Below, in pieces: positions 1 to 64,000 of a stretch of DNA of 64,000 bases. This DNA is from Mycolicibacterium arabiense (GTDB lineage Bacteria > Actinomycetota > Actinomycetes > Mycobacteriales > Mycobacteriaceae). Location: NCBI RefSeq assembly GCF_010731815.2, contig NZ_AP022593.1, positions 4,278,001-4,342,000 on the forward strand. Reading direction: 5' to 3'. Numbering within the stretch: the stretch's first letter is position 1; each line of letters starts with the position of its first letter. The translations under genes and the position numbers were made by a program. The notes beneath the pieces were generated by a model that saw nothing but the letters and a program-made list of their open reading frames with translations, was not told where the DNA came from and did not search any database.

Positions 1-1139
1 TGCAGGCCGTGCCCGATGCCGCTGCCCGCGGCGTGGTCGACGCTCCCGCCGACGTCCTCGAGCGCATGCGGGGTCAGGCCGAGCGGCTCGGCACCGCGAC
101 ACTGACCCGCTACGCCGAGGTGGTGCACGCCGGTCTCGGCGAGATGCGTGGCGCCACCGCACCGCGACTGCTGCTGGAAGTGGTGTGCGCGCGGCTGCTG
201 CTGCCGTCAGCCAGCGACACGGAATCGGCACTGCTGCAACGCATCGAGCGCATCGAGACCCGTTTGGACGTCTCGATCCCCGCCGACGAGGCAGCGCAGT
301 CCGGCTCGGGCGGATCGACACTCGGTGCGCCCGCCAGGCAGTACGCCCGGCGCAGTAATCAGGCACCCGCTGCGGCGACTCCTACGGCAGCGGCACCCGC
401 CGCCTCGGCGCCCACGCCCGCTCCGACCCGCGCACCCGCCGCAGCTGCGCCGCTGCCTCCACCTCCGGTGCGGCAGTCCGCGGCAGCGCGACAGGTCGCC
501 GAACCCACGCCACCCGCGCCGCCGCAGCCGGCCGCACCGCCGCCCGCGCCCGAACCCGTCCGGCCCGAACCGGCCGCGCCGCCGCAGCCCGTCGCGCGGC
601 CGGAACCCCCAGCTCGACCGGAACCCCCAGCTCGACCGGAACCGGTGGCCGCCACCCCGCCGCCGCAGGCGGAGGCACCCACGGCCGGGCAGCCCGATGC
701 CGCCGCGGTGCGCAACCTGTGGTCGACGGTGCGCGAGAAGGTCCGGGAGCGTCGTCGCACCACCGACGTGATGCTCGACGGCGCAATAGTGGTCGCGGTC
801 GAGCGTGACACCCTGGTGCTCAACCACGTGTCGGCGCCGCTGGCCAAGCGCATCAACGAAGCCCGCAACGTCGAGATCATCCGCGAGGCGCTCAAGGACG
901 CACTCGGCGTGAACTGGAACGTCCGGTGCGAGGCCGGCGCTCCCTCGGCGGCGAGTCCGAACCAGCAGCGGGCGCAGTCCGAACCATCGGCTGCCTTCGA
1001 GCCGCCGCCCGACGACGTCGAGAGCATGCTCGCCGAGGCGCAGAGCGAGAACCCCGCACCACGGCGCGATCCAGAGGAGGTGGCGCTGGAGCTGCTGCAG
1101 ACCGAGCTGGGCGCCCGGCGGATCGAGGACGCCGGCTAG
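1..1139 (+). CDS. dnaX: DNA polymerase III subunit gamma/tau, C-terminal part (5' end outside window)
   Basis: Clamp-loader subunit of the replicative DNA polymerase III; tau/gamma assembles the loader and links it to the polymerase. Only the C-terminal part is present: the frame is open from base 3 and ends with TAG at 1137-1139. The first ~90 residues form the helical oligomerisation region (LLEVVCARLLLPS near base 180). A long Pro/Ala-rich linker follows at about 330-700, including a perfect 18-bp tandem repeat. A folded C-terminal domain then resumes at NLWSTVREKVRERR. A proline-rich linker is usual in mycobacterial DnaX. The gene meets the next one tail to tail, sharing the four bases CTAG. 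Identification rests on the collar-domain motif, the C-terminal domain and the synteny; the AAA+ domain is not in the window. Confidence 0.88.
   Translation, partial: QAVPDAAARGVVDAPADVLERMRGQAERLGTATLTRYAEVVHAGLGEMRGATAPRLLLEVVCARLLLPSASDTESALLQRIERIETRLDVSIPADEAAQSGSGGSTLGAPARQYARRSNQAPAAATPTAAAPAASAPTPAPTRAPAAAAPLPPPPVRQSAAARQVAEPTPPAPPQPAAPPPAPEPVRPEPAAPPQPVARPEPPARPEPPARPEPVAATPPPQAEAPTAGQPDAAAVRNLWSTVREKVRERRRTTDVMLDGAIVVAVERDTLVLNHVSAPLAKRINEARNVEIIREALKDALGVNWNVRCEAGAPSAASPNQQRAQSEPSAAFEPPPDDVESMLAEAQSENPAPRRDPEEVALELLQTELGARRIEDAG
601..636 (+). repeat. Perfect 18-bp tandem repeat (2 copies) in the dnaX linker
   Basis: CGGAACCCCCAGCTCGAC occurs twice in direct succession and a third partial unit begins CGGAACC. 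It encodes PEPPAR twice. Eighteen is a multiple of three, so copy-number change would keep the frame; a possible strain-variable locus. Confidence 0.8.
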
Positions 1140-2449
1140 GGCGTCCACCACGGGCGCAGCGGCAGTCCGCCGTCGCCGCCGTGCTCGTCGAGCTTCACCG
1201 CCAGAATCTGGTGCAGCTGAATCATGTTGACCTCGAAGCCCAGTCGCGACCCGGCCATGTATAGGCCCCACACCTTCGCGGTGGGCAACCCGACCTCGGC
1301 AACGGCGGCGTCCCAGTTGTCGACCAGGTTCGCGCACCAGTCGCGCAACGTCATCGCATAGTGGTGCCGCAGGTTCTCCTCGTGAAGGACCTCCAGTCCG
1401 ACGTCTTGCGCCTCGGCGATGACGCGACCCGACCCGGTCAGCTCCCCATCGGGGAACACGTAGCGGTCGATGAAGCCGTGGGCGTGCGCACCGGACCGAT
1501 TGTCGGAGCGGGTGATGCAGTGGTTGAGCAGCAGCCCGCCATGGCGCAGCTTCGACTCGAGAAAGCCGAAGTATGCCGGATAGTTCTGCAAGCCAATGTG
1601 TTCGGTCAGGCCGATCGACGACACCGCGTCGAACCCGATCTCACGGATGTCGCGATAGTCACCGTGGCGAACCTCGGCGAGGTCGCTCAACCCCTCCTCG
1701 GCGATGGCCTTCTGCGCCCACAGTGCCTGCTCCTTGGACAGCGTCACGCCGATGGCGTTGACGCCGTGCCGTGCGGCGTAGCGGACCATGCTGCCCCAGC
1801 CGCAACCGACGTCGAGCAGACGGTCGCCAGGCCGAAGCCGCAGCTTCTCGAACACCAGGCGGTACTTGTTGTCCTGCGCCTCTTCGAGCGTCGAGTCGGC
1901 ATCGGCGTAGCAGGCGCACGTGTAGGTCATCGACGGTCCGAGTACGTACTCGTAGAACTCGTTCGACACGTCGTAGTGGTGGTGAATTGCCTCGGCGTCG
2001 CGGGTCTTGCTGTGACGCAACCCTTCTGCGACTCGCCGCCACTTCGGCAGGGTCTCCTGCGGAGGTGGCGCGATCGGCATCAGCTGCTCGACGCCGATCG
2101 ACCGCACGACGTTGGCCAGCGTGAGCGCCGAAGGCCGCTTGAAGTCCAGCTTCTTGGCCAGCGCCTGCAGCAGTTCGTACGGGTCGCCGGGATGCACGCC
2201 GTGGGGCTCGACGTCGCCGGAGACGTACGCGCGGGCCAGGCCGAGTTCACCGGGCGCGGTGGCCAGATACCTGGTGCCCCGCGGGGTCAGCAGGTCCAGG
2301 CCCAGTTCGGCCTCGGCCGGGCCGGCAGAGCTGCCGTCGTACGCGGTGAACTTCAGCGGGAGGTCGTAGCCGGCGGCCATGATCTCGAGGATCTCGGCCA
2401 GGGTGAGCTTGCTCGTCCGCCCGTCCAGGCGTTCCTTGTGGGTGGTCAT
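1136..2449 (-). CDS. Cyclopropane-fatty-acyl-phospholipid synthase family methyltransferase
   Basis: SAM-dependent methyltransferase of the CFAS family, 437 residues. The SAM-binding motif LLDVGCGWGS lies at 211-220, preceded by HHYDVSNEFY (157-166), the usual signature before it; GLTEHIG lies near 280-286. The ATG at 2449 was chosen because it follows GAAGGA at good spacing and the CFAS N-terminal helical domain starts there; a longer frame upstream runs into the previous gene. It lies directly after an FAD-binding oxidase. In mycobacteria such pairs (the bfaB/bfaA or tmsB/tmsA type) methylate oleoyl phospholipid to a 10-methylene intermediate and reduce it to tuberculostearate. I infer this pair does the same or a parallel reaction; this could be a paralogue of the characterised pair. 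A 32-bp micro-cistron separates the two genes. Confidence 0.85.
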   Translation of the reverse strand: MTTHKERLDGRTSKLTLAEILEIMAAGYDLPLKFTAYDGSSAGPAEAELGLDLLTPRGTRYLATAPGELGLARAYVSGDVEPHGVHPGDPYELLQALAKKLDFKRPSALTLANVVRSIGVEQLMPIAPPPQETLPKWRRVAEGLRHSKTRDAEAIHHHYDVSNEFYEYVLGPSMTYTCACYADADSTLEEAQDNKYRLVFEKLRLRPGDRLLDVGCGWGSMVRYAARHGVNAIGVTLSKEQALWAQKAIAEEGLSDLAEVRHGDYRDIREIGFDAVSSIGLTEHIGLQNYPAYFGFLESKLRHGGLLLNHCITRSDNRSGAHAHGFIDRYVFPDGELTGSGRVIAEAQDVGLEVLHEENLRHHYAMTLRDWCANLVDNWDAAVAEVGLPTAKVWGLYMAGSRLGFEVNMIQLHQILAVKLDEHGGDGGLPLRPWWTP

Positions 2450-2481
2450 CGCGTTCCTTCGCTCTTCGCGCAAGCGCTCAC
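2446..2481 (-). repeat. MIRU-like micro-cistron: 11-residue ORF coupling two genes (copy 1)
   Basis: Reading the minus strand, a GTG at 2481 opens a 12-codon frame, MSACAKSEGTR-stop. Its GTG overlaps the TGA of the upstream FAD oxidase (GTGA, 2478-2481) and its TGA overlaps the ATG of the downstream methyltransferase (ATGA, 2446-2449). Removing 32 bp would leave a normal 4-bp overlap. The core TGAGCGCTTGCGCGAAGAG is identical to the two tandem copies near 60.0 kb. The variable part here supplies GAAGGA, a good ribosome-binding site for the methyltransferase. Confidence 0.75.
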
Positions 2482-3857
2482 CGTCTCTGCACCGCTTTCG
2501 CGTAGAGGTCGAGCAATCGTGAATCGGGGTCGTAGGTCTTCTTGACGGTCTGGTACTTCTCCCCGCCATAGAGCGCACCAAACTCCTCGGGGGAGTAGTA
2601 GGCATCGGAGTAGAGCGACTTGTGGCCTTCGAGTTCGCTGACTTCGTGTTCGATCAGCCTGTTGGTGTGACCCTCCTCGGGTCCGACCGGAACCGACGAC
2701 CAGAAGCCGATGTTGACGTAGGTGTGCTGCGGCCGGATCGGGTACAGCGGCCACCCCGACTCGTCGCGCAACCGCAACGGACACAACCAGATCGGCTCGA
2801 TCGGGACATTGGCGAGGAACCAGTCGAGGAACTCGGCCGTCCGTCCGATCGGCACCTCGACGTCCTGCACCACCCGTTCGCGCGGCGGCCTACCGTTGCG
2901 CTTCTCGAGGCGGTCGGCGATGTCGAACCGCTGGTCGTAGCCGATCAGCTTCCAGTAGAAGCTGCTGCGCCGGAACCGTCGCGGCCACAGTCGGCGCAGC
3001 CTGGGGTTCTGCGCGCCGAACGCCCGGGAGCACCAGAACCAGTCGGTGTCCCAGCGCCACAGGTAGTCGTGGATCGTGAGGCGGTCGCTCTTGACGCCGT
3101 CGTCGTGCTGGATCGAGCGGTAGTACACGTCCTGGCCGGTGTAGTCGCTGACCGGTCCCGCCGTCCCCGTCCTGACCCCGAGGGTCAGATAGCACTCGTC
3201 GGCGCTGAACACGACGCCGTCGAGGTAGTCGACTGGGGCACCGTCGATTCCGCCGGTCTCGACGATGCGCTCCATCGTCTCGACGAGTTCGGTCAACGAC
3301 GTGAAGCGCAGGTGCCGCAGCGCGACGAACGGCTTGACCTCTTCGAGTTCGATCTTCAGCCGGACCGAGTAGCCAAGCGTGCCATAAGAGTTGGGGAAGG
3401 CGCGGAACAGATCGGCGTGCTGCTCACGCGATGCCGTGAGCACCTCGCCGGTGCCGGTCAGGATGTCCATCTCCAGCACCGACTCGTGCGGTAGGCCGTT
3501 GCGGAAGGACGCCGACTCGATGCCCAGACCGGTGACCGCCCCGCCGAGGGTGATGGTCTTCAGCTGCGGAACCACCAGCGGCGACAGCCCGTAGGGCAGG
3601 GTCGCGGCGACCAGATCCTCGTAGGTGCACATCCCGGCCACGTCGGCGGTGCGGGCCTCCGGATCGACGGAGATCACCCCGGTCAGGCCGGAGGTGTCGA
3701 GACCCTTGGCGGTCGCCTTCGCTCGAGCCCGAAAGAGGTTCGACGTAGCCTTCGCCAGGCGGACGGTTGCGTCGGGCGGGATGGCGCGATAGCTCTTCAG
3801 CAGTCTCTCCACGCCTGCTGCGTGGGCCGACTGCGCTTCCATGGATGCAACAGTCAC
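2478..3857 (-). CDS. FAD-binding oxidoreductase (BfaA/TmsA-like partner)
   Basis: FAD-linked oxidase of the PCMH/FAD-binding-4 type, 459 residues. The dinucleotide-binding stretch TITLGGAVTGLGIESASF sits at 101-118, followed by NGLPHES, typical of the family that includes DWARF1/24-dehydrocholesterol reductases. It precedes the fatty-acid methyltransferase on the same strand. The likely role is reduction of a 10-methylene acyl chain to the 10-methyl form, inferred from the known mycobacterial pair. The GTG at 3857 lies just downstream of a TATATG hexamer (3864-3859 on the minus strand), so the transcript may be leaderless; an ATG at 3842 is the alternative. The promoter region is shared with the divergent SRPBCC gene. 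Confidence 0.82.
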   Translation of the reverse strand: MTVASMEAQSAHAAGVERLLKSYRAIPPDATVRLAKATSNLFRARAKATAKGLDTSGLTGVISVDPEARTADVAGMCTYEDLVAATLPYGLSPLVVPQLKTITLGGAVTGLGIESASFRNGLPHESVLEMDILTGTGEVLTASREQHADLFRAFPNSYGTLGYSVRLKIELEEVKPFVALRHLRFTSLTELVETMERIVETGGIDGAPVDYLDGVVFSADECYLTLGVRTGTAGPVSDYTGQDVYYRSIQHDDGVKSDRLTIHDYLWRWDTDWFWCSRAFGAQNPRLRRLWPRRFRRSSFYWKLIGYDQRFDIADRLEKRNGRPPRERVVQDVEVPIGRTAEFLDWFLANVPIEPIWLCPLRLRDESGWPLYPIRPQHTYVNIGFWSSVPVGPEEGHTNRLIEHEVSELEGHKSLYSDAYYSPEEFGALYGGEKYQTVKKTYDPDSRLLDLYAKAVQRR

Positions 3858-3947
3858 ACATATACGCTAGTCCCCGGTGGCACCCGGTGCGACCACACGG
3901 GGCGGGTAGACCCGCTTCGACACCGAATCGACGAGGAGTCTTCACCG

Positions 3948-4385
3948 ATGGGACAGGTCAGTGCGTCGAGCACCGTCTTGATCAACGCAGCGCCGGATGC
4001 CGTCCTCGCTGCGGTCGCCGACTACCAGACCGTGCGGCCGAAGATCCTTTCCTCGCACTACAGCGGATACCAGGTGCTCGAGGGTGGCCAGGGTGCGGGC
4101 ACCGTGGCCACGTGGAAGCTGCAGGCGACCGAGAAGCGCGTCCGCGACGTCAAGGCGAACGTCGACGTCGCAGGCCACGCCGTCATCGAGAAGGACGCCA
4201 ACTCGACCATGGTCACCAACTACACCGTGGCCCCCGCCGGAACCGGATCGACCGTGACCGTCAAGACGTCGTGGCAGGGTGCGGGCGGTATCGGCGGCTT
4301 CTTCGAGAAGACGTTCGCCCCTCTCGGCCTGCGCAAGATCCAGGCCGAGGTGCTGGAGAACCTGAAGAGGGAACTCGAAGGCTAG
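3948..4385 (+). CDS. SRPBCC (START-like) family protein
   Basis: Small 145-residue protein of the polyketide-cyclase/dehydrase/SRPBCC fold, a hydrophobic-cavity domain. It begins [19 protein letters not shown], and the pattern of an N-terminal strand, helix, then DYQTVRPKILSSHY is typical of the mycobacterial family (orthologue of Rv3718c by position). The ATG at 3948 is preceded by GAGGAG and gives the usual length; an upstream extension would overlap the divergent promoter. Substrate unknown. Its position beside the lipid-modifying pair suggests lipid or small hydrophobic ligand handling, which is only an inference. Confidence 0.75.
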   Translation: MGQVSASSTVLINAAPDAVLAAVADYQTVRPKILSSHYSGYQVLEGGQGAGTVATWKLQATEKRVRDVKANVDVAGHAVIEKDANSTMVTNYTVAPAGTGSTVTVKTSWQGAGGIGGFFEKTFAPLGLRKIQAEVLENLKRELEG

Positions 4386-4410
4386 GCGAGCGAAGCGACG
4401 GGGGAAACGG

Positions 4411-5199
4411 TCAGGCGGTCCGCTGCGGACGGGTCGCCAGGAAGCCGGCAATCCCTCGGACCACGGCCTCGGCGTACTTCTGCCTGCCCTCGGCGCTCTC
4501 GATGAGTGCGGAGTCGGCCGGGTTCTTCATGTTGCCCAACTCGACGAGCACCGACGGGTACTGCGCGAGGTTCAGCCCGGCGATGTCCGAGCGCGGCATG
4601 AGGCCGCTCTGGCCGATGTAGTTGGCAGGCGGGATGCCGGAGCCCTGCAACTGGTCGCGCATCACCCTGGCGAACTGCACGGACGGTCCCGCCTGGGCCT
4701 CGTTGAGCGGTGGCGCCGAGTACAGGACGTGGAACCCGCGTCCGGTGGCCGGGCCGCCGTCGGCGTGGATCGACACGATGGCGTCCGGCTTGAGCGCGTT
4801 CGCCATCATCGCGCGTTCGTCGACGCAGGGGCCAAGGCCGGTGTCGTCACCGCGCGACATCGCCGTGCGCACCCCGAGCGCATTGAGCTGCTGGCGGATG
4901 CGCAGCGTGGTCTCCCAGGTGAAGCTGTGCTCGGGGTAGCCACTGTTCGACGACGTGCCGCTGGCCTGGCAGTCCTTGGTGCCGCCGCGCCCGGTGGGCA
5001 CCTGGCGGCTGATGGAGGCGTCGTTGCTGCCGTTGTGACCCGGATCGAGGAACACGATCATCCCGGCGAGGCTCGCGGCCTCGGCGGTGGGGACGGCGAC
5101 CGGGCCGGCGACCGACGATGCCGCGACGAGTACGCCGACGGCCGCGGCCACGAGGCCGCGCTTGGCGGCGCCGACACGCAGACAGGCTGGGACTGGCAC
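4411..5199 (-). CDS. ami1: Secreted zinc N-acetylmuramoyl-L-alanine amidase
   Basis: Peptidoglycan hydrolase that cleaves between N-acetylmuramic acid and L-alanine of the stem peptide, acting in the cell envelope. The 262-residue protein has an N-terminal signal sequence (hydrophobic about 15-40, cleavage near AEA-ASL). An Amidase_3 domain follows, with zinc ligands H55 (LDPGHNG), E90 (PEHSF) and H145 (SIHADGG) and the catalytic E220 (VELGN). These positions are offset by exactly 20 from the residues I recall for M. tuberculosis Rv3717, so the active site is intact. Two cysteines (77 and 125) may form the known disulphide. No SH3 or LysM wall-binding domain is present. Transcribed alone, divergent from ebfC. 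Confidence 0.9.
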   Translation of the reverse strand: MPVPACLRVGAAKRGLVAAAVGVLVAASSVAGPVAVPTAEAASLAGMIVFLDPGHNGSNDASISRQVPTGRGGTKDCQASGTSSNSGYPEHSFTWETTLRIRQQLNALGVRTAMSRGDDTGLGPCVDERAMMANALKPDAIVSIHADGGPATGRGFHVLYSAPPLNEAQAGPSVQFARVMRDQLQGSGIPPANYIGQSGLMPRSDIAGLNLAQYPSVLVELGNMKNPADSALIESAEGRQKYAEAVVRGIAGFLATRPQRTA

Positions 5200-5339
5200 G
5201 GCGCCACGCTAGCCCGGCGGGCGACTAGTCTTGAACCCCAAACGGGCTCGTGCGGACATGCGCAACCAAGTCGAGACCAAGACGCGACAGAGTTGAATTC
5301 AACGAAGGCCCGATCCACACCGTTCGAGGGGACGAAGTC

Positions 5340-5672
5340 ATGCAACCCGGTCAACAGCCCGACATGTCAGCGCTCCTGGCACAGGCCCAGCAGGTGCAGC
5401 AGCAGCTGATGGAGGCGCAGGAGGCGCTCGCCAACGCCGAGGTGCGCGGCCAGGGCGGCGGCGGCCTGGTGCAGGTCGTGATGAAGGGCAGCGGTGAGGT
5501 GGTAGGCGTGGAGATCGACCCCAAGGTCGTCGACCCCAATGACGTCGAGACGCTGCAGGACCTCGTCGTCGGCGCCATCAAGGACGCGGGACAGCAGGTG
5601 ACGTTGCTCGCGCAGTCCAAGCTCGGGCCGCTGGCCGGTGGGCTTGGCGGACTCGGCATCCCGGGGGCCTGA
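5340..5672 (+). CDS. ebfC: YbaB/EbfC family nucleoid-associated protein
   Basis: Small (110 residues) DNA-binding nucleoid protein of the YbaB/EbfC family, normally a dimer. The N-terminal helix is rich in Gln and Leu ([19 protein letters not shown]). The central signature [20 protein letters not shown] is followed by a helix and a Gly-rich tail. It lies 14 bp upstream of recR, the standard bacterial ybaB-recR arrangement, and is likely co-transcribed with it. The ATG at 5340 ([10 protein letters not shown]) follows GAGGGGACGAAGTC and gives the family length. A longer reading from 5250 has no support. Confidence 0.9.
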
Positions 5673-5686
5673 CGCGTTGACACGCC

Positions 5687-6298
5687 ATGTTTGAGGGACC
5701 CGTCCAGGATCTGATCGACGAACTGGGCAAGCTGCCGGGCATCGGCCCGAAGAGCGCGCAGCGCATCGCATTCCATCTGCTGTCGGTGGAGCCGCCCGAC
5801 ATCGACCGGTTGACCGCGGTGCTCACCAGGGTCCGCGAGGGCGTGACGTTCTGTTCGGTGTGCGGCAACGTCTCCGACAACGAGCGGTGCCGCATCTGCA
5901 GTGACCCGCGGCGCGACGCGTCGATCGTGTGCGTGGTCGAGGAGCCCAAGGACGTGCAGGCCGTGGAGCGCACGCGTGAGTTCCGGGGCCGCTATCACGT
6001 GCTTGGCGGCGCGCTGGATCCGTTGTCGGGCATCGGACCCGACCAGCTGCGCATTCGCGAATTGCTCAACCGCATCGGCGAGCGGGTCGACGGCGTCGAC
6101 GTCGCCGAGGTCATCATCGCGACCGACCCGAACACCGAGGGCGAGGCCACGGCCACCTATCTGGTGCGCATGCTGCGCGACATCCCAGGACTCTCCGTCA
6201 CCCGGATCGCGTCGGGCCTGCCGATGGGTGGGGACCTCGAGTTCGCCGACGAGCTGACGCTCGGGAGGGCGTTGGCCGGCCGCAGGGCGATGGCATAG
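5687..6298 (+). CDS. recR: Recombination mediator RecR
   Basis: RecF-pathway DNA repair protein that helps load RecA at gaps. The 203-residue product has every expected module: a helix-hairpin-helix at about 10-35 ([20 protein letters not shown]), a C4 zinc finger (C56, C59, C68, C71) and a Toprim domain from about 79, with VVEEPKD and [11 protein letters not shown] Walker-like C-terminal tail completes it. Length and order match the family. Directly downstream of ebfC, with a short leader. Confidence 0.95.
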
Positions 6299-6302
6299 GT
6301 TC

Positions 6303-6707
6303 GTGGCTGTGGCTGACGAAGAGTTCAAGGTCGAGGTCGAGCTGGGTAGCGACGAGCATGGGCTGTCGTTCTGGGAGAAGCTGCGGACGCTGAACCTCGA
6401 CGACGACGCCCGCTCGCGTCTCGGTGGCCGCGTGACCGTGACCCGCGACGGCAACTGGATCCAGCTCTACGCGAGCAGCCTGCAGGATGCGCGCCAGGCG
6501 GAGAAGACCGTGCGCGAACTCGTGGTGGCCGACGACATCACCGCGGAGTACGCGATCTCGCGTTGGGACGCCGCCGCGCAGGAGTGGGTCGACCCCTCCG
6601 ACGGTGAGGTCGTCGACGACGATGCCCCCGCGAGCCCCACCCCGGACCCGAGCTACGTGATCCTCGAGGCGTACAAGCCGGAGTTCCTGCGCGACCTGGG
6701 GTTGTAA
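6303..6707 (+). CDS. Conserved hypothetical acidic protein downstream of recR
   Basis: A 134-residue soluble, strongly acidic protein beginning MAVADEEFKVEVEL, with no signal peptide or membrane segment. The middle (RVTVTRDGNWIQLYASSLQDARQAEKTVRELV) has a two-strand, one-helix ferredoxin-like look. The C-terminus is a Pro/Asp-rich linker ending YKPEFLRDLGL. The GTG at 6303 starts 4 bases after the recR stop; another GTG at 6309 is possible. Co-directional spacing suggests co-transcription with ebfC-recR. I do not recognise the family and assign no function. Confidence 0.65.
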   Translation: MAVADEEFKVEVELGSDEHGLSFWEKLRTLNLDDDARSRLGGRVTVTRDGNWIQLYASSLQDARQAEKTVRELVVADDITAEYAISRWDAAAQEWVDPSDGEVVDDDAPASPTPDPSYVILEAYKPEFLRDLGL

Positions 6708-6730
6708 GCGGGTTTTGGGGGCGCTGCGGT

Positions 6731-6791
6731 CGCGAGATTGAAGCCACCGACACCGCCACCCGCACTTCCTCGCGCTGGGTGCAATCTCGCG
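6731..6791. repeat. 61-bp palindromic element, copy A (left of DUF559 gene)
   Basis: Starts CGCGAGATTG and ends CAATCTCGCG, a perfect 10-bp terminal inverted repeat. Its reverse complement aligns without gaps to the element at 7678-7738, with about ten mismatches in 61 by hand. The right end is 3 bases short of the DUF559 stop codon. Confidence 0.8.
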
Positions 6792-6794
6792 CTA

Positions 6795-7646
6795 CTACGG
6801 TCGCCATCCTCGCGCTGTCAGCGCCGCGCGTGCGGATCTGACGATCTCCACGGGCGAGTCTTCCTTGATGACGAAGAGCACGTGCCAGCCGAGGGAGTCG
6901 AGCTTCCGCTTTACCCGGACGTCTTTGGCGTACTGGAACCGGTCGGTCCTGTGCTGGTCGCCGTCGTACTCGGCGCCGACGAGGTAGTCCTCCCAGGCCA
7001 TGTCGAGTGTCCGCACCAGCTGCCGCCCGTCGAAGACCGGCACTTGCGTCGACGGCCTGGGCAGACCGGCGTTGACGAACAAGAGCCGCAACCTCGTCTC
7101 GCGTGGCGAGGCCGCGCCGCCGTCGACCAGAGGAAGCGCCGCGCGGAGCGTCTTCATCCCACGCGCGCCGGGATGTCGCGCCATGACCGCTGGAAGGTCT
7201 CGCAGCGCCGACGGCACGACCCACAGCAACGCGTCGAGCCGGGCCACCGCCTGATCGAGCGGTAGATGGCGCCCGAGGTCGAAGGCAGTGCGCGCAGGCG
7301 TGGTCACCGGGATGCCGCCGACCGTCGTGATCTCCTCCGGTGCCAGTCCCTCATTGCGGACGACGAGCCCGCGAGGCGGGCGGCCGTTCCTCCAGATCAA
7401 CTCGACGGGGTGCGTGACGTCGACCCACTGCGCGCCGTGCAGCGCCGACGCGGCGACGCCTGCGATCACTCCCCGCCGCTTCGACCAGACGTAGGCGGCG
7501 GCGATCCTGTCGCGCAGGTTCGGTGTCCATGGTTTGGCGACGTACACGTCTCGCAGGATCGGTTGGTGCCACCGACGCAGCTCGTACTCGGACACGTCGC
7601 CACGCGCGAGCGCCTCGCTGCCGAGGAAGATTCGGGGGCGACCCAT
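6795..7646 (-). CDS. DUF559 domain protein (AbiEi-like N-terminus, Vsr-like nuclease-fold C-terminus)
   Basis: A 283-residue protein. The N-terminal third resembles the wing/recognition part of AbiEi-type antitoxins (ALARGDVSEYELRRWHQPILRDVYVA, then GVIAGVAASALHGA). The C-terminal third is DUF559, a PD-(D/E)XK/Vsr-like fold. E183 (SPRET), D215 (TLDMAW) and E226-x-D228 (GAEYDGDQH) are placed like the acidic residues of this nuclease superfamily, followed by K-W in the last strand. Whether it cuts DNA is unknown. No cognate AbiEii nucleotidyltransferase is next to it, so a classical type IV toxin-antitoxin pair is unlikely. It runs opposite to recR and is flanked on both sides by inverted copies of a 61-bp palindrome, suggesting insertion as a unit between recR and gatD. 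Confidence 0.75.
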   Translation of the reverse strand: MGRPRIFLGSEALARGDVSEYELRRWHQPILRDVYVAKPWTPNLRDRIAAAYVWSKRRGVIAGVAASALHGAQWVDVTHPVELIWRNGRPPRGLVVRNEGLAPEEITTVGGIPVTTPARTAFDLGRHLPLDQAVARLDALLWVVPSALRDLPAVMARHPGARGMKTLRAALPLVDGGAASPRETRLRLLFVNAGLPRPSTQVPVFDGRQLVRTLDMAWEDYLVGAEYDGDQHRTDRFQYAKDVRVKRKLDSLGWHVLFVIKEDSPVEIVRSARAALTARGWRP

Positions 7647-7677
7647 GTCCGGAATGTGCCACCGCGCACCGACACGT

Positions 7678-7738
7678 CACGAGATTGCACGCAGCGCGGG
7701 AAAGTGCGAGTAGATGTGTCGGTGGGTGCAATCTCGCG
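7678..7738. repeat. 61-bp palindromic element, copy B (right of DUF559 gene)
   Basis: Runs from CACGAGATTG to CAATCTCGCG, 31 bp upstream of the DUF559 start codon and 13 bp from the gatD stop. It is the inverted counterpart of the copy at 6731-6791. The middle AGCGCGGGAAAGTGCGAG matches the reverse complement of copy A closely. Confidence 0.8.
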
Positions 7739-7751
7739 GCCGCCGCGTGAC

Positions 7752-8468
7752 CTACGCCCGGCGCGGGGCCGCCAGCCGTTCGCGTCGCAGCTGCTCGACC
7801 TCGTCGAGTTCCAGCGGCGGCAGGTCTCCGACGACCTGGGACAGCAGGTGGTCGGCCAGCTCCGGGTTGCGCGCCAGGCACGGTCCGTGCAGATAGGTGG
7901 CGATCACGCTGCCCTGCACCGCACCGTCGTAGCCGTCGCCGTCGCGGTTCCCCGCACCGGTGACCACCCGGGCAAGCGGCGACGCCTCCGGGCCGAGAAC
8001 CGTTCCGCCACGGTGATTCTCGAACCCGGTGAGCCGCTGCGTCATCCCGGGGAGCAGTGGCTGTGACACCACTTCCCCGATCGTGCGCTTGGGTTGCGGC
8101 GACGTCGTCACGTCCAGCAGACCGACGCCGTCGACGCGCTCACCCGACGCAGTCTCGTACCAGTGACCCAGCACCTGGATCGCCGCGCAGATCGCCAGTA
8201 CCGGCGCGCCCCGCGCAGCAGCCTGCTGCAGCCCCGGATGGCGGATCAGATGCTTGGTGGCCAGGCGCTGCGCGAAGTCCTCCGCACCGCCGAGCGTGTA
8301 CAGGTCCAGCTCGGCGGGAACCGGGTCGTTCAACGTGATCTCGACGACCTCGGCGTCGATACCCCTGAGCTGCAGGCGCTTTCGCAGCACCACCGAGTTG
8401 CCGCCGTCGCCGTAGGTCCCCATGACGTCGGGCAGCACCAGCCCGATCCGGACCGTGGACTCGCTCAT
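7752..8468 (-). CDS. gatD: Lipid II isoglutaminyl synthase, glutamine amidotransferase subunit GatD
   Basis: Supplies ammonia from glutamine for amidation of the D-glutamate in lipid II, with MurT. The 238-residue class I glutamine amidotransferase has the catalytic cysteine C94 (LAICAAIQVLG) and histidine H194 (TYLHGPCLARNPEL), as in the CobB/CobQ-like family. The ATG at 8468 overlaps the murT stop by 4 bp (ATGA), indicating translational coupling and a 1:1 complex. Often annotated cobQ2, but cobyric acid synthesis is unlikely because of the murT partner. The start at MSESTVRIG gives the family length. Confidence 0.92.
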   Translation of the reverse strand: MSESTVRIGLVLPDVMGTYGDGGNSVVLRKRLQLRGIDAEVVEITLNDPVPAELDLYTLGGAEDFAQRLATKHLIRHPGLQQAAARGAPVLAICAAIQVLGHWYETASGERVDGVGLLDVTTSPQPKRTIGEVVSQPLLPGMTQRLTGFENHRGGTVLGPEASPLARVVTGAGNRDGDGYDGAVQGSVIATYLHGPCLARNPELADHLLSQVVGDLPPLELDEVEQLRRERLAAPRRA

Positions 8469-9730
8469 CGCGCCACCCGCTTCAGCAATCGGCTCAACTG
8501 CAGGAACGCGGTGTAGTTGGCGACCACCTCGACGTGGCCGGGGGGACACGACGTGATCGCCTCGACGGCGTTGTGCACCAACGTGTGCTCGACGCCCGCG
8601 TACCCCAGTCGCACCGCGAGATCGGTGCCGCGCTCACCGGCCGCGACCACCGGGTGGTTCACGAAGTGCTCGAAGTCGACGTCCCACAGCCACGACAGGT
8701 CCTCCCCGTCGGGCACCTGGCCGTTGACCGAGATGACCACCGATCCCTTGTCGGTGTCGACCATCGACAGCGCCTCCTGCCATCCGGCCGGGTTCTTGGC
8801 CAGCAGCATCCGCACCGTGTGCCTGCCCAGGTCGATCGTCGAGTAGCGTCCGGCGACCTCGTCGACGGTCTCGACCGCCGCGACCGCCGCGGCGGGTTCG
8901 GCGCCGAGGGTCACCGCGGCGGCGACGGCCTGCGCCGCGTTGCCACGGTTCACCGCGCCAGGCAGCGCCAGCGTCATCGGCAGCGCAAGCCCGTCGGGCC
9001 CGTACAGGCACGCGTCGTCGTACCACCACTGCGGCTGTGGCCGCTCGAAGTCAGTTCCCGTCGAGTACCAGTGCGAGCCCTCGCGGACGATCACCTCGCC
9101 GCTTCTGGGGCAGCTGACCGAGTCGTTGGCCCAGCTGCCGCCCGCGGCCACCCACACCACGTTGGGGCTGTCGTAGGCCGCCGACGTCATCAGCACGTCG
9201 TCGCAGTTGGCGACGACGACGGTGTCCCGATGGCGGGCCAGGCCGCCGCGCAGGGTCCGCTCGATGTGGTTGATCTCACCCACCCGGTCCAGCTGATCTC
9301 GCGACAGGTTCAGTAAGACGACGACGGCGGCTTCCACCGCGTCCAAGACGTGCGGGACGTGCATCTCGTCGACCTCGAGTGCGGCCAGGTCGGCGTTCCT
9401 GGCGCCCGCCAGCGCGGCGATGAGTCCGGCGTCCATGTTGGCGCCTTCGGCATTGGTGGCGACGGGCCCGATCGTGGCGAGCGCCGCCGCCGTCATCCGG
9501 GTGGTGGTCGACTTTCCGTTCGTCCCGGTCACGACAACCGAACGGCGGCCCGAGCCGAGCTGGCCGAGGATCGACTTGTCGAGCGTCATCGCGACGAGGC
9601 CGCCGATCATCGCGCCCGCACCCCGGCCGCTGACCCGCGACGCCCAGCGTGCCGCGGCGCCCGCGCACAACGCGGCGCGGCCACGGACGGTCAGGGTCCT
9701 CGCCCGTTCGCTGCGCTGCCCTCCGATCAC
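8465..9730 (-). CDS. murT: Lipid II isoglutaminyl synthase, Mur ligase-like subunit MurT
   Basis: ATP-dependent amide ligase subunit that converts lipid II glutamate to isoglutamine with GatD. The 421-residue product has a Mur-ligase central domain with the P-loop GTNGKST at 69-75, an AEGANMD stretch, and LNLSRDQLDR, followed by the DUF1727 C-terminal domain. S. aureus MurT carries a four-cysteine zinc ribbon in the middle domain. Here that region reads SCPRSGEV and then DDACLYG, so the paired cysteines are not all present. Overlaps gatD by 4 bp. Divergent from the DnaQ-like gene with 88 bp between the starts. Confidence 0.92.
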   Translation of the reverse strand: MIGGQRSERARTLTVRGRAALCAGAAARWASRVSGRGAGAMIGGLVAMTLDKSILGQLGSGRRSVVVTGTNGKSTTTRMTAAALATIGPVATNAEGANMDAGLIAALAGARNADLAALEVDEMHVPHVLDAVEAAVVVLLNLSRDQLDRVGEINHIERTLRGGLARHRDTVVVANCDDVLMTSAAYDSPNVVWVAAGGSWANDSVSCPRSGEVIVREGSHWYSTGTDFERPQPQWWYDDACLYGPDGLALPMTLALPGAVNRGNAAQAVAAAVTLGAEPAAAVAAVETVDEVAGRYSTIDLGRHTVRMLLAKNPAGWQEALSMVDTDKGSVVISVNGQVPDGEDLSWLWDVDFEHFVNHPVVAAGERGTDLAVRLGYAGVEHTLVHNAVEAITSCPPGHVEVVANYTAFLQLSRLLKRVAR

Positions 9731-9818
9731 CCCGGCAGTCTATGAGGGCACGAGTGCGTCGGCGACACGCGGCGCTGACGGCCCGGGGTTGTCAGTCAGC
9801 CGTGCCATCCTCGAATTC

Positions 9819-10805
9819 GTGAGCACGAGATGGGGCCGACCGGCCACCGAGCCGGGATCCGGCTGGGCGGTCGTCGACGTCGAGACGACCGGGTTCCGCC
9901 CGGGGCAGGCTCGCATCGTCAGCGTCGCCGCGCTCGCGGTCGGTGACGACGGCAACGTCGAGGGCAGCTTCTCGAGCCTGCTCAACCCAGGCGTCGACCC
10001 CGGACCCACGCACGTGCACGGGTTGACCACGGAGATGCTGGCGGGTGCGCCGACGTTCGCCGACGTCGTCGACGACCTGACCGGCGTGCTGCGCGGTCGC
10101 ACCCTCGTCGCGCACAACGTCGGCTTCGACTACGCGTTCCTGACCGCCGAGGCCGAACTCGTCGACGTCGAACTGCCCATCGACACCGTGATGTGCACCG
10201 TCGAGCTGTCCCGGCGGCTCCGCCTCGGCGTCGAGAACCTCCGCCTGGAGACGCTCGCCGCGCACTGGGGCGTAACCCAGATGCGCCCGCACGACGCCCT
10301 CGACGACGCGCTGGTGCTCGCGCAGATCCTCAAGCCGAGCCTCGCCGGCGCCCACGACCGCCGCGCCTGGCTCCCCGTCCGGCCGGTCAGCCGGCGCAGG
10401 TGGCCCAACGGGCGGGTCACGCACGAGGAGTTCCGTCCGCTCAAGACGCTGGCGGCGCGGATGCCGTGTGAGTACCAGAACCCCGGGCTCTACGTGCCCG
10501 GTCGGCCGCTGGTCCAGGGCATGCGCGTCGCGCTAGCGGAGGTGTCGCACACCTACGAGGAGCTGATCGAGCGCATCCTGCACGCGGGTCTGGCCTACAC
10601 CGACGCCGTCGACCAGCAGACGTCGCTGGTGCTGTGCGACCAGCCGCGCCCCGAGCAGGGCAAGGGCTTCCAGGCCGGCGAGATGGGCATTCCGCTCGTC
10701 CACGACGCCGAGTTCATGACGCTGCTCGAGCGCGTCGTCGGCGGCCGCGACGTCGAGCCGTTCGTCGACGTCCCGGTCACGGGCGACCAGTACGCCCTCT
10801 TCTAG
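9819..10805 (+). CDS. dnaQ: DnaQ-like 3'-5' exonuclease (DEDDh family)
   Basis: Exonuclease of the polymerase III epsilon superfamily, 328 residues. Exo I is VVDVETTGF with D20 and E22. Exo II is in [13 protein letters not shown]. Exo IIIepsilon is [14 protein letters not shown] with the His and Asp of DEDDh enzymes. A C-terminal extension of about 110 residues (from [19 protein letters not shown]) ends in a BRCT-like stretch, [24 protein letters not shown] at 9819 was chosen because the nuclease domain begins there. This is the dnaQ-like gene at the Rv3711c position. Mycobacterial replicative proofreading is carried by the DnaE1 PHP domain, so this enzyme probably serves repair. Converges on galK, overlapping by 4 bp. 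Confidence 0.87.
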
Positions 10806-11887
10806 TCGGTGACGGCCCCGGCACCCGCCGCCGCGCGCGTCGCGGTGATGGTCGGCGCCCGGTAGCCGCCGTCGCGCATCGCCGCCTCGACCGCCTCGCT
10901 CACCGCGCCCACCCGGTCGGTCGGGACCAACGCGATGACGCAGCCACCGAACCCGCCGCCGGTCATTCGGGCTCCGAAAGCGCCTGTCGCCGTAGCCGCT
11001 TCGGCGATTGCGTCGAGCTGTGTAGTGGTGATCTCGAAGTCGTCGCGCATCGACGCGTGCGACGCGGTCATCAACGCCCCCGCCGCGACGAGATCCGACT
11101 CGCGCATCGCCGCGACGAAGTCGAGCACACGCGCGTTCTCGGTGACGATGTGGCGGGCGCGGCGGGCGTCCACCTGGTCGCCGACGGCGTCGAGAACGTC
11201 GACGTCGACCACCTCCCGCAGGGACTCGACGCCTAGATCGCGGGCTGCGCGTTCGCACGAGTCGCGACGGGCCGCGTACTCGCCACCCGCGTGTTCGTGG
11301 GCGGCGTGGGAGTTCATCACCAGCAGCGTCGCCCCGACCGACTCGGGATCGAACGGCACCTGCTGGACGGCTACTTCGCGGAAGTCGATCAGCAGGGCAC
11401 GCTTCGAGGCGCCGAACAGTGCGGACAGTTGATCGAGCAAACCCGTTGGCGCGCCGACGTACTCGTTCTCGGCCCGCTGTGCCAGGCGCGCCTGCTCGAT
11501 GCGGTCCAGCGACAGCTCGCCGGCCGCGACGAACGCCCCGAGGGCCGCGCACTCCAGTGCGGCCGACGACGACAGCCCGGCGCCGATCTCCACGTCGCTG
11601 TTGACGTCGAGACGCCCACCCCGGACCGGGTGACCGGCCTCGCGCAGCGCCCACACCACCCCGGCGACGTACGCCGCCCAGCCGTCGACGTCGCCGGGCC
11701 GGGTGCCGAGGTCGATGTCCACCGCACCGTCGAACTGGTTGCTGCGGACGGTCAGTACGTCGTCGTCGGACGGTTCGAAACGCGCAATCGTCCGCTGCGG
11801 CAACGCGATCGGCAGCGCGAAGCCCAGGTTGTAGTCGGTGTGCTCGCCGATCAGGTTGATCCGGCCCGGTGCCTCCCATGCGATCAC
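10802..11887 (-). CDS. galK: Galactokinase
   Basis: GHMP kinase that phosphorylates alpha-D-galactose to galactose-1-phosphate, first step of the Leloir pathway. The 361-residue product has the galactokinase signature [13 protein letters not shown] at 8-20. The phosphate-binding loop [11 protein letters not shown] lies at about 102-112, and the C-terminal GHMP motif MTGGGFGGC follows. GTG at 11887 overlaps the galT stop (GTGA), so it is coupled to galT and is the last gene of the deoR-galT-galK operon. Confidence 0.93.
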
Positions 11888-12981
11888 GGCGCCACCTCCC
11901 GCAGCCGCTGCGCCACGCTCTCGGGCGTCACGTCACTGATGAAGGCGTCCATCGCCGACTCCGATCCTGCGAGAAACTTCAGCTTGGTCGCGCTGCGGCG
12001 GATCGACATGAACTCGACGTGGAAGTAGCCGTTGCGTTGGGCGCCGACGCCGGTGTATTGGTGCAGCGCCGAGATGTAGGGCAGCGGGGTCGGGTAGAGC
12101 CTGTCGAACCGACCGAGCACGTCGAGGTAGATTGCGGCGAGGTCGTCGCTCTCGGCGTCGGTGAGTTCGATCAGGTTGGGCACCAGCCGGTTCGGGTAGA
12201 CGTGCACCTCGACCGGCCAGCGGGCGGCGAACGGCACGAACGCGGTGAACAGCTCAGTGCGCGCGATGACACGGCTGCCGTCGGCGACCTCGGCGGCCAG
12301 CAGATCCGCGAACAGATTGGTGCCGGTCCGGCTGTGGTGCGCGTCGGCCTGGTCCAGCATGTGGGCCGTGCGCGGGGTGAGCGACGGGTAGCCGTAGATC
12401 TGGCCGTGCGGGTGGGTGAGCGTCACACCGATCTCCTCACCGCGGTTCTCGAAGCAGAACACCTGCTCGATCCCGTTGCGGCCGAACATGTCCGCGGTCC
12501 GGTGTCGCCACGCGTCGACGACGAGACGGGCGTGCGGCTGGGACAGTCCGGCGAACGACCCGGTGTGATCGCTGGAGAAGCAGATCACCTCGCAGCGTCC
12601 GTGGCCCGGTGCGGTGACGAATTCGTCGACGCCACCGTCCGGTAGCGCGAAGGGGACGTCGGCGCTCGCGCCGGACAGGCTGGGGAAGCGGTTCTCGAAC
12701 ACCACGACGTCATAGTCTGGCGCCGGGATCTCGCTGCGGTCCCCGCACGGCCCCGGGCACAGCGGACACTGGTCGGCAGGCGGCTTATAGGTGCGGTCCT
12801 GCCGCAGCGCGGCGATGATCACCCACTCCCCGGTCTGACGGTCGAAGCGGACCTCGGAGGATCCTGCCGTGCGGGCGGGAAGCGGACGCCGGTCGGCGAC
12901 CGGCCGGGGCGGGTGGCCGGGCAGCGCGAAGAAGTACTCGTCGCGGCCGTCGGCCAGCGTCCAGTGCAGTGGTACGGTCAT
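11884..12981 (-). CDS. galT: Galactose-1-phosphate uridylyltransferase
   Basis: Transfers UMP from UDP-glucose to galactose-1-phosphate, forming UDP-galactose and glucose-1-phosphate. The 365-residue HIT-superfamily enzyme has the active-site triad motif H190-P-H192-GQ ([11 protein letters not shown]) and a zinc-site pair C72-x-x-C75 (QCPLC), with a further candidate ligand at H128 (PGHGRCEV). Overlaps the regulator upstream and galK downstream by 4 bp each. No galE is in this window, so UDP-galactose must be epimerised by an enzyme encoded elsewhere. Confidence 0.93.
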
Positions 12982-13766
12982 CCGGCATGCACCTCGGCGA
13001 TCCGTAGTTCGCCGACCTCGGCGGCGAGGAGTTGCCGCTCGGGGTCGGTGAGTCCGTCGTCGACGATCAACGTGTCGACCCGGTCCAGCGGGGCGAAGAC
13101 GTTGGTGCCGATCTCCTGGTACTTGGTGTGGTCGGCCAGGACGAACAGTCGCGCGCCGATGTCGATCAACATCCGATTCGTCTGTGCCTCTGCGACATTG
13201 GGGGAGGTCAGCCCGACCCGCGGATCGAAGCCGTGCACGCCGAGGTAGCTGGCGTCGACCCGGAACGAGGCGATCGCGTTGTCGGCGATGGGGCCGACCA
13301 GTGCGTCCGACGGCGTGCGCACGCCGCCGCTGAGATATGCCTGTGGCCCGTCCTCGCCGTCACCCGACGGGTCGGTCAACGTCGTGAACACCTGGAGCGA
13401 GTTGGTGATCACCGTGATGCTCGGTCGCCTCGCGAGCCTGCGGGCGAGTTCGGTGGTGGTGGTGCCCGCGCTGATCGCGATCGTCATGCCGTCCTCGACG
13501 GTGCTCGCGGCCACCTCGGCGATCGCCTCCTTCTCGGCACGCTGCTGAGAGGCCTTGACCGACGACCACGGTTCCTCGCCGCGGTTGTGCCGGACCACCG
13601 CGCCGCCGTGCACCTTGCGCAGCAGGTCCTGGGCATGCAACGCGTCGAGGTCGCGGCGCACGGTCATCTCAGACACGTCGAGCTGGGCCGCCAGGTCGGC
13701 GACGCGCGCGGACCCACCGGCCTGCAACGTGCGCAGGATTGCGGCGCGGCGATCGGCGGCGAGCAT
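12978..13766 (-). CDS. DeoR family transcriptional regulator of the gal cluster
   Basis: Sugar-phosphate-responsive repressor of the DeoR/GlpR type, 262 residues. The N-terminal HTH is RRAAILRTLQAGGSARVADL ending in MTVRRDLDALHAQ (family signature). The C-terminal DeoRC sensor domain contains ISAGTTTTELAR, a sugar-phosphate-binding motif, and VLADHTKY. The ATG at 13766 follows AGAGGA. It is first in an operon with galT and galK and divergent from the symporter, so it most likely represses both directions and is released by galactose-1-phosphate or a related ester; the inducer is inferred. Confidence 0.9.
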   Translation of the reverse strand: MLAADRRAAILRTLQAGGSARVADLAAQLDVSEMTVRRDLDALHAQDLLRKVHGGAVVRHNRGEEPWSSVKASQQRAEKEAIAEVAASTVEDGMTIAISAGTTTTELARRLARRPSITVITNSLQVFTTLTDPSGDGEDGPQAYLSGGVRTPSDALVGPIADNAIASFRVDASYLGVHGFDPRVGLTSPNVAEAQTNRMLIDIGARLFVLADHTKYQEIGTNVFAPLDRVDTLIVDDGLTDPERQLLAAEVGELRIAEVHAG

Positions 13767-13861
13767 GGGCTGACGTGTCCTCTGCTGGTGGGAACCGCAC
13801 ATTAACAAACAACATCGCCCGTTTTTTCGCCTTTCGGCGCGAGACCCTGTTACTTTCTGCG

Positions 13862-13877
13862 AGTTCCTGTTAGAACT
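13862..13877. promoter_or_regulatory. Candidate operator in the gal divergent promoter region
   Basis: AGTTC-CTGTTA-GAACT is a perfect 5-bp inverted repeat centred about 43 bp upstream of the symporter start. CCTGTTA also occurs as a direct repeat (13855 and 13866). The 146-bp AT-richer region between the DeoR gene and the symporter is the expected site for the regulator. Confidence 0.35.
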
Positions 13878-13912
13878 TGTGAAATTGATCGCTCCAACGA
13901 AGGGGTAGATGC

Positions 13913-15622
13913 GTGACGTCCAGCATCCTGGCCGCCGACTCCGTATTGCGGCTCAACGTCGGTTTCCTCGACTACACGTTGATCGCCGTGTACTTCGTCT
14001 TCGTGCTCGGCATCGGGGTCATCGCGCGCAGCCAGATCTCCACCAGCCTGGACTTCTTCCTCTCCGGCCGGCAGTTGCCCGCCTGGGTCACCGGCCTGGC
14101 GTTCGTCTCGGCGAACCTCGGCGCCGTCGAGATCATGGGCATGGCGGCCAACGGCGCCCAAATCGGCCTGTCGACCATGCACTACTACTGGATCGGCGCC
14201 GTCCCCGCCATGCTGTTCCTCGGCGTGGTCATGATGCCGTTCTACTACGGCTCCAAGGTCCGCAGCGTGCCCGAGTTCATGCGCAGACGGTTCGGTCCGG
14301 GAGCCCACCTGGTCAACGCGATCAGCTTCGCCGTCGCGCAGGTGTTGATCGCCGGTGTGAACCTGTTCCTGCTGGCCACGGTCATCAACGTGCTGCTGGG
14401 CTGGAACCGGTGGCTCTCGCTGATCGTCGCGGCCGTGATCGTGCTGACCTACACCGCGCTCGGTGGCCTGTCGGCGGCCATCTACAACGAGGTGCTGCAG
14501 TTCTTCGTCATCTGCGCCGCGCTGATCCCGCTCACCGTCTTCGGCCTGATCAAGGTCGGCGGCTGGAGCGGTCTGAAGGAACGGGTGGTCGAGACCACCT
14601 CCGACGGCGCGGTGACCGCTTCGGTGAACGACCAACTGAATACCTGGCCGGGCCAGGCGCTGTCCGGTTTCGAGAGTCCGGTGTGGTCGGTGGTCGGCAT
14701 CGTGTTCGGACTCGGCTTCGTGCTGTCGTTCGGTTACTGGACCACCAACTTCGTCGAGGTGCAGCGCGCGATGGCCTCGGATTCGATCTCCTCGGCCCGC
14801 CGCGCACCGATCATCGCGTCGTTTCCGAAGATGTTCATCCCGTTCGTCGTCGTGATCCCCGGCATGATCGCCGCGGCTGCGATCGGAGACGTGATCCGGC
14901 TGAAGACCACTGGCGAAGGTGGGGTGACCTACAACGACGCGATGTTGCTGATGATCCGCGACGTCCTGCCAAATGGTCTGCTCGGCGTTGCGATCGCCGG
15001 TCTACTCGCGTCGTTCATGGCCGGTATGGCCGCGAACATCTCGGCGTTCAACACCGTGTTCAGCTATGACATCTGGCAGACCTACGTCGTGAAGGACAGG
15101 CCCGACCGCTACTACATCGGGGTGGGCCGCATAGCGACGGTCGCGGCCACGGTGATGGCGATCTTCACCGCGCTGATCGCGGCCGGCTACTCGAACCTGA
15201 TGGACTACCTGCAGACGCTGTTCGGGTTCTTCAACGCGCCGCTGTTCGCGACGTTCATCCTCGGCATGTTCTGGAAGCGGATGACGGCGACGGCCGGCTG
15301 GACCGGCCTGGTCGCCGGAACGCTCTCGGCCGTCAGCGTCTTCGTGGCCTCCGAGATGGGCGTGTTCAGCCTGCCCGGACAAGGCGTCCCGTTCGTGGCC
15401 GCCTCGACCGCGTTCGTCGTCGACATCATCGTCAGCGTGGTGGTCACCATGGTGACCCAACCCAAGCCGGTGAGCGAACTGGTCGGACTGGTGTACTCGG
15501 AGACCTCGCACGACATCTTCGCCGACCCCGACAGTGCCGGAAAGGCGTGGTACATGAAGGCCGTTCCGCTCGCCTCGGTGGCACTCGTACTCACCATCAT
15601 CCTCAACATCGTCTTCCACTAG
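13913..15622 (+). CDS. Sodium:solute symporter family transporter (probable galactose/hexose uptake)
   Basis: Integral membrane Na+-coupled symporter of the SSS family, 569 residues with about 13-14 hydrophobic segments. Family marks include FFLSGRQLPAWVTGLAFVSANLGAVE near the N-terminus, GLSAAIYNEVLQFF in the middle, and GLLASFMAGMAANISAFNTVF, the conserved helix near the sodium site. It resembles the SGLT/vSGLT-like sugar branch more than the proline or acetate branches. The GTG at 13913 has AAGGGG upstream. It is the first gene of the rightward transcript of the galactose island, so galactose is the likely substrate, inferred from galK, galT and galM beside it. Confidence 0.87.
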   Translation: MTSSILAADSVLRLNVGFLDYTLIAVYFVFVLGIGVIARSQISTSLDFFLSGRQLPAWVTGLAFVSANLGAVEIMGMAANGAQIGLSTMHYYWIGAVPAMLFLGVVMMPFYYGSKVRSVPEFMRRRFGPGAHLVNAISFAVAQVLIAGVNLFLLATVINVLLGWNRWLSLIVAAVIVLTYTALGGLSAAIYNEVLQFFVICAALIPLTVFGLIKVGGWSGLKERVVETTSDGAVTASVNDQLNTWPGQALSGFESPVWSVVGIVFGLGFVLSFGYWTTNFVEVQRAMASDSISSARRAPIIASFPKMFIPFVVVIPGMIAAAAIGDVIRLKTTGEGGVTYNDAMLLMIRDVLPNGLLGVAIAGLLASFMAGMAANISAFNTVFSYDIWQTYVVKDRPDRYYIGVGRIATVAATVMAIFTALIAAGYSNLMDYLQTLFGFFNAPLFATFILGMFWKRMTATAGWTGLVAGTLSAVSVFVASEMGVFSLPGQGVPFVAASTAFVVDIIVSVVVTMVTQPKPVSELVGLVYSETSHDIFADPDSAGKAWYMKAVPLASVALVLTIILNIVFH

Positions 15623-15634
15623 GAGGAGCGAAAC

Positions 15635-15955
15635 ATGACGTCGTCGTCCGGTTCTCCCGCGCCGAAGCGGTTCAGCCTCTTCGACATCCGCAACATCATC
15701 GGTGCTCTGCTGGCCATCTACGGTGTGCTGCTGACCATCGCCGGATTCGTTCCGTCGATTCTCGGCGAGTACACCGATCCGGCCGCGGAGGGCAACCGCG
15801 TCGACCTGTACGTCGGCACCGACGCGAACTGGTGGGTCGGGCTGATCCTGCTCGCCGTGGCCGCAATGTTCTTCGCTTGGGCGGTGATTCGGCCCGTCGT
15901 GCCGATCGAACCGGACGCGGCGGAGGCCGCGGCGGAACGTCCGCGCGAGCACTGA
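15635..15955 (+). CDS. Small two-helix membrane protein next to the symporter
   Basis: A 106-residue protein with two hydrophobic helices (NIIGALLAIYGVLLTIAGFVP and VGLILLAVAAMFFAWAVI), joined by an extracytoplasmic-type loop and with an acidic, Ala/Glu-rich tail. A strong ribosome-binding site, AGGAGGA, lies upstream and it starts only 12 bp after the symporter stop. I do not recognise the family. The tight placement between symporter and galM suggests an accessory subunit or stability factor for the transporter; there is no direct evidence. Confidence 0.7.
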   Translation: MTSSSGSPAPKRFSLFDIRNIIGALLAIYGVLLTIAGFVPSILGEYTDPAAEGNRVDLYVGTDANWWVGLILLAVAAMFFAWAVIRPVVPIEPDAAEAAAERPREH

Positions 15956-15964
15956 GCCGATTGC

Positions 15965-18896
<2,932 letters not shown>

Positions 18897-18931
18897 TTAC
18901 TCCGGCCCCGCCGCGCGGCAAAACGCCACCG

Positions 18932-19591
18932 TCAGACCTGGGAATCCGGGAACGCGATCACCGACAGGAAGCGGATGGGGACCTCGACCAGGTCGACGGG
19001 GCCGTGGGCGCCCTCGCCGTCCATCTGCAGCGAGTCGCCAGGGTGCAGCCGATAGACCGAGCGGCTGTGGCCGTAGTCCATGACGCCCTCGAGCATGTAG
19101 ATGAACTCGGTGCCCGGGTGCTGGAACAGGGGATAGGTCTGGCTCTTCTCCGACAGCGTGACGTGCAGGCACTCCAGCCGCTTGTGCTCACCGCGCAGCG
19201 ACCCGAGCAGCCGGTACTCGTGGCCCTCCCGGGTGCCTTCGCGCACGATGTGGGCGCCGGTGCCGGACTCGACGAACGCCGCGGGTCGCTCGACGTCGGC
19301 CCCGCGGAACAGGCTCGTCACCGGGACGTCGAAGCCCTTGGCCAGCAGCGCCAGCGTCGACAGGCTGCACGACGTCTGGGCATTCTCGATCTTCGACAGC
19401 ATGGCCTTCGAAATACCAACGCGCGCAGCGGTATCAGCCACGGTGAGGCCGTGCTGCTGACGCAGCTGCCGCACGTTGTGCCCGATCGCCGTCTCGAGTT
19501 CGACCTCGTCGACGGGCTGGGCGGGGTCGCGTTCGCGCGCGATGCCGGACACGTTGCGGAGCAACGGCCCGTCGACGTCGGATGGGCTCAC
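18932..19591 (-). CDS. XRE-family regulator with cupin domain
   Basis: Transcription factor of 219 residues. The N-terminal HTH_3 domain is IGHNVRQLRQQHGLTVADTA, then GISKAMLSKIENAQTSCSL. A short linker leads to a C-terminal cupin (LHVTLSEKSQTYPLFQHPGTEFIYMLEGVMDYGHSRSVYRLHPGDSLQMDGEGAHGP) with conserved His and Glu positions. The architecture matches PuuR-type regulators of polyamine and amino-acid catabolism. GTG at 19591 is preceded by GGGAG. It lies 23 bp after the FAD oxidase and is the last gene of the amine/glutamate cluster, so it is the likely local regulator. The ligand is unknown. Confidence 0.85.
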   Translation of the reverse strand: MSPSDVDGPLLRNVSGIARERDPAQPVDEVELETAIGHNVRQLRQQHGLTVADTAARVGISKAMLSKIENAQTSCSLSTLALLAKGFDVPVTSLFRGADVERPAAFVESGTGAHIVREGTREGHEYRLLGSLRGEHKRLECLHVTLSEKSQTYPLFQHPGTEFIYMLEGVMDYGHSRSVYRLHPGDSLQMDGEGAHGPVDLVEVPIRFLSVIAFPDSQV

Positions 19592-19614
19592 GGTCCCATT
19601 CTCCCGCGCAACGG

Positions 19615-20808
19615 TCAGCGCATCTCGCCAGCACCGACGTACGGGTAGGGCGACTTGAGCAGGTCGCCCTCGTCGAACCGGGACAGCCGGAAGTCGCTCT
19701 CGGGGATGCGCGGGTCGGCGCTGCGTCCGTCGATCACCAGGTCGGCGACCAGACGCCCGACCGCGGGCGCGATCTTGAAGCCGTGCCCGCTGAATCCCGC
19801 GGCGACGATCAGCCCGTCGATCCCGGTCGCCGAGATGACGGGGTTCCAGTCCGGGGTGACGTCGTAGCAGCCGGCGTAGCTGCTGCTGATCGCCGCGTCG
19901 ACGAGGCCGGGGAAGCGCGTGCCGACCCGGTCGACGACCAGGTCGACGAACGCCTCCGACGCCCGGTTCGGGTAGGCGTCGGGGTCGGCGGTCTCGCAGT
20001 GCGACAGGTCGCTGTTGCCGAACAGCAGGTCGCCGTTGGGTTCGGGCCGGATGTACTGCAGCGAGACCAGGTCGGAGAACACCGGCACGCCGGAGACGTT
20101 CGCGCCGGGCGCGATCATCACGATCTGCTCGCGAACCACCCGGACCGGGACGTCGACGCCGAGGGGTTCCAGGAACGGGCGGGTCCACGCGCCGGTGGCC
20201 ACGACGACCGTGTTCGCCGAGATCTCGCTGCCGTCGCGCAGCCGCACCCCGGTGGCGCGCCCGCCGTCGAGGAGTACCTCGGTCACCTCGGCGCCCTGAC
20301 GGACCCGGGCGCCAGCGGCCCGCGCGGACACTGCGAACGCCTGCGCGGTCTGATAGGCGTCGCCGTAGCCGCCGCGCGCCTCCCACCCGAACGCGCCGAA
20401 CGGCGTCAGGTCGGCGTGCGGCCACATGGCGGCGACCTCGTCGGCGTCGATCTCCTCGGTCTCCACGCCTACCTCGCGCTGGGCGGCGAGGCTCTTGCGC
20501 AGGGCATCGACGTTCTGCTCGCCGACGCCGACGACGTAACCGGTCTGCCGGAAGCCGATGTCAGTCGCCTCATCGCCCAGGAACTGCTGCGGGTCCTCGA
20601 ACACCTCGAGACCGACGACGGCCATCGCCGCGAGCGAGCTGACGCCGTAGTGACACCGCACGATGCCCGACGACTTGCCCGTCATGCCGGAACCGACGGT
20701 GTTGCGCTCGCACACCACGACGTCGGTGACGCCGCGCTGGGTCAGTGCCCATGCGGCCGCGGCACCCTCGAGTCCGCCGCCGACGATGACGACGTCGGCC
20801 GTGTTCAC
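19615..20808 (-). CDS. FAD-dependent amine/amino-acid oxidase (DadA/SoxB-like)
   Basis: Flavoenzyme of 397 residues in the DAO family. The N-terminal Rossmann motif is VVIVGGGLEGAAAAWAL, followed by GSGMTGKSSGIVRCHYG, the stretch typical of sarcosine oxidase beta and N-methylglutamate dehydrogenase subunit A. C-terminal FSGHGFKIAPAVGRLVADLV closes the FAD site. GTG at 20808 overlaps the upstream synthase stop (GTGA). No alpha, gamma or delta sarcosine-oxidase subunit genes are near, so it should act as a single-chain oxidase. Within the cluster the plausible substrate is an N-alkylated glutamate or related secondary amine, giving glutamate and an aldehyde; this is inference. Confidence 0.85.
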   Translation of the reverse strand: MNTADVVIVGGGLEGAAAAWALTQRGVTDVVVCERNTVGSGMTGKSSGIVRCHYGVSSLAAMAVVGLEVFEDPQQFLGDEATDIGFRQTGYVVGVGEQNVDALRKSLAAQREVGVETEEIDADEVAAMWPHADLTPFGAFGWEARGGYGDAYQTAQAFAVSARAAGARVRQGAEVTEVLLDGGRATGVRLRDGSEISANTVVVATGAWTRPFLEPLGVDVPVRVVREQIVMIAPGANVSGVPVFSDLVSLQYIRPEPNGDLLFGNSDLSHCETADPDAYPNRASEAFVDLVVDRVGTRFPGLVDAAISSSYAGCYDVTPDWNPVISATGIDGLIVAAGFSGHGFKIAPAVGRLVADLVIDGRSADPRIPESDFRLSRFDEGDLLKSPYPYVGAGEMR

Positions 20809-22133
20809 GTGCCCGGGATCCAGTTGGTGCCCGCCAACGGGATTCGCGCCATCGCCGCAGCCTCGATGGTGATGGCGACGAGGTCCTCGGGTTCGAGGTG
20901 CCGGACGTGGGCCTTGCCGCACGCCCGCGCGATCGTCTGCGCCTCCATGGTCATGACGCGCAGGTAGTTCGCGAGTCTGCGACCACCCTCGACCGGGTCG
21001 AACCGGGCAGCCAGTTCGGGGTCCTGGGTGCTGATGCCCGCGGGGTCGCGGCCATCCTGGAAGTCGTCGTAGAAACCCGCTGCGCTACCGAGCTTCTCGT
21101 ACTCGGCGGCGTAGCGCGGATGGTTGTCGCCGAGCGCGATCAGCGCGGCAGTGCCGATGGCCACCGCGTCGGCGCCCAGCGCCAGCGCCTTGGCGACGTC
21201 GGCGCCGTTGCGGATGCCGCCCGAGACGATGAGTTGCACGCCGCTGCGGTGCACGCCGAGTTCCTGCAGCGCCTGCACGGCCTGCGGGATGGCCGCCAGC
21301 GTCGGAACGCCGACGTGCTCGATGAACACCTCCTGCGTGGCCGCCGTGCCGCCCTGCATGCCGTCCACCACGACGACGTCGGCGCCCGCGTGCACTGCGA
21401 GCTTCACGTCGTAGTAGGTGCGGGTGGCACCGACCTTGACGTAGATCGGCTTCTCCCAGTCGGTGATCTCCCGCAGCTCATTGATCTTGATGGTCAGGTC
21501 GTCCGGGCCCGTCCAGTCCGGGTGCCTGCACGCCGAGCGCTGGTCGATACCAGCAGGCAGGGTGCGCATGCCCGCGACGCGGTCGGAGATCTTCTGCCCC
21601 AGCAGCATTCCGCCACCGCCCGGCTTGGCGCCCTGGCCGAGGACGACCTCGATCGCGTCGGCCTTGCGCAGGTCGTCGGGGTTCATCCCGTATCGCGACG
21701 GCAGGTACTGGTACACCAGCGCCTTGCTCTGGCCGCGTTCCTCCGGTGTCATGCCGCCGTCGCCGGTGGTCGTCGACGTGCCGACCGCGCTGGCCCCACG
21801 GCCCAGTGCTTCCTTGGCCGGGCCGGACAGCGCGCCGAACGACATGCCGGCGATGGTCACCGGAATGTCGAGGTGCAGCGGATGCTTCGCATGCCGACCG
21901 CCGAGCACCACGTCGGTGTCGCACCGTTCGCGGTATCCCTCGAGCGGGTAGCGGGACATCGACGCGCCGAGGAATAGCAGATCGTCGAAGTGCGGCAGCG
22001 GGCGTTTGGCGCCCCAGCCGCGAATGTCGTAGACGCCGGTGTCGGCAGCCCGCTGGATCGCGGCGATCGTGGCGCGGTCGAACGTGGCCGACTCGCGCAG
22101 ACCGGCACGCGCGCGGTCGTCGGACGTCGTCAT
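20805..22133 (-). CDS. FMN-binding glutamate synthase family protein (GlxD / MgsC-like)
   Basis: Stand-alone synthase domain related to the central FMN part of GltB, 442 residues. Motifs: MSFGALSGPAKEALGRGA, GTSTTTGDGGM, GGGGMLLGQKIS (FMN phosphate region), VDGMQGGTAATQ and SGGIRNGADVAKALALGADAV. In NMG-pathway bacteria the equivalent MgsC forms N-methylglutamate synthase with MgsA and MgsB. In rhizobia the same trio is called GlxBCD. It follows the two other split subunits in an overlapping operon (TGATG at 22131-22135), implying one complex. Ordinary glutamate synthesis cannot be excluded. Confidence 0.85.
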   Translation of the reverse strand: MTTSDDRARAGLRESATFDRATIAAIQRAADTGVYDIRGWGAKRPLPHFDDLLFLGASMSRYPLEGYRERCDTDVVLGGRHAKHPLHLDIPVTIAGMSFGALSGPAKEALGRGASAVGTSTTTGDGGMTPEERGQSKALVYQYLPSRYGMNPDDLRKADAIEVVLGQGAKPGGGGMLLGQKISDRVAGMRTLPAGIDQRSACRHPDWTGPDDLTIKINELREITDWEKPIYVKVGATRTYYDVKLAVHAGADVVVVDGMQGGTAATQEVFIEHVGVPTLAAIPQAVQALQELGVHRSGVQLIVSGGIRNGADVAKALALGADAVAIGTAALIALGDNHPRYAAEYEKLGSAAGFYDDFQDGRDPAGISTQDPELAARFDPVEGGRRLANYLRVMTMEAQTIARACGKAHVRHLEPEDLVAITIEAAAMARIPLAGTNWIPGT

Positions 22134-22816
22134 CAGTAGCTCTCCGAGTTGTCGGCGTGGAAGTGGTACAGCTCGCGCGCCGACCCGTAGCGGGTGTAGG
22201 CCGCGGTGTCGTCGTCGCCGAATCCGGCAGCCTTGAGCAGTCGGCCGAGTTCTTCGTGGTGCTCGCCGCGCATCGGCTTGGCCACGCAGTCGGCGCCCAG
22301 CGACGCGATGCCGCCACGTACGTAGAGCCTGGCCTCGTAGATCGAGTCACCGAGCGCTTCACCGGCACTGCCCCGCACCACCAGCGTGCCCGCCTGAGCC
22401 ATGAATGCGCTCATGTGGCCGATGTCGCCGCCGACGACGATGTCCACGCCCTTCATCGAGATGCCGCACCGCGCAGCGGCATTGCCCTCGATGACGAGCA
22501 GGCCGCCGTGTGCGGTCGCACCCGCCGACTGCGAGGCGTTGCCCCTGACCCACACGACACCGCTCATCATGTTCTCGGCGACACCGGTACCCGCGTTGCC
22601 GTCGACGACGATCTCCGCCTGCTGATTCATGCCGCCCGCGTAGTAGCCGACGTGGCCGGCGACGGTGACCTTGACCGGTGCGTTGAGCCCGACCGCCACG
22701 TTGTGTGCGCCTGCGGGGTTCTCGATGACGAACTCGCCACGCAGGTCGTCGGCGTGCAGTGCCGAGTTGATCTCGCGCAGTGGGGTTTCGGCGAGATCCA
22801 TGATCAACGCGTCCAC
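22133..22816 (-). CDS. GXGXG-domain glutamate synthase subunit (GlxC / MgsB-like)
   Basis: A 227-residue protein made of the C-terminal right-handed beta-helix domain of glutamate synthase alpha subunits. Repeated G-x-x-G turns run throughout (NVAVGLNAPVKVTVAGHVGY, GNAGTGVAENMMSG, GNAAARCGISMKG, GGDIGHMSAFMAQAG). In GltB this domain links the amidotransferase and synthase domains; here it is a separate gene between genes for exactly those two domains. GTG at 22816 overlaps the preceding gene by 13 bp. An ATG at 22801 (MDLAETPL) is an equally plausible start, with a 2-base gap. Confidence 0.83.
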   Translation of the reverse strand: MDALIMDLAETPLREINSALHADDLRGEFVIENPAGAHNVAVGLNAPVKVTVAGHVGYYAGGMNQQAEIVVDGNAGTGVAENMMSGVVWVRGNASQSAGATAHGGLLVIEGNAAARCGISMKGVDIVVGGDIGHMSAFMAQAGTLVVRGSAGEALGDSIYEARLYVRGGIASLGADCVAKPMRGEHHEELGRLLKAAGFGDDDTAAYTRYGSARELYHFHADNSESY

Positions 22817-23700
22817 GCGTACACCACCTCGGGCTCGGGCTCCCAGATCTTTGCGCGCTGCACTCCTGGCAGGCCCGACAGCGCGCGGTACTCGCTGGCC
22901 ATCGCGACCCAGTCGTCGGTCTCGGCGATGACCGCGGGCTTGCAGGCGATGGCGTCGCGGACCACGGCGAACGAGTCACGGTTGGACACCAGCAGCGTGT
23001 AGAAGCCGTCGAACGTCGCGCACAGCTCCTTCAACGCGGTCTGCACGTCGCGGCCCGCGGCGAGCTGCTGGGCGACGAACCGCGCGCCGACCTCGGTGTC
23101 GTTCTCGCTGTCGAAGTGCACACCCGCAGCGCGCAATTCGCGTCGGATCGTGGCGTGGTTGGCGAACGAGCCGTTGTGCACCAGACACTGATCCGGTCCG
23201 ACGGCATAGGGGTGCGCACCCGACGGGGTCACCGCCGACTCCGTGGCCATCCGGGTGTGTCCGACGCCCTGCCAGCCCTGCGCCGTCGCCAGGCCCCAGG
23301 CGTTGGCTAGCGTCCTGGGATCACCGACGCCCTTGAGCACGGCGAGGTCGTTGCCGAACCCCGCGATCAGCGCCTCCGGGTAGGTGGCGGCGACGGCGGT
23401 CTGCAGCGCCTGCGGGGTGGTGTCCGCGGTGACGAGGTACGTGGCGTCGAGCACCGACACCATCGCGGGCGTGCCGAGCGCTCCGCCTACCGCGGTCCCG
23501 ACGGTCTCGGGGGCATCGGTGAGTTCGAGTACCGAGACGCACGCCGTTCCGGGCGGCGTCCAGGTGGGGTCGCCATAGACGGCCACGCCCGCGGAGTCGC
23601 TGCCGCGGTCGGCCATCTCGCAGAGCATTCCGGTGAGCAGCTCGCCGAGGCGAGGGTGGAAATCCGGGTTGCGCAGATGCAACCCGACGATGCCGCACAT
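22804..23700 (-). CDS. Class II glutamine amidotransferase (GlxB / MgsA-like)
   Basis: Glutamine-hydrolysing domain of a split glutamate synthase, 298 residues. The start at MCGIVGLHL (ATG 23700) is fixed by the nucleophile Cys2 that must follow the initiator Met. Other Ntn-amidotransferase marks: RGSDSAG, GHTRMATES, HNGSFANH and DTEVGARFVAQQL. In the MgsABC enzyme this subunit would transfer the gamma-glutamyl nitrogen or amine to the synthase. It starts 75 bp after the glutamine synthetase-like gene, with a 51-bp palindrome in the gap. Confidence 0.87.
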   Translation of the reverse strand: MCGIVGLHLRNPDFHPRLGELLTGMLCEMADRGSDSAGVAVYGDPTWTPPGTACVSVLELTDAPETVGTAVGGALGTPAMVSVLDATYLVTADTTPQALQTAVAATYPEALIAGFGNDLAVLKGVGDPRTLANAWGLATAQGWQGVGHTRMATESAVTPSGAHPYAVGPDQCLVHNGSFANHATIRRELRAAGVHFDSENDTEVGARFVAQQLAAGRDVQTALKELCATFDGFYTLLVSNRDSFAVVRDAIACKPAVIAETDDWVAMASEYRALSGLPGVQRAKIWEPEPEVVYAWTR

Positions 23701-23725
23701 GGGGTGTTGTCCTCTCGTAACGGGT

Positions 23726-23776
23726 GATTCGTGCACGTTCAGTTGCGCTCAGCGCGCCTCTTCGTGCACGAATCGC
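23726..23776. repeat. 51-bp palindromic element (GATTCGTGCACG family)
   Basis: Perfect 12-bp inverted repeat GATTCGTGCACG / CGTGCACGAATC separated by 25 bp. Its outer end touches the stop codon of the glutamine synthetase-like gene. The element at 45539-45589 is a near copy, including GTTGCG and GCGCGCC in the loop. It has terminator-like pairing but no T-run. Confidence 0.8.
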
Positions 23777-25092
23777 TAGAAGGCGGTGAGGTACTGCTCG
23801 ACCTCCCACGGGCTGACGGTGCTGTGGTAGGTGAAGAACTCCTCGCGCTTGAGGCCGGCGAAGTACTCGCACACCCCGCCGCCCGTGGCGTCGAGTACGC
23901 CCGCGACGACGGGGTCGGCCTGCAGGTCCTCGACGGCGTGCAGCAGCGTGGGTGGCAGCGTCCGGGCGGACCCTGCGCCGAGTGCGCCGGGGTCGAGGCT
24001 GCGCTTGATGCCGTCGATGCCCGCACCGAGTGCGGCCGCAATGGCGAGATACGGGTTGGCGGAACCGTCACCGCCGCGCAGTTCCACCCGCTGGTCGTCC
24101 GGGACGCGGACGTAGTGCGTGCGGTCGTTGCCGCCGTAGGTCGGCGTCCTGGGCGCCCACGATGCACCCGAGGCAGTGGTGACCGCGCCGGTTCGCTTGT
24201 AGGAGTTGACCGTCGGGGCGATCACGGCCTGCAGCGCGCAGGCGTGGTCGAGGATCCCGCCGATGAACGCATAGGCGGTGTCCGAGAGTCCGAGGCCACG
24301 TGAGTCGGGGACGTCCGGACCGGCAGGAAACACCGGAGCACCGGCACTGGTCAACGAGAGATGCAGGTGCAGGCCACTTCCCGTGCGATCGGCGAACGGC
24401 TTCGGCATGAACGTGGCGATCATGCCGCGCTCGGCGGCGATCATTGACAGCAGATAGCGCAGGGTGACGACGCGGTCGGCGGTGGTGAGCGCGTCGGCGA
24501 ACTGGAAGTTCTGCTCGAACTGTCCGTTGCCGTCCTCGTGGTCGTTGGCGTAATTCGACCAGCCGAGGGTGTTCATCGCCGTGGAGATCGTCGTCAGGTG
24601 GTCGTACATGCGGGTGACCCCGCGGGCGTCGTAGCACGGCTGATCGGCGGTGTCGTCGGCGTCGGCGGTGGCCAGCTCGCCGCGGGCATCGCGCCGCAGC
24701 AGGAAGTACTCGACCTCGGCACCCACCCACGGCTCGAAGCCGGCGTCGCCTGCGCGGGCGATCAGTGACTTGAGGATGTTGCGTGGCGCGTACGGCCACG
24801 GCTTGCCCTCGACGTGCGGGTTGCAGTGCACGATCGCGAGGCCGTCCTTGATGAACGGGATGGGGGTGAACGACTCCGGGTCCGGCATCGCGACCAGGTC
24901 GGGGTCCTTGGGCTCCTGGCCCATCGCGCCGACGGCATATCCGGCGAAGCCGACGCCGTCGGTGGCCAGCATGTCGATGGCCTCGACGGGAACCAGCTTG
25001 GCACACGGCTTTCCGCGCAGGTCGACGAACAGTGCGAGGATGAACTTGGTGCCCGCCTCTTCGGCGCGCTCAGCGAGGGTCCCGTTGGTCAT
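23776..25092 (-). CDS. glnT: Type III glutamine synthetase-like enzyme (GlnT) / gamma-glutamylmethylamide synthetase-like
   Basis: ATP-dependent ligase of the glutamine synthetase fold, 438 residues, close to the ~440 of GlnT and GMAS and shorter than GlnA-I (about 475). Metal ligands: GAEVEYFLL, DHEDGNGQFEQNF. The ATP/glutamate site is GSGLHLHLS, with NSYKR and ELRGGDGSANPYLAIAAAL. It could join ammonia or an alkylamine to glutamate. The MgsABC-like genes and oxidase downstream favour the gamma-glutamylalkylamide reading, while the name glnT is used for homologues in rhizobia. Transcribed separately from amtB (terminator between them). The ATG at 25092 follows a TTGACATGAGAC stretch. Confidence 0.83.
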   Translation of the reverse strand: MTNGTLAERAEEAGTKFILALFVDLRGKPCAKLVPVEAIDMLATDGVGFAGYAVGAMGQEPKDPDLVAMPDPESFTPIPFIKDGLAIVHCNPHVEGKPWPYAPRNILKSLIARAGDAGFEPWVGAEVEYFLLRRDARGELATADADDTADQPCYDARGVTRMYDHLTTISTAMNTLGWSNYANDHEDGNGQFEQNFQFADALTTADRVVTLRYLLSMIAAERGMIATFMPKPFADRTGSGLHLHLSLTSAGAPVFPAGPDVPDSRGLGLSDTAYAFIGGILDHACALQAVIAPTVNSYKRTGAVTTASGASWAPRTPTYGGNDRTHYVRVPDDQRVELRGGDGSANPYLAIAAALGAGIDGIKRSLDPGALGAGSARTLPPTLLHAVEDLQADPVVAGVLDATGGGVCEYFAGLKREEFFTYHSTVSPWEVEQYLTAF

Positions 25093-25158
25093 GTCAGCCC
25101 TTGTCTCATGTCAAGAATCAAAGTATCAGGAGAGGAAACGTTGCGCAGCGCGAAGAAA

Positions 25159-25199
25159 CCCCGGTCGGCGCGCACCCGAATGCGTGCGCGCCGCCGGGG
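25159..25199 (-). terminator. Probable intrinsic terminator after amtB
   Basis: GC-rich hairpin CCCCGG-T-CGGCGCGCAC pairing with GTGCGCGCCGCCGGGG, with one bulged T on the plus strand. It begins 7 bp after the amtB stop and is followed on the minus strand by GTTTCTTC. It would separate amtB transcripts from glnT. Confidence 0.65.
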
Positions 25200-25205
25200 C
25201 ATCGG

Positions 25206-26468
25206 CTAGCTGGCGGCCATGTCGTAGGACGAGTCCCGGTGGAACTTGGCGTCGATGCCGGCTTCCTCGTCCTCGGGAGCGACGCGGATGCCGATCGTCT
25301 TCTTGATGGCGAAGGCGATCGCGAACGCGACCACGAACGAGTACGCCATCACGGCGAACGCGGCCACGGCCTGCTTCCACAGCTGCTCGACCCCGCCGCC
25401 GTAGAACAGGCCGTTGGTGGCGTTGGGCATGCTCTCGCTGGCGAAGAAGCCGATCAACAGGGTGCCCACCACGCCGCCGACGAGGTGGACGCCGACCACG
25501 TCGAGCGAGTCGTCGTAGCCGAACTTCGACTTCAGGCCCACGGCGTAGACGCAGATCGCCCCGGCGATCGCGCCGACGAAGATGGCGCCCACGGGGGTGA
25601 CGGCACCACAGGCGGGGGTGATGGCGACCAGGCCGGTGATGGCACCGGATGCCGCGCCGACGCCCGTGACGTGGCCGTCCTTGATCTTCTCCACGGCCAA
25701 CCACGCGAGGGTGGCAGCGCAGGTGGCGACGAAGGTGGTGACCATGACGATGGCGGCCGAGTTGCCCGCGGCCAGGGCCGATCCGCCGTTGAACGCGTAC
25801 CAGCCGGCCCACAGCAGGCCCGCGCCGAGCAGCGTCAGCGGGACGTTGTGCGGCTTGCGCAGCTGGCCGAACATGGCGGACTTGCCGAGCACGATCGCGA
25901 CGGCCAGCGCAGCGGCGCCCGCGTTGATGTGGACGGCCGTGCCGCCCGCGAAGTCGATGGCCTTGAGGCTGTTGGCGATCCAGCCACCGACGGAGTCCTC
26001 GGTGACGACGCCGTCGAACGCGAACACCCAGTGCGCGACGGGGAAGTAGACCAGCACCGCCCACACGGTGGCGAAGAGCATCCAGGCGCCGAACTTCATG
26101 CGGTCGGCGACCGCACCGGAGATCAGGGCGACGGTGATCGCGGCGAACAGGGCCTGGAACAGTGCGAACAAGCTGACCGGCAGCCCGGAGATCGTCGTCT
26201 GCGTCTCGAGCAGGTCCTTCATGCCGGCGAATTCGGTGAAGCTACCGACGAAGCCGCCGTACGAGGTGCCGAACACCATAGAGAAGCCGAAGAGCACCCA
26301 GAGCACGCCGACGACGGCGACCGCTCCGAACGTCATCATCATCATGTTGGTCGAACTCTTGACCGAGACCATGCCGCCGTAGAACAGCGCAAGGCCCGGG
26401 ATCATGAGCGTGAGCCCGATGATGCAACACAGCATGAAAGCCGTGGTGCCCGTGTCCACTACGTCCAT
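25206..26468 (-). CDS. amtB: Ammonium transporter Amt/AmtB
   Basis: Membrane channel/transporter for ammonium (and methylammonium), 420 residues with 11 expected helices. The twin histidines of the pore are H180 (GGTAVHINAGAAALA) and H328 (VVGVHLVGGVVGTLLIG). AFNGGSALAAGNSAA and ITGLVAITPACG are family signatures. The ATG at 26468 (MDVVDTGTTAF) with GGAG upstream is preferred over an earlier frame start. It stands at the head of the amine/glutamate cluster, fitting uptake of the nitrogen source. No glnK or glnD follows it here. Upstream lies a GTAAC...GTTAC palindrome. Confidence 0.93.
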   Translation of the reverse strand: MDVVDTGTTAFMLCCIIGLTLMIPGLALFYGGMVSVKSSTNMMMMTFGAVAVVGVLWVLFGFSMVFGTSYGGFVGSFTEFAGMKDLLETQTTISGLPVSLFALFQALFAAITVALISGAVADRMKFGAWMLFATVWAVLVYFPVAHWVFAFDGVVTEDSVGGWIANSLKAIDFAGGTAVHINAGAAALAVAIVLGKSAMFGQLRKPHNVPLTLLGAGLLWAGWYAFNGGSALAAGNSAAIVMVTTFVATCAATLAWLAVEKIKDGHVTGVGAASGAITGLVAITPACGAVTPVGAIFVGAIAGAICVYAVGLKSKFGYDDSLDVVGVHLVGGVVGTLLIGFFASESMPNATNGLFYGGGVEQLWKQAVAAFAVMAYSFVVAFAIAFAIKKTIGIRVAPEDEEAGIDAKFHRDSSYDMAAS

Positions 26469-26536
26469 CGAGAAACTCCGTCCATCGTGATGATTCCCCT
26501 CGGTGAGGCGGCCGATCAGTAGGCCGTTCACTGGCA

Positions 26537-26556
26537 GTAACCGTTGTTTCTGTTAC
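26537..26556 (-). promoter_or_regulatory. Palindrome upstream of amtB (nitrogen-regulator candidate)
   Basis: GTAAC-n10-GTTAC, 69 bp upstream of the amtB start. amtB genes in mycobacteria are usually GlnR targets. The GTnAC half-sites fit, but the spacing differs from the usual GTnAC-n6-GaAAC arrangement, so assignment to GlnR is tentative. Confidence 0.35.
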
Positions 26557-26644
26557 ACGGAAAGTCTTCTGGTGTTGCGAGCACGTAACGACAGTGCGGC
26601 GGCAGGAAATTGACAGGCGATCTGGGACGCCTAGAGTGCCGACG

Positions 26645-27097
26645 GTGAACCTGGATCGGCGATGGTGGATCGCAATCGGCGTCGTGGTGGTTGCCCTGAT
26701 CGCCCTGGTGGTGTCACGGACGTTCTTCTCGGGACCGTCCGAGGAGTGCCGTCCGGTTGCCGACCTGCTGGCGTTCAACGCGGAGCAGACCGAGCGGATC
26801 ACGTCGCGGCTGTCGGAGAACGAGGGCCTGCCGACCGCGACCGACGACATCGCCTACCAGGCGTGGGCGGACGGGCTGGCCGAGCGGGCGCAGCGGGTCA
26901 CCTCGCCCGAGCTGGCGAAGACCAGCACCGACCTCGCGATCCTCGCCGACGAATTCGTCCGCGGACTGCCCGAGCTGCGGGCCAAGGCCGAGTCGCAGGC
27001 ACCCGGCGCGCCCACGCCGCCGGAGATGTATCAGATGGAGGCGACCAACGCCCGGGTCTCCGACAAGCTCGCGGAGCTGTCGGCCGCCTGCTCCTGA
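26645..27097 (+). CDS. Membrane-anchored hypothetical protein
   Basis: A 150-residue protein with one N-terminal membrane helix (WWIAIGVVVVALIALVV) after a short basic start, then a helical extracytoplasmic domain with cysteines at each end (EECRPV and AACS). The GTG at 26645 (MNLDRRWW) places the helix directly after the start; a longer frame from 26594 would add 17 residues over the amtB promoter. Not recognised. Divergent from amtB, convergent with the nitroreductase gene (4 bp between stops). Confidence 0.65.
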   Translation: MNLDRRWWIAIGVVVVALIALVVSRTFFSGPSEECRPVADLLAFNAEQTERITSRLSENEGLPTATDDIAYQAWADGLAERAQRVTSPELAKTSTDLAILADEFVRGLPELRAKAESQAPGAPTPPEMYQMEATNARVSDKLAELSAACS

Positions 27098-27101
27098 CCG
27101 G

Positions 27102-27704
27102 TCACAGGACGACCGCGCTGCCCCACGTGCCCGAGAAGGCGATCTGCTCGAGAGATAGCCGTTCGCGCGGTTGCGAGTCCCGCTCGACGACCTTGGGCTC
27201 AGCCGTCGCGTAGTCGCCCAGCGAGCCAACCGCGACGACCGCGAGCGGGCGGACTCCGGCGGGTACTGCGAAGGCCGCGCTTGCCGCGTCGGCGTCGAAG
27301 CCGGCCATCGGGTGTGCGACCAACCCGCGGGACACGGCCTCGGCGGTGAGGTTGGCGATCGCCGCCCCGGCGTCGACCGCGGCGTACAGCGCGGTCTTCT
27401 CGTCGTCGCCCTCGTCGGCGCAGACCAGGATCAGCAGGCCCGCGGCGTGGGCGTAGGAGTTCCCGCGCTTGAGCGTCGCTGCCAAGGCGCCGAACGTGTC
27501 GTCGCCGCGCAGCCCCACCACGAAGCGGACCGGCTGCCGGTGGCCCCACGTCGCCGACCAACGGGCAGCCTCGAGCAGCGCGGTCACCTCGACCGTGGAC
27601 ACGGTCGCGTCGGCGTCGAAGGCCCGCGGGCTCCAGCGGTCGGCGAGTTCCCGGTGGATCGGCACCCGCGTCCGGGCAGTCCGGTCGGCGGGGCGCGCAG
27701 TCAC
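27102..27704 (-). CDS. Nitroreductase family protein
   Basis: FMN-dependent oxidoreductase of the nitroreductase fold, 200 residues. RWSPRAFDADATVS near the N-terminus is the family's FMN-binding arginine motif (R-S/W-x-R-x-F). AARWSATWGHRQPVRFVV, GAAIANLTAEAVSRGL and VRPLAVVAVGSLGD follow in the expected order. The physiological substrate is not predictable. GTG start at 27704. Single gene between a hypothetical membrane protein and ask. Confidence 0.82.
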   Translation of the reverse strand: MTARPADRTARTRVPIHRELADRWSPRAFDADATVSTVEVTALLEAARWSATWGHRQPVRFVVGLRGDDTFGALAATLKRGNSYAHAAGLLILVCADEGDDEKTALYAAVDAGAAIANLTAEAVSRGLVAHPMAGFDADAASAAFAVPAGVRPLAVVAVGSLGDYATAEPKVVERDSQPRERLSLEQIAFSGTWGSAVVL

Positions 27705-27815
27705 GGTGATTCACGCTACCCGCGGGGGAGCCCGGCCGGCTGTGGAGGAAAACCGGATGCCATTACCCCTTATCCTTGACGGGAAACTCGGTAGGGACCC
27801 AGGGAAGGCTCGATA

Positions 27816-30115
<2,300 letters not shown>

Positions 30116-30125
30116 GCTGCGCCGA

Positions 30126-31277
30126 GTGTCGGTTCGGGTCACGCGGTGGGGCGTCGTGGCGTGGCTGAAGTCGACGTTCGGCATTCTGCTGCTGGTCGCC
30201 GCACCCGCGCACGCCGATCCAGCTGCGCCGGTCCCCGGGCCTGCGCTGCCGCCGTTGGCGCCCGGTCAGGTGATTCGCATCGGGCCCGCCGCCGGGACCG
30301 GCACGCCCACGAAGGACTACGGGATCGGCGCGACCGATCTGTGCGAGTTCATGGAGTTCCCAAGCGGGATCCTGCAGGTCTGCGGCGACAGCTTCGCCGG
30401 CCAAGGTGTGGGCTTCGGCGGCTGGTGGTCGCCCATTGCGCTGCACGTCGAGACCGACTCGATCGACGACCCGACCGGGGTGCGCTACGACGGCGTCACC
30501 GGTGTCGGTGAGCCGCTGCTGGCCGACCGCTCGGCGCCCGGCACGTCGCAGCTGCCCGCGGGAATCGTGTCGATCAACCGCGAGAATTACATGCTGGTCA
30601 CCACCACCAGGGACCTGGTGCCCGCGACCTCGCGGCTGGTGAAGGCGCTGCCGTCGCGGGGCAGCTGGCCGACGGTGCCGGGATCGCAGCGCGACGTCGG
30701 GTGGGCCGAGGGTCGGCAGTCGCAGATCAGCGGCTACTACGACCCGATCCCCAAGCCGGACTCCGAGCGCGGGTGGGTGTACGTCGTCGCCAACGACTTC
30801 GATCGCAGCCAGCCCGTCGAGCTGTACCGGTCGAGGCCGCAGGACTTCACCGACCGCAGCGCGTGGCAGGCGTGGTCGGGACTGCCCGGTGCCGACGGCG
30901 GCTGGGGTAGGCGCCCCACCCCGCTGTGGCCCGACGCGGTCGGCGAGATGAGCGTGCGTCAGATCGACGGCCGCACCGTGCTGTCGTACTTCAACGCCTC
31001 CACGGGAAACATCGAGATGCGGGTGGCCGACGATCCGACGGGTCTGGGCGCCGCCCCCGTCACCACCGTGGTGCGGGCCGCCTCGTGGCCCGATCGGGCC
31101 GAGGAGCTACCGCCGCCGTCGGACAACAGCCTCGCCCAGCCGTACGGCGGATACATCTCACCGGGGTCCACGCCGGACGAGGTCAGGGTGTTCGTCAGCC
31201 AGTGGAACACCCAGCCCGAGGCCGACAACGCGCCGTATCGGGTGATCCAGTTCGCGGTCAACCCGCTGAAGCCCTAG
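30126..31277 (+). CDS. Secreted protein with DUF4185-type domain
   Basis: A 383-residue exported protein. The N-terminus (MSVRVTRWGVVAWLKS then FGILLLVAAPAHADP) is a signal peptide with likely cleavage after AHA. The rest looks like a beta-propeller/glycosidase-like fold with DYGIGATDLCEFMEFPSG, DSFAGQGVGFGGWWSP and YGGYISPGSTPDEVRVFVSQW, consistent with the DUF4185 proteins of mycobacteria (position of Rv3707c). No enzymatic role is established. GTG at 30126 lies 10 bp after asd; a second GTG at 30156 would also give a signal peptide. Confidence 0.75.
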   Translation: MSVRVTRWGVVAWLKSTFGILLLVAAPAHADPAAPVPGPALPPLAPGQVIRIGPAAGTGTPTKDYGIGATDLCEFMEFPSGILQVCGDSFAGQGVGFGGWWSPIALHVETDSIDDPTGVRYDGVTGVGEPLLADRSAPGTSQLPAGIVSINRENYMLVTTTRDLVPATSRLVKALPSRGSWPTVPGSQRDVGWAEGRQSQISGYYDPIPKPDSERGWVYVVANDFDRSQPVELYRSRPQDFTDRSAWQAWSGLPGADGGWGRRPTPLWPDAVGEMSVRQIDGRTVLSYFNASTGNIEMRVADDPTGLGAAPVTTVVRAASWPDRAEELPPPSDNSLAQPYGGYISPGSTPDEVRVFVSQWNTQPEADNAPYRVIQFAVNPLKP

Positions 31278-31283
31278 ACGCGA

Positions 31284-31316
31284 TTCGGCCCGCCACCGGG
31301 TGGGTGGCGGGCCGAA
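31284..31316. terminator. Bidirectional intrinsic terminator between convergent genes
   Basis: Perfect 14-bp stem TTCGGCCCGCCACC / GGTGGCGGGCCGAA with a 5-base loop, between the DUF4185 stop and the CsbD-like stop. Flanking GAT/ATC extends the pairing with one mismatch. Confidence 0.8.
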
Positions 31317-31335
31317 ATCGAACTGTCGAGAATGC

Positions 31336-31509
31336 CTACTTCTTGAAGGCGTCCTTGACCTTCTCGCCGGCATCCTTCAGGTTGGCCTTGACCTGATCGG
31401 CCTTGCCCTCGTTCTTGGTGCTCTCGTCGCCCGTGGCGCTGCCGATGCCTTCCTTGGCCTGGCCACCGAGGTCGTCGACCTTGTTCTTGGCCTTGTCCAG
31501 TGCGCTCAT
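31336..31509 (-). CDS. CsbD-like stress protein
   Basis: A 57-residue, highly charged, Lys/Ala/Gly-rich protein read on the minus strand. It begins MSALDKAKNKVDDLGGQAKE, continues GIGSATGDES and KADQVKANLKDAG, and ends VKDAFKK. The repeat of short amphipathic helices with K-x-K-D-x-x-G-x-A matches the CsbD family, a general-stress marker of unknown mechanism. A strong ribosome-binding site AAGGAG precedes the ATG at 31509. A candidate SigF-type promoter lies about 50 bp upstream. Confidence 0.82.
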   Translation of the reverse strand: MSALDKAKNKVDDLGGQAKEGIGSATGDESTKNEGKADQVKANLKDAGEKVKDAFKK

Positions 31510-31559
31510 GTTTGACTCCTTAGTCTCACAGCCCGATGTTCACCGGGCGTGCCGACCGT

Positions 31560-31586
31560 GTACCTCGAAGCCGTCGCGCCGAAACC
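31560..31586 (-). promoter_or_regulatory. Candidate SigF-type promoter for the CsbD-like gene
   Basis: Minus strand: GGTTT (31586-31582), 16-base spacer, AGGTAC (31565-31560). It approximates the mycobacterial SigF consensus GGTTT-N15-17-GGGTA with one or two deviations in the -10. Confidence 0.4.
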
Positions 31587-31662
31587 GGCTGGGACCGTGC
31601 TCACAGGGTTTTCAAAGGTGATTCAGAACCCACGCATGGCAGTGACGGCCACGATCGAAGCC

Positions 31663-32145
31663 ATGAGTGATGCAACGCCGGTCGCGCCGGCCGCCTCGTC
31701 TTCCCAGTCCGCGACAGAACCCGTCACGGGCCCGATCACGCCGGTGGGGCCCCCGCCGCACGTGGGCCCGCCACCGACCGTCTACGCCACCGAGCCGCCG
31801 CGCAGGAACGGACGCGTGCCGCTGATCGCCGCATGGGTCGGCATCGTCGCAGGCGTCGTGTTCATCGTCGCGGTCATCTTCGGCACCGGCTTCATGCTGG
31901 GCGCCCACTCCGGGGGACACGGTGGTGGACTCGGCCGTGGTGACGTCATGATGCACCGCGGCGGGCCGCCGCCGGGTATGCCGATGGGTCCGATGGTGCG
32001 GCCCGGCCCCGGTTTCGTCTTCCCTGGCGGACCCGGTGGCAGCTTCGGTCCGTTCGGCCCGGGTGGCCCCGGTACCCCGGGCGGGGAGAACCCGGGCGCG
32101 CCCGGCCAGTCGCCGTCGTCGACGGCCCCGACACCGCCACGTTGA
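31663..32145 (+). CDS. Gly/Pro-rich single-pass membrane protein
   Basis: A 160-residue protein. A Pro/Ala/Ser-rich cytoplasmic-type N-terminus leads to one membrane helix ([25 protein letters not shown]). A low-complexity tail of Gly, Pro, Met and His follows ([20 protein letters not shown], then [13 protein letters not shown]). No fold or function can be named. ATG at 31663 chosen; ATG 31636 would add nine residues. The His/Met-rich tail might bind metal, a speculation from composition only. Confidence 0.6.
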
Positions 32146-32150
32146 GCGAC

Positions 32151-32178
32151 GGTTTCCCATGACCCGGTCCTGGGGTAT
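32151..32178 (+). promoter_or_regulatory. SigF-type promoter upstream of katA
   Basis: GGTTT at 32151-32155, 17-base spacer, GGGTAT at 32173-32178: a full match to the mycobacterial SigF consensus (GGTTT-N15-17-GGGTA). It is placed to give a 5' leader of about 65 bases before katA. Its -10 forms part of the left arm of a palindrome. Confidence 0.65.
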
Positions 32179-32199
32179 TCGCGCTGCGGATACCCCAGG
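32169..32199. promoter_or_regulatory. Perfect palindrome at the katA transcription start (operator or terminator)
   Basis: CCTGGGGTAT / ATACCCCAGG, 10-bp arms with an 11-base loop, followed by TGTCCTTTTG. It can be read as an intrinsic terminator for the upstream gene or as an operator over the SigF -10 box. Confidence 0.55.
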
Positions 32200-32248
32200 T
32201 GTCCTTTTGCGGCCCAGCCCGGAAGCCGCCCGCCAAGAGGAGAACTAC

Positions 32249-33700
32249 ATGACCGAGAAGATCGCCACTACCGACTCGGGTGCACCGGTACCCAGCCTGG
32301 AGCACTCGCTGTCGGTGGGACCGGACGGTCCGCTCCTCCTGCAAGACCATTACCTGATCGAGCAGATGGCGAACTTCAACCGGGAGCGCATCGTCGAGCG
32401 TCAACCGCACGCCAAGGGCGGCGGAGCGTTCGGGCACTTCGAGGTCACCAACGACGTCAGCCAGTACACCAAGGCCGCGGTCTTCCAACCCGGCGTGAAG
32501 ACCGAGATGCTGGCCCGGTTCTCCACGGTGGCGGGGGAGAGGGGCAGCCCAGACACCTGGCGCGACCCGCGCGGATTCTCGCTGAAGTTCTACACGACCG
32601 AGGGCAACTTCGACCTCGTCGGCAACAACACGCCCGTGTTCTTCATGAAGGATCCGATGAAGTTCCAGAACTTCATCCGATCGCAGAAGCGCATGGCAGC
32701 CAACAACCTGCGCGACCACAACATGCAGTGGGACTTCTGGACACTCGTTCCCGAGTCGGCGCATCAGGTGACCTGGTTGATGGGCGACCGCGGGATCCCC
32801 AAGACGTGGCGGCACATGAACGGCTACTCCAGCCACACGTACAGCTGGATCAACGCCGCCGGTGAGATGTTCTGGGTCAAGTACCACTTCAAGACCGACC
32901 AGGGCGTCGACTTCCTGACCCAGGAGGACGCCGACCGTCTCGCCGGCGAGGACGCCGACTACCACCAGCGCGACCTCTACGACACCATCGAGGCGGGCGA
33001 CCACCCGACCTGGACGCTGAAGATGCAGATCATGCCGTTCGAGGACGCCAAGACCTACCGGATCAACCCGTTCGACCTGACGAAGGTGTGGCCGCACGCC
33101 GACTACCCGTTGATCGACGTCGGCAGGATGACGCTCGACCGCAACGTCGTCGACTACCACTCCCAGATCGAGCAGGCGGCGTTCGAGCCCAACAACGTGG
33201 TTCCCGGTACGGGCCTGTCACCGGACAAGATGCTGCTGGCGCGTGGCTTCTCCTACTCCGACGCGCACCGCGCGCGGCTTGGCGTGAACTACAAGCAGAT
33301 TCCGGTCAACGAACCCAAGGTCGAGGTCAACGCCTACTCCAAGGACGGCGCGATGCGCATGAAGCTCGCGACCGACCCGGTGTACACGCCGAACTCGATG
33401 GGCGGGCCGGTGGCCGACGATCCGCGGCGGGTTGCCGAGGCGCACTGGGCCTCCGACGGTGACATGGTGCGCGCGGCCTACACGCCGCGTGCCGAGGACG
33501 ACGACTGGAGTCAGGCGGGCACCCTGGTTCGCGAGGTGCTCGACGACGAAGCGCGAGATCGCTTGGCGAGCAACATCATCGGCCACGTCTCCGACGGCGT
33601 GAAGGAGCCCGTGCTGTCGCGGGTGTTCGAGTACTGGCGCAACGTCGACCCCGATCTCGGCAAGAAGGTCGAGGAAGGCGTGCGGTCCGGCCAGGGCTGA
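32249..33700 (+). CDS. katA: Catalase, monofunctional haem type
   Basis: Degrades hydrogen peroxide. The 483-residue small-subunit catalase has the distal H54 ([18 protein letters not shown]), N127 ([14 protein letters not shown]) and the proximal haem ligand Y336 ([15 protein letters not shown]). The length fits clade 3 enzymes. The ATG at 32249 follows AGAGGAG. Not the bifunctional KatG and not a manganese catalase. With the ohr and ergothioneine genes downstream it marks a stretch devoted to oxidative-stress defence. Regulation by SigF is suggested by the promoter. Confidence 0.95.
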
Positions 33701-33716
33701 GCCCTCGTCTCACCCG

Positions 33717-33780
33717 CCGCCGAGACTGCGGGGAGATCGCGTTTCTCTCCGAAATCGCGATCTCCCAGCAGTTTCGGCGG
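33717..33780. repeat. 64-bp palindrome downstream of katA
   Basis: Arms of 25 bp match at 23 positions: outer CCGCCGA-ACTG, inner perfect GGGAGATCGCG / CGCGATCTCCC, with a 14-base loop. Too long and lacking a T-run for a plain terminator. Size and layout resemble the 61-bp elements near 7 kb. Confidence 0.75.
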
Positions 33781-33906
33781 GAGGGGTGGTCCCGCGTGAC
33801 ACGCCCACGAATCGCAATGCTGTAATTCTCGTGTGGTCTGTGGGACCATTGAGAACTTTGATGTTCCTGTGGCATACGGCGTCTCTTCGTGAGAGTGTCG
33901 CTAACC

Positions 33907-34434
33907 ATGACGTGCTCCCGTCACGCCCGCTTCTGGATCGCCGTCGCGGTCGCGGTCGTCGCCATGGCGGCCGGCTGTGGCCTCCGCCCGGAACCGTTGC
34001 CCCGCGCCAGCATGGACGTCTTCGAGGTGGGCGACTGCGTCGAGATCCCGGCGAGCACCCCCGACGCGGTGGGATCCCTGCGGGCCGAGAAGGTGCCCTG
34101 CAGCGTGGACGCGAGTTACACGGTGGGCGCCACCGCCAACGACGCAGGCCTCTGCCCGAGCAAGGAGTACCAACACCTTTCGGAGGCGGACCCGACCACG
34201 GCGCGGCTGTGCCTGGTACCCAACCTCGTCGCCAACCACTGCTACGTCCTGGACATGCCGATCGGCGTCGTGCAGCGTGCCGACTGCACCGAACGGGGCC
34301 AGGACGGTCTGCTGGTTCAGATAACCCAGCGACTCGACGTGCGCGACCACCAGGCGTGCCCGGCCGAAGCGGGGCAGTTCGCATGGCCCTACCCCTCGCC
34401 CGCGCGGACGTACTGCACGCTCACCGTTTTCTAG
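33907..34434 (+). CDS. Putative lipoprotein
   Basis: A 175-residue exported protein starting MTCSRHARFWIAVAVAVVAM and then AAGC, a lipobox-like signal with the modified Cys at about residue 24. The mature part has several cysteines (GDCVEIP, VPCSVDA, GLCPSKE, LCLVPN, NHCYVLD, ADCTERG, QACPAE, YCTLTVF), suggesting a disulphide-rich small fold. The frame could also start at a GTG at 33889, six codons earlier. I do not recognise the family. Stands alone between katA and ohr. Confidence 0.65.
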   Translation: MTCSRHARFWIAVAVAVVAMAAGCGLRPEPLPRASMDVFEVGDCVEIPASTPDAVGSLRAEKVPCSVDASYTVGATANDAGLCPSKEYQHLSEADPTTARLCLVPNLVANHCYVLDMPIGVVQRADCTERGQDGLLVQITQRLDVRDHQACPAEAGQFAWPYPSPARTYCTLTVF

Positions 34435-34522
34435 CCCGCCCAGCGCCGCCCGCCCTGACGGTGTTCTGACCTACCACCCCCCTCACTTTCGCTATCCGAC
34501 CGAACTCGGCATGATCGATGGC

Positions 34523-34951
34523 GTGAGCATCGAAGTCGTCTACACGGCAGAGTCCACGGCAACCGGCGGAGGCCGCGACGGCCACGTCAAGTCCACCGAT
34601 CAGAAGATCGACCTCGACACGCGGCCCCCAAAGGAGATGGGCGGCAGCGGCGAGGGCGTCAATCCCGAACTGCTCTTCTCGGCCGGCTGGTCGGCCTGCT
34701 TCCTGGGCGCGCTGCGACTCGTCGCCCGCAACGAGAAGATCTCCATCGACGACGCCAGCGGCATCACCGCGCAGATCGGCTTCGGCAAGGACTCCGAGGG
34801 TGGGTTCGGCCTGACCGCCAACCTCATCGGCTACCTGCCCGGACTCGAGCAGCACGCCGCCGACGACCTGATGGCCAAGGCCCACGAAGTCTGCCCCTAC
34901 TCCAAGGCCACCCGCGGCAACATCGACGTCTCGCTGTCGGCGAAGGTCTGA
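34523..34951 (+). CDS. ohr: Organic hydroperoxide resistance protein (Ohr/OsmC family)
   Basis: Thiol peroxidase that reduces organic hydroperoxides. The 142-residue product has both Ohr cysteines: the peroxidatic one in FSAGWSACFLGAL and the resolving one in HEVCPYSKATRGN. STATGGGRDGHVKSTD near the N-terminus is an Ohr (rather than OsmC) signature. The GTG at 34523 (MSIEVVYTAES) matches family N-termini; an ATG at 34511 would add four residues. No OhrR regulator gene is adjacent. Confidence 0.9.
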   Translation: MSIEVVYTAESTATGGGRDGHVKSTDQKIDLDTRPPKEMGGSGEGVNPELLFSAGWSACFLGALRLVARNEKISIDDASGITAQIGFGKDSEGGFGLTANLIGYLPGLEQHAADDLMAKAHEVCPYSKATRGNIDVSLSAKV

Positions 34952-34953
34952 CC

Positions 34954-35595
34954 GTGCGCGGCGCCATCGCCGTCCTCGCCGGTGTCCTCGGCCTGATCGT
35001 CACCGCGGCGCCCGCCGCTGCCCGCCCGTCGGATCCGGGCGTCGTCAACTACGCAGTGATGGGCAAGGGGTCGGTGGGCAACATCGTCGGCGCGAGGATG
35101 ACGTGGGAGTCCACGTTCGCCGCACCCGTGCAGAGCTTCTACGTCGACGCGCCGCAGTGCAACGACTGGGCCGACATCGGCTTGCCGGACGTCTACGCCG
35201 ACCCGGACCTCGCCTCGTTCAACGGCGCGGTCGCACAACGGGCGGCCGACGACGACACGAATCTGGTCAAGCAGGCGGTCGGGGTGTACGCCACCAACGA
35301 CGCGGCGGCCCGTGCATTCGCACGCGTCACGGACCGCACCCGCGGATGCGACGGCCAGACCACTGCCATGCACCTGGCGGACTTCCGGACCCAGGTCTGG
35401 TCGTACTCCGGCGGCCCGCCCACGGGCAACGACGCCGCGTGGGTCAAGCAGGAGACGGGCACCGACCGGCGGTGCTTCGTCCAGACCCGGCTGCGCGAGA
35501 ACGTTCTGCTACAAGCGAAAGTGTGCCAACCGGGCAACGGCGGACCCGCGGTGAACGTCCTGGCTGGCGCGATGCAGAACGCGCTCGGCCAATAG
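34954..35595 (+). CDS. Secreted PknH-like sensor domain protein
   Basis: A 213-residue exported protein with an N-terminal signal (AIAVLAGVLGLIVTAAPAAA). A domain like the extracellular sensor of PknH follows, with four cysteines (APQCNDW, RGCDG, RRCFV, AKVCQ) placed for two disulphides and a conserved WxxCxxR-like surface. It corresponds by position to Rv3705c next to the egt operon. The GTG at 34954 starts 2 bases after ohr, suggesting co-transcription. Ligand unknown. Confidence 0.75.
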   Translation: MRGAIAVLAGVLGLIVTAAPAAARPSDPGVVNYAVMGKGSVGNIVGARMTWESTFAAPVQSFYVDAPQCNDWADIGLPDVYADPDLASFNGAVAQRAADDDTNLVKQAVGVYATNDAAARAFARVTDRTRGCDGQTTAMHLADFRTQVWSYSGGPPTGNDAAWVKQETGTDRRCFVQTRLRENVLLQAKVCQPGNGGPAVNVLAGAMQNALGQ

Positions 35596-35609
35596 CGGCC
35601 ACCGAAGTA

Positions 35610-35644
35610 CGTGAATTCATGCCCAACGCACATGGGAATTCACG
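35610..35644. repeat. 35-bp palindrome upstream of egtA
   Basis: Perfect 9-bp arms CGTGAATTC / GAATTCACG, with CCC and GGG pairing further in. It lies 14 bp after the sensor-domain stop and 85 bp before egtA. Layout resembles the other intergenic palindromes; sequence differs. Confidence 0.65.
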
Positions 35645-35729
35645 CGACTCTGTCGGTGTCGTTGTCCAAGATGGTGGGCATGGCGACGGCGAAGCCGAGC
35701 AGTCCGCGCTTCGCAGAGGGGATGGTTTC

Positions 35730-37013
35730 ATGACCACCGCCGAGGCCGACGTGCCCGGACCACGAACGCCGCGAACCGGCGCCGGATTCACCGACGCCTA
35801 CGGGGCCGCCCTCTACATCGGTGGTGACTCCCTTCGCGACGGCCCAGTGGGCACCGTCGGACTGGAGATCGAGGCGCACTGCTACGACATCACGGATCCG
35901 ATGCGACGCCCAGGCTGGCAGGAACTGAGCGACGTCATCGCCACCGTTCCCGTCCTGCCCGGCGGCAGTGCCATCACCGTCGAGCCGGGCGGCGCCGTCG
36001 AGCTGTCCGGCCCACCGCTGTCCGACGCGCCTGCCGCCATCGACGCGATGAGTGCCGACCGGCGAGTCCTGGTCGACGCGTTCCGCCGCCGCGGCCTCGG
36101 CCTCGTCCTGCTGGGCGCCGACCCCCTACGGCCGGCGCAACGCGTCAACCCCGGCGGCCGCTACCGGGCAATGGAGGAATTCTTCTCGGCCAGCGGCACC
36201 GCCGACGCCGGCGCGGCCATGATGACCTCCACGGCGTCGGTCCAGGTCAACGTCGACGCCGGACCCCGCGACGGCTGGGCGGAACGGGTCCGGCTGGCGC
36301 ATGCGCTGGGACCCACGATGATCGCGATCACCGCCAACTCGCCGCTGCTCGGCGGCGAGTTCACCGGCTGGCGCAGCGCCCGTCAGCACGTCTGGAGCCG
36401 ACTGGACTCGGCCCGCTGCGGGCCCATCCTCGGCGCCAACGACGAGGATCCCGTCAACGACTGGACCCGCTACGCGCTGAAGGCGCCCGTCATGCTGGTG
36501 CACACCCCTGAGGCCGTCGCGGTCACCGAATGGGTGCCGTTCGCCGAATGGGCAGACGGCACCACCCTGCTCGGCGGCAGGCGCCCTACCGAGGCCGACG
36601 TGGACTACCACCTCACCACGCTGTTCCCGCCGGTACGACCCCGTGGATTCCTAGAGATCCGATATCTCGACAGCGTGCCCGACACGGTGTGGCCTGCAGT
36701 GGTGTTCACACTCGTCACGCTCCTCGACGATCCGGCCGCTGCCGCGATAGCCGCTGACGCCACCGAGACCGTCGCCACGGCGTGGGATCGCGCTGCCCAG
36801 GTGGGCCTCGGTGACCGGCGGCTGCACGAGGCCGCCGTGCGGTGCGTCCGGGCCGCCGCCGACCGTGCCCCCGACGAGCTGCGACCGGCAATGACGCGCC
36901 TGCTGGAGCAGGTCGAGCAGGGCCGCAGCCCCGCCGACGACTTCGCCGACAGCGTGGTCGCCCGCGGCATCGGCGGGGCCGTCACCGCCATGGCGAATGG
37001 AGTCGACCCGTGA
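35730..37013 (+). CDS. egtA: Ergothioneine biosynthesis glutamate-cysteine ligase EgtA
   Basis: Makes gamma-glutamylcysteine, the sulphur donor used by EgtB. The 427-residue product of the GCS2 family has [11 protein letters not shown] near the N-terminus (metal-binding glutamates) and [15 protein letters not shown] strands (read [14 protein letters not shown]). [21 protein letters not shown] and [11 protein letters not shown] are also typical of the actinobacterial EgtA group. The ATG at 35730 follows AGAGGGG. First gene of a five-gene operon; egtB overlaps its stop by 4 bp. Confidence 0.93.
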
Positions 37014-38284
37014 GTACGCGCGAGACCCTGGCCCGCGACCTCACCCTGGCGCGCGAGCGCACGCTACGACTGGTCGAGTTCGACGACGACGAGCTGCACC
37101 GCCAGTACGACCCGTTGATGAGCCCGCTGGTGTGGGACCTCGCGCACATCGGCTGGCAAGAGGAGCTGTGGCTGCTTCGCGGCAACGATCCGCGGCGACC
37201 CGGAATGCTCGAGCCCGGGGTCGAGCGCTGCTACGACGCCTTTTCCAACCCACGGGCAAGCCGCGTTGACCTCCCGTTGCTCAAACCCGCGCAGGCGCGG
37301 TCCTACTGCTCGACGGTGCGCGGCAAGGCACTCGACCGCCTCGATGCGCTCCCCGCCGACGCCGACGAGTTCGACTTCGGGCTCGTCGTGAGCCACGAGA
37401 ACCAGCACGGCGAGACGATGCTGCAGGCGCTCAATCTGCGAACGGGACCTGCGCTGCTCGATTCGGGTGCGCCGCTGCCCACGGGCAGGCCCGACCTGGC
37501 GGGCACCTCGGTGCTGGTGCCCGGAGGACCGTTCGTGCTCGGCGTCGACGCGGTCACCGAGCCGCATTCACTCGACAACGAGCGGCCCGCGCACGTCGTG
37601 GACGTCGCGTCGTTCCGGATCGGCACCGTGCCCGTCACCAATGCGGAGTGGGCCGACTTCATCGCCGACGGCGGCTATCGCGAACGCCGGTGGTGGTCCG
37701 AGCGCGGCTGGCAGCACCGCGAGGCCGCAGGCCTGACGGCCCCGCAGTTCTGGGGCGCCGACGGAACGCGGACCCGATTCGGTCGCGTCGAGCAGCTCCC
37801 GGCCGACGAGCCCGTCCAGCACGTCACGTACTTCGAAGCGGAGGCCTACGCCGCCTGGGCGGGAGCGCGCCTGCCCACCGAGGAGGAATGGGAGAAGGCG
37901 TGCGCATGGGATCCCGTCGCGGGCGCGCGACGCCGATTCCCCTGGGGCGCATCCGAACCCACCGCGGCGCTGGCGAATCTCGGGGGTGGTGCGCTGCGCC
38001 CGGCGCCGGTCGGCGCCTACCCGGCCGGTGCGTCGGCGTACGGCGCGCAGCAGATGCTCGGCGACGTGTGGGAGTGGACGACTTCGTCGATCCGCCCGTG
38101 GCCCGGGTTCACGCCGATGCTCTACGAGCAGTACACCCAGCCGTTCTTCGGCGGCGACTATCGCGTGCTGCGGGGTGGCTCGTGGGCCGTCGCGCCCGGC
38201 ATCCTGCGGCCCAGCTTCCGCAACTGGGACCACCCGATCCGACGACAGATCTTCTCCGGCGTGCGGCTGGCCTGGGATGTGTAG
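37010..38284 (+). CDS. egtB: Ergothioneine sulfoxide synthase EgtB (iron-dependent)
   Basis: Joins gamma-glutamylcysteine to hercynine with oxygen to form the sulfoxide. The 424-residue product has an N-terminal DinB-like domain and a C-terminal formylglycine-generating-enzyme/sulfatase domain. The three iron ligands are H46 ([11 protein letters not shown]), H129 and H133 ([11 protein letters not shown]), offset by five from the published H51/H134/H138 of M. thermoresistibile EgtB. The C-terminal part has [12 protein letters not shown] and [12 protein letters not shown] at 37010 overlaps egtA (GTGA); the end overlaps egtC by 8 bp. Confidence 0.95.
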
Positions 38285-38969
38285 ACACCTCGGCTGGCTC
38301 GGCGAGCCCGTGACCGTGGCATCGCTGGTGTTGGACCGACCGCACGGGCTGCTCGTGCAGTCCTACGCGCCGCGCAGGCAGAAGCACGGCCTGGTGAACG
38401 CCGACGGGTGGGGTGTCGGCTTCTTCGACGGTCCTGATGAGAGGCGTTGGCGCAGTGCGGCTCCGATGTGGGGTGACGCGTCGTTCGCATCGGTGGCGCC
38501 TGCGCTGCGCAGCGGGTCCATCGTGGCCGCCGTCCGCTCGGCCACCATCGGCATGCCCATCGAGCCGTCGGCGTCGGCGCCGTTCACCGACGGCACGTGG
38601 CTGCTCTCGCACAACGGCGTCGTCGATCGCGGGGTGCTGCCACTGTCGGCGAAGGCGGAGTCGACGGTGGACAGTGCGCTGCTCGCGGCACTGATCTTCG
38701 ATCGTGGCCTCGACGCCCTCGGCGACACGATCGCCGAGGTCGGCGCCGCCGACCCCAACGGGCGACTGAACATCATCGCGGGCAACGAATCTCGGCTGCT
38801 CGCCACGACGTGGGGCGACACGCTGTCGGTGCTGCGGCGCGATGACGGTGTCGTCGTGGCCAGCGAACCGTACGACGACGACCCCGCGTGGGAGGAGGTG
38901 CCCGACCGGCACCTCGTCGAGGTCGATCGCGACACCGGCTTGACCCTGACCGCTCTGAGAGGATCTTGA
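38277..38969 (+). CDS. egtC: Gamma-glutamyl hydrolase EgtC
   Basis: Removes the glutamate from gamma-glutamyl-hercynylcysteine sulfoxide. The 230-residue class II amidotransferase fold has the N-terminal nucleophile Cys2 (MCRHLGWLG), [18 protein letters not shown], and SHNGVVDRG (oxyanion region). The start is fixed by Met-Cys at 38277 and lies inside the last codons of egtB. Ends one base before egtD. Confidence 0.94.
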
Positions 38970-39935
38970 ATGTCGATCACGCTGGCCAACTACCTGGCTG
39001 CGGACGCCGCCGCGACGGCCCTGCGCCGCGACGTGCGCGACGGGCTGACCGGATCGCCGAAGTCGTTGCCGCCGAAGTGGTTCTACGACGCCGTCGGCAG
39101 CGATCTGTTCGACCAGATCACCCGGCTGCCGGAGTACTACCCGACCCGTGCGGAAGCAGAGATCCTGCGCGCCCGCGCCGCCGAGATCACCGCGGCATCC
39201 GGGGCCGACACCCTCGTCGAGCTGGGCAGCGGAACCTCGGAGAAGACCCGAATCCTGTTGGACGCGATGCGCGATGGTGGATCGTTGCGGCGCTTCATCC
39301 CGTTCGACGTCGACGCCAGCGTGCTGACGTCCGCGGGCGAGGCGGTATCCGCCGAGTACCCCGGCGTCGACGTCGACGCTGTGTGCGGCGACTTCGAGGA
39401 GCATCTCGGCAAGATCCCGCCGGGCGGTCGGCGGCTGGTCGTGTTCCTCGGCTCCACCATCGGCAACCTGACGCCCGGCCCGCGCGCGGACTTCCTCGCC
39501 GCGCTCGCCGACACCCTGGCACCCGGCGACACGCTGCTGCTGGGCACCGACCTGATCAAGGACGTGGGGCGCCTGGAGCGGGCCTACGACGACGCCGCGG
39601 GCGTCACCGCCAAGTTCAACCTGAACGTGCTGTCGGTCGTCAACCGCGAACTCGACGCGAACTTCGACCTGGCCGCCTTCGAGCACGTGGCGCGGTGGAA
39701 CGCGGGAGAGGAGCGCATCGAGATGTGGTTGCGAGCCCGCACGGAGCAGCACGTTCGCATCGGGGCGCTCGACCTCGACGTCGACTTCGCCGCGGGCGAG
39801 GAGATGCTCACCGAGGTGTCGTCGAAGTTCCGGCCCGAGAAGGTGACGGCCGAACTGGCCGCGGCGGGCCTGCGGCGCACGCACTGGTGGACCGACCCCG
39901 CAGGCGACTTCGGCCTGTCCCTGTCGAGCAGGTGA
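38970..39935 (+). CDS. egtD: L-histidine N-alpha-methyltransferase EgtD
   Basis: Trimethylates histidine to hercynine with SAM, first step on the histidine branch. The 321-residue product has [18 protein letters not shown], typical of EgtD. The SAM motif is [11 protein letters not shown], with [12 protein letters not shown] for the second SAM loop. [16 protein letters not shown] near the C-terminus supplies histidine contacts. No gap to egtC, and a 4-bp overlap with egtE. Confidence 0.95.
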
Positions 39936-41008
39936 GCCTCGGCGAGCAGTGGCGCGCCGCCCGTCCGGCAGTGGCGGGAGTCCATCTCGACAGCGCAGCC
40001 TGTTCCCGGCAGACGCTGGCAGTCATCGAGGCGACCGCGCAGCACGCGCGGCATGAGGCCGAGGTCGGCGGGTACGTGGCGGCCGAGGCGGCAGCACCCG
40101 TGCTGAAGGCCGGGCGCACCGCGGTCGGTGCGCTCACTGGTTACGAGCCCGCCGACGTCGTGTTCACCACGGGCGCCGGGCACGCCCTGGATCTGCTCCT
40201 CGGCGACTGGCGTGGCGAGCGGACGCTGGCCTGCCTACCGGGGGAGTTCGGTCCGAATCTGCTGACCATGGCGCGTCACGGCTTCGAGGTGCGCCCCTTG
40301 CCCGTCGATTCGTCGGGTCGGCTCGATGCGGCGGCGGCGACGAAAGTGCTGGCTGCCGAGCCGCCCGGCCTGGTGCACCTGACCCCGCTGGGCAGTCACC
40401 GAGGCATCGTGCAGCCGGTGGCGGAGCTGGCGGCGGCCTGCCGCGCGGACGGCATCCCGCTGCTCGTCGACGCCGCGCAGGCGTTCGCACACGTGGACTG
40501 CCGCGACATGGGTGCCGACGCGGTGTACACGGCGTCGCGCAAGTGGGCCGCCGGTCCACGTGGCGTGGGGCTGTTGGCGACCCGGCCGGGGCTGCTGTCG
40601 GAGGAGCTGCTGGCCAGGATCGCGCACGCCGAGGCGAACGTCGCTGCCCACGTTGGACTTTCGCTGGCCTTGGGTGAGCACGTGGCGACCGGTCCGGAGC
40701 CGATCCGCACGCGCCTCGCCGAGGTGGGTGCGATGGCCAGGACGGCACTCGACGGCGTCGCCGGTTGGCGGGTGGTCGAACCAGTCGACGAGCCGAGCGC
40801 CATCACCACGCTGACCCCACCCGACGGCGTCGACGCGCAGGTGGTCCGGTCCCGCCTCATCGCCGAGTACCGGATCGTCACGACCTACGCCGGCGTCGAG
40901 CGGGCACCGCGGGAGATGACGGCCCCTGCCCTGCGGGTGTCGCCGCACGTCGACGTCACACCCGACGACTTCGAACTGCTCGCGCGGGCGCTGACCGAGC
41001 TGTCTTAG
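39932..41008 (+). CDS. egtE: Hercynylcysteine sulfoxide lyase EgtE (PLP-dependent)
   Basis: Cleaves hercynylcysteine sulfoxide to ergothioneine. The 358-residue aminotransferase class V protein has [19 protein letters not shown] (PLP-binding Asp and following His) and [15 protein letters not shown], with the lysine that forms the Schiff base. GTG at 39932 overlaps the egtD stop (GTGA). Last gene of the operon. Converges with the next gene, sharing four bases. Confidence 0.93.
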
Positions 41009-41697
41009 CCGGGCTTGTGCGCGGTCAGTAGGAATGCGGGGAACTTCATGCGCCCCTTGTCATCTCGCGGATGCTCGGGTAGTGGAAGGTCCACGCCCGG
41101 AGGAGCGGTCATCACGTTGGCGTGGATGAACGCGGGCCGCACGTCGGCGATCGCCCAGTACTTGCCGACCGAGCCGCGCAGTTCTGCCTCGTCGACCTCG
41201 TTGGGCTTGGTCTCCCATTCGCCGGGGAAGGCGCCCCTGGCGAAGACCAGCACGTAGTACGTGGCGCCCGGCGCGGCCGCGCGCAGGATCGACTGCTGGT
41301 AGCCGTCGCGTCCCTCGACGGGCAGGGAGTGGAACAGCGTCGAGTCGATGATCGTCGTGAACCGGCCGTCGAAGCCGGTGAACTTGGTGATGTCGTCGGC
41401 GACGAACGTGGCGTTGGTCAGATTGCGTTCTGCCGCAGCCTGCTTCGCCGCTTCGATGGCGGTGGGGGACAGGTCGATGCCGACGACGGTGTGGCCGGCG
41501 GCCGCGAGCGCCAAGCTCAGTTCGGCGTGCCCGCATCCGGCGTCGAGGACCTCGCCGCGCACCTTGCCCTCGCGGATCAGAGCGGCCAGTTCGGGCTGCG
41601 GTTCGCCGATGTTCCACGGCGGCGGGCCGGGCATCTCGCCCTCGCCGCGGTATGCGCTGTCCCAGTCCAACACCTCGGGGTTCATGGAGTCGCTCAT
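41005..41697 (-). CDS. Class I SAM-dependent methyltransferase
   Basis: A 230-residue methyltransferase with [21 protein letters not shown] (SAM motif I region) and [15 protein letters not shown] (motif II acidic residue). [17 protein letters not shown] precedes, typical of thiol/halide-type methyltransferases of the TPMT-like group, though this is a weak resemblance. The ATG at 41697 has GGAGGCC upstream; a much longer frame above it has no support. Orthologue of Rv3699 by position. Substrate unknown. Confidence 0.8.
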
Positions 41698-41729
41698 GGC
41701 CTCCAAAGTACGCCCGCCTGGGCCCTGTC

Positions 41730-43220
41730 CTACGTAGGCCCGTCCCAGGTGTGCACGGGCTCGTTGGAGTGCATCCGCTCGCAGTGGAGCCGCAGCATCT
41801 CCGCCAGTGCCTGCGGCCGCGCCAGCCCGCGCTCCTGCAGCGCGCGCACGGTCTCGACCTGCCACACCGCGCCGTTGCGGCCCGCCTTGGCGCGGCCCTC
41901 GATGACGCCGAGGAAGCGCTCGCGCACCTCGGTCGCCACACCCCAGCGACGCAACCCCTCGTGTGCCATCGGTAGCAACTTCCGCAGCACCAGTTCGTCG
42001 GGCGTGACCTCGCCCGCGCCGGGCCAGTACAGCCTGGCGTCCATGCCGTACTGCGCGGCGGCGAGGAAGTTGTGTTCGGCCGCAGCGAAACTCAGCTTCG
42101 TCCAGATCGGGCGCTCCTCCTCCGACATCGCCCGCAGCACGCCGTAGTAGAACGCGGCGTTGGCCATCATGTCGATGACGGTCGGCCCAGCAGGCAGCAC
42201 CCGGTTCTCCACCCGCAGGTGCGGCTTGGCGGCGTCGCCCTCGCCGACGACGTCGTACACCGGCCGGTTCCACCGGTAGATGGTGCCGTTGTGCAGGCGC
42301 AGTTCGGCGAGCTTCGGCGTGCGGCCCGCGGCCAGTTCGGCGACCGGGTCCTCGTCGGAGATCTCGGGCAGCAGCGACGGGAAGTAGCGGACGTTCTCCT
42401 CGAACAGGTCGAAGATCGAGGTGATCCATCGTTCGCCGAACCAGACCCGCGGCCGCACGCCCTGGGTGCGCAGTTCGTCGGACCGGGTGTCGGTGGCCTG
42501 GGCGAACAGTTCGATCCGCGTCTCGGCCCACAGATGGTGGCCGAAGAAGAACGGGGAGTTGGCGCCCATCGCCAGCTGCGGGCCGGCCACGACCTGCGCG
42601 GCGTTCCAGTTCTGCGCGAAGTCGGCAGGCGACACCTGCAGGTGCAATTGCATGCTCGTACAGGCGGATTCGGGCGCGATGGTCGCCGTCTCCAGGCTGA
42701 GCCGCTCCGGGCCCGCGATGTCGATGATGATGTCCTCACCCCTGGCGGTGAAGATCGAGTCGTTGAGCGCCTGATACCGCGTCGACTCGCTCATCCAGTC
42801 ACCCGAGAGGTGCTCGGGCATGAGCGTGGGCAGGATGCCCACCATGACGATGTGCGCTCCGTTGTCGTCGGCCTTCGTCTCCGCGGCGTTCAGGCTCGCG
42901 CGGACCTCGTTCTCCAGCTCGAGGCCGGACCGCCCCGGCAGCGGGCGGGGAGGAACGTTGAATTCGATGTTGTACGCGCCCAATTCGGTCTGATACGCCG
43001 GATCGGCGATCGCGGCGAGGACGTCGGAGTTGGTCATCGCGGGCTGGTACTCCCCGTCGACGAGGTTGCATTCGATCTCCATGCCGGTCAGCGGCCGCTC
43101 GAACTCGAAGCTCGACTGTTGGAGCATGGTCTCGAACACGTCGAGGCACAGCTGGACCTTGCGCCGGTAGTCCCGGCGGTGCGCCCTGCTGAACGCTGTT
43201 CGGGTGACGTCTTCGCCCAT
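41730..43220 (-). CDS. Glutamate-cysteine ligase family protein (Rv3698-like)
   Basis: A 496-residue protein of the GCS2 superfamily. GMEIECNLVDGEYQPAMTNSD carries the metal-binding glutamates. ELGAYNIEFNVPPRPL and AGPQLAMGANSPFFFGHHLWAETRIELF are further family marks, as is the C-terminal LRVENRVLPAGPTVIDMMANAAF. It is distinct from EgtA and much longer. Possibly makes a different gamma-glutamyl compound; substrate unknown. The downstream gene starts 32 bp after and the upstream methyltransferase ends 9 bp before, so the three minus-strand genes form an operon. Confidence 0.8.
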   Translation of the reverse strand: MGEDVTRTAFSRAHRRDYRRKVQLCLDVFETMLQQSSFEFERPLTGMEIECNLVDGEYQPAMTNSDVLAAIADPAYQTELGAYNIEFNVPPRPLPGRSGLELENEVRASLNAAETKADDNGAHIVMVGILPTLMPEHLSGDWMSESTRYQALNDSIFTARGEDIIIDIAGPERLSLETATIAPESACTSMQLHLQVSPADFAQNWNAAQVVAGPQLAMGANSPFFFGHHLWAETRIELFAQATDTRSDELRTQGVRPRVWFGERWITSIFDLFEENVRYFPSLLPEISDEDPVAELAAGRTPKLAELRLHNGTIYRWNRPVYDVVGEGDAAKPHLRVENRVLPAGPTVIDMMANAAFYYGVLRAMSEEERPIWTKLSFAAAEHNFLAAAQYGMDARLYWPGAGEVTPDELVLRKLLPMAHEGLRRWGVATEVRERFLGVIEGRAKAGRNGAVWQVETVRALQERGLARPQALAEMLRLHCERMHSNEPVHTWDGPT

Positions 43221-43229
43221 CAGGTGAGC

Positions 43230-43994
43230 CTAGCGGCGAGTCGCGACGACCACCTGAGGACTGATCAGCCCGCCACGCAGTTCCACGTCGGCCCCTGCGT
43301 GGTCGGCCAGCGCCCGCAGCGCCGAGGGACTGTAGGTGCGCAGGGAGCTGATCACCCCGTCGTGCACGAACGGCACGAACGGCGCCAAGGGCAGCATCGT
43401 CGCAAGTCGCAGCAGGTGCAGCGGGGCGGGCGGTCGCGGCAGGTCGATGATCAGCAGCTTGTCGGCCACCCTGGTGCCCTCGCCGATCGCCGCGGCCGCC
43501 GCCGTCGGCGAAAGGTGGTGAAACGACAGCGCGAACACCGCCAGGTCGTAGTGGCGGTCGGGCGCGTCGATCGCCGTGGCGTCCATCTCGCGCACGGTCA
43601 CGCGCGGGTCCTCGGCCAGCGGGCCCGCGGCGATCGCGGCGACGGAGTCGGGTTCCACGTCGGTCACGGTGAGCTGGGCGGTGGGGTGCATCTCGAGCAG
43701 CTTCGCCGACAACCCGCCGTGGCCCGCGCCCAGTTCGACGATGCGGGGGTCGGGTACCTCGGCCACTTCGTCGAGCGCGATGGCCGCGAACCGCTCGTGG
43801 TTGCCGAACCACTCCCCGGTGAGTTCCAGGGCACGCACCACGCTGCGCTTGACGGCGGGATCGACGTCGTCTCGATCCAGGTACTCCTGCCTACCGGTCT
43901 GCAGCACCCGGTCCAGGCACGACGCCTTCGGGCCGCCGCGCGGCATGCGGGCGATGTCCTTGATGCCGACTGTGCGCGAGGTCATGTAGTCCAT
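43230..43994 (-). CDS. Class I SAM-dependent methyltransferase
   Basis: A 254-residue methyltransferase with an N-terminal helical region and then PRIVELGAGHGGLSAKLLEM (SAM motif I) and LTVTDVEPDSVAAI (motif II). YDLAVFALSFHHLSP (motif IV) and the hydrophobic stretch PLHLLRLATMLPLAPFVPF come later. Substrate unknown. ATG at 43994 preferred (GGGG upstream), with an in-frame ATG at 43985. It diverges from glpK with only 28 bp between the start codons, so the promoters must overlap. Confidence 0.78.
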   Translation of the reverse strand: MDYMTSRTVGIKDIARMPRGGPKASCLDRVLQTGRQEYLDRDDVDPAVKRSVVRALELTGEWFGNHERFAAIALDEVAEVPDPRIVELGAGHGGLSAKLLEMHPTAQLTVTDVEPDSVAAIAAGPLAEDPRVTVREMDATAIDAPDRHYDLAVFALSFHHLSPTAAAAAIGEGTRVADKLLIIDLPRPPAPLHLLRLATMLPLAPFVPFVHDGVISSLRTYSPSALRALADHAGADVELRGGLISPQVVVATRR

Positions 43995-44022
43995 GATGGA
44001 CCCCTAGCCAGAAGGAGCGCGC

Positions 44023-45540
44023 GTGCCCGATTTCATTGCGGCCATCGACCAGGGCACCACCAGCACCCGGTGCATGATCTTCGACCACGACGGCGCCGAG
44101 GTGGGCCGTCATCAGCTCGAGCACGACCAGATCCTGCCGCAGGCCGGCTGGGTGGAACACAATCCCGTCGAGATCTGGGAACGCACCGCGTCGGTCATCA
44201 TGTCGGCGCTGAACAAGACCAAGCTGACGTCGGATGACCTCGGGGCGCTGGGCATCACCAACCAGCGTGAGACGGCGCTGGTGTGGAACCGGCGCACCGG
44301 CCGTCCCTACTACAACGCGATCGTGTGGCAGGACACCCGCACCGACCGCATCGCGTCGGCGCTGACTCGCGACGGGCGCGGCGACGTCATCCGCGACAAG
44401 GCCGGGCTGCCACCGGCGACGTACTTCTCCGCGGGCAAGGTGCAGTGGATCCTCGACAACGTCGACGGCGTGCGCGCCGACGCCGAGAAGGGTGACGCGC
44501 TGTTCGGTACAGCCGACAGCTGGGTGCTGTGGAACCTCACCGGCGGGCCGCGCGGCGGTGTCCACGTCACCGACGTCACCAACGCCAGCCGCACGATGCT
44601 GATGGATCTCGAGACGTTGGACTGGGACGACGAACTGTTGTCGTTCTTCGACATCCCGCGCCGGATGCTGCCGGAGATCAAGGCGTCGTCGTGCCCGGAG
44701 TCCTACGGCACCACGCTCGCCGACGGTCCGCTCGGCGGAGAGGTGGCGCTCACCGGCATCCTGGGCGACCAGCAGGCGGCGATGGTGGGGCAGGTGTGCC
44801 TGAGTGCGGGCGAGGCGAAGAACACCTACGGCACCGGAAACTTCCTGCTGCTCAACACCGGCGAGAAGATCGTTCGGTCGCGCAACGGTCTGCTCACCAC
44901 GGTCTGCTACCAGTTCGGCGACGCGAAACCCGTTTATGCCCTGGAGGGTTCGATCGCCGTGACGGGCTCGGCCGTGCAGTGGCTGCGCGATCAGCTCGGC
45001 ATCATCAGCGGTGCGGCGCAGAGCGAGTCGCTGGCGCGTCAGGTCGACGACAACGGCGGCGTGTACTTCGTGCCCGCGTTCTCCGGCCTGTTCGCGCCGT
45101 ACTGGCGGTCGGACGCGCGCGGCGCCATCGTCGGGCTGTCGCGGTTCAACACCAACGCCCACGTGGCGCGCGCGACGCTCGAGGCGATCTGCTACCAGAG
45201 CCGCGACGTCGTCGACGCGATGGAGGCCGACTCCGGCGTGCACCTCGAGGTGCTCAAGGTCGACGGCGGCATCACCGCCAACGACCTGTGCATGCAGATC
45301 CAGGCCGACGTGCTGGGCGTCGACGTGGTCAAGCCCGTCGTGGCCGAGACCACTGCCCTGGGTGCGGCGTACGCCGCCGGTCTGGCCGTCGGGTTCTGGT
45401 CTGGCCCCGACGATTTGCGCGCCAACTGGCAGGAGGACAAGCGCTGGACGCCGTCGTGGAGCGACGACCAGCGTGCCGCCGGCTACGCGGGATGGCAGAA
45501 GGCCGTCACGCGCACGCTGGACTGGGTCGACGTCGAGTGA
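44023..45540 (+). CDS. glpK: Glycerol kinase
   Basis: ATP-dependent phosphorylation of glycerol to sn-glycerol-3-phosphate. The 505-residue FGGY kinase has [18 protein letters not shown] at the N-terminus, [19 protein letters not shown], and the C-terminal FGGY signature [35 protein letters not shown] contains the catalytic Asp. GTG at 44023 follows AGAAGGAG. No glpF or glpD is adjacent. The stop codon forms the first bases of a 51-bp palindrome. Confidence 0.95.
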
Positions 45541-45589
45541 TTCGTGCACGCTCCGTTGCGCCAGGCGCGCCCGAGCGTGCACGAATCGC
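45539..45589. repeat. 51-bp palindromic element (GATTCGTGCACG family)
   Basis: Twelve-bp arms GATTCGTGCACG / CGTGCACGAATC, overlapping the last bases of glpK and abutting the aldo/keto reductase stop (45590-45592). It matches the element at 23726-23776 over both arms and much of the loop, about nine differences in 51 by hand. Confidence 0.8.
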
Positions 45590-46447
45590 CTAGGGCGCGA
45601 AGTCCTCGGGCAGTTCGATGTCGGCGACCGCGAGGTTCTCCTCGAGGTGCGCCACCGACGACGTGCCGGGGATGAGCAGCACGTTAGGCGCGACCGACAG
45701 GGTCCACGCCAGGGCGATCTGGGCGGGGGTGCGGCCGAGGTCCGCGGCGGCCTTCTTGACCGCGGGGTTGCCGAGCACCGGGTTGTCGGCGTTGAAGCCG
45801 GACCCCAGTGGGAAGAACGGCACGAACGAGATGCCGTGCTCGGTGGTGAGGTCGAGCACCGGCTGCGAGCTGCGGTCAACGAGGTTGTAGGCGTTCTGCA
45901 CCGTCACGATTTCGGTGCGGTCCAACGCGATTCGCAGGTGGTCGACCGAGACGCTGCTGAGGCCGATGCCCCCGATGAGCCCTTCGTCGCGGGCGGCGAT
46001 CATCGCGGTGAGCTGCCGGTCGAACAGGTCGCGGTCGACGGGTCCGACCGCGTTCGGGTCACCGGAGTGGATGCGGAGGTTCACAGCGGCGAGCTTGTCC
46101 ACTCCGAGTTCGCGGAGGTTGTGCTCGATGTCGGCGCGCAGATCGTCGGGCTCCTGAGCCGACGTCCAGTTGCCCTCGTCATCGCGTCGGGCGCCCACCT
46201 TCGAGACCAGCGCGAGGTTCTCGGGATAGGGGTAGAGCGCCTCGCGGATGAGTTGATTGGCCACGTCGGGGCCGTAGAACTGCGCGGTGTCGATGTGGTC
46301 GACGCCCAGTTCGACGGCGCGCTTCAGGACGGCGATCGCCTGATCGTGGTCACGGGGCGGGCCGAAGACGCCGGGCCCCGGCAGCTGCATGGCGCCGAAG
46401 CCGACGCGGTGAACGGTGAACGAGCCCAGCGGGAAGGTGGTCTGCAC
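45590..46447 (-). CDS. Aldo/keto reductase
   Basis: NADPH-dependent oxidoreductase with a TIM-barrel fold, 285 residues. The catalytic set is visible: Asp and Tyr in HIDTAQFYGPD, Lys in LALVSKVGARRD, and a His in AVNLRIHSG. The C-terminal cofactor loop reads VLLIPGTSSVAHLEENLAVADIEL. The closest type is the pyridoxal/oxidoreductase branch that lacks long substrate loops; substrate unknown. GTG start at 46447. Converges on glpK, with only the palindrome between them. Confidence 0.87.
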   Translation of the reverse strand: MQTTFPLGSFTVHRVGFGAMQLPGPGVFGPPRDHDQAIAVLKRAVELGVDHIDTAQFYGPDVANQLIREALYPYPENLALVSKVGARRDDEGNWTSAQEPDDLRADIEHNLRELGVDKLAAVNLRIHSGDPNAVGPVDRDLFDRQLTAMIAARDEGLIGGIGLSSVSVDHLRIALDRTEIVTVQNAYNLVDRSSQPVLDLTTEHGISFVPFFPLGSGFNADNPVLGNPAVKKAAADLGRTPAQIALAWTLSVAPNVLLIPGTSSVAHLEENLAVADIELPEDFAP

Positions 46448-46492
46448 AATCAGTTCCTACGCCCTTCCCGCTGGACCTATTCCGCTTTGGTG

Positions 46493-46545
46493 GTGATTCG
46501 TGGAGTATCACCCGCGGTGAGCGCAGGAAATGCTCCACGAATCAC
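46493..46545. repeat. 53-bp palindrome between PadR gene and aldo/keto reductase
   Basis: Perfect 13-bp arms GTGATTCGTGGAG / CTCCACGAATCAC with a 27-base loop. It shares GATTCGTG / CACGAATC with the 23.7-kb and 45.5-kb elements but differs in the loop. Ends 4 bp from the PadR stop codon. Confidence 0.7.
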
Positions 46546-46549
46546 GCGA

Positions 46550-47263
46550 TTACTCCGTCTCGCCGAGGATCTGGTAGATCTCTCGGCGGGCGTTGTTGAC
46601 GATGTCGACGACGCGTTGCTGCTGGTCGGGCGATGCGGCGTGGGCGGACTGGGCGACGGCGCCCATCAGCTGGCCGACCGCACTGCGGAGGTTGACGGCG
46701 CCGGGGTCGGCGTCCTGGGTGATTGCGTCCCACGGGGCGGTCTCGATCTTCTCCGCGGTGGCCCGGCCGTCGTCGGTGAGTTCGAAGAGCTTCTTGCTGC
46801 CGTCGGACTCGGTCGAGACGATCAGGCCCTCGTCGACCAGCAGTTGCAGCGTGGGGTAGACCGAGCCGGGGCTGGGCTTCCACAGCTGCTGGCTGCGCTC
46901 GTTGATCTCCTGGATCATCTCGTAACCGTGCATCGGCCGCTCGACCAGCAGCGTCAGGATCGCCGCGCGGACGTCGCCGCGCCTACCGCGACCGCCGCCA
47001 CGCGGGCCGCCACGCCGACCGCCGCGTCCGCCGGGTCCGAACCCGAATCCGGGGCCGCCGGGGCCGAAGCCGCCGCCGAATCCGAAGCCGGGGCCGAAGC
47101 CCGGGCCGCCGGGGGTGAAGCCCTCGCCGCGGTGTTCGCGGACGTGGTCGCGGAAGTCGCGCCGGGCTTGGCGGCGGTGTTCGTGCAGGGCGCGCCTGTC
47201 GGTCGGACCGAAGCCGAAGGGTCGGCCGAAGGGGCCGTCTTGAGGTGTGAATGGGGTGTTCAT
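46550..47263 (-). CDS. PadR family regulator with Gly/Phe/Pro-rich N-terminal extension
   Basis: A 237-residue regulator. The winged-helix PadR domain is C-terminal (DVRAAILTLLVERPMHGYEM, then LWKPSPGSVYPTLQLLVDEG and LFELTDDG). Before it lies a ~95-residue N-terminal segment. First comes a charged part (ALHEHRRQARRDFRDHVREH), then a low-complexity Gly-Phe-Pro stretch (about 48-78) and a Gly/Arg stretch (79-95). PadR proteins with such N-terminal extensions occur in actinobacteria; the extension's role is unknown. ATG at 47263 has AAGGA upstream. A perfect inverted repeat in front suggests autoregulation. Confidence 0.85.
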   Translation of the reverse strand: MNTPFTPQDGPFGRPFGFGPTDRRALHEHRRQARRDFRDHVREHRGEGFTPGGPGFGPGFGFGGGFGPGGPGFGFGPGGRGGRRGGPRGGGRGRRGDVRAAILTLLVERPMHGYEMIQEINERSQQLWKPSPGSVYPTLQLLVDEGLIVSTESDGSKKLFELTDDGRATAEKIETAPWDAITQDADPGAVNLRSAVGQLMGAVAQSAHAASPDQQQRVVDIVNNARREIYQILGETE

Positions 47264-47303
47264 GGGGGGTGTCCTTTTCTGGGGCGGGAAACGCCGATCG
47301 CGC

Positions 47304-47330
47304 TTCCGATACGTTGACGATATATCGGAA
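47304..47330. promoter_or_regulatory. Inverted repeat upstream of the PadR gene (operator candidate)
   Basis: TTCCGATA-n11-TATCGGAA is a perfect 8-bp inverted repeat, 41-67 bp upstream of the PadR start. It contains a second palindrome, CGATATATCG. It is AT-rich in a GC-rich surrounding and a plausible autoregulatory site. Confidence 0.55.
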
Positions 47331-47359
47331 ACTATCGCGATGCAACGTCGGATTCCCGC

Positions 47360-47896
47360 TTAGCGGTCCCCGGCGGGCATACGAGCGTCCAGAGCGGTGA
47401 TCAACCAGCGCGCCCACTGCTCCTCCATCGCGGCGTCACGCAGGCCGAATTCCAGCGCTGCGCGCCCGTAGAAGTTCGCGTCGTCATCACTCCAGGGCAC
47501 CGAGTCGCGCAGCTGCTCGAGACGCTCGAGTTCGGCCGCGGCGTGCTCGGCGAAGGTCCTGACGTATCGACGGGCGGCTGCCGGCGAGAGTTCGCCGAGC
47601 AGGAAGACGCGAAGGAGATCGGGCCTGCGCAGCGGCGGGTCGTCGGAGGGATCGCCGATCCACCGCCGCAGCTCCGTGCGACCGGCGTTGGTGACGCGGT
47701 ACTCCTTGCGGCCGCGCGGGCCGATGTCGGCGACCTCGATGAGCCCAGCGTCGGCGAGCTTGTTCAACTCCCCGTAGAGCTGACTCTGGGTTGCGGGCCA
47801 CACGTTGGCCACCGACCGCTCGAAACGCTTCAGCAGGTCGTACCCGCTGCCAGGGTGCTGGGCGAGGAGGCCGAGGGCGGCGTAGCGAAGACTCAC
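47360..47896 (-). CDS. PadR family transcriptional regulator (second)
   Basis: A 178-residue regulator with the PadR winged helix at the N-terminus (MSLRYAALGLLAQHPGSGYD, then VWPATQSQLYGELNKLADAG and YRVTNAGRTELRRWI) and the C-terminal Vir_act_alpha_C helical dimer domain (AEHAAAELERLEQLRDSV). The GTG at 47896 (MSLRYAAL) gives the standard N-terminus; an ATG at 47920 lies within the inverted repeat. It follows the NCS1 permease on the same strand by 60 bp and may control it. Confidence 0.83.
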   Translation of the reverse strand: MSLRYAALGLLAQHPGSGYDLLKRFERSVANVWPATQSQLYGELNKLADAGLIEVADIGPRGRKEYRVTNAGRTELRRWIGDPSDDPPLRRPDLLRVFLLGELSPAAARRYVRTFAEHAAAELERLEQLRDSVPWSDDDANFYGRAALEFGLRDAAMEEQWARWLITALDARMPAGDR

Positions 47897-47910
47897 CCCG
47901 AAAAGCGTAC

Positions 47911-47942
47911 GGCCCGACATTCCAATCCTGGAATGTCGGGCC
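47911..47942. promoter_or_regulatory. Perfect 14-bp inverted repeat between permease and PadR gene
   Basis: GGCCCGACATTCCA-ATCC-TGGAATGTCGGGCC. On the minus strand it is followed by GTACGCTTTTC, so it could terminate the permease transcript. It also holds ACAT...ATGT half-sites, as in PadR operators, 14 bp upstream of the regulator start. Confidence 0.6.
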
Positions 47943-47956
47943 GCACGCGTGTCGGG

Positions 47957-49510
47957 TCACGAGACCAGCGTCGCTCCCTCTGCCACCCGCAGCGCCGTCA
48001 GCCGCCAGGGCCCGCGCGTCGCGAGCAGAGAGTAGAGGCCGAACGCGACGCCGCACCCGATGAACCAGCTGTACTGCGCCGCACCGGCCATGCCGAAGAC
48101 CACGCCGCCGAGGAGCACGGGCGCCATTGCCAGGACCGCGCCCACCACGGTGGCGACGACGGCCGCCGGGTTGTAACCCTTCGAGTACCAGTAGTTGGCG
48201 GTCTTGCTCATCGTGAAGAGGTCGTCGACGACGATCTTCTGCTTGCGGATGAGGTAGAAGTCCGCGATCAGCACGCCGAAGAGTGGGCCGATGAACGCGC
48301 CGAGGGTCTCCAGCGTGTAGTGGATGACCTCGGGGTTGCCGTACAGGTTCCACGGGGTCAGCAGCACCGAGCCGACGGCGGCGATCATGCCGCCCATGCG
48401 CCAGCTGATGCGCTGCGGGCTGACGTTGGAGAAGTCGAATGCGGGGCTGATGAAGTTGGCGACGATGTTGATGCCGATGGTGGCGATCGTGAACGTCAAG
48501 GCGCCCAGGATGATTGCCGTGACGCTGTCGATCCTCGCAACCGTGGCGACCGGGTCGGTGATGAGTTCACCGAACACCGGGACGGTGGCTGCGGCGGTCA
48601 CCACGACCAGCAGCGAGAACACCAGGAAGTTGACCGGCAGCCCGAGGAAGTTGCCCTTCTTCACCGCCTGGTAGCTCTTGCCGTAGCGGGCGAAGTCGCC
48701 GAAGTTCAGCATCGGGCCGGAGAAGTACGACACCACCAGCGCGATGGCGCCGAGCATGACGACCAGTGTGTTGCCCTGCTTCTCGCCGCCGAGGGAGAGG
48801 CTCACGTGCCAGCCGGACTTCCACAGCAGGTAGCCGCAGAGGATGAACATCACGACGTAGACGGCGGGGCCGCAGAAGTCGATGAACTTGCGGATCGACT
48901 CCATGCCCCGCCAGAACACGGCCGCCTGCAGGATCCACAGCAGCGTGAAGCTGCACCATCCGAGCAGCGAGAGCCCCGTGAAGCCGTATTGCTCGACGTC
49001 GGCGTAGGGCATCAACCCGGGGAACAGCTTGAGTAGGACGATGTCGAGCGCGGCCGAGGCGAGGTAGGTCTGAATGCCGTACCAGGCCACGGCGATCAGA
49101 CCGCGGATGATGGCTGGGATGTTCGCGCCGAGGACGCCGAACGAGCTGCGGCACACCACCGGGTACGGCACGCCGGCCAGTTGGCTCGGCTTCGCGACCA
49201 GGTTGCACAGGAAGTAGACGATGACGATGCCGACGAGCAGGGCGATCAGCACCTGCCAGCTGGCGAGCCCGAGGGCGAACAGGCTGCCCGCGGTCACGTA
49301 CCCGCCGACGCTGTGCACGTCGGACATCCAGAACGCGAAGATGTTGTAGGTCGACCACTTCTGCTCGGCCAGTGGCGCGAGGTCCTCGTTGGTCAGCCGT
49401 GGGTCGTAGTGCTCCTTGATGAGGCCGCCACCCACGGGATGGCCTGCGGCTTCGACGATGTCGCCTGCGCCGACCACGGCGCTCGGCGGGAGGTCCCGGA
49501 TCTCTGTCAT
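47957..49510 (-). CDS. NCS1 family nucleobase/hydantoin-type permease
   Basis: Cation-coupled permease of the nucleobase:cation symporter-1 family, 517 residues with about 12 helices. An N-terminal hydrophilic region is followed by NIFAFWMSDVHSVGGYVTAG and GVPYPVVCRSSFGVLGANIPA (the NCS1 signature region). GPMLNFGDFARY and PWNLYGNPEVIHYTLETLGAFIGPLFGVLIADF come later. Substrate may be cytosine, uracil, allantoin, hydantoin or thiamine; it cannot be told from sequence alone. No catabolic enzyme for these lies beside it. ATG at 49510 after AGGAAAC. Confidence 0.88.
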   Translation of the reverse strand: MTEIRDLPPSAVVGAGDIVEAAGHPVGGGLIKEHYDPRLTNEDLAPLAEQKWSTYNIFAFWMSDVHSVGGYVTAGSLFALGLASWQVLIALLVGIVIVYFLCNLVAKPSQLAGVPYPVVCRSSFGVLGANIPAIIRGLIAVAWYGIQTYLASAALDIVLLKLFPGLMPYADVEQYGFTGLSLLGWCSFTLLWILQAAVFWRGMESIRKFIDFCGPAVYVVMFILCGYLLWKSGWHVSLSLGGEKQGNTLVVMLGAIALVVSYFSGPMLNFGDFARYGKSYQAVKKGNFLGLPVNFLVFSLLVVVTAAATVPVFGELITDPVATVARIDSVTAIILGALTFTIATIGINIVANFISPAFDFSNVSPQRISWRMGGMIAAVGSVLLTPWNLYGNPEVIHYTLETLGAFIGPLFGVLIADFYLIRKQKIVVDDLFTMSKTANYWYSKGYNPAAVVATVVGAVLAMAPVLLGGVVFGMAGAAQYSWFIGCGVAFGLYSLLATRGPWRLTALRVAEGATLVS

Positions 49511-49650
49511 GTCGCTGTTTCCTGTCCATCTGGCGGGGCGATGAACGGAACGTAGCCGCGGTGTGTTTCACCGCGATTTCGCCGGAGATATTTTTGGACT
49601 GCCCAAGAGACGAAACCGGCTCGGCCGCCTGCTTCCTCAACATATCACCA

Positions 49651-49661
49651 TTGACATGTCA
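49651..49661. promoter_or_regulatory. TTGACA and palindrome TGACATGTCA in the permease/oxygenase intergenic region
   Basis: The 206-bp region between the divergent permease and carotenoid oxygenase genes holds a perfect 10-bp palindrome TGACATGTCA overlapping a TTGACA -35-like hexamer 61-66 bp upstream of the oxygenase ATG. A -10 is not convincing. Confidence 0.3.
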
Positions 49662-49716
49662 TTAGTGGAGTGTGATGCTCGTGGCGCGATCTCTGTACAG
49701 CCTCAGGAGCCCACAC

Positions 49717-51057
49717 ATGACCGACACCCACGACGGCGTCCAGTCCACGGTCGCCGACGACCAGCCATCGCCCGGCGAGTTCTTCCAGGTCGGCAACTAC
49801 GCGCCCGTCGACGACGAGCTGACCGAGTACGACCTACCCGTCGACGGCGCCATTCCGGCCGACCTCGACGGGTGGTACCTGCGCAACGGCCCCAACCCGC
49901 GGCAGGCCGGCGGGCACTGGTTCACCGGCGACGGCATGATCCACGGCGTCCGCATCGAGGGCGGGCGAGCGAAGTGGTACCGCAACCGGTGGGTGCGCAC
50001 CGACAGCTTCATCGAGGACTTCCCGCTCTACCGCGAGGACGGGACGCGCAACCTGCGCTCCAGTGTCGCGAACACCCACGTCGTGAACCACGCAGGCAAG
50101 ACGCTGGCGCTGGTGGAATCGTCGCTGCCATACGAGATCACCAACGACCTCGAGACTGTCGGCGCCTACGACTTCGGCGGCAAGCTCGTCGACGCCATGA
50201 CCGCGCACCCCAAGATCTGCCCGACGACCGGGGAGCTGCACTTCTTCGGCTACGGCAACATCTTCGAACCGCACGTCACCTACCACCGGGCCGACGCTGA
50301 CGGCGAGCTGACGATCAACCGGCCGCTGGAGGTCAAGGCGCTGACGATGATGCACGACTTCGCGCTGACCGCGAACCACGTCGTGTTCATGGACCTGCCG
50401 ATCGTCTTCAACGCCGAGCGCGCCATGGAGGGCGACATGCCCTTCCGCTGGGACGACGAGTACGGCGCCCGACTCGGCGTGATGCGCCGCGACGATCCGT
50501 TCGGCGAGGTGCGCTGGTTCGAGATCGACCCCTGCTACGTGTTCCACGTCGCCAACGCCCACGACACGCCGGACGGCGGCGGGATCGTGCTGCAGGCCGT
50601 CCGCTACCCCGAATTGTGGCGCAACAACGGCGGATTCGACACCGACGCCGTGCTGTGGTCGTGGACCGTCGACCTGAAATCGGGCCGGGTCAGCGAGCGT
50701 CAGCTCGACGACCGTTCCGTCGAATTCCCGCGCATCGACGATCGGCTCACCGGGCTGCCCGCCCGGTACGCGGTGTCGGTCGGCGACAACGGGTGGGTAC
50801 GCCACGACCTCGGCGACGGCAGTGCCGTGGCACACGACCTCGGTGACGGCGGGCCAGGCGAAGCGGTCTTCGTGCCCGCCGCGGGGTCGGCCGACGAGAC
50901 CCACGGGTACTACCTCGGCTACGTGTACGACCCCGCGCGCAACGGCAGCGACCTCGTGATCCTCGACGCGTCCGACTTCGCAGGTGCGCCGGTCGCCCGT
51001 ATCCAGCTGCCCACCCGGGTGCCGTACGGCTTTCACGGAAACTGGATCTCCAGCTAA
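49717..51057 (+). CDS. Carotenoid oxygenase family protein
   Basis: Non-haem iron dioxygenase that cleaves carotenoid or stilbenoid double bonds, 446 residues, seven-bladed propeller. The four iron-ligand histidine regions are visible: TAHPKICPTTGELHFFGYG, TMMHDFALTANHVVF, YVFHVANAHD and YGFHGNWI at the C-terminus. DGWYLRNGPNPRQAGGHWFTGDGMIHG is a strong family signature. The ATG at 49717 follows AGGAG. Substrate unknown; no carotenoid synthesis genes are in the window. Followed 30 bp later by the antiporter. Confidence 0.9.
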   Translation: MTDTHDGVQSTVADDQPSPGEFFQVGNYAPVDDELTEYDLPVDGAIPADLDGWYLRNGPNPRQAGGHWFTGDGMIHGVRIEGGRAKWYRNRWVRTDSFIEDFPLYREDGTRNLRSSVANTHVVNHAGKTLALVESSLPYEITNDLETVGAYDFGGKLVDAMTAHPKICPTTGELHFFGYGNIFEPHVTYHRADADGELTINRPLEVKALTMMHDFALTANHVVFMDLPIVFNAERAMEGDMPFRWDDEYGARLGVMRRDDPFGEVRWFEIDPCYVFHVANAHDTPDGGGIVLQAVRYPELWRNNGGFDTDAVLWSWTVDLKSGRVSERQLDDRSVEFPRIDDRLTGLPARYAVSVGDNGWVRHDLGDGSAVAHDLGDGGPGEAVFVPAAGSADETHGYYLGYVYDPARNGSDLVILDASDFAGAPVARIQLPTRVPYGFHGNWISS

Positions 51058-51087
51058 CGGGGCGGCCATCGGGTCTATCGTGACCTG

Positions 51088-52236
51088 ATGGCCGGCTTCG
51101 GGTTCCACACGCTGGCCCTGCTGGTGGTCATCGGCATGGTGGGCCCACTGCTCACCGCGGTGCCACGGCTGGCCATACCCGTCATCATCGGCGAGCTGGT
51201 GGCGGGAATGCTCGTCGGCCGCACCGGTTTCGACGTCGTCGACACCACCGATCCGACGTTCAAGCTGCTGGCGGACATCGGCTTCGCGCTGGTCATGTTC
51301 GTCGTCGGAACCCATGTGCCCGTCCGGGACTCGACGCTTCGCGCGGGCGTCGGCAAGGCCGCCCTGCGCGCCGTCGCCGTCGGCGTGGTCGCAGCGGTGC
51401 TCGGGGTGGCGATGGCCTACGTCTTCGGCACCGGCCATGCCCTGCTGTACGCGGTGCTGATGGCATCCTCGTCGGCTGCCGTCGCGCTGCCCATCATCGA
51501 CGCGTTGAAGCTCAACGGGCCCCCCGTGTTGTCGGTCAAGGCGCAGATCGCCATCGCCGACGCCGCGTGCATCGTGGCGCTGCCGTTGGCGATCGCCCCC
51601 GGCCGGGCGCTGCAGGCGGCGTTGGGGGCACTGGCCATCGCGGTGTGCACGGTCGCGATCTTCTTCGTACTGCGACACTTCGAACACAACGGCACTCGCA
51701 AGAAGGTGCGCGAGTACTCGAAGCGCCACGAGCTGGCACTCGAGTTGCGGCTCAGCCTGATCCTGCTCTTCGCCCTGTCGGCCCTGGCCCTGCGCACCCA
51801 CGTATCGGTCATGCTGGCGGGCTTCGCACTCGGGCTCGTCGTGAACGGCATCGGCGAGCCTAAACGGCTGGCGCGGCAACTGCTCGGCATCACCGAGGGC
51901 TTCTTCGGACCGCTGTTCTTCGTCTGGCTGGGCGCCTCGCTGCAGGTGCGCGAACTCGGCGAACATCCGGAGTTCATCGGACTCGGGGTGGCGCTGGGTA
52001 TCGGTGCGGTGATCGCACACGGCACGGGACGTCTACTGGGCCAACCACTTCCGCTGGCGGCGTTGTCCGCAGCGCAGCTCGGCGTACCCGTCGCCGCCGC
52101 CACACTGGGCACCGAGGAGGGCCTGCTCAGCCCCGGTGAGCCGGCGGCACTCATCCTCGGCGCCCTCATCACCATCACCGTCACGTCGGTTGCCGGCAGC
52201 GTGGCCAGGCGCCGTCAGCCCGCTGCCGCCCAGTAG
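51088..52236 (+). CDS. Cation:proton antiporter (CPA2/Kef-type)
   Basis: Membrane antiporter of the Na+/H+ exchanger superfamily, 382 residues with about 12 helices. VIIGELVAGMLVGRTGFDVV, LLADIGFALVMFVVGTHVPV and ASSSAAVALPIIDAL match the core helices. FGPLFFVWLGASLQ is the conserved segment near the C-terminus. There is no cytoplasmic RCK/TrkA-N domain. The ion is not determinable. It follows the carotenoid oxygenase gene closely and may be co-transcribed. Confidence 0.85.
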   Translation: MAGFGFHTLALLVVIGMVGPLLTAVPRLAIPVIIGELVAGMLVGRTGFDVVDTTDPTFKLLADIGFALVMFVVGTHVPVRDSTLRAGVGKAALRAVAVGVVAAVLGVAMAYVFGTGHALLYAVLMASSSAAVALPIIDALKLNGPPVLSVKAQIAIADAACIVALPLAIAPGRALQAALGALAIAVCTVAIFFVLRHFEHNGTRKKVREYSKRHELALELRLSLILLFALSALALRTHVSVMLAGFALGLVVNGIGEPKRLARQLLGITEGFFGPLFFVWLGASLQVRELGEHPEFIGLGVALGIGAVIAHGTGRLLGQPLPLAALSAAQLGVPVAAATLGTEEGLLSPGEPAALILGALITITVTSVAGSVARRRQPAAAQ

Positions 52237-52273
52237 GCGACGGGGCTGACGGCCTACGCCGGCACGACGGCCG

Positions 52274-53962
52274 TCAACGTTCCGCTGGACTCCCGACCGG
52301 ACGCGGTCGATCCGGCCGAGGCGTCCGCGGCCGACGCGCGGCACGGCTGGACTGCTTGCTCAGGGCCGTGGCACCGCGTCCCGGCCGCGACGCCACCGGT
52401 GGGGTCGGTGCCGCTACGGGCCGGTCCGCGTCATCCCCCTGGGTGTTCCGCTTGCGGAACGCCCACGCGACCGCCACCGCGGCGACGAGCACGAGCGTCC
52501 CCGCGATGGTCGCGGTCGGCGCGATGCCCGAGTCGAACGCGACCCGCGCCGACGCCAACAGTCCCTCGCCCTGGGCGGGTGGCAGCTGTGCGGCCACCGA
52601 CACGGCGCCACCGATGCTCTCGCCCGCGTCGGCGCTCTGAGCGGCGGTCAACCCACCTGGCACGTCGACGTTGTTGCGATAGAACGCCGTGAAGATCGTG
52701 CCGAGCGTCGCCGTGCCAACGACGGCACCCAACTCGTAGGCGGTCTCCGAGACACCCGAGGCCGCACCGGACTTGTCGGCGGGCACCGACGACACGATGG
52801 TGTCGTTGGTGATCGTCTGCGAGATGCCCACGCCGAGTTCGAGCACGATGAACGACACCACTACCGCGGCGACGGTCAGGTCGTGGCGGAACAGCAGGAT
52901 CATCCAGAAGCCCACCGACACCAGCACGAGGCCGACGATGGTCAGCGTGTGCGGCGCGAACCAGCGGACGAACCGCACCACCGAGATGCCGGCGATCATC
53001 GACAGCACCGCACCCGGCAGCGTCATCAGACCAGCCGCAAGCGGGCTCAGTCCGAGCACCAACTGCAGGTGCTGGGAGATGAAGAAGATGAACCCGATCA
53101 GGCCGACGATCGACAGGAAGTTCGCGAGCACCGACGACGCGAACGGGGCGTAGCCGAACAGCTTGATGTCGAGCATCGGTGTGGCGCTGCGGTTCTGGCG
53201 ACGGACGAACACCAATGCCGACACCGCGGTGAGGCTGAGCGCGGCGGCGATCGGCCACGACAACCCGTCGTGCGCACCGGTCTTCACCGCCCACACCAGC
53301 GGGAGCATGGTGGTCAGCGACAGCACGACGCTGATCGGATCGAGCGGGCCCGGGTTGGGGTCACGCGATTCCGGCACCAGCCGCGGCGCCAGGATCAGCA
53401 GCGGCAGCAGGATCGGCACCGCCACCAGGAACACTGCGCCCCAGTGGAAGTGCTCGAGCAGCGCGCCGCCGACGATCGGTCCCAGCGCGGATCCCGCGGT
53501 GAAGAACGAAGCCCAGATCGCGATGGCGAGCCGGCGAGCGTTGGCGTCGGCGAAGATGTTGCGGATCAACGACAGCGTCGACGGCATCAGCATGGCGCCG
53601 AAGAAGCCGAGCACCGCACGGGCCGCGACCAGTGCGCCCGCGCTCGGCGCGAACGCCGCCACCGCGGACACGACCGCGAAGCCCGCGGCACCGATCATCA
53701 GCAGCCGGCGGCGGCCGATCCGGTCGCCCAGGCTGCCCATCGCGATCAGCAGGGTCGCAAGCACCAGCGAGTAGACGTCGACGATCCACAACTGCGTGGT
53801 CGCCGACGGGCGGAACTCCTGGGCGATGCTCGGCAGCGCGAACGCCAAGATGGTGTTGTCCACCGCGATGAGCAGCACGGGTAGGAGCAGCACCGTCAGT
53901 GCTGCCCACGCGCGTCGCGGGGTGGGGACGGACGCCGTCACGGCGTCTGACCGGGAAGACAT
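52274..53962 (-). CDS. lfrA: MFS multidrug efflux pump LfrA
   Basis: Proton-driven drug exporter of the DHA2 (14-helix) family, 562 residues. Its sequence closely follows LfrA of M. smegmatis as I recall it: PSATTQLWIVDVYSLVLA, GRRRLLMIGAAGFAVVSA, MLMPSTLSLIRNIF, EHFHWGAVFLVAVPILLPLL, LVPESRDPNPGP. LfrA exports fluoroquinolones, ethidium and acriflavine at low level. A C-terminal basic, Pro/Arg-rich tail of about 50 residues (GRGATALSKQSSRAARRPR and on) exceeds the ~504-residue reference. The ATG at 53962 follows AGGAG. It lies 32 bp after lfrR and is co-transcribed. Confidence 0.9.
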   Translation of the reverse strand: MSSRSDAVTASVPTPRRAWAALTVLLLPVLLIAVDNTILAFALPSIAQEFRPSATTQLWIVDVYSLVLATLLIAMGSLGDRIGRRRLLMIGAAGFAVVSAVAAFAPSAGALVAARAVLGFFGAMLMPSTLSLIRNIFADANARRLAIAIWASFFTAGSALGPIVGGALLEHFHWGAVFLVAVPILLPLLILAPRLVPESRDPNPGPLDPISVVLSLTTMLPLVWAVKTGAHDGLSWPIAAALSLTAVSALVFVRRQNRSATPMLDIKLFGYAPFASSVLANFLSIVGLIGFIFFISQHLQLVLGLSPLAAGLMTLPGAVLSMIAGISVVRFVRWFAPHTLTIVGLVLVSVGFWMILLFRHDLTVAAVVVSFIVLELGVGISQTITNDTIVSSVPADKSGAASGVSETAYELGAVVGTATLGTIFTAFYRNNVDVPGGLTAAQSADAGESIGGAVSVAAQLPPAQGEGLLASARVAFDSGIAPTATIAGTLVLVAAVAVAWAFRKRNTQGDDADRPVAAPTPPVASRPGRGATALSKQSSRAARRPRTPRPDRPRPVGSPAER

Positions 53963-53994
53963 TGTCGCTCCTGGTGAGGTTGGGTCGAGCTTGG

Positions 53995-54561
53995 TCAGTC
54001 GGAGTTGATGGTGCCGTGGACGAGGCTCGCCATGATGGCGTCGACCACCTGCACCCGCGGGGTGCCCTTGGCGACGGCCTCGTAGCCGGCGTTGAGCAGC
54101 GCCCAGAAGACGAGGCGGGGCCAGCAGGGCGGCCCGGCGGTGCCGTCGGTCGCCACCCGGTCGAGCACTTCGACTATCGCCTCGTCGCCGGTGTCGAGGA
54201 TCGCAGCCAGCTCCTTGTCGGCCTGCAGGCTCGGCTCGGCGTAGACGAACGGCACGATCGGGCCCAGGTCGAGCTGGCTCTCCACCACGCGTCGCAGCGC
54301 CTCGAGCGGCGGCCCGCAGTCGGGTTCCGCACGGGCGATCGCGGCGTTGCTCAGGCCGTGGACGTGCAGCGCGAGCGCCTTGAGCAGCTCCGAGCGTTCC
54401 GGGAAGTAGCGGTGCAGTGTGCTGCGACCCACCTCGGCGGCCGACGCGATGTCGGCCAACGACGCGGTGCCATTGTCGGCGAGCACGACCATGGCGGCCT
54501 CGAGGATCGCCCGGCGCGTCCGCGAGCGCGGACCACCTTCGTTCGACGGGAGTGCAACCAT
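53995..54561 (-). CDS. lfrR: TetR family repressor LfrR
   Basis: Repressor of lfrA, 188 residues. The HTH is SRTRRAILEAAMVVLADNGT with ADIASAAEVGRSTLHRYFPE. The ligand domain (HGLSNAAIARAEP, LRRVVESQLDLGPIVPFVYAEPS, VFWALLNAGYEA) aligns with M. smegmatis LfrR, which is released by dyes and some quinolones. It is upstream of lfrA in one operon, the same order as in M. smegmatis. The ATG at 54561 is close to a TAGATT -10-like hexamer, so the leader is short. Confidence 0.9.
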   Translation of the reverse strand: MVALPSNEGGPRSRTRRAILEAAMVVLADNGTASLADIASAAEVGRSTLHRYFPERSELLKALALHVHGLSNAAIARAEPDCGPPLEALRRVVESQLDLGPIVPFVYAEPSLQADKELAAILDTGDEAIVEVLDRVATDGTAGPPCWPRLVFWALLNAGYEAVAKGTPRVQVVDAIMASLVHGTINSD

Positions 54562-54589
54562 GACGCCAAATCTAGCACAGCTGGTCCAT

Positions 54590-54611
54590 AGTGGGACAGT
54601 GATGTCCCACT
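54590..54611. promoter_or_regulatory. Candidate LfrR operator
   Basis: Perfect inverted repeat AGTGGGACA-GTGA-TGTCCCACT, 29-50 bp upstream of lfrR, overlapping the expected -35 region of its promoter (TAGATT lies 8 bp before the ATG). Size and symmetry suit a TetR dimer. Confidence 0.65.
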
Positions 54612-54614
54612 GGC

Positions 54615-55496
54615 TCACTCCGGCGGGGCGAAACCGCCGGGCGCCTGGGGCTGCGGCTGCGGCTGAGGTGCGGCCGGCGGCGGACTCCAATGCTGCGGCG
54701 GCGGCCCGTACCCGGGCGGCGGAGGGCCGACGGGCGGGGACTGCTGCGCGGCCGACTGCATCCGCGCCAGCTCGCGACGGTGACGTTCGGCCAGTACCGC
54801 GGCCAGTACCAGCTGCGGTGGGGCACCTGGCGGGGGCGGCGGCGACACCTGGGCGACGACCTCGGTGGCGATCCGGTACGCCATCTCGTCCCGGAACCGG
54901 GGGTCCAATTGCGGTGCGCGGGAGAGGAACTGGCGTGCCCGCTCGGCGCGGTCCGACGAAAGGCCGGAGAGCTGCAGCGACGCCGCCCACCACGCCAGCT
55001 GCGGCGGCATCGGCGGGGGAGGACTCATCCGGGGCGCGCGTTCGCTGATCACCATCGTGCCCGCGAACACGTCGCCGAGGCGCTTGCCCTTCGCCGAGGC
55101 CATGCTGCAGATCACCGCGGGGCCGCCGGCCAGCATCCAGATCTCGACGAAACCGGCCAGCGCGCGGAACAGCGCCTGCCGGAACCGCTCGGGACCGCCG
55201 TCGTCGGAGACCACGCGCAGACCCATGGCGATCTTGCCCAGCGAGCGACCGCGGGTCGCCGTCTCGAAGATCACCGGATACCCGACCATCGCCAGCACGG
55301 TGAAGATGATGAGCACCGCCGCCGAGAACGCCGGGTCGAGGTCGGCCAGCGTGAACGCCCACAGGACGATGCCGATCACGTACGCGACGAACACCACGGT
55401 GACGTCGATGAACGCCGACAGCGCACGCACCGGCAGCTGCGCCACCTGGACGTCGAGCACCACCGCGTCGCCGGTCACCATCGGCTGCGCCACCAT
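54615..55496 (-). CDS. RDD family membrane protein
   Basis: A 293-residue protein with an RDD domain (three to four membrane helices: LSAFIDVTVVFVAYVIGIVL, AAVLIIFTVLAMVGYPVIF, and AGFVEIWMLAGGPAVICSM) with the conserved Arg/Asp-type residues. A cytoplasmic helical region and a Pro/Gln-rich tail follow (PPPGYGPPPQHW and on). By position it is the Rv3695 orthologue and belongs to the neighbouring MoxR/DUF58/SpoIIM block. ATG at 55496; a GTG at 55523 would add nine residues. Divergent from the SpoIIM gene with overlapping promoter regions. Confidence 0.82.
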   Translation of the reverse strand: MVAQPMVTGDAVVLDVQVAQLPVRALSAFIDVTVVFVAYVIGIVLWAFTLADLDPAFSAAVLIIFTVLAMVGYPVIFETATRGRSLGKIAMGLRVVSDDGGPERFRQALFRALAGFVEIWMLAGGPAVICSMASAKGKRLGDVFAGTMVISERAPRMSPPPPMPPQLAWWAASLQLSGLSSDRAERARQFLSRAPQLDPRFRDEMAYRIATEVVAQVSPPPPPGAPPQLVLAAVLAERHRRELARMQSAAQQSPPVGPPPPGYGPPPQHWSPPPAAPQPQPQPQAPGGFAPPE

Positions 55497-55537
55497 GATG
55501 ACCCACGCTACTAGGTCGCGCACGTAGGATTTTTCAC

Positions 55538-56530
55538 GTGGATGTCGACGCGTTCGTGCTCGCTCACCGCGCGACGTGGGACCGCCTCGAGCACCTCGTG
55601 AAGCGGCGCCGGCGACTCACCGGCGACGAGGTCGACGAGCTGGTCGACCTGTACCAGCGGGTGTCGACCCATCTGTCGATGGTGCGGTCGGCGTCGGCCG
55701 ATCCGGTCATCGTCGGGCGGCTCTCCGGTCTGGTTGCGCGGGCCAGGTCGGCCGTCACCGGGGCGCACGCGCCGCTGTGGAGCGAGTTCACCCGGTTCTG
55801 GACGGTGTCGTTCCCCCTCGTCGCCTATCAGACGTGGCGGTGGTGGCTGTCCACGGCGGTCGTGTTCTTCGCCGTCGCGGGACTCATCGGCGTCTGGGTG
55901 GCTGGAAACCCCGAGGTGCAGTCGGCGATCGGGACGCCGACGGACATCGCGCGGCTCGTCAACGAGGACTTCGCCTCGTACTACAGCGAGAACCCCGCGG
56001 GGTCGTTCGCGCTACGGGTGTGGATCAACAATTCCTGGGTGGCCGCGCAGTGCATCGCGTTCGCGATCGTGCTGGGCATCCCCATCCCGTACGTGCTGTT
56101 CCAAAACGCCGCCAACCTCGGCGTCACCGGCGGGCTGATGTTCAACGCCGACAAGGGCGACCTCTTCCTCGGCCTGCTCACCCCGCACGGACTGCTCGAG
56201 CTGACGGCGGTGTTCCTGGCTGCTGCGGCAGGCATGCGGCTGGGGTGGTCGGTGGTGGCGCCGGGCGACCGGCCGCGCGGTCAGGTCCTCGCCGAACGTG
56301 GTCGCGCCATGATTCCGGTGGCCGTCGGTCTCGCGGTGGTGCTGCTGGTGTCCGGCCTGATCGAGGCGCTCGTCACGCCGTCACCGTTCCCGACGTTCGT
56401 GCGGATCGCGATCGGCGTGGCCGCCGAGGTCGCATTCCTGGCCTACGTAATACACTTCGGCCGCAGGGCCGTTCGCGCGGGTGAGACCGGGGACGTCGCC
56501 GACGCGCCCGACGTGGTTCCGACCGGCTAG
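55538..56530 (+). CDS. Stage II sporulation protein M (SpoIIM) family membrane protein
   Basis: A 330-residue integral membrane protein with a helical cytoplasmic N-terminus (about 1-95) and five to six hydrophobic segments. It carries the SpoIIM/DUF95 region LFQNAANLGVTGGLMFNADK and LGLLTPHGLLELTAVFLAAAAGMRLGWS. In non-sporulating actinobacteria it clusters with RDD, DUF58, DUF4129 and MoxR genes in an envelope-related unit of unknown mechanism. GTG at 55538. Its stop overlaps the DUF58 stop by 4 bp. Confidence 0.83.
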   Translation: MDVDAFVLAHRATWDRLEHLVKRRRRLTGDEVDELVDLYQRVSTHLSMVRSASADPVIVGRLSGLVARARSAVTGAHAPLWSEFTRFWTVSFPLVAYQTWRWWLSTAVVFFAVAGLIGVWVAGNPEVQSAIGTPTDIARLVNEDFASYYSENPAGSFALRVWINNSWVAAQCIAFAIVLGIPIPYVLFQNAANLGVTGGLMFNADKGDLFLGLLTPHGLLELTAVFLAAAAGMRLGWSVVAPGDRPRGQVLAERGRAMIPVAVGLAVVLLVSGLIEALVTPSPFPTFVRIAIGVAAEVAFLAYVIHFGRRAVRAGETGDVADAPDVVPTG

Positions 56531-57849
56531 AGCTTGCCCGACGCCTTCATCGCGAGGTAGCGGTCGGCGAGTTCCGGTGCAAGGTCTTCGGGTTCGGCGT
56601 CGACGACGTCGACGCCGTGACGCCGCAGCCGAGCGGCCATCGCCAGCCGCTCGTTGCGCGAGCGTTCGGCGGCCGCTGCGTCGTAGACTTCAGCGGCGTC
56701 GGCCCGCCCTGCGGCCAGCGCGTCGACCCGAGGGTCGGCAACCGCGGCGACCATCACCTGGTGCTTGGCCGCCAGTTGCGGCAGCACGCTCATCAACCCT
56801 TCGTCGAGCGCCGACGGGTTGAGGTCGGTCAGCAGGATCACCAGCGCCCGCCTGCGGATGCGCCGCTGCACGGTCGCCACCATCGCGGCGGCGTCCGATT
56901 CGACCAGTGCGGGCTGCAGCGGCGCCATCGCCTCGACGAGGTGGGCCAGGAGTTCGGTGCGGGACGCGTTGAACACCCCTGCCCGCGAGACGCGGTCGTG
57001 GGCGATGAAGTCGACGTGGTCGCCCGCGCGAGAGGCCAACGCCGCCAGCAGCAGTGCGGCGTCCATCGACCAGTCCAGCCGCGGCCAACCGCTGGGGTCG
57101 CTCGACGTGGGGTCGATGCCGACGCGGCCCGCCGACGTGCGGCCGGTGTCGAGGACGATGACGATGCGGCGGTCGCGTTCGGGACGCCACGTGCGGACCA
57201 CGACATCGGCGCGCCTAGCAGTCGCGCGCCAGTCGATCGACCGGACGTCGTCGCCGACGACGTACTCACGCAGCGAGTCGAATTCGGTGCCCTGGCCACG
57301 GATGAGGACCGGGACCATGCCGTCGAGCTCACGCAACTTCGCCAGCCGCGACGGCAGGTGCTTGCGGGACAGGAACGGTGGCAGGATGCGGATCTGCCAC
57401 GGCACCCGGTGCGAACTCTGCCTGCCCGCCAAACCCAGTGGGCCGAGCGCACGCGCGGTCACGACCGCGGAGCGCTGATCGCCGCGGCGCATCGGCCGCA
57501 GCGTGGTGACCACGCCGTGCCGGCGTCCCGCCGCGACGTCGACGTGATGCATGCGCGGTTCGGCGCGCGCCGAAGGCGACCAGGCATCGCGGACGACCCC
57601 GCGGAAGCGACGGCCGCCGACGTTCTCGACCACCAGCGTGGCGTCGACGGGCTCGCCGAGGCGGGCCGCCGTGTCACCCGAGCGGGTGAACGTCAGCCGT
57701 CGGGTGCCCGCGGCCAGCGCCACGTCGGCGACCACCGCCGCCACCAGGAGGACCAGCAGGACCACGAACGTCGCTGCGGGCCAGGGAGACAGGCCGACGG
57801 GCAGAACGCACAGCAGTGCGATCAGTCCCGTGCGGCCGGTGAGGAACAC
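56527..57849 (-). CDS. DUF58 domain protein (MoxR partner)
   Basis: A 440-residue protein with two N-terminal membrane helices (LTGRTGLIALLCVLPVGLS, FVVLLVLLVAAVVADVALA), a beta-sandwich region, and DUF58 (GTEFDSLREYVVGDDVRSIDWRATARR), followed by a von Willebrand A-like fold with RIVIVLDTGRTS. DUF58 proteins are obligate neighbours of MoxR AAA+ chaperones. The GTG at 57849 shares its G with the moxR stop (TAGTG), so translation is coupled. Likely a membrane-bound substrate or adaptor of MoxR. Confidence 0.87.
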   Translation of the reverse strand: MFLTGRTGLIALLCVLPVGLSPWPAATFVVLLVLLVAAVVADVALAAGTRRLTFTRSGDTAARLGEPVDATLVVENVGGRRFRGVVRDAWSPSARAEPRMHHVDVAAGRRHGVVTTLRPMRRGDQRSAVVTARALGPLGLAGRQSSHRVPWQIRILPPFLSRKHLPSRLAKLRELDGMVPVLIRGQGTEFDSLREYVVGDDVRSIDWRATARRADVVVRTWRPERDRRIVIVLDTGRTSAGRVGIDPTSSDPSGWPRLDWSMDAALLLAALASRAGDHVDFIAHDRVSRAGVFNASRTELLAHLVEAMAPLQPALVESDAAAMVATVQRRIRRRALVILLTDLNPSALDEGLMSVLPQLAAKHQVMVAAVADPRVDALAAGRADAAEVYDAAAAERSRNERLAMAARLRRHGVDVVDAEPEDLAPELADRYLAMKASGKL

Positions 57850-58835
57850 TAGCGGGGGACCGGGACCGAGGCCAGGATGCCGTCGAGGACGCCGTCGGGG
57901 TTGGCGCCCTCGAGTTCGGCTTCGGGCCGCAGCGCGATGCGATGTCGCAGGGTCGGTCGTGCCATGGCCTTGACGTCGTCGGGCGTCACGTAGTTGCGAC
58001 CCGACAGCCACGCCCACGACCTCGCGGTCGACAGGAGAGCGGTCGCGCCACGCGGTGAGACGCCGAGCTGCAGCGACGGCGATCGCCGTGTGGCACCGGC
58101 GATGTCGACGATGTAGCCGAGGATCTCGTCGGCGACCAGGACCTGCGCGACGGCCGCGCGGCCGGCGGCCAGTTCGGCCGGGCCGGCCACGGGACGGACG
58201 GCCGACAGGTCGCGCGGATTGAAGCCGTGTGCGTGCCGCGACAGGATGGCGACCTCCTGATCGCGCGGTGGCAGTGGCACGTTGAGCTTGAGGAGGAACC
58301 GGTCGAGCTGAGCCTCGGGCAGCTGGTAGGTGCCCTCGTACTCGATGGGGTTCTGCGTCGCCGCGACGATGAACGGGTCCGGCAGCGGTCGCGCCTCGCC
58401 GTCGACGCTGACCTGACGCTCCTCCATCGCCTCGAGGAGCGCCGCCTGGGTCTTGGGTGGGGTGCGGTTGATCTCATCGGCTAGAAGCAAATTCGTGAAC
58501 ACCGGGCCGGAACGGAACTCGAACTCGGCGGTCCGGGCGTCGTAGATCAGCGAACCCGTGATGTCACCGGGCATCAGGTCGGGCGTGAACTGCACCCGCT
58601 TGAAGTCCAGTTGCAGTGCGGCCGACAGCGTGCGCACCAACAGCGTCTTGGCCACGCCCGGCACGCCTTCGAGCAGCACGTGGCCGCGGCAGAGCAGCGC
58701 GATCACCAGGCCGCTGACCACGGCGTCCTGACCCACGACCGCCTTGCCGATCTCGCCGCGCAGGGCGAGGAGCGCGTTTCGTGCGGAGTCCGGGTCGGAT
58801 TGTGTGGGGTGGTGGGCGGGAGTTGGCACTGTCAC
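57849..58835 (-). CDS. moxR: MoxR family AAA+ ATPase
   Basis: A 328-residue AAA+ chaperone. Walker A is LEGVPGVAKTLLVRTL. Walker B is LLLADEINRTPPKTQAALLEAMEE, which is the MoxR signature, and sensor motifs follow in AATQNPIEYEGTYQLPEAQLDRF. GTG at 58835 overlaps the DUF4350 stop (GTGA). It is one of several MoxR proteins in mycobacteria (moxR2 by position). Probably assembles or activates an envelope complex with the DUF58, DUF4350 and DUF4129 proteins. Confidence 0.92.
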   Translation of the reverse strand: MTVPTPAHHPTQSDPDSARNALLALRGEIGKAVVGQDAVVSGLVIALLCRGHVLLEGVPGVAKTLLVRTLSAALQLDFKRVQFTPDLMPGDITGSLIYDARTAEFEFRSGPVFTNLLLADEINRTPPKTQAALLEAMEERQVSVDGEARPLPDPFIVAATQNPIEYEGTYQLPEAQLDRFLLKLNVPLPPRDQEVAILSRHAHGFNPRDLSAVRPVAGPAELAAGRAAVAQVLVADEILGYIVDIAGATRRSPSLQLGVSPRGATALLSTARSWAWLSGRNYVTPDDVKAMARPTLRHRIALRPEAELEGANPDGVLDGILASVPVPR

Positions 58836-59968
58836 GACTGGGAGACCTGCCTTTCGATGTCGTCCAAGTTGTTGGCCAGGGTGACCAGCTCGGTGTCGGT
58901 GCTGGGCGTCGGCCCGAACAACCAGTGTGCGTGGGCATTCGGATCGCCGCCGATGCGCGATGCGACGGCTTGTATCACGGCGGGCGGATCGCTCGTCGCG
59001 GTCAGCCCGAGGCGCGGCAGCATGCGTTGCAGCGTGCCCGTTCGCAAGGCATCGGCAGCGCGGTCGCGGGCACGCCGAGACCGGTACAGCCTGCCGCGGC
59101 CCTCGACGGTCTCCGATGCCCGCACCACGACCGGAATTTCCTCCGCCACCAGGGGGCCTACCCGTCGGCCGCGCCACAGCGCGACGAGCAGAACGGCAAG
59201 GCACAGCTGCAGCACGATCCACGCCACCCGGTCGGGGATGAGGTCGGTGACGGACGCGGTGGAATCCGATTCGCCCTCGACGAAGGTTGGCACGTACCAG
59301 ATCACGCGGTCGCGGCTACCGACGAGGTTCATCGCGAGGGCGGCGTTGCCCTCCTTGGCCAGCTTGGCGTTGGTCATGAAGTCGGCGGTGCCGACGGTCG
59401 TGATCGTGCGCTCGCCGTCGTTGTAGCGGACCAGCGCGCCGCCGTAACAACGGGTCAGGTCGACGCCGCCCGCGGCCTCGTAGGTGGCGCTGGTGCCGAG
59501 TTCGACGGCACCGGCGCGCTCGGCTTCGCGCATGTCGCAGTCGGGTTCGCCGCCGAAGCTGGTCTCGTCGGCGACCGAGATCTCCGGAGCGAGCACTTCC
59601 CGCGTGGGGGACACCGGCTGCACCAGCAGCCGGTCGCCCGGCAACCCGGCGAGGGCGCGCAGGCCGTCGTCGTCGACGAGGAAGTACGTCTCGGCCACGA
59701 CGAGCAGGGTGTCGGGCCGTGCCGCGCGGCGTACCTCCTCGAGACTCGATGCGTCGATGACCTCGACGCCCTCCTCGCGGAGCAGCGAGACCAGGGCCCG
59801 GACGCCGTCGGGGGAGGTGGACTCCGGGTCCATCGGCCCGCCCGGATGCGACTCCGTCAGGTACGTGGTGAGCACCGACACCGCGGTGATGACGCCGAGT
59901 GCCAGCAGCACCCAGCGGATGGTGCGCCAGCGCTGGCCGACGGACTGCCCGATTACGGTGTCGCTCAT
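58832..59968 (-). CDS. DUF4350 domain membrane protein
   Basis: A 378-residue protein. The first helix is WVLLALGVITAVSVLTTYL. A long extracytoplasmic GATase-like/DUF4350 part follows (TSPDGVRALVSLLREEGVEV, RPDTLLVVAETYFLVDDDGLRAL). A second membrane helix (WIVLQLCLAVLLVALWRG) and a cytoplasmic tail close it. The ATG at 59968 overlaps the TGA of a tandem micro-cistron. Conserved member of the MoxR/DUF58 block (Rv3691 position); biochemical role unknown. Confidence 0.83.
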   Translation of the reverse strand: MSDTVIGQSVGQRWRTIRWVLLALGVITAVSVLTTYLTESHPGGPMDPESTSPDGVRALVSLLREEGVEVIDASSLEEVRRAARPDTLLVVAETYFLVDDDGLRALAGLPGDRLLVQPVSPTREVLAPEISVADETSFGGEPDCDMREAERAGAVELGTSATYEAAGGVDLTRCYGGALVRYNDGERTITTVGTADFMTNAKLAKEGNAALAMNLVGSRDRVIWYVPTFVEGESDSTASVTDLIPDRVAWIVLQLCLAVLLVALWRGRRVGPLVAEEIPVVVRASETVEGRGRLYRSRRARDRAADALRTGTLQRMLPRLGLTATSDPPAVIQAVASRIGGDPNAHAHWLFGPTPSTDTELVTLANNLDDIERQVSQS

Positions 59969-60032
59969 CGCGACTCGACTCTCTTCGCGCAAGCGCTCAT
60001 CGCGACTCGACTCTCTTCGCGCAAGCGCTCAT
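59965..60032 (-). repeat. Tandem MIRU-like micro-cistrons (two 32-bp units, copies 2 and 3)
   Basis: Two identical 12-codon frames, ATG at 60032 and ATG at 60000, each encode MSACAKRVESR-stop. All junctions are ATGA overlaps: DUF4129 stop to unit 1 (60029-60032), unit 1 to unit 2 (59997-60000), unit 2 to the DUF4350 start (59965-59968). The core TGAGCGCTTGCGCGAAGAG and terminal CGCGATGA are shared with the copy at 2446-2481; eight bases between them differ. Confidence 0.8.
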
Positions 60033-60682
60033 CGGACTTCAGCCCATCCGCCACGTTCACCATCGCCGGCAGTCGACTCGACCGCCGACGAGGCACGGGT
60101 GCCCAGGTGGTCGTCGAGGTCGGCGACGAGGCGGTACTCGGCTTCGGTGCCCGGCCGCTCACCGTAGGTGACGTCGTTGAAGACGTCTGCAGCGCGACGC
60201 AATTCGGTGCGCAGTGCCGGGAATGGGGCACTCGCGTCACGTGCGAGTTCGGTGGCCGTGCGGCCGGGCACGGCGGTCAGCACTGCGCTCTCCTCGAGGC
60301 TGCGTGCGACGGCGCGCAGCCGGTGCCGAATGGCCACCGCCCACTCGCCGCTCGCAGCGGCCCGGTCGGCCGCGGCGCGGTGCTCGGCGGCCGTGAGTTC
60401 CTGGCTACCGTACAATGTCGCGTCGTGTCCGCGGTCGGTTCGCATGGTGCGCAGCGCTATCCGCGCGGCGACCACGATTGCGGCAGCGACGATCGCGAGC
60501 AGCACCCCGATCGTTATCCAACCGCCGGGGATCGACGATCCCTCGACCATCAGCTTGTAGATCAGGTCGTCGACCCAGTCCCCGATGCGGTCGGTCAGCG
60601 ATGCCCTCGGGTAGATGGGTTTGGACAGTTCACGTTGCGCGGCGTCGCGTGCGGCATCGCCGTCGATGTCTAGAGCCGACAC
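60029..60682 (-). CDS. DUF4129 domain membrane protein
   Basis: A 217-residue protein with a periplasmic-type N-terminal part (ELSKPIYPRASLTDRIGDWV), one membrane helix (WITIGVLLAIVAAAIVVAARIAL) and a C-terminal DUF4129 helical domain (EWAVAIRHRLRAVARSLEE, TATELARDASA, FNDVTYGERPGTEAEYRLVADLD). GTG at 60682 starts one base after the upstream stop. Part of the MoxR/DUF58 block (Rv3690 position). Its stop is coupled to the tandem micro-cistrons. Confidence 0.83.
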   Translation of the reverse strand: MSALDIDGDAARDAAQRELSKPIYPRASLTDRIGDWVDDLIYKLMVEGSSIPGGWITIGVLLAIVAAAIVVAARIALRTMRTDRGHDATLYGSQELTAAEHRAAADRAAASGEWAVAIRHRLRAVARSLEESAVLTAVPGRTATELARDASAPFPALRTELRRAADVFNDVTYGERPGTEAEYRLVADLDDHLGTRASSAVESTAGDGERGGWAEVR

Positions 60683-60683
60683 G

Positions 60684-61871
60684 TCACCGCTGTGGAGTCT
60701 GCGACGTCAGCCAGAGGTGGTCGGTGGAGTCCGACGGCGCGTACGGCGGGATGCCAAAGCCGGTCTGCAACACCAGATCGAACGCCTCGGCACGAATGCG
60801 GCGGTCGGCGTAGAGCAGGACGACCACGCCGGCGGTGAACGGGGCGGTGACGATCTGCCCGATCGCCGAACCGATCGACAACAGCACCAGCGCGAGGACG
60901 GTGCCCGACGCGGACGGGTCGGTGCCGAGGAAGAGTTGGCCGCCGATGCTGAACGGAATCGACACCGCACCCGCGATGATCGCGGCCACCAACTGGCCGA
61001 GCAGCCAGATCCCCAGCACGCGCCAGAAGTCCTTCTTCACCAACGCGATCGACCGTCGGATGGACGCCATCACCGGCAGGCGCTCCAGCACCGCCAGCGT
61101 GGGTGCGAAGAGCAGGATCGTCCCCAGGTAGAACAGTGCCGCGATCGCAGCCAGACCCAACGGGATTCCGAGGACCACGGCTGCGACCCCGCCGATGATG
61201 TAGGCGACCATCGCGATGATCCCGATCACCAGACCGATGATCAGCGTCGCCCCGAGCACCTCGATGCCGACGATGCCGAACAGGGCGAGCAGCCGACCGC
61301 GCACCCGGCGCCACGCGTCGCCGATGCTGATGTCGGCGCCGAAGACCGCGCGGCCGATCACGACGGTGAGCAGGCCGCTGAGCACGATCGCCGAGAGCAC
61401 CGTGGTGAGCGCCCCCAGGGTGGTGGACAGCGCGAGACCGAGGACGGCCGCGATCTCCATGTCTCTGCTCTGTTCGGCGTAGTCGACCGACGACACCGCG
61501 GCGATCGGCCCGACCTGCAGCAGCAGCGAGATGAGTTGCGCGACGACCACCACGATCGCGGTGAGCCCGAGTGTGGCCTTCGGATTGGCCCGCACGTAGG
61601 CGAACGCACCGTTGAACACGTCGGACAGCGTGAGCGGCCGCAGCGGAATGATGCCCGGCTTCAATGGGGGAGGCGTGAACCCGCCGAACCCCGGCTGATA
61701 TCCCGGCGGCGGATGACCCGGGTAGCCCGGCGGTGGTGGCGCGTATCCCGGTGGTGGACCGTAGTAGCCCGGTGGCGGTCCGTAACCGGACGGTCCGTAG
61801 GCAGGCGGCGCACCGTAGGCAGGCGTGCCGTAACCCGGGGGCGGACCGTACCCGCCGGCGTCGTTGCTCAT
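60684..61871 (-). CDS. Multi-pass membrane protein with Pro/Gly/Tyr-rich N-terminus
   Basis: A 395-residue protein. The first ~90 residues are low complexity, PPGYG-type repeats. A membrane domain of about six to eight helices follows, resembling the glycerophosphoryl diester phosphodiesterase membrane domain (GPDPase_memb) proteins: LTLSDVFNGAFAYVRANPK, RRVRGRLLALFGIVGIEVLG, RSIALVKKDFWRVLGIWLLG. No catalytic domain is attached. First gene of the DUF4129-DUF4350-moxR-DUF58 operon. The ATG at 61871 (MSNDAGGYG) was preferred over an upstream frame extension that covers the divergent promoter. Confidence 0.8.
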   Translation of the reverse strand: MSNDAGGYGPPPGYGTPAYGAPPAYGPSGYGPPPGYYGPPPGYAPPPPGYPGHPPPGYQPGFGGFTPPPLKPGIIPLRPLTLSDVFNGAFAYVRANPKATLGLTAIVVVVAQLISLLLQVGPIAAVSSVDYAEQSRDMEIAAVLGLALSTTLGALTTVLSAIVLSGLLTVVIGRAVFGADISIGDAWRRVRGRLLALFGIVGIEVLGATLIIGLVIGIIAMVAYIIGGVAAVVLGIPLGLAAIAALFYLGTILLFAPTLAVLERLPVMASIRRSIALVKKDFWRVLGIWLLGQLVAAIIAGAVSIPFSIGGQLFLGTDPSASGTVLALVLLSIGSAIGQIVTAPFTAGVVVLLYADRRIRAEAFDLVLQTGFGIPPYAPSDSTDHLWLTSQTPQR

Positions 61872-61953
61872 GCCCCCATCCTGTCGACAGCCGAGGGGTT
61901 TCACAACGCGTTCGATCATCGCGCCAACCCGTCCCCGGCGTACCGTTTGGCTC

Positions 61954-62418
61954 ATGGCGGAACTCAAGGAGCGGTTGCGGGCGGATCTGACGGCGTCGAT
62001 GAAGGCGCAGGACAAGCTGCGCACCGGGACGCTGCGCATGCTGCTGGCCGCAGTTCAGGCCGAGGAGGTCTCGGGCAAGGCGGCGCGCGACCTGACCGAC
62101 GAGGACGTGCTGAAGGTGCTCGCCCGAGAGTCCCGCAAGCGCGGCGAGGCCGCAGAGATCTACGTGCAGAACGGACGTGGCGAACTCGCGGCCAACGAGC
62201 GGGCCGAGGCCAGCGTCATAGACGAGTACCTGCCGACGCAGCTGAACGACGAGGAAGTCGCCAACGTGGCGGACACCGCGATCGCACAGGTGGCCGAGGA
62301 GATCGGGGAACGCCCCGGGATGAAGAACATGGGCCAGGTGATGAAGGCGGCGACCGCCATCGCCGCGGGCCAGGCCGACGGCTCCCGGTTGTCGGCTGCG
62401 GTCAAGCAGCGGCTCTAG
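61954..62418 (+). CDS. GatB/YqeY domain-containing protein
   Basis: A 154-residue protein of the YqeY family, a tRNA-amidotransferase-tail-like domain found alone. MAELKERLRADLTASMKAQD starts the helical N-terminus. RKRGEAAEIYVQNGRGELAA and EYLPTQLNDEE are typical, ending with GMKNMGQVMKAATAIAAGQADGSRLSAAVK. Function of the stand-alone form is not established. ATG at 61954; an upstream extension is not supported. Divergent from the membrane-protein operon. Confidence 0.88.
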   Translation: MAELKERLRADLTASMKAQDKLRTGTLRMLLAAVQAEEVSGKAARDLTDEDVLKVLARESRKRGEAAEIYVQNGRGELAANERAEASVIDEYLPTQLNDEEVANVADTAIAQVAEEIGERPGMKNMGQVMKAATAIAAGQADGSRLSAAVKQRL

Positions 62419-62451
62419 TTTTCCGCACCGTCGTGCGGGTACACGGCGGAC

Positions 62452-63438
62452 ATGACGCGTTTTGGCTACACCTTGATGACAGAGCAAAGCGGACCGAAAC
62501 AGCTTGTGGAGTACGCGGTTTCAGCTGAGCAGGCCGGTTTCGACTTCGAGGTGAGCAGCGACCACTTCTCGCCGTGGCTGAGTTCGCAGGGCCACGCCCC
62601 CAATGCTTGGACGATGCTCGGCGCCGTCGCGCACGCGACCCAGAACGTGGAGCTGTTCACCTACGTCACCTGTCCGACGATGCGTTACCACCCCGCGGTC
62701 GTGGCGCAGCAGGCGGCGACGCTGCAGATTCTCGCCGACGGCCGGTTCACCCTCGGCGTCGGCAGCGGCGAGAACCTCAACGAACACGTGGTGGGCAAGG
62801 GCTGGCCGACGATCGCCCGCAGGCAGGACATGCTGCGGGAGGCGATCCAGATCATGCGCGAGTTGTTCACCGGCGACCTCGTCGACTGGAAGGGCGAGTA
62901 CTTCGAGGTGGACTCGGCCAGATTGTGGGACGTGCCCGAGGGTGGGGTGCGCATCGCGGCGGCCGTGTCGGGGGACCGGTCGGTGGAGATCTTCGCGCCG
63001 CTGGCCGACGACCTCATCGCCGTGCAACCCGACAAGGACGTCGTCGACAAGTGGCACGAGGCGCGCCGGGCGACCGGGCTACCCGGCGACGTCCGGGTGG
63101 TCGGTCAGATGCCGATCTGCTGGGACCCCGATCGCGAGGCTGCGGTCGGCCGCGCCCACGACCAGTTCCGCTGGTTCGCCGGCGGGTGGGCAGTCAACGC
63201 CGACCTGCCGACGACGGCAGGGTTCGCCGGGGCCACGCAATTCGTGCGACCGGAGGACACCGCGTCGTCGATCCCGTGCGGGCCGGATCTGGACGCCATC
63301 GTCGAGGGCGTGCGCGAGTACAAGGACGCCGGCTTCACCGACATCGCCCTCGTTCAGGTCGGTGACGAAGGCCAGGATCGGTTCCTCGCCGAGGCGGCTC
63401 AACCGCTGCTCAGCAAGTTGCGTGATGAACTCGGTTGA
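62452..63438 (+). CDS. F420-dependent LLM-class oxidoreductase (FGD-like)
   Basis: Luciferase-like TIM-barrel flavin/F420 enzyme of 328 residues, resembling F420-dependent glucose-6-phosphate dehydrogenase relatives: FGYTLMTEQSGPKQLVEYA, FEVSSDHFSPW, THE-type turn TYVTCPTMRYHPAVVAQ, LGVGSGENLNEHVVGKGWP, and VRIAAAVSGDRSVEI. Whether it uses glucose-6-phosphate is uncertain; several paralogues of different substrate exist in mycobacteria. ATG at 62452, 33 bp after the YqeY gene. Confidence 0.85.
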   Translation: MTRFGYTLMTEQSGPKQLVEYAVSAEQAGFDFEVSSDHFSPWLSSQGHAPNAWTMLGAVAHATQNVELFTYVTCPTMRYHPAVVAQQAATLQILADGRFTLGVGSGENLNEHVVGKGWPTIARRQDMLREAIQIMRELFTGDLVDWKGEYFEVDSARLWDVPEGGVRIAAAVSGDRSVEIFAPLADDLIAVQPDKDVVDKWHEARRATGLPGDVRVVGQMPICWDPDREAAVGRAHDQFRWFAGGWAVNADLPTTAGFAGATQFVRPEDTASSIPCGPDLDAIVEGVREYKDAGFTDIALVQVGDEGQDRFLAEAAQPLLSKLRDELG

Positions 63439-63507
63439 TCGCCGGGTTTAGGGTCGCCTACCCAGGGGTACAGGCGCGCGTGAAGCACAAAACCACGAGG
63501 GGGAATT

Positions 63508-63747
63508 GTGATTTCAACGCTGATGTTCACATACGCCGTCATTGCGCTGGTCAGCGCGGTCACAGTGTTCGTGTTGAGCGACCGGGTATCCGATGACCGG
63601 CGTCCTGCACCCCATCGAGCAGTGCTCAGCCTGTGCGCCGGTGCCATCTGGCCCGTACTCCTGATCGGAATCGCCGAGTTCGGCTCGTTCGCGATGTACG
63701 CGAAGGCGCACGAACACGCCGACGACCGCGCCACGGTTCTCACTTAG
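63508..63747 (+). CDS. Small membrane protein
   Basis: A 79-residue protein with two hydrophobic segments (MFTYAVIALVSAVTVFVLS and GAIWPVLLIGIAEFGSFAMY) joined by a charged loop. GTG at 63508 follows GAGGGGGAATT, a strong ribosome-binding site. Not recognised; no clear operon partner. Confidence 0.55.
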   Translation: MISTLMFTYAVIALVSAVTVFVLSDRVSDDRRPAPHRAVLSLCAGAIWPVLLIGIAEFGSFAMYAKAHEHADDRATVLT

Positions 63748-63771
63748 GGCCGCGCCGACGAGCGCCGCGAA

Positions 63772-64000
63772 TCAGGCGCTCGTCTCGTCGTGTGGCGCTG
63801 CGACCGGCTTCGACTCCGCCGAACCGCGCTGACGCAGGAAGATCGAGAGCGCGACGATCGCGGCGACGGCGACGAACTCGCTCTGCCAGTTCTGCATCGA
63901 CTCGAACCAGAACTGCGACGTCGTGACGTACCGCCACACGAGATGGCAGCCTGCCCGTGCTGGAGTCGTTCGTCGTTGAACGCCCTGCTGCCTCCCAGCG
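63772..64000 (-). pseudogene. DUF6766-like membrane protein, partial at window edge, probable frameshift
   Basis: On the minus strand, ending at TGA 63774-63772, the frame reads RYVTTSQFWFESMQNWQSEF, then VAVAAIVALSIFLRQRGSAE and SKPVAAPHDETSA. This C-terminal pattern (FWxESxQNWQSEF, helix, FLRQRGSxESKPV) is that of DUF6766 membrane proteins. The expected preceding part (AFNDERLQHGQAAIS) is present but in another frame; the switch lies near 63931-63945. So the gene is either disrupted or carries a sequence error. The 5' end is outside the window. Confidence 0.5.

Follow-up and report, generated by a model that had tools for sequence, protein, structure and literature searches.

The two identical 32-bp units that separate a DUF4129 gene from a DUF4350 gene in Mycolicibacterium arabiense are most probably copies of a dispersed, near-neutral repeat of the genus that resembles the mycobacterial interspersed repetitive units (MIRUs), is gained or persists at stop/start overlaps, keeps translational coupling across them, and expands and contracts in tandem. 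Our analysis revealed insertion of the units, a preference for gene junctions, a frame rule, and a copy number that changes between species. MIRUs, which Supply et al. reportedly described in 1997, are small units with overlapping ORF ends that were proposed to insert at DTGA coupling sites, and they serve in the typing of tuberculosis strains. Judged from its sequence and distribution, the 32-bp unit is a real, mobile, genus-wide repeat that would work like MIRU in its placement while lying outside the MIRU length range. It is a 32-base repeat spread through many environmental mycobacteria, mostly at stop/start overlaps, and the overlap is kept in frame.

Two 32-bp units in the DUF4129/DUF4350 junction

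The analyzed DNA, hereafter the window, is a whole stretch of 64,000 nt from M. arabiense (GCF_010731815.2, NZ_AP022593.1, 4,278,001-4,342,000), and window coordinates are used throughout. Read directly, the minus strand carries the two units at 60032-59969 between the two genes, and together with the next ATGA (60032-59965) it shows the pattern ATGA-28-ATGA-28-ATGA, that is, ...AAGTCCG ATGA GCGCTTGCGCGAAGAGAGTCGAGTCGCG ATGA GCGCTTGCGCGAAGAGAGTCGAGTCGCG ATGA GCGACACC (Table 1). Tandem Repeats Finder reported a period of 32 with a score of 147 at this junction. Unit 1 translates as MSACAKRVESR*, unit 2 has the same bases, and each micro-ORF begins within the stop codon before it and ends within the start codon after it. 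Sequence and translation thereby confirmed the preliminary description, which had reported two identical MSACAKRVESR-encoding units and an ATGA overlap at each junction. The gene order is DUF4129, DUF4350, MoxR-type ATPase, and DUF58. Between 59800 and 60200, Rfam detected nothing above the gathering score, and its sole match, ASdes, lies outside the units. This sub-threshold match (20.5 bits, gathering 40; 60075-60139, plus strand) overlaps the DUF4129 gene end in antisense orientation and is probably due to chance.

Table 1. Units, micro-ORFs, and genes in the window
Feature	Position	Strand	Remarks
32-bp unit 1	60001..60032	-	First ATGA (60032-60029) contains the DUF4129 gene stop
32-bp unit 2	59969..60000	-	Identical to unit 1
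Micro-ORF 1, MSACAKRVESR*	59997..60032	-	Stop overlaps the micro-ORF 2 start
Micro-ORF 2, bases as micro-ORF 1	59965..60000	-	Stop overlaps the DUF4350 start
Third ATGA	59965..59968	-	Micro-ORF 2 stop and DUF4350 start codon; used in the empty-site comparison
Upstream gene, DUF4129 (PF13559, E 2e-12)	60029..60682	-	
Downstream gene, DUF4350 (PF14258, E 9.8e-28)	58832..59968	-	
MoxR-type AAA_3 (AAA+) ATPase gene, next after the DUF4350 gene	57849..58829	-	Start codon assumed
Further unit of the family, GTGA...ATGA, spacing 32	2450..2481	-	Junction of an FAD_binding_4 gene (2478-3857) and a CMAS methyltransferase gene (1136-2449)

Empty sites and turnover of copies in relatives

The units are inserted DNA, because the empty site of a relative is a plain overlap and 64 bp shorter. 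Two near relatives, G486 and G533, were found among 396 genomes. In the nearest, G486, whose two flanks are 91% and 95% identical to those of the window junction, the DUF4129/DUF4350 junction is a plain CGATGAGCG overlap (reading AAGTCCGATGAGCGACACC; with flank, ...GGGCTGAAGTCCGATGAGCGACACC), and the window is exactly 64 bp longer, in line with the earlier claim that a plain 4-bp overlap would be left without the units. The junction of G533 is also empty (CAATGAGCG). The unit was absent from this junction in all 29 more distant relatives compared (the best 30 matches minus the M. arabiense genome); the exact 4-base overlap aligned in six of them, and in the others the start was unresolved or different. 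At L198 (relative G070), the same junction holds a different insert with GCGAGCGAAGCGACGGGGG twice, 30 bases apart, and this 19-mer occurs once each in four G486 stretches (L467, L478, L491, and L498). The L198 insert may represent a further dispersed repeat that occupies such sites.

At the 2450-2481 site, 19 of the 29 relatives showed plain 4-base overlaps and four had clear units (copy numbers 1, 1, 2, and 3); in the remaining six, the inserts were short and either degraded or of another kind. Three further sites were filled in 7, 4 (one degraded), and 3 (one of them degraded and of B type) of 29 relatives. For a comparison of turnover, 39 M. arabiense arrays (at most three mismatches, all subfamilies) were considered, of which 20 were placed in G486 stretches. 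Repeats were present in both genomes at 18 of these 20, and copy number differed at five (M. arabiense vs G486: 3 vs 2, 1 vs 2, 1 vs 3, 2 vs 3, and 2 vs 1); the remaining two were the window site, empty in G486, and one with a different repeat in G486. The 19 other arrays comprised eight ATGA-type sites empty in G486, two sites where G486 lacks the CGAG-type repeat of M. arabiense, two alike in both genomes, and seven not located or not alignable. In the reverse direction, 32 of 52 G486 arrays (at most two mismatches, five of them CGAG type) had no counterpart among the unit sites of M. arabiense. The suggestion that copy number might be variable thus held between species (5 of 18 sites; 0-3 units at the 2450-2481 site).

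Naturally occurring variants of a single junction, carrying 0, 1, 2, or 3 inserted couplings, offer a means to measure the cost of termination-reinitiation, and the units are candidate VNTR markers for Mycolicibacterium. As far as an excerpt of PMC2734929 describes them, mycobacterial VNTR/ETR loci are alike in being tandem and variable in copy number; they are defined by variability alone, whereas the family of the unit is dispersed and favors a particular place and frame.

Distribution in the genome, the genus, and beyond

The conserved part of the unit is YGATGAGCGCTYGCGCGAAGAG, followed by about 10 variable bases, and its core is GCGCTYGCGCGAAGAG; in the usual 32-base arrangement, each copy is an 11-codon cistron. 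A search of the window with the 19-base core at up to three mismatches gave three matches, all exact (shuffled mean 0.05), corresponding to the two junction units and the 2450-2481 unit. At the same threshold, the M. arabiense genome (6.45 Mb) contained 50 matches, 27 of them exact, and five for the reversed pattern. When the genus was sampled evenly, a 20-base pattern (at most one mismatch) was present in 77 of 118 genomes, with a largest per-genome count of 72 and 38 copies in M. arabiense, and the reversed control was found in 0 of 118. The core is therefore not confined to the junction at which it was first noticed. In a family-wide sample searched with a 21-base pattern, 14 of 21 genomes of the same genus were positive against 0 of 230 from 30 other genera, and the reversed control occurred once, in one genome of another genus. 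An exact scan of named genomes returned at least 120 stretches. Among the 80 matches listed, 74 carry Mycobacterium, Mycolicibacterium, or Mycobacteriaceae names, and the other six (L081, L088, L092, L123, L135, and L137) are differently labelled metagenome bins, which may be mis-binned. For the label "fast-grower" in the preliminary description, the basis is the organism names among these matches. Searches with the unit gave one weak phage match only (E 0.1) and no plasmid match. We found no description of the 32-bp unit in searches of the open PMC literature, and both the core letters and MSACAKR/MSARAKR were absent from the open PMC main texts searched.

These counts bear on the idea that no repeat is involved and that the matches reflect chance or the conservation of coding sequence for a DERLREE-like protein motif. 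A minority of matches, mostly of the CGAGCGCTTGCGCGAGGAG form, do lie in frame inside an ORF (L034, L038, and L040), but the empty reversed control in the genus sample and the exact 64-bp gain over the empty site refute this idea for the ATGA-type units, and its overall probability is close to nil.

Placement at stop/start junctions

Placement was assessed with gene calls from a codon-usage score trained on the window, using arrays with at most one mismatch. The 32 arrays in M. arabiense include 24 flanked by co-directional genes; in 21 the first YGATGA contains the upstream stop, and 20 combine this stop with a downstream start 18-47 bases from the last core. The corresponding counts for 44 arrays in G486 were 34, 34, and 28. 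Junction arrays thus made up 48 of 76 in the two genomes, compared with 35 of 2965 unoccupied YGATGA hexamers in G486 under a matched rule (Fisher p 1e-62); as the G486 stretches are not a random sample of the genome, the share of junctions that are occupied cannot be read from these hexamer counts. A stricter rule gave 33 of 2965 in the same stretches, and in 40 stretches not chosen around G486 units, 17 of 1451 unoccupied hexamers were junctions. The proposal of a MIRU-like family at DTGA coupling sites was upheld by 20 of 32 and 28 of 44 arrays in the two genomes; since the core is found widely and junction arrays are frequent, it is neither restricted to this place nor found mostly outside junctions. 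Nevertheless, placement at stop/start junctions is a preference, not a rule: 28 of the 76 arrays lack one or both features, three are antisense to both neighbors, and in two the upstream reading frame continues through the unit.

The nine sites empty in G486, counting that of the window and judged by eye, comprised five with a DTGA overlap (window, L001, L008, L013, and L028), one with only a CGATGA start codon (L007), one a few bases before a GTGA (L029), and two elsewhere (L011 and L015); the last three therefore do not coincide exactly with an overlap or a start codon. YGATGA stands before 122 of 130 first units having A before TGA (CG 94, TG 28), a count that includes a few loci from the 21-base family-wide pattern, which required the G. 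Among unoccupied ATGA overlaps, CG precedes 9 of 52, and the commonest unoccupied overlap is GTGA (72 of 137). This excess means either that YGATGA is preferred or that the first two bases travel with the unit. At L011, a 30-base insert begins with CGATGA where the empty place has none, which favors the latter, at least at this locus.

The first tails also repeat the left flank beyond YGATGA, with at least five bases left of ATGA in 26 of 162 against 4.9 expected, a signal that a degraded older unit on the left would yield in the same way as a target-site duplication. At the cleanest empty site, the window junction, only CGATGAGCG is common to unit and target, with no further duplication. At L029 (M. 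arabiense, C2:1017446), a 5-base direct repeat, CAAGT, brackets one unit where the near relative has a single CTTGT; this repeat looks like a target-site duplication.

Frame of the spacing and proposed coupling

The distance from the ATGA of the last unit to the next ATGA was 2 mod 3 in 57 of 64 cases (p 2e-20) in sets not selected for frame, although these spacings are not all independent because sites common to M. arabiense and its relative were counted twice. Of the 2 mod 3 spacings, 41 are 32 and the others are 35, 29, 26, 41, and 23, with exceptions at 30, 33, and 22. When spacing 32 was excluded, 16 of 23 remained in this class (p 4e-4). By set, the counts were 17 of 21 in M. arabiense (p 1e-5), 14 of 16 in genus-sample loci, 22 of 23 in relatives, and 4 of 4 in ortholog loci. 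The frame test did not cover 72 of 136 arrays that had no ATGA in range, of which 19 terminate in GTGA or TTGA; the other 53 have neither of these ends, and some of them are CGAG-type matches.

Steps between units in tandem arrays were 32 in 76 cases, 33 in 34, 31 in 5, 30 in 4, and 35 in 1 (n=120, with many loci chosen by the exact-scan pattern), and a 33-base step fuses the units into one longer ORF. Subfamily C (ATGAGCCGCTTGCGCGAAGA) has a core one base longer and still shows spacing 32 in four of six copies; subfamily B (TGACGAGCGCTTGCGCGAGGA) shows it in both copies of one array. Subfamily B, as TGACGAGCGCTTGCGCGAGGAR or close to it, was also seen at stop codons (L042 2065-2130, L044, and L338), and the other CGAGCGCTTGCGCGAGGAG matches at L038 and L040 are instead the in-frame ones within an ORF. 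As C is frame-shifted relative to A, the two encode different peptides at the same spacing, so the coupling frame is kept and not the peptide. No peptide conservation was found in the core, where substitutions at codon positions 1/2/3 number 29/10/3 and 27 fall at one T/C site. On this substitution pattern and the frame shift of C, a conserved functional peptide was rejected. Internal stops in the micro-ORF frame were found in 12 of 145 distinct 32-bp units against a shuffled-tail mean of 16.8 (lowest count in 300 tail shuffles, 11); they are not clearly rarer, and selection on the whole micro-ORF beyond its spacing is therefore not established.

We propose that the repeat is gained and retained at overlapping stop and start codons, with YGATGA or, in a wider sense, DTGA as the site. 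The micro-cistron would start in the stop of the upstream gene and stop in the start of the downstream gene, so a ribosome ending gene 1 would reinitiate on the micro-cistron, terminate, and reinitiate on the next gene. Inserted units would turn one coupling into two or three, and copies would later grow and shrink in tandem. The repeat is probably tolerated because termination-reinitiation coupling is preserved. Synthetic bicistronic designs, mentioned in an excerpt of PMC12548453, would be comparable in using a short leader cistron to bring ribosomes to the gene coupled to it; they are engineered, whereas the unit is natural, mobile, and without an improved Shine-Dalgarno sequence.

Relation to MIRU

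According to the relevant part of a review (PMC12548453), MIRUs insert at start codons and the MIRU ORF is coupled with -4 spacing. An excerpt of PMC2734929 gives a unit length of about 40-100 bp, and one of PMC4213456 names a 53-bp MIRU and restricts MIRUs to M. leprae and the M. tuberculosis complex, a statement perhaps meant for one intergenic region. Searching with a MIRU core (at most three mismatches), whose form was then read from the matches, we detected MIRU-type cores in 65 of 118 genus genomes, often at tandem steps of 51-54, with none for the reversed control; the M. arabiense genome gave no match at this threshold. The MIRU core is far more widespread than that excerpt of PMC4213456 states. 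The MIRU arrays read here have a period of 53 or 51 and the core GATGCAGAGCGCAGCGATGAGGAGG, and most copies span DTGA to ATGA.

MIRU and the 32-bp unit are both short repeats dispersed in mycobacteria, with tandem copies, a DTGA-to-ATGA span, and a coupled ORF. The unit displays the MIRU-type features of many dispersed copies, stop/start placement, a frame-keeping small ORF, and a copy number variable between species, but differs in its length (32 bp, also 30, 31, 33, and 35), which falls outside the MIRU range, in its core, and in occupying largely different genomes of the genus. With a threshold of at least three copies, 54 of the 118 genomes had the unit only, 47 MIRU only, five both, and 12 neither (Fisher p 1e-15, Spearman -0.72), a reciprocal distribution in which the two patterns allow different mismatch numbers and the statistics ignore shared ancestry.

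It is possible, though rather doubtful, that the units are true MIRUs in shortened form, belonging with the MIRU of other species to a single mobile family. The consensus unit aligned with bases 1-34 of a MIRU consensus (GCAGAGGGCACCG against GCAGAGCGCAGCG, score 30, p 0.0024 by shuffling; 7 of 2000 in a second run), and this reading would also fit the same kind of place, spacings of 53 and 32 that are both 2 mod 3, and the reciprocal distribution. However, only 65 of 145 distinct single units exceeded 95% of shuffles, single copies of subfamilies C (108 of 2000 shuffles) and B (401 of 2000) were not significant, and 6.5% of random ATGA-starting genomic 32-mers reached the unit median of the MIRU alignment, so a shared start and base composition could produce the match. 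On sequence, kinship of the unit with MIRU is a lead and at most suggestive. An equally tentative conjecture is that the unit and MIRU are sister lineages of minimal, transposase-less selfish DNA exploiting YGATGA, made harmless by restored coupling at nearly every copy, which have divided the genus, one largely replacing the other. Because environmental species carry another family, shorter than MIRU and with sites that are empty in some near relatives and filled in others, the reasons for the placement of MIRUs in coupled junctions and the manner of their spread become testable.

Possible regulation and comparison with other repeats

The preliminary description also suggested that the units may tune DUF4350 translation; this idea gained no support from ribosome binding site strength, RNA structure, or peptide conservation. 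More generally, a regulatory role, in which copy number tunes downstream translation through attenuating couplings or a new ribosome binding site, appears unlikely. Copy number does vary at several junctions; repeat length upstream of M. tuberculosis fpg1 tracks the fpg1 mRNA level in an excerpt of PMC2734929, and, in one of PMC4213456, regX3 can be driven independently of senX3 by an intergenic region that contains a MIRU. Against this, pairing of the last 20 bases of the unit with the 16S tail (mean -6.48, n=162) was not better than for the native flank (-6.59) and weaker than for shuffled units (-7.63), no stable RNA fold was found relative to shuffles (z 0.23, -0.10, and -0.57), and the presence and number of units often differ between near relatives. 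A portable ribosome binding site and an RNA hairpin were dropped on the basis of these pairing values and fold scores, respectively. The best-supported reading is a coupling-preserving insert, whose units ribosomes would translate and which is probably near-neutral rather than regulatory.

REP/BIME elements with RAYT transposases are short, present in many copies, and located between genes, and the unit resembles them in these respects. It differs in lying within stop/start overlaps, in forming no stable hairpin, and in belonging to a genome without a Y1 transposase. Mobilization of the units as REP-like palindromes by a Y1 (RAYT) transposase is accordingly disfavored and very improbable: a short, dispersed, G+C-rich repeat with a partly palindromic core would suit it, but Y1_Tnp (PF01797) was not found in the M. 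arabiense genome despite the 38 copies and is present in only 21 of 118 genus genomes, and no fold exceeded shuffles. Enterobacterial RU-1/2/3, described in an excerpt of PMC2759123 in which start/stop coupling goes unmentioned, are likewise small mobile intergenic repeats carrying ORFs; they differ from the unit in measuring 103-168 bp and in being likened to MITEs.
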